The position numbers and the translations under genes were made by a program. Under the pieces are notes generated by a model. That model did no database searches. It saw only the letters and a program-made list of their open reading frames with translations, and was not told where the DNA came from. A stretch of DNA of 7,222 nt from Chloroflexota bacterium (lineage in GTDB: Bacteria; Chloroflexota; Anaerolineae; CG2-30-64-16): the NCBI GenBank assembly GCA_029555885.1, contig JAKPQT010000068.1, positions 1 through 7,222 on the forward strand, read 5' to 3'. Positions 1 through 7,222 of this stretch are shown piece by piece; positions within the stretch are counted from its first letter, which is position 1; the number at the start of each line of letters is the position of its first letter.

Positions 1-11
1 TCTCTTGCGGG

Positions 12-239
12 TCAGGGGTTGTCGTAGACATCCTCATCCTCCATGTCGTGCGTGATCTCCTTGTGGTCAGGGCAGCGCACCATGATGTGACCGTCATCTG
101 TGTTCTTGCGGTAGAGCCACCCGGCCTGCTTGATCCAGGCAACGCATTGGCGGGGTGTGTCACCGGCCACAGTCAGCCTGGCCTTGCAGCCGGTTTTATC
201 GCAGAAAACAGAGGCTTCAACATCCCAAAACACCGGCAT
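12..239 (-). CDS. Small Cys-containing protein, possibly zinc-binding, 75 aa
   Basis: The ATG (237-239) is preceded by GGGGAGG (246-252) six bases upstream; the TGA is at 12-14. The sequence shows FCDKTGCKA (12-20, Cys13 and Cys18), PRQCVAWIKQAGWLYRK (29-45, Cys32) and VRCPDHKE (54-61, Cys56 and His59). The spacing C-x4-C ... C-x2-H, with a G-W in between, looks like a small zinc-ribbon-type fold as found in many phage orphans. The acidic end, MEDEDVYDNP, may be disordered. The function is unknown. A 52-nt gap (240-291) separates it from the preceding gene and holds little beyond the ribosome site. Confidence 0.65.
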   Translation of the reverse strand: MPVFWDVEASVFCDKTGCKARLTVAGDTPRQCVAWIKQAGWLYRKNTDDGHIMVRCPDHKEITHDMEDEDVYDNP

Positions 240-291
240 GGTATACCTCCCCTAAGAAACGATTCCCGTCCCTTTCGGACAGTAAGGGCCG

Positions 292-597
292 TTAGGCGTT
301 CTGTCGCATATAGTCAAGCCATCCGGTAACATCGGTCTGCCTGCTGGCATACACCCACCAGCCAGGAATTGTGCCGTATTCATACGACTGGCTAAACTGC
401 TGCACCGTGCCTGCGAGAACCTTGCCATCTCTCGGCAGTTCACAGGGCGGATGCGCCTCGGTCCACGTCACCATGTCACCATTCCGTTCCAGCACGATGA
501 CGTAGAAAGCCAGCATTTCGGTGAAAGTGTCACCCGGCTGCGGATTGCCGAACTGTTGAGCCGTGATGACCTCATTGCGTTGCCAGGATTCAGACAT
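292..597 (-). CDS. Conserved phage-type hypothetical protein, 101 aa
   Basis: The ATG (595-597) is preceded by AGGGGAG four bases upstream and the frame ends in TAA. The protein is acidic to neutral and rich in aromatic residues, with NPQPGDTFTEMLAFYVIVLE (18-37), HPPCELPRDGKV (49-60), then a Q-Q-F-S-Q-S-Y-E-Y-G block and IPGWWVYASRQTDVTGWLDY (77-96). The order G-D-x-F-T-E-M, P-P-C-x-L-P-x-D-G-K, Y-G-x-I-P-G-x-W-V, D-V-x-G-W-L resembles a small family I recall from phage genomes without a known role. No membrane segment or catalytic motif is seen. It starts a new translation unit after the intergenic hairpin. Confidence 0.75.
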   Translation of the reverse strand: MSESWQRNEVITAQQFGNPQPGDTFTEMLAFYVIVLERNGDMVTWTEAHPPCELPRDGKVLAGTVQQFSQSYEYGTIPGWWVYASRQTDVTGWLDYMRQNA

Positions 598-631
598 GTT
601 GCTCCCCTAACCAACGACTACGACCGCCAAC

Positions 632-732
632 TCCCGGCCCTGCCCCGGCACCCCTCGCGTGGGTGTTCGATCGGTTGATGCCTGCTGTCAGACCGCACCG
701 AGGGGTGCCGTCGCCGCGCAGCAGGACCGGGA
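632..732 (-). ncRNA. Long nested hairpin in the 598-736 intergenic gap
   Basis: The 139-bp gap holds a nested fold. The outer stem pairs 632-643 with 721-732 (12 bp, one of them a G-U on the minus-strand RNA that would be an A-C mismatch on the plus strand). The middle stem pairs 646-657 with 699-710 (perfect 12 bp), extended by 659-661 with 696-698. The inner stem pairs 672-678 with 688-695 (7 bp, one bulge) around a 9-nt loop. No U-tract follows, so a standard intrinsic terminator is unlikely. It could be a structured leader of the 101-aa gene, a processing or attenuation element, a small RNA, or a MITE-like palindromic insertion. The stems are seen directly; the role is inference. Confidence 0.5.
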
Positions 733-736
733 CCCC

Positions 737-1120
737 TCAGCGATGGCTCAGGCCCAGCACCCGGCCTGTGGCGCTCGCCCGGTGCACCAGGATGGCCTCC
801 CCCGCCCGGTAAGGCTGACCGCCAGCCACCGCCGCGCACCCTTCCGGCGGCAGCTGCCCCGCGCGCTGAGACCAGCACACCTGCTGCCGGCCGCGATACG
901 CCGGCCCGCCGAACAGCGCCCGCACGCTGACCACCACGCGCGGCTGCGACGTGTAGGCCGGCGGCGCATCGCCCGCGGTCGTAGCCGGCGCCGGGGTTGC
1001 AGCCAGGCCAGGCAGAACGCCAGCGAACAGGAGCAGCAGGGCCACGACGATGGCGAGAATGGCGAGCCCGAGGAGCCGCTGCCGGCGGCCCCAGGCATCC
1101 TGCGTGATGTGTGGTTGCAT
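737..1120 (-). CDS. Small single-pass membrane protein, 127 aa
   Basis: A short polar N-terminus with basic GRRQR (11-15) precedes one hydrophobic segment, LLGLAILAIVVALLLLFAGVLPGLA (16-40), then a Pro/Ala/Thr-rich stretch (41-60) and a compact domain to residue 127 with Cys82 and Cys95. The positive-inside rule predicts the C-terminal domain outside the cytoplasm, where the two Cys could form a disulfide. No lipobox follows the segment, so it reads as a membrane anchor or uncleaved signal. I do not recognise the family. The ATG at 1118-1120 is preferred because AAAGG (1128-1132) sits seven bases upstream. A GTG at 1135 overlapping the previous stop (GTGA) would add five residues and is a real alternative. 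It is odd to find it downstream of DNA modification genes. Confidence 0.65.
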   Translation of the reverse strand: MQPHITQDAWGRRQRLLGLAILAIVVALLLLFAGVLPGLAATPAPATTAGDAPPAYTSQPRVVVSVRALFGGPAYRGRQQVCWSQRAGQLPPEGCAAVAGGQPYRAGEAILVHRASATGRVLGLSHR

Positions 1121-1131
1121 GGTCGCACCTT

Positions 1132-1491
1132 TCACGAGCGCAGCTCGCGGAACTCGAACAACTCCGCCAACTCCGGCCGGCGTTCCACCGCGGCCCGGGC
1201 GAGCCGGGAGGTCAGGTTGTTGTTCAGCTTGAAGCCGCTGTCGTCCTGCGTCTGGACGGCGTACTCCCAGCGCAGGCGCTCAGCGATGGCCTTGGCGCCG
1301 AAGCGCTTGCGGCCGCGGCGCTGGACCTGCTCGGCGTAGTGGATGAAGGCGGTCAACACGTGCGGGTTGGCCGCCAGCCAGCGGGCGAAGTAGGCGTCCA
1401 GCGTCTCGTGCTCCTGCGCGCCGACGGGCACGATGGGCGCGAGAGGCGGATCAAACAGGGAGGGTTGTTCGGCAGGGTTGACGACGATCAC
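1132..1491 (-). CDS. Conserved phage-type protein of unknown function, 119 aa, GTG start
   Basis: The C-terminal half, RKRFGAKAIAERLRW (61-75), then FKLNNNLTSRLARAAV (87-102) and PELAELFEFRELRS (106-119), strongly resembles a small conserved family I remember from many phage and prophage genomes, always annotated as hypothetical: a basic F/Y-G-A-K-x-I-x-E-R-x-R-W segment, a K-x-N-N-N block and an F-x-x-R-x-L-R-S end. A DNA-binding or structural role is possible but not shown. The GTG at 1489-1491 overlaps the methyltransferase stop (GTGA) and has GGAGGT (1498-1503) six bases upstream, which decides the start. An earlier in-frame ATG at 1698 would read 69 residues of out-of-frame methyltransferase sequence and is rejected. 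Confidence 0.75.
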   Translation of the reverse strand: MIVVNPAEQPSLFDPPLAPIVPVGAQEHETLDAYFARWLAANPHVLTAFIHYAEQVQRRGRKRFGAKAIAERLRWEYAVQTQDDSGFKLNNNLTSRLARAAVERRPELAELFEFRELRS

Positions 1492-2894
1492 TTGACCACC
1501 TCCATGCAGATGACTTCCTCCCAATCGATGCGCGGGCTGCCGTTGCGCTCGGCCAGGCGCCGAAAGAAGCCTTTCCTCTCGACGGTACGGGTTTCCGGTG
1601 CGCCGAAGAGGGTGTGCTGGGTGCCGTGGTCCTCGACCTGCCAGGCCCGATGCACGTGCAGCGTGCGGAAGCCGGCCGCCTCGCAGAGCTGGCGCCACTG
1701 GTCGCAGAAGGGCACCCGCTGGCCATTGCGCACATAGTCCTTGACCACGAAAACGGCCACTCCACCAGGCCGTAAGACCTGGTGCACCTGATCGACGATC
1801 GCCCGGGAAGCCGACCAGAACGAATCGGCGGCCAGCCGGCCGATCTGCCCCTCCGCCAGGCCATAGCCTGCCGCAAAGGCTTGCGAAGAGGACCCTGCCG
1901 GCCTCCCGGTCAGCTTGCCGGGGTCAATCCCATTACGGTCATGGATGCTCTGCTCGTACGGCGGCGAGGAGACGGCGGCGTCGAAGTCGCCCGGCGGCAG
2001 GCCCTCCAACTGTCCCGGCGTGTTGCCATACTTCACGAAGGCGCCCGGCTCGCTCGGCTCAGTGCCCCGCTGCCCGTTGCGCCGGCCGTTGTGATCCTGC
2101 GACATGGGCAGGTTGTACGGCGGCGAGGAGACGGCCGCCTCGAACGACCCGGTGGGCATGTCGCCCAGTTGGCCGTCGGTCCGCGAGTATGTCCCCCGGA
2201 AGCAGCCGGGCCCTTGGTGCTGATTCTGGTCGCGCTCGCCTTTCGTGAAATCGCGCTTATCGTTGCCCGCATACGGCGGACTGCTGACCGCGGCGGCGAA
2301 ATCCCCCGCCGGCAGGTTGGCGAGATTCCCCGGCGTATCGCCGTAGCGGCCGCCCTGGGCCTTGCGCAGCGCCCAACCCTCAGCCCCGCGCACGTAGGAG
2401 CCATCCGCCATCCTGAGATGGGACGCCCCTTCATCGCCCTGGCCGTCGATGCGCGCGGCGGCGTAGGGCGGGCTGGAAATAAGCGCATCAACGGATGCGC
2501 CGGCGTCCGCAGCCGCCAGCACGGCAGCCAGGTTGCGGCTGTCACCCTGCACGATCCGGGCGCTACCCCAGCCGGGCAAGAGGCCCGCGTAGCGCGCCTG
2601 CCACAGGTCCAGGTTGGCCTGGGCCAGCGCCACGAACTTGGGCTCCAGCTCGCAGCCGGTCCAGTGGATGCCGGCCTGCATGAGCGGCAGGGCGATGGTC
2701 GCCACGCCGCCGAAGGGGTCCACACAAACGTCGCCGGCCTTGAGCCAGCCGTGGATCAGCAGGTGATCGACGATGCGGAAGGCCAGGCCGCGCGCCAGCT
2801 TGGCCGGGTGGCTGAACGCGTCCGGCACAAGGTCATTACGGGACCAGCCGTCGGCATACAGGCCGTGCCAGTCAGTAATGGGATAAGCGGTCAT
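1488..2894 (-). CDS. Amino-type (N6-adenine/N4-cytosine) DNA methyltransferase with four SSPPY motifs
   Basis: This 468-aa enzyme carries the SAM-binding motif VCVDPFGGVATIALPL (56-71) with a following acidic CELEP (81-85), and the catalytic motif S-S-P-P-Y. Motif IV appears four times: 140-144, 204-208, 256-260 and 309-313. The last three sit at the end of a 25-residue unit starting at Tyr184, Tyr236 and Tyr289 (Y-G-x-T-P-G-x-L, then LPxGDFxAAVSSPPY). A degenerate fifth unit begins at Tyr344 (YGLAEGQIGRLAADSFW) without SPPY. LRPGGVAVFVVKDYVRNGQ (374-392) completes the Rossmann core. Target base cannot be decided from the motif. The ATG (2892-2894) overlaps the cytosine methyltransferase stop, with GGAG upstream. 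It probably works with that enzyme in protecting phage DNA. Confidence 0.88.
   Translation of the reverse strand: MTAYPITDWHGLYADGWSRNDLVPDAFSHPAKLARGLAFRIVDHLLIHGWLKAGDVCVDPFGGVATIALPLMQAGIHWTGCELEPKFVALAQANLDLWQARYAGLLPGWGSARIVQGDSRNLAAVLAAADAGASVDALISSPPYAAARIDGQGDEGASHLRMADGSYVRGAEGWALRKAQGGRYGDTPGNLANLPAGDFAAAVSSPPYAGNDKRDFTKGERDQNQHQGPGCFRGTYSRTDGQLGDMPTGSFEAAVSSPPYNLPMSQDHNGRRNGQRGTEPSEPGAFVKYGNTPGQLEGLPPGDFDAAVSSPPYEQSIHDRNGIDPGKLTGRPAGSSSQAFAAGYGLAEGQIGRLAADSFWSASRAIVDQVHQVLRPGGVAVFVVKDYVRNGQRVPFCDQWRQLCEAAGFRTLHVHRAWQVEDHGTQHTLFGAPETRTVERKGFFRRLAERNGSPRIDWEEVICMEVVK
1498..1503 (-). promoter_or_regulatory. Ribosome binding site fixing the GTG start at 1491
   Basis: GGAGGT lies inside the last codons of the methyltransferase gene, six bases before a GTG that overlaps its stop codon. 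It is the reason for choosing this GTG over distant ATG codons. Confidence 0.7.
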
Positions 2895-4345
2895 TGGAGG
2901 GTCTCCACACAGCGTTGAAACAACATGCTCATAACTGGGGGTGTGACGGCATTCCCCAGCAGCCGCACCTGCTGGCGCTGGTTGCCCAGCAGGATGTAGT
3001 CCGACGGGAACGCCATCGCCGCCTTGATTTCGTGCGGCACAAGCATGCGGAAGCCACAGTCCTCGACGCGCGGCTCGTCACTCGCCTCAGGCACCACCAG
3101 CGCGTGCCGGTCCACCGTGGAAACTGTACCCATCGCCTCGGTCACGGGATGGACGGCGTCCCGCCCGTTGTAGTAGCTCGCCAGGAACGGCACGACCAGT
3201 GAGTGATGGTCCGTGGCCGTGATGGTGCCCAGCGGCTCAGTTACTAACCGCGCCCAACCCGGCGTATAGTTCGCCACGATGAACGGCGGCGGCACCACGA
3301 GGCCGTGATGCGGCTCTGACAGGATCGTACCGATTGGCTGCTCGACGGGTGTGTTGGTAATGCCGCCGTTGTAGAACTGGGTGATGAACGGCACCGCCAG
3401 CGCCAGCGTCTGGCGGGTCGTTTGCGTCGGCAGTGTGCCCGTGACCGGGTAGCCGTAGACTCGCCCGTCCTGGCTGTGATCGAGCGGTACCGTCACCGGC
3501 ACCCGTCCGAACTTACGCAGGCCGGCCTCGATGCGCCGCAGGGTGTTCGGCTTGAGCGGCTTCTGGCGGTTGCCGATGCGCTCCAGGGGCAGGCACCAGT
3601 CAATGGCCGTCCACGCCGGCGCAAACCGGGGTGTCACCGGCTGGGCACATTGCGGACAGCAGTAGACGTACTGGCGGCGCGCGCCGTACCGGCCCCACGG
3701 ATACGCGGGCCGCTTCCAGCTCTGCACCGCAGCCACCTGTTGCTGGCAGTGCGGGCAGAACGCCGTCGGCCGGAAGTCGAGGTCCGGCGCCCGGTTGCCC
3801 CGCTGCCAGAAGACGACATACATCCGGTCGCGCGACTGCGGCACCCCATCGGCGAACATCGAGTTGAAGTAGACGATGCGGTGCTCGTAATCCAGCAGGT
3901 GCATGGCGTGCAACCAGGCGTCGAACAGGCGCCACTTGCGGGCATCCACCACGTTCTCGACGATGATCACACGGTAGTTATGCCGCTCGGCGAACCGTGG
4001 CACATCCCACATCGTCGCCCGGCTGCGCTCGGCGGCCGGGTCGATGGGGCTGTCGTCGAAGAGCCGGGCCTGCTGGACGCGCTCCACGCCCTTCGACAGG
4101 CTGTGATTCGTGCATTCCGGCGAGGTGATCAGGATGTCGGTCGCCTGGTAGCGCCGCGGGTCACAGGCGGAGATGTCCACGCAGTCATGCGCCGCGTTGG
4201 GGAAGTTCGAGTTGTGCGTGTCGACGGCCAGGCGCCAGTGGTTCAGGGCCAGCCGCAGCTCAGCGCCTGCCTGGACGACACCGATCGACGAGCCGCCGGC
4301 GCCGCAGAACTGGTCCGTTACGGTGATGGAGGTAGACGGTATCAT
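2891..4345 (-). CDS. DNA (cytosine-5-)-methyltransferase
   Basis: This 484-aa enzyme transfers a methyl group from S-adenosylmethionine to C5 of cytosine. Visible motifs: I, DQFCGAGGSS (11-20); IV, ITSPECTNHS (73-82) with catalytic Cys78; VI, ENV (130-132); VIII, QSRDRMYVVF (170-179); IX-like, RMLVPHE (433-439); X, LLGNAVTPP (462-470). Motif IV is S-P-E-C rather than the classical P-C, a variant I recall from phage enzymes. Between VIII and IX lie a probable zinc ribbon (C197-x2-C200 ... C230-x2-C233) and a region of about four repeats of the type V-x-E-P-L-G-T-I-x-x-x-D-H-H-x-L-V-V-P-F (about 300-420), presumably part of target recognition. The ATG at 4343-4345 overlaps the previous stop (ATGA). 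An upstream 52-residue extension is out-of-frame reading of the neighbour. No restriction partner is visible. Confidence 0.92.
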   Translation of the reverse strand: MIPSTSITVTDQFCGAGGSSIGVVQAGAELRLALNHWRLAVDTHNSNFPNAAHDCVDISACDPRRYQATDILITSPECTNHSLSKGVERVQQARLFDDSPIDPAAERSRATMWDVPRFAERHNYRVIIVENVVDARKWRLFDAWLHAMHLLDYEHRIVYFNSMFADGVPQSRDRMYVVFWQRGNRAPDLDFRPTAFCPHCQQQVAAVQSWKRPAYPWGRYGARRQYVYCCPQCAQPVTPRFAPAWTAIDWCLPLERIGNRQKPLKPNTLRRIEAGLRKFGRVPVTVPLDHSQDGRVYGYPVTGTLPTQTTRQTLALAVPFITQFYNGGITNTPVEQPIGTILSEPHHGLVVPPPFIVANYTPGWARLVTEPLGTITATDHHSLVVPFLASYYNGRDAVHPVTEAMGTVSTVDRHALVVPEASDEPRVEDCGFRMLVPHEIKAAMAFPSDYILLGNQRQQVRLLGNAVTPPVMSMLFQRCVETLQ

Positions 4346-4788
4346 GCTGATTGCTCCAGCCAGGCTTTCATCTGGCCGCCGCGCTCTCCGATGCCGCCGT
4401 GCGCCTCCACGACGGCCACCCCGTGCCGGCTGCACCAGGCGCCGAAGCCGTCCAGCGCCGGGGCATAGCTCCGGCCGAGGTTGACGAACGCCCGCTGGCA
4501 CTCGGGATGCCGCAGCAGCCAGCGCAGCAGCTCGCTGCTGACCTCCGGGGCGAGCGCGCGGGCCCGCTCAGCCGTCATGCGCCGGTCGTAGTCGGCGATC
4601 ATACGATCCTCGTCGATCAGGCCATGCTCGGCCGAGAGGATGAAGACCTGGGTGGCCACCAGGTGCCCGGCTTTTCTGGCGCGGCGCAGCACCCGGAATG
4701 CCGGCCCGTCATAGCGCTCGATGGCCGGCAGCTTGCCGGGATCGGGGCGCTTCGTCTCCGAACAGCCGATGATGAGTAAGCGGTTCAT
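4342..4788 (-). CDS. DUF6884 / YaaA-like protein, 148 aa
   Basis: Conserved blocks are IIGCSETKR (6-14), PAIERYDGPAFRVLR (21-35), FILSAEHGLI (49-58), IADYDRRM (64-71) and a C-terminal GGIGERGGQMKAWL (131-144). The C-S-x-T-K-R, I-L-S-A-x-x-G-L-I and Y-D blocks are the pattern I associate with DUF6884 and related YaaA-like proteins, which occur widely in phages and mobile elements, sometimes near nucleic-acid modification genes. The biochemical activity is not established. The ATG at 4786-4788 overlaps the preceding stop and has GGAG about 9 nt upstream; a 16-residue upstream extension would only re-read the previous gene. Its TGA overlaps the ATG of the cytosine methyltransferase, so the two are likely translationally coupled. 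Confidence 0.65.
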   Translation of the reverse strand: MNRLLIIGCSETKRPDPGKLPAIERYDGPAFRVLRRARKAGHLVATQVFILSAEHGLIDEDRMIADYDRRMTAERARALAPEVSSELLRWLLRHPECQRAFVNLGRSYAPALDGFGAWCSRHGVAVVEAHGGIGERGGQMKAWLEQSA

Positions 4789-5192
4789 CGTGGCGTCTCC
4801 AGCGCAGCCAGCGCCCGGTCCGCGATGTGCCCCATCCATTGCCAGAGCCGGCGCTCTTCACGCGGCGCGCCCAGCGGCGTGCCCGTCATCGTGTGGGCGC
4901 GCTGAGCGATCTGTTCGAGTGCCGCGCGCAGTTGGGCGGTTTCGGCTGCGGCAGCGCACCGTCCGGCACAGGCAGATGCGCGGGCTTCCGGGGCATCCGC
5001 GCGTGCCGTCCCGGCGGCGTAGCCGGCGGCCCAGATACGGGTGCGATAGTCCTCCTGGATGAGGGCCGCGCGTTGGGTGTCGCTGAGGCGCTGCCATTCG
5101 GCGAGTACCTCGGCGTTGTAGGCGACCAGCTCCGCCAGCTTGACGAAAGGATAGCCGCTCATCAGGCGGCGGAAAGTTGCTTTGTTAGCCAT
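4785..5192 (-). CDS. Hypothetical phage protein, 135 aa
   Basis: The ATG (5190-5192) is preceded by a strong GAGGAG site 14 nt after the previous stop, and the TGA overlaps the next ATG (ATGA, 4785-4788). The protein is mostly helical in character. Residues 1-60 contain MANKATFRRLMSGYPFVKLAELVAYNAEVLAEWQRLSDTQ (stretches at 1-20 and 21-40), followed by an Ala-rich helix and a region with two Cys (74 and 78). A C-terminal part with ERRLWQWMGHIADRALAALE follows. No catalytic motif, signal peptide or membrane segment is visible. I do not recognise the family. Its position suggests an accessory gene of the replication/modification operon. Confidence 0.7.
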   Translation of the reverse strand: MANKATFRRLMSGYPFVKLAELVAYNAEVLAEWQRLSDTQRAALIQEDYRTRIWAAGYAAGTARADAPEARASACAGRCAAAAETAQLRAALEQIAQRAHTMTGTPLGAPREERRLWQWMGHIADRALAALETPR

Positions 5193-5205
5193 GTCCCTGC
5201 TCCTC

Positions 5206-5412
5206 TCAGTAGGGCAAGCGGCGCGCGTCGAGCACGCACCGTGGGGCTGCTGGTCGGCGCACCAGGCGCCCAGGCAGCCAGGCCGGCCGGCGACAGGACC
5301 GCCGCGCGGGCGGAGTGGGCCGCGGCAGCGGGATCATCTTAGCTTCCGGGCCGGCGGTCACTTGCCAGCAGCCCGGAAAAATCTCGGTCCAGACAGGTTG
5401 CGAGTCGGACAT
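5206..5412 (-). CDS. Small hypothetical protein, 68 aa
   Basis: The ATG (5410-5412) lies 4 nt after the helicase-loader stop, with GAAAGG overlapping the end of that gene. The TGA is directly followed by the GAGGAG site of the next gene, so the frame fits the gap exactly. Residues 1-29 (SDSQPVWTEIFPGCWQVTAG...) look protein-like. The remainder is Arg/Pro-rich and less convincing. In the frame shared with the next gene the same DNA reads as a Cys-containing segment around GAWCADQQPHGACSTRAAC, but that reading has no visible start. Function unknown. A frameshift or a shorter real product cannot be excluded. Confidence 0.5.
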   Translation of the reverse strand: MSDSQPVWTEIFPGCWQVTAGPEAKMIPLPRPTPPARRSCRRPAWLPGRLVRRPAAPRCVLDARRLPY

Positions 5413-5416
5413 GGGA

Positions 5417-6157
5417 TTAGCCTTTCATCTCCCGCCGGTCGGGGCCGTCGAGCTTGAGACAGACGGCCATCTCCCGCAGGCGGGACCACGTGCGCGGTCC
5501 GAGCCGTGCAGCCAGGTCGGTTTCGTCCAGGTTGGCGGTCAGCAGGATCGGCCGGCCGCTCAAATAACGCTCGTTGACGATGGCGTACAGCAGGTCCTGA
5601 TACCAGCCGACCGCCTTGACATCAGCCGTACCGACATCATCCAGCACGGCCAGCCAGGGCAGGGCCAGCTCCGCGAGCAGGTCGGCCTCGCGCGGCGCGG
5701 CCTCGTCCGAGTAGGAACGTTTGATCTGCCGTAGCAGGTCGGTTTCGGTCGTGAACTTCACGTCCCGCCCGGCGTCCAGCGCCTGCTTCGCGAGGCTCAC
5801 AACGAGGTGTGTCTTGCCGCAGCCGCAGCCTGTGACCCGCAACGGGTCGGCCTGACCAGGGAACTCCCGGCGCGCGTCCTGCAACGGCGCATAGAGCACC
5901 AGACTGCCAGGCGGGGTCGCGCCGGCCAGCCAGCCGGCGGCAATGGAGCGCGCTGCCTGCTTGGCCGTGCGCTCGGCGGCGGTCAGGGGCTTGTAGCTTT
6001 CCAGCGTCATGGCGGCCAGCGCACCTGCAAACAGGGTCGCGCGCTTGCCGGCCAGGGTGCAGCGACAGGGCACGAGCCGACCGAACTCGGCATGCCCTGG
6101 CGCAACGTCATGCACCAGGAAGCCGCGTCCCTGGCACAGCGGGCAGCTCTCACTCAT
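5417..6157 (-). CDS. DnaC-like AAA+ helicase loader
   Basis: This 246-aa AAA+ ATPase of the DnaC/DnaI type would load the replicative helicase onto phage DNA together with the DnaD-type initiator. An N-terminal zinc-binding site is likely: C5-x2-C8 and C31-x-C33. The Walker A-like segment TGCGCGKT is at 109-116, Walker B LAVLDDVG at 169-176, a YAIVNERYLSGRP box at 191-203, sensor-1-like ILLTANL at 204-210, and an arginine box PRTWSRL at 221-227. Compared with the usual LxLYGPPGxGKTHL, about 18 residues (92-109) separate LVLYAP from GCGCGKTHL, and the first P-loop Gly is Thr. ATG at 6155-6157 is preferred over upstream Mets because it follows GAGGA, begins the zinc motif and overlaps the DnaD stop by 8 nt. 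The longer frame only re-reads the DnaD C-terminus. Confidence 0.85.
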   Translation of the reverse strand: MSESCPLCQGRGFLVHDVAPGHAEFGRLVPCRCTLAGKRATLFAGALAAMTLESYKPLTAAERTAKQAARSIAAGWLAGATPPGSLVLYAPLQDARREFPGQADPLRVTGCGCGKTHLVVSLAKQALDAGRDVKFTTETDLLRQIKRSYSDEAAPREADLLAELALPWLAVLDDVGTADVKAVGWYQDLLYAIVNERYLSGRPILLTANLDETDLAARLGPRTWSRLREMAVCLKLDGPDRREMKG

Positions 6158-7046
6158 CGTTGTCCTCGGGGAGCGGGTCGTCAGGTCCGAGGCCGAGGAC
6201 GCGGCGGAGCGCGGCTTCGTTGACGGCCGCAGCATCGTCGGCCCCGGGTGGGTAGGCAGGAGACTGCCGATGTGTTGTGGATTTGCCATGTCCGTTTCTC
6301 CGTTCCAGTTTCACGCTCGGCGCCACATTCTGCGCCAGGCAGCGGTCGAGGATCGAGCGCACGTAGCGCCAGTTACGCGCGTTGGCGTCGGCGGCCTCTT
6401 GCAGGGCCTCGGCCCACCAACCATCCACCCCGCGCAGGTGGAGCTGATCCAGATACTCACCGATCTCCTGGGCCTGTTGCGCGCCGGCCACGAACCCGAT
6501 CAGGTCGTTGTAGAGCTTGAAGGCGGCCGCAATGTGGGGCTGCAGAATGTCGCTGTCTTCAGCTTCTGACTTGCCCACCGGACCGTCACTACTACTACTA
6601 GAGTTAATTAATAGGGACTGGTACTGGGTTCGATTTTGCTGCCTTTTTGCTGAAGCATTTGCTTCGTCGTTTGCTTCACCTTTTGCCTTGCGTGCAGCCC
6701 CTGAACGTGTCCCTCCGCGCCGGCCAGCCTCTGCACGGCCCGCGCGGAGGCGTAGCACCTCCGCGCGGCTCTTATTCCAGTCCAGGAAGTCGTGCACCTG
6801 ATAGCCATGCGGCGCGCGTTCCCAGAAGCCATGCTCAAGCAAGCCTGAAGCAATTGCTTCGCCGTTCGCTTCCGGAGGCAGCTTAGCCCACGCGACCAGT
6901 AGCGGGAGCTGGCTGGCCGGGATAAACCCATCACTGAGCTGCCCGCAGCAGTAGACGATCCCTGCCAGGTACAGGTCTTGCTCATCGCGGTTGAGCTGGG
7001 CAGTTTTCAGCGTCAGATAGAACTGGTCGTCAATGCGTGCGTACAT
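6150..7046 (-). CDS. DnaD-domain phage replication initiator / helicase-loading protein
   Basis: This 298-aa protein probably binds the origin and helps the downstream DnaC-like protein load the host replicative helicase. Residues 1-90 resemble the N-terminal winged-helix module of phage replisome organisers: MYARIDDQFY at the start, YLAGIVYC, DGFIP, LLEHGFWE, and GYQVHDFLDWN at 81-91. Residues about 92-160 form a polar linker rich in Arg/Ala/Gly with a run of five Ser (149-153). Residues about 176-240 match the DnaD/DnaB_2 C-terminal helical domain (FKLYNDLIGF ... NWRYVRSILDRCLAQN), including its N-W-x-Y-V signature. An acidic, Pro-rich tail follows. The ATG (7044-7046) has GGAGG (7051-7055) four bases upstream. 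The linker-coding DNA is unusually repeat-rich and less GC-rich than its surroundings (listed separately). Confidence 0.85.
   Translation of the reverse strand: MYARIDDQFYLTLKTAQLNRDEQDLYLAGIVYCCGQLSDGFIPASQLPLLVAWAKLPPEANGEAIASGLLEHGFWERAPHGYQVHDFLDWNKSRAEVLRLRAGRAEAGRRGGTRSGAARKAKGEANDEANASAKRQQNRTQYQSLLINSSSSSDGPVGKSEAEDSDILQPHIAAAFKLYNDLIGFVAGAQQAQEIGEYLDQLHLRGVDGWWAEALQEAADANARNWRYVRSILDRCLAQNVAPSVKLERRNGHGKSTTHRQSPAYPPGADDAAAVNEAALRRVLGLGPDDPLPEDNDE
6635..6693 (-). repeat. Iteron-like array, five GCAAA motifs on an 11-12 bp period
   Basis: On the plus strand TTTGC begins at 6635, 6646, 6658, 6670 and 6682, with spacings of 11, 12, 12 and 12. The middle units extend to a TTTGCTTC core. 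On the coding strand this reads as repeated GAAGCAAA, translated as the EANDEANASAKRQQN-type low-complexity linker (about residues 124-138). Similar E-A-N-A-K-Q tracts occur in linkers of other phage initiators (recalled, not searched). Spacing near one helical turn places all sites on about the same face of the DNA, as expected for initiator binding. Confidence 0.6.
6650..6677 (-). repeat. 28-bp repeat, copy A, with near-palindromic core
   Basis: This copy matches 6845-6872 at 25 of 28 positions. Its core at 6652-6665 is GAAGCA-TT-TGCTTC, an inverted repeat with 6-bp arms. It encodes EANDEANAS (residues 124-132) in the linker. It overlaps the iteron-like array. Confidence 0.8.
6740..6768. 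repeat. Perfect 11-bp GC-rich inverted repeat with 7-nt loop
   Basis: CCGCGCGGAGG (6740-6750) and its exact reverse complement CCTCCGCGCGG (6758-6768) flank a 7-base loop, CGTAGCA. A further partial copy, CCTCCGCGC, lies at 6712-6720. The element is inside the DnaD gene, coding part of the Arg/Ala-rich linker (around residues 93-103), between the two 28-bp repeats. No T-run follows on either strand, so it is not a simple terminator. A structural element of an origin is possible. Confidence 0.7.
6845..6872 (-). repeat. 28-bp repeat, copy B, with perfect palindromic core
   Basis: This copy matches 6650-6677 at 25 of 28 positions, exactly 195 bp away and in the same reading frame. Its core at 6847-6860, GAAGCAATTGCTTC, is a perfect 14-bp palindrome. 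It encodes EANGEAIAS (residues 59-67) within the predicted winged-helix domain, a different structural context from copy A. Confidence 0.8.
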
Positions 7047-7109
7047 TGCGCCTCCGGGCGTCGCGCCTCCGCGTCAGGCTCTAGTGATCCGCCAGCGGGC
7101 CGGCGAACA

Positions 7110-7222
7110 CTACAGTTCCAGCATCTCGCACAGGTGCTTGTACTGTGCGGCCCTGGCAGCGGCCCAGGCAGCGGCCCCGGCAGCGGCCCTGGCAGCGGCC
7201 CCGGCAGCGGCCCCGGCAGCGG
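7110..7222 (-). CDS. C-terminal end of an Ala-rich tandem-repeat protein (partial)
   Basis: The open frame enters from the right edge and ends at TAG (7110-7112), giving 36 visible residues. It begins as a four-residue tandem repeat, A-A-A-X with X = G, G, R, G, W, R in order, and ends with AAQYKHLCEMLEL. Repeated A-A-A-R/W tracts followed by a short polar, Leu-rich end are familiar from phage proteins and from the C-termini of some proteins annotated as Imm-5-like putative immunity proteins. That resemblance is from memory and the diagnostic N-terminal part lies outside the window. The tract should form a long Ala-rich helix with one variable side chain per turn. It lies 63 nt upstream of the DnaD gene on the same strand and is probably co-transcribed. 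The function is not assignable. Confidence 0.6.
   Translation of the reverse strand, partial: AAGAAAGAAARAAAGAAAWAAARAAQYKHLCEMLEL
7149..7222 (-). repeat. 12-bp tandem repeat, about 5.7 copies, running off the edge
   Basis: From 7155 the plus strand reads GGCAGCGGCCCN repeated with period 12 (starts 7155, 7167, 7179, 7191, 7203, 7215), preceded by a half unit at 7149-7154. Eleven of the twelve bases are identical in every full copy; only the last varies (A, C, T, C, C). Because 12 is a multiple of three, the repeats stay in frame with the Ala-rich protein and each unit codes A-A-A plus one variable residue. The window ends inside the array, so the copy number is unknown. Confidence 0.9.

Follow-up and report, generated by a model that had tools for sequence, protein, structure and literature searches.

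The window analysed in our study, i.e. the whole stretch of 7,222 nucleotides, carries a gene for a methyltransferase in which catalytic motif IV is repeated together with a variable loop. We assume, with a probability of roughly 0.55, that the protein is a multispecific amino-methyltransferase of uncultivated phages whose one SAM core serves several such cassettes. The enzyme probably methylates the virus's own DNA. The repeated-motif array is a general property of a family and not peculiar to the window protein. The repeats, the loop types, their non-redundancy within proteins, the selection on them and the cassettes located behind the C terminus were all computed directly.

The open reading frame lies on the minus strand at positions 1488-2894 and encodes 468 amino acids plus stop. 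An earlier note on this DNA had reported four SSPPY motifs beside one SAM site, and this was confirmed: SSPPY starts at residues 140, 204, 256 and 309, and SAM-binding motif I, DPFGG, occurs once, at residue 59 (2706-2720). Among 20,000 shuffled versions of the protein none contained two SPPY and 66 contained one. The profile PF01555 matched the motif X and motif I part (residues 27-92, positions 2619-2816, minus strand) with 41.7 bits at a cut-off of 26.7, covering profile positions 160-220 of 221 and thus only the C-terminal part of the profile. The motifs follow the order X, I and IV, and then come the helix and the strands of the second half.

All four cassettes are encoded on the same strand. 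Cassette 1 (residues 135-183, positions 2346-2492) consists of the strand VDALIS, SSPPY at 2463-2477 and the loop AAARIDGQGDEGASHLRM..., which belongs to a type present in 20 proteins of the first set; its strand (135-140) is present in the AlphaFold (AF2) model within a block of mean pLDDT 67. Cassette 2 (residues 184-235, positions 2190-2345) comprises linker and strand, SSPPY at 2271-2285 and the loop AGNDKRDFTKGERDQ...GPGCFRG of a type found in 4 proteins. In cassette 3 (residues 236-288, positions 2031-2189) SSPPY at 2115-2129 is followed by the loop NLPMSQDHNGRRNGQRGTEPSEPGAFVK, whose type was found in 52 proteins. The last cassette, cassette 4 (residues 289-343, positions 1866-2030), has a glutamate directly after SSPPY (1956-1970) and the loop EQSIHDRNGIDPGKLTGRP..., a type shared by 16 proteins. 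The array ends with YGLAEGQIGRLAADSFWSASRAIVDQ (positions 1776-1865, minus strand), a linker and helix rejoining the core; the helix is predicted at residues 359-373 in the AF2 model and the segment is conserved in homologues. Residues 374-468 (positions 1491-1775, minus strand) form the C-terminal half of the core ending in RKGFFRRLAERNGSPRIDWEEVICMEVVK, with pLDDT block means of 81-97 and with ERKSFFRRLAEKKGSPRID corresponding to the consensus. The AF2 core agrees with class-I methyltransferase folds.

Three units of 25 residues (184-208, 236-260 and 289-313), described earlier as beginning at Tyr184, Tyr236 and Tyr289, share 15, 16 and 19 of 25 residues in pairwise comparison, and the 21-bp stretch said to be identical at 1956-1976 and 2115-2135 is indeed so in the nucleotide sequence. 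The 'degenerate fifth unit' proposed at Tyr344 had to be reinterpreted. This stretch shares only 7 of 25 residues with each of the other units, and since the consensus YGxxxGQLGNxxGxTFWxAxRxIV closes the array in homologues as well, it is not a decayed repeat but marks the return of the array to the core. The serines of the four SSPPY copies are encoded as TCC, AGC, TCG and AGT and the codons of the four copies differ, with copies 3 and 4 using the same codons for SSPPY, as the 21-bp identity requires.

The start of the gene overlaps the stop of a C5-cytosine methyltransferase gene (2891-4351) by four bases (ATGA, 2891-2894). Besides this neighbour, a DnaC-like helicase loader and a replication initiation protein (PHROGs) are encoded nearby, and the window therefore looks like the early region of a phage. 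At its other end the cassette methyltransferase gene overlaps with its stop (1488-1491) a GTG of the next frame by four bases, provided that translation starts there. This downstream frame has a match to phrog_13625. The C5 methyltransferase, on the minus strand, contains internal repeats of about 34 residues with LVVP-like motifs at residues 317, 351, 385 and 418 and the pattern ...HHxLVVPF..YYNG...V.EPxGTI. Upstream of both methyltransferases (4342-4839, minus strand) lies a DUF6884 protein of unknown function (PF21818, 46.9 bits), and at the contig edge a 12-bp tandem repeat, GCGGCCCCGGCA, occurs in 6.3 copies (7147-7222).

Members of the family were collected by several searches. For the first, the best 120 of 1707 matches, window protein included, were evaluated, a set biased towards the query as scoring was limited to the 7998 candidates with the most words in common. 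Among these 120 proteins [SND]PP[YFW] was found twice in 1, three times in 23, four times in 39, five times in 31, six times in 16, seven times in 6, eight times in 3 and nine times in 1, and protein length amounted to 241 plus 61 amino acids per copy (r = 0.91). The second search used L051, a natural one-cassette member of 281 amino acids, and was evaluated for the best 120 of 809 matches, with candidates limited to about 492 amino acids. It provided 113 new proteins, of which 105 remained after 8 duplicates had been dropped; they contained one (13), two (21), three (49) or four (22) copies at 54 amino acids per copy. A core-based scan detected 69 loci in viral contigs, and in 84,980 species genomes it detected 48 loci with 4 clear members, all metagenome-assembled. 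Left out were L063, which has no motif, 11 weak loci of the 69 (L064-L074; L067 was inspected as a distant relative) and, as distant, 44 of the 48 genome loci, 13 of which were inspected as well. Thirteen of the inspected distant relatives came from genomes and one from a viral contig; 12 of these 14 had one TSPPY followed by one loop. The first set comprised 183 proteins minus 4 near-duplicates, and of the resulting 179 one had no usable loop, leaving 178; the contig-edge fragments L050, L054, L057 and L058 were kept in the counts. The viral contig IMGVR_UViG_2721755344_000002 bears both a one-cassette (L051) and a two-cassette (L052) member. Moreover, in some cores (L077, L018, L003) motifs II and III are separated by an insert rich in Cys and His, in L077 for instance HGCNCAG...CPEC, which may be a zinc-binding module.

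The family is common in metagenomes. Neither the window protein nor L041 as query matched any of 50,697 phage records at E 1e-5, so the family is easily missed; the neighbouring C5 methyltransferase, used as a control query, had relatives in 318 of these 50,697 records. Plasmid records likewise contained no match to the cassette methyltransferase. C5 neighbours were counted by pattern in 0 of 64 fetched loci, a pattern too strict for this count to be trusted. Of the loop types, that of cassette 3 was sought in characterised or cellular single-copy enzymes; it was found neither in plasmids nor in phage records, and in the PDB it gave nothing beyond one chance match (E 0.88). It was absent from 5 genomes, and in the genomes of two phyla it was seen in 0 of 398 and 1 of 400; with a loose first look and no positive control genome, these negative results weigh little. 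The single match, L123, was taken as chance, and no methyltransferase is among its listed open reading frames.

Each cassette is built from a strand (e.g. FDAAV), SPP[Y/F/W], a variable loop with a median of 33 residues and the linker YGxTxGQLGxM. The helix behind the final copy starts with this linker, too (YGxxxGQLGNxxGxTFWxAxR). A search for the linker only, in which SPP was not required, found 571 anchors. Of these, 410 are linked to an intact SPP[YFW] and 99 to the helix, and 62 lead elsewhere. About 24 of the latter read as cassettes with an altered motif (e.g. SSPLY, SSPSY, SSMPF), and the rest are core matches, array ends and contig ends. Hence the motif was kept in about 410 of 434 cassettes of the first set (about 94%, the altered ones being identified by manual reading). 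The SPP serine is drawn from both codon classes (TCN, AGY) in 44 of 56 proteins, and in 475 of 505 cassettes the aromatic residue of the motif is the one that goes with the loop type, vs 71% by shuffle. Among same-type loops (144 pairs with DNA, loops alone) residues were 65% identical and fourfold sites 31%, compared with 28% when unrelated codons within these proteins are taken; more similar pairs (n = 108, SPPx residues included) were identical at 72% of residues and 34% of fourfold sites. Near-saturated silent sites together with conserved residues indicate protein-level selection on the cassettes and not recent copying. The silent-site, serine-codon and aromatic-residue data also show that motif copies and loops are kept by selection and that motif and loop go together.

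The 732 cassettes from 178 proteins fell into 254 groups, and 65 types with at least three members hold 505 cassettes; shuffled loop interiors gave 2-5 types of this size, holding 7-16 cassettes. Of 284 new cassettes in the second set, 182 belonged to already known types, and for the 194 cassettes of core-pattern loci the Chao1 estimate was about 346 loop types. Types are not bound to a position or a core: 50 of 65 occur in at least two position classes (classed cassettes only), loop identity reaches 90% between cores that are 42% identical (L003 and P0117), and in 1237 of 2965 same-type pairs it is over 15 points higher than core identity. In the first set no type was present twice in one protein at clustering limits of 0.60, 0.65 and 0.70, with 19.1 ± 3.6 same-type pairs expected by label shuffle at 0.65; at the loosest limit, 0.75, there were 3 pairs vs 24.5 expected. 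When type frequencies were taken from core-pattern loci only, which guards against the bias towards the query, 0 pairs stood against 21.3 expected. The second set likewise had 0 pairs (4.0 ± 1.8 expected; 1.5% of shuffles were as low), as did all 283 proteins at the chosen limit (16.5 ± 3.9 expected). At lower similarity limits there were a few look-alike pairs, 8 at a limit of 0.25 vs 30.3 expected among the proteins of the first search. The core-pattern loci alone showed no significant lack of such pairs (2 vs 2.5 ± 1.6 expected); look-alikes in loci are cassettes 5/6 and 6/6 of L018 and 1/3 and 2/3 of L031. Adjacent cassettes were no more alike than random ones (0.128 vs 0.134), and the arrays therefore do not grow by simple, still visible local doubling.

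Position in the array leaves a mark of its own. Within the same loop types glutamate directly follows SPPx in 67 of 88 last cassettes vs 12 of 167 others (z 8.6; 124 of 732 cassettes unclassed), with another anchor in 62 of 90 last vs 10 of 154 middle cassettes, and in the second set in 17 of 23 last vs 3 of 59 others (z 5.0). As this residue marks the last position regardless of loop type, the last cassette lies in a distinct surrounding. Furthermore, nine proteins (L002, L003, L011, L018, L046, L062, P0072, P0101 and P0161) carry one to three cassettes beyond the complete enzyme domain; L062 was included and L056 excluded by reading, and P0161 was included after a further check. In six of these proteins, those with DNA, the frame runs to the stop codon after a partial linker. 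The C-terminal cassette 5 of L003 and cassette 1 of L008 are identical at 32 of 35 residues and at 4 of 17 fourfold sites. C-terminal cassettes are outside the chain order helix, strand, motif, helix; to function, they would have to dock while tethered.

Apart from the loop after motif IV the window protein has no large variable part, and no separate recognition domain was seen after the core. If the loop reads the target, a new specificity would consequently need a repeated motif IV. We propose that each cassette brings its own version of the fourth core strand, a motif IV SPP[Y/F/W] and, for the recognition of one target, a loop about 33 residues long. As the recognition loop would leave straight from the catalytic motif, an added specificity would mean an added motif IV. 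Only one strand at a time would fit the core, so that the cassettes would compete for a single position and alternate during folding or by strand exchange, each copy being catalytic once docked; docking of the same kind would be open to cassettes on a tether beyond the C terminus. This mechanism would explain the repeated motif, the many yet strongly conserved loops, the absence of a repeated type in a protein and the copies behind the domain. SPPY is a mark of cytosine-N4 DNA enzymes, and judged by this motif the substrate is perhaps cytosine N4 in DNA. In its strongest form the proposal remains tentative: many interchangeable catalytic strands would be present in one polypeptide, each cassette giving strand 4, motif and loop, with one docked per molecule, even from behind the C terminus, so that one gene would yield mixed specificities from a few hundred loop types circulating among uncultivated viruses. 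The earlier note had considered decoys, modules for substrate binding, a ladder for target recognition and a source of recombination variants as roles for the repeats. Target-recognition modules, each keeping its own catalytic motif, are favoured by the recurring loop types, the absence of any type present twice per protein at the chosen limit and the near-saturated silent sites, and this evidence counts against inert decoys. The note had also taken the first copy as most likely the catalytic one; the docking of the first cassette in the AF2 models would agree with this, but the glutamate next to the motif singles out the last cassette.

A multispecific enzyme might also work with one fixed catalytic motif, the first or the last cassette being permanently docked while the other loops recognise DNA from a flexible array and their SPPx only anchors or stacks. 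We consider this rather unlikely. The AF2 models, in which only the first cassette is docked in both proteins tried, would fit a fixed motif, and the glutamate after SPPx points to a structural role of the last position. On the other hand, an intact SPP[YFW] would be needless in the other loops, yet it is kept in the great majority of cassettes, its aromatic residue follows the loop type, and nine proteins bear cassettes behind a whole domain. It is improbable, too, that the target is something other than a DNA sequence, with several RNA or protein sites being methylated or the loops binding host proteins and the enzyme serving as a scaffold. Only PF01555 and a sub-threshold PEGA match (E 0.01) were found and no THUMP RNA-binding domain, the PDB proteins related in sequence, TTHA0409 (E 3e-4) and CcrM (E 0.03), are DNA methyltransferases, and the gene adjoins and overlaps that of a C5 DNA methyltransferase.

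Very unlikely in our view is a recombination reservoir, in which a single cassette is functional and the rest form a store of variants swapped at conserved linker DNA. Types that occur in several position classes and in very different cores would be expected from such swapping, as would the 21-bp identity between two copies of the window gene. However, same-type loops combine near-saturated silent sites with conserved residues, and the C-terminal cassette of L003 does so when compared with L008; C-terminal cassettes are in frame up to the stop codon, and adjacent cassettes resemble each other no more than random ones. Assembly error or drift by neutral tandem duplication has next to no probability and was rejected: nothing but the 21-bp repeat speaks for it, and it is contradicted by arrays on many different contigs from several collections, by the recurring types and by the conserved residues at near-saturated silent sites. 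Nor do homologues consistently have a single copy, which the earlier note had named, together with an assembly artefact, as a refutation, since the best 120 proteins of the first search have 2-9 copies, and of the 105 further proteins 92 have 2-4 and 13 have one.

If the proposal is right, the cassette methyltransferase would be a natural example of a Rossmann fold whose core strands can be exchanged and, with strand exchange established, a new kind of enzyme. Viruses would then reach broad self-protection against restriction in another way than with C5 enzymes, namely by repeating catalytic motif and recognition loop as a unit. One gene would be predicted to write several methylation motifs, and the loop types would form a code that links short loops to DNA sequences and is readable in the methylomes of the same viruses. 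In the full-text literature, judged by titles and the beginnings of abstracts and with subscription papers mostly uncovered, we found no description of a repeated motif IV or of multispecific amino-methyltransferases of such build.

Similar in layout are distant single-copy methyltransferases (L080, L083, L091, L094 and others), which have the same motif order and one TSPPY followed by a single loop and then by YSxxxxDLGN or similar; the window protein differs by its several loops. The single-copy enzymes of PF01555 (N6_N4_Mtase), TTHA0409 (2zie) and CcrM, are alike in the motif X/I stretch (2zie, E 3e-4). In the 2zie alignment TTHA0409 shows TSPPYW and, after motif IV, PGQLGHI, pieces that score near zero on their own. 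The window protein belongs to PF01555 by a profile match above the cut-off and by a class-I fold that holds both SAM motif I and a motif IV of the form [DNS]PP[YFW], and its methylation of exocyclic amino groups in DNA is predicted. In contrast to 2zie and CcrM, where the matching stretch lies after motif IV, its order is X-I-IV; no separate recognition domain was seen after its core, and its family has 1-9 copies of motif IV. With the tRNA guanine-N2 methyltransferases Trm11, Trm14 and TrmN it shares the fold of the catalytic domain. The motif of these enzymes is DPPY/NPPY, in contrast to SPP in the window family. The N-terminal THUMP domain of Trm11 and Trm14 had no match in the window protein at E 0.01 (Pfam), and to our knowledge a cassette array is not known in these tRNA enzymes.

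Bacillus phages have C5 methyltransferases of which one gene protects against several restriction systems (PMC12707154, PMC8936443). As is proposed for the window protein, these multispecific proteins (SPR, phi3T, rho11, SPbeta, H2; phiBssHII) are phage enzymes with several tandem recognition modules in one polypeptide (PMC12707154, PMC8936443). In phiBssHII the recognition domains are reported to be at separate places, which can be likened to the C-terminal cassettes of the window family. The C5-cytosine methylase domain itself, PF00145, matches the neighbouring protein and not the cassette methyltransferase. Multispecific C5 phage methyltransferases have a single catalytic motif that serves all their modules, whereas each of the four window modules has its own SSPPY. 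By its SPPY motif the cassette enzyme is an amino-methyltransferase, and by profile it belongs to PF01555. It would work like a multispecific phage methyltransferase outside the C5 family, and the repeated catalytic motif would be its new point: the C5 phage enzymes repeat separate recognition domains, but in the cassette family each module carries the catalytic motif.
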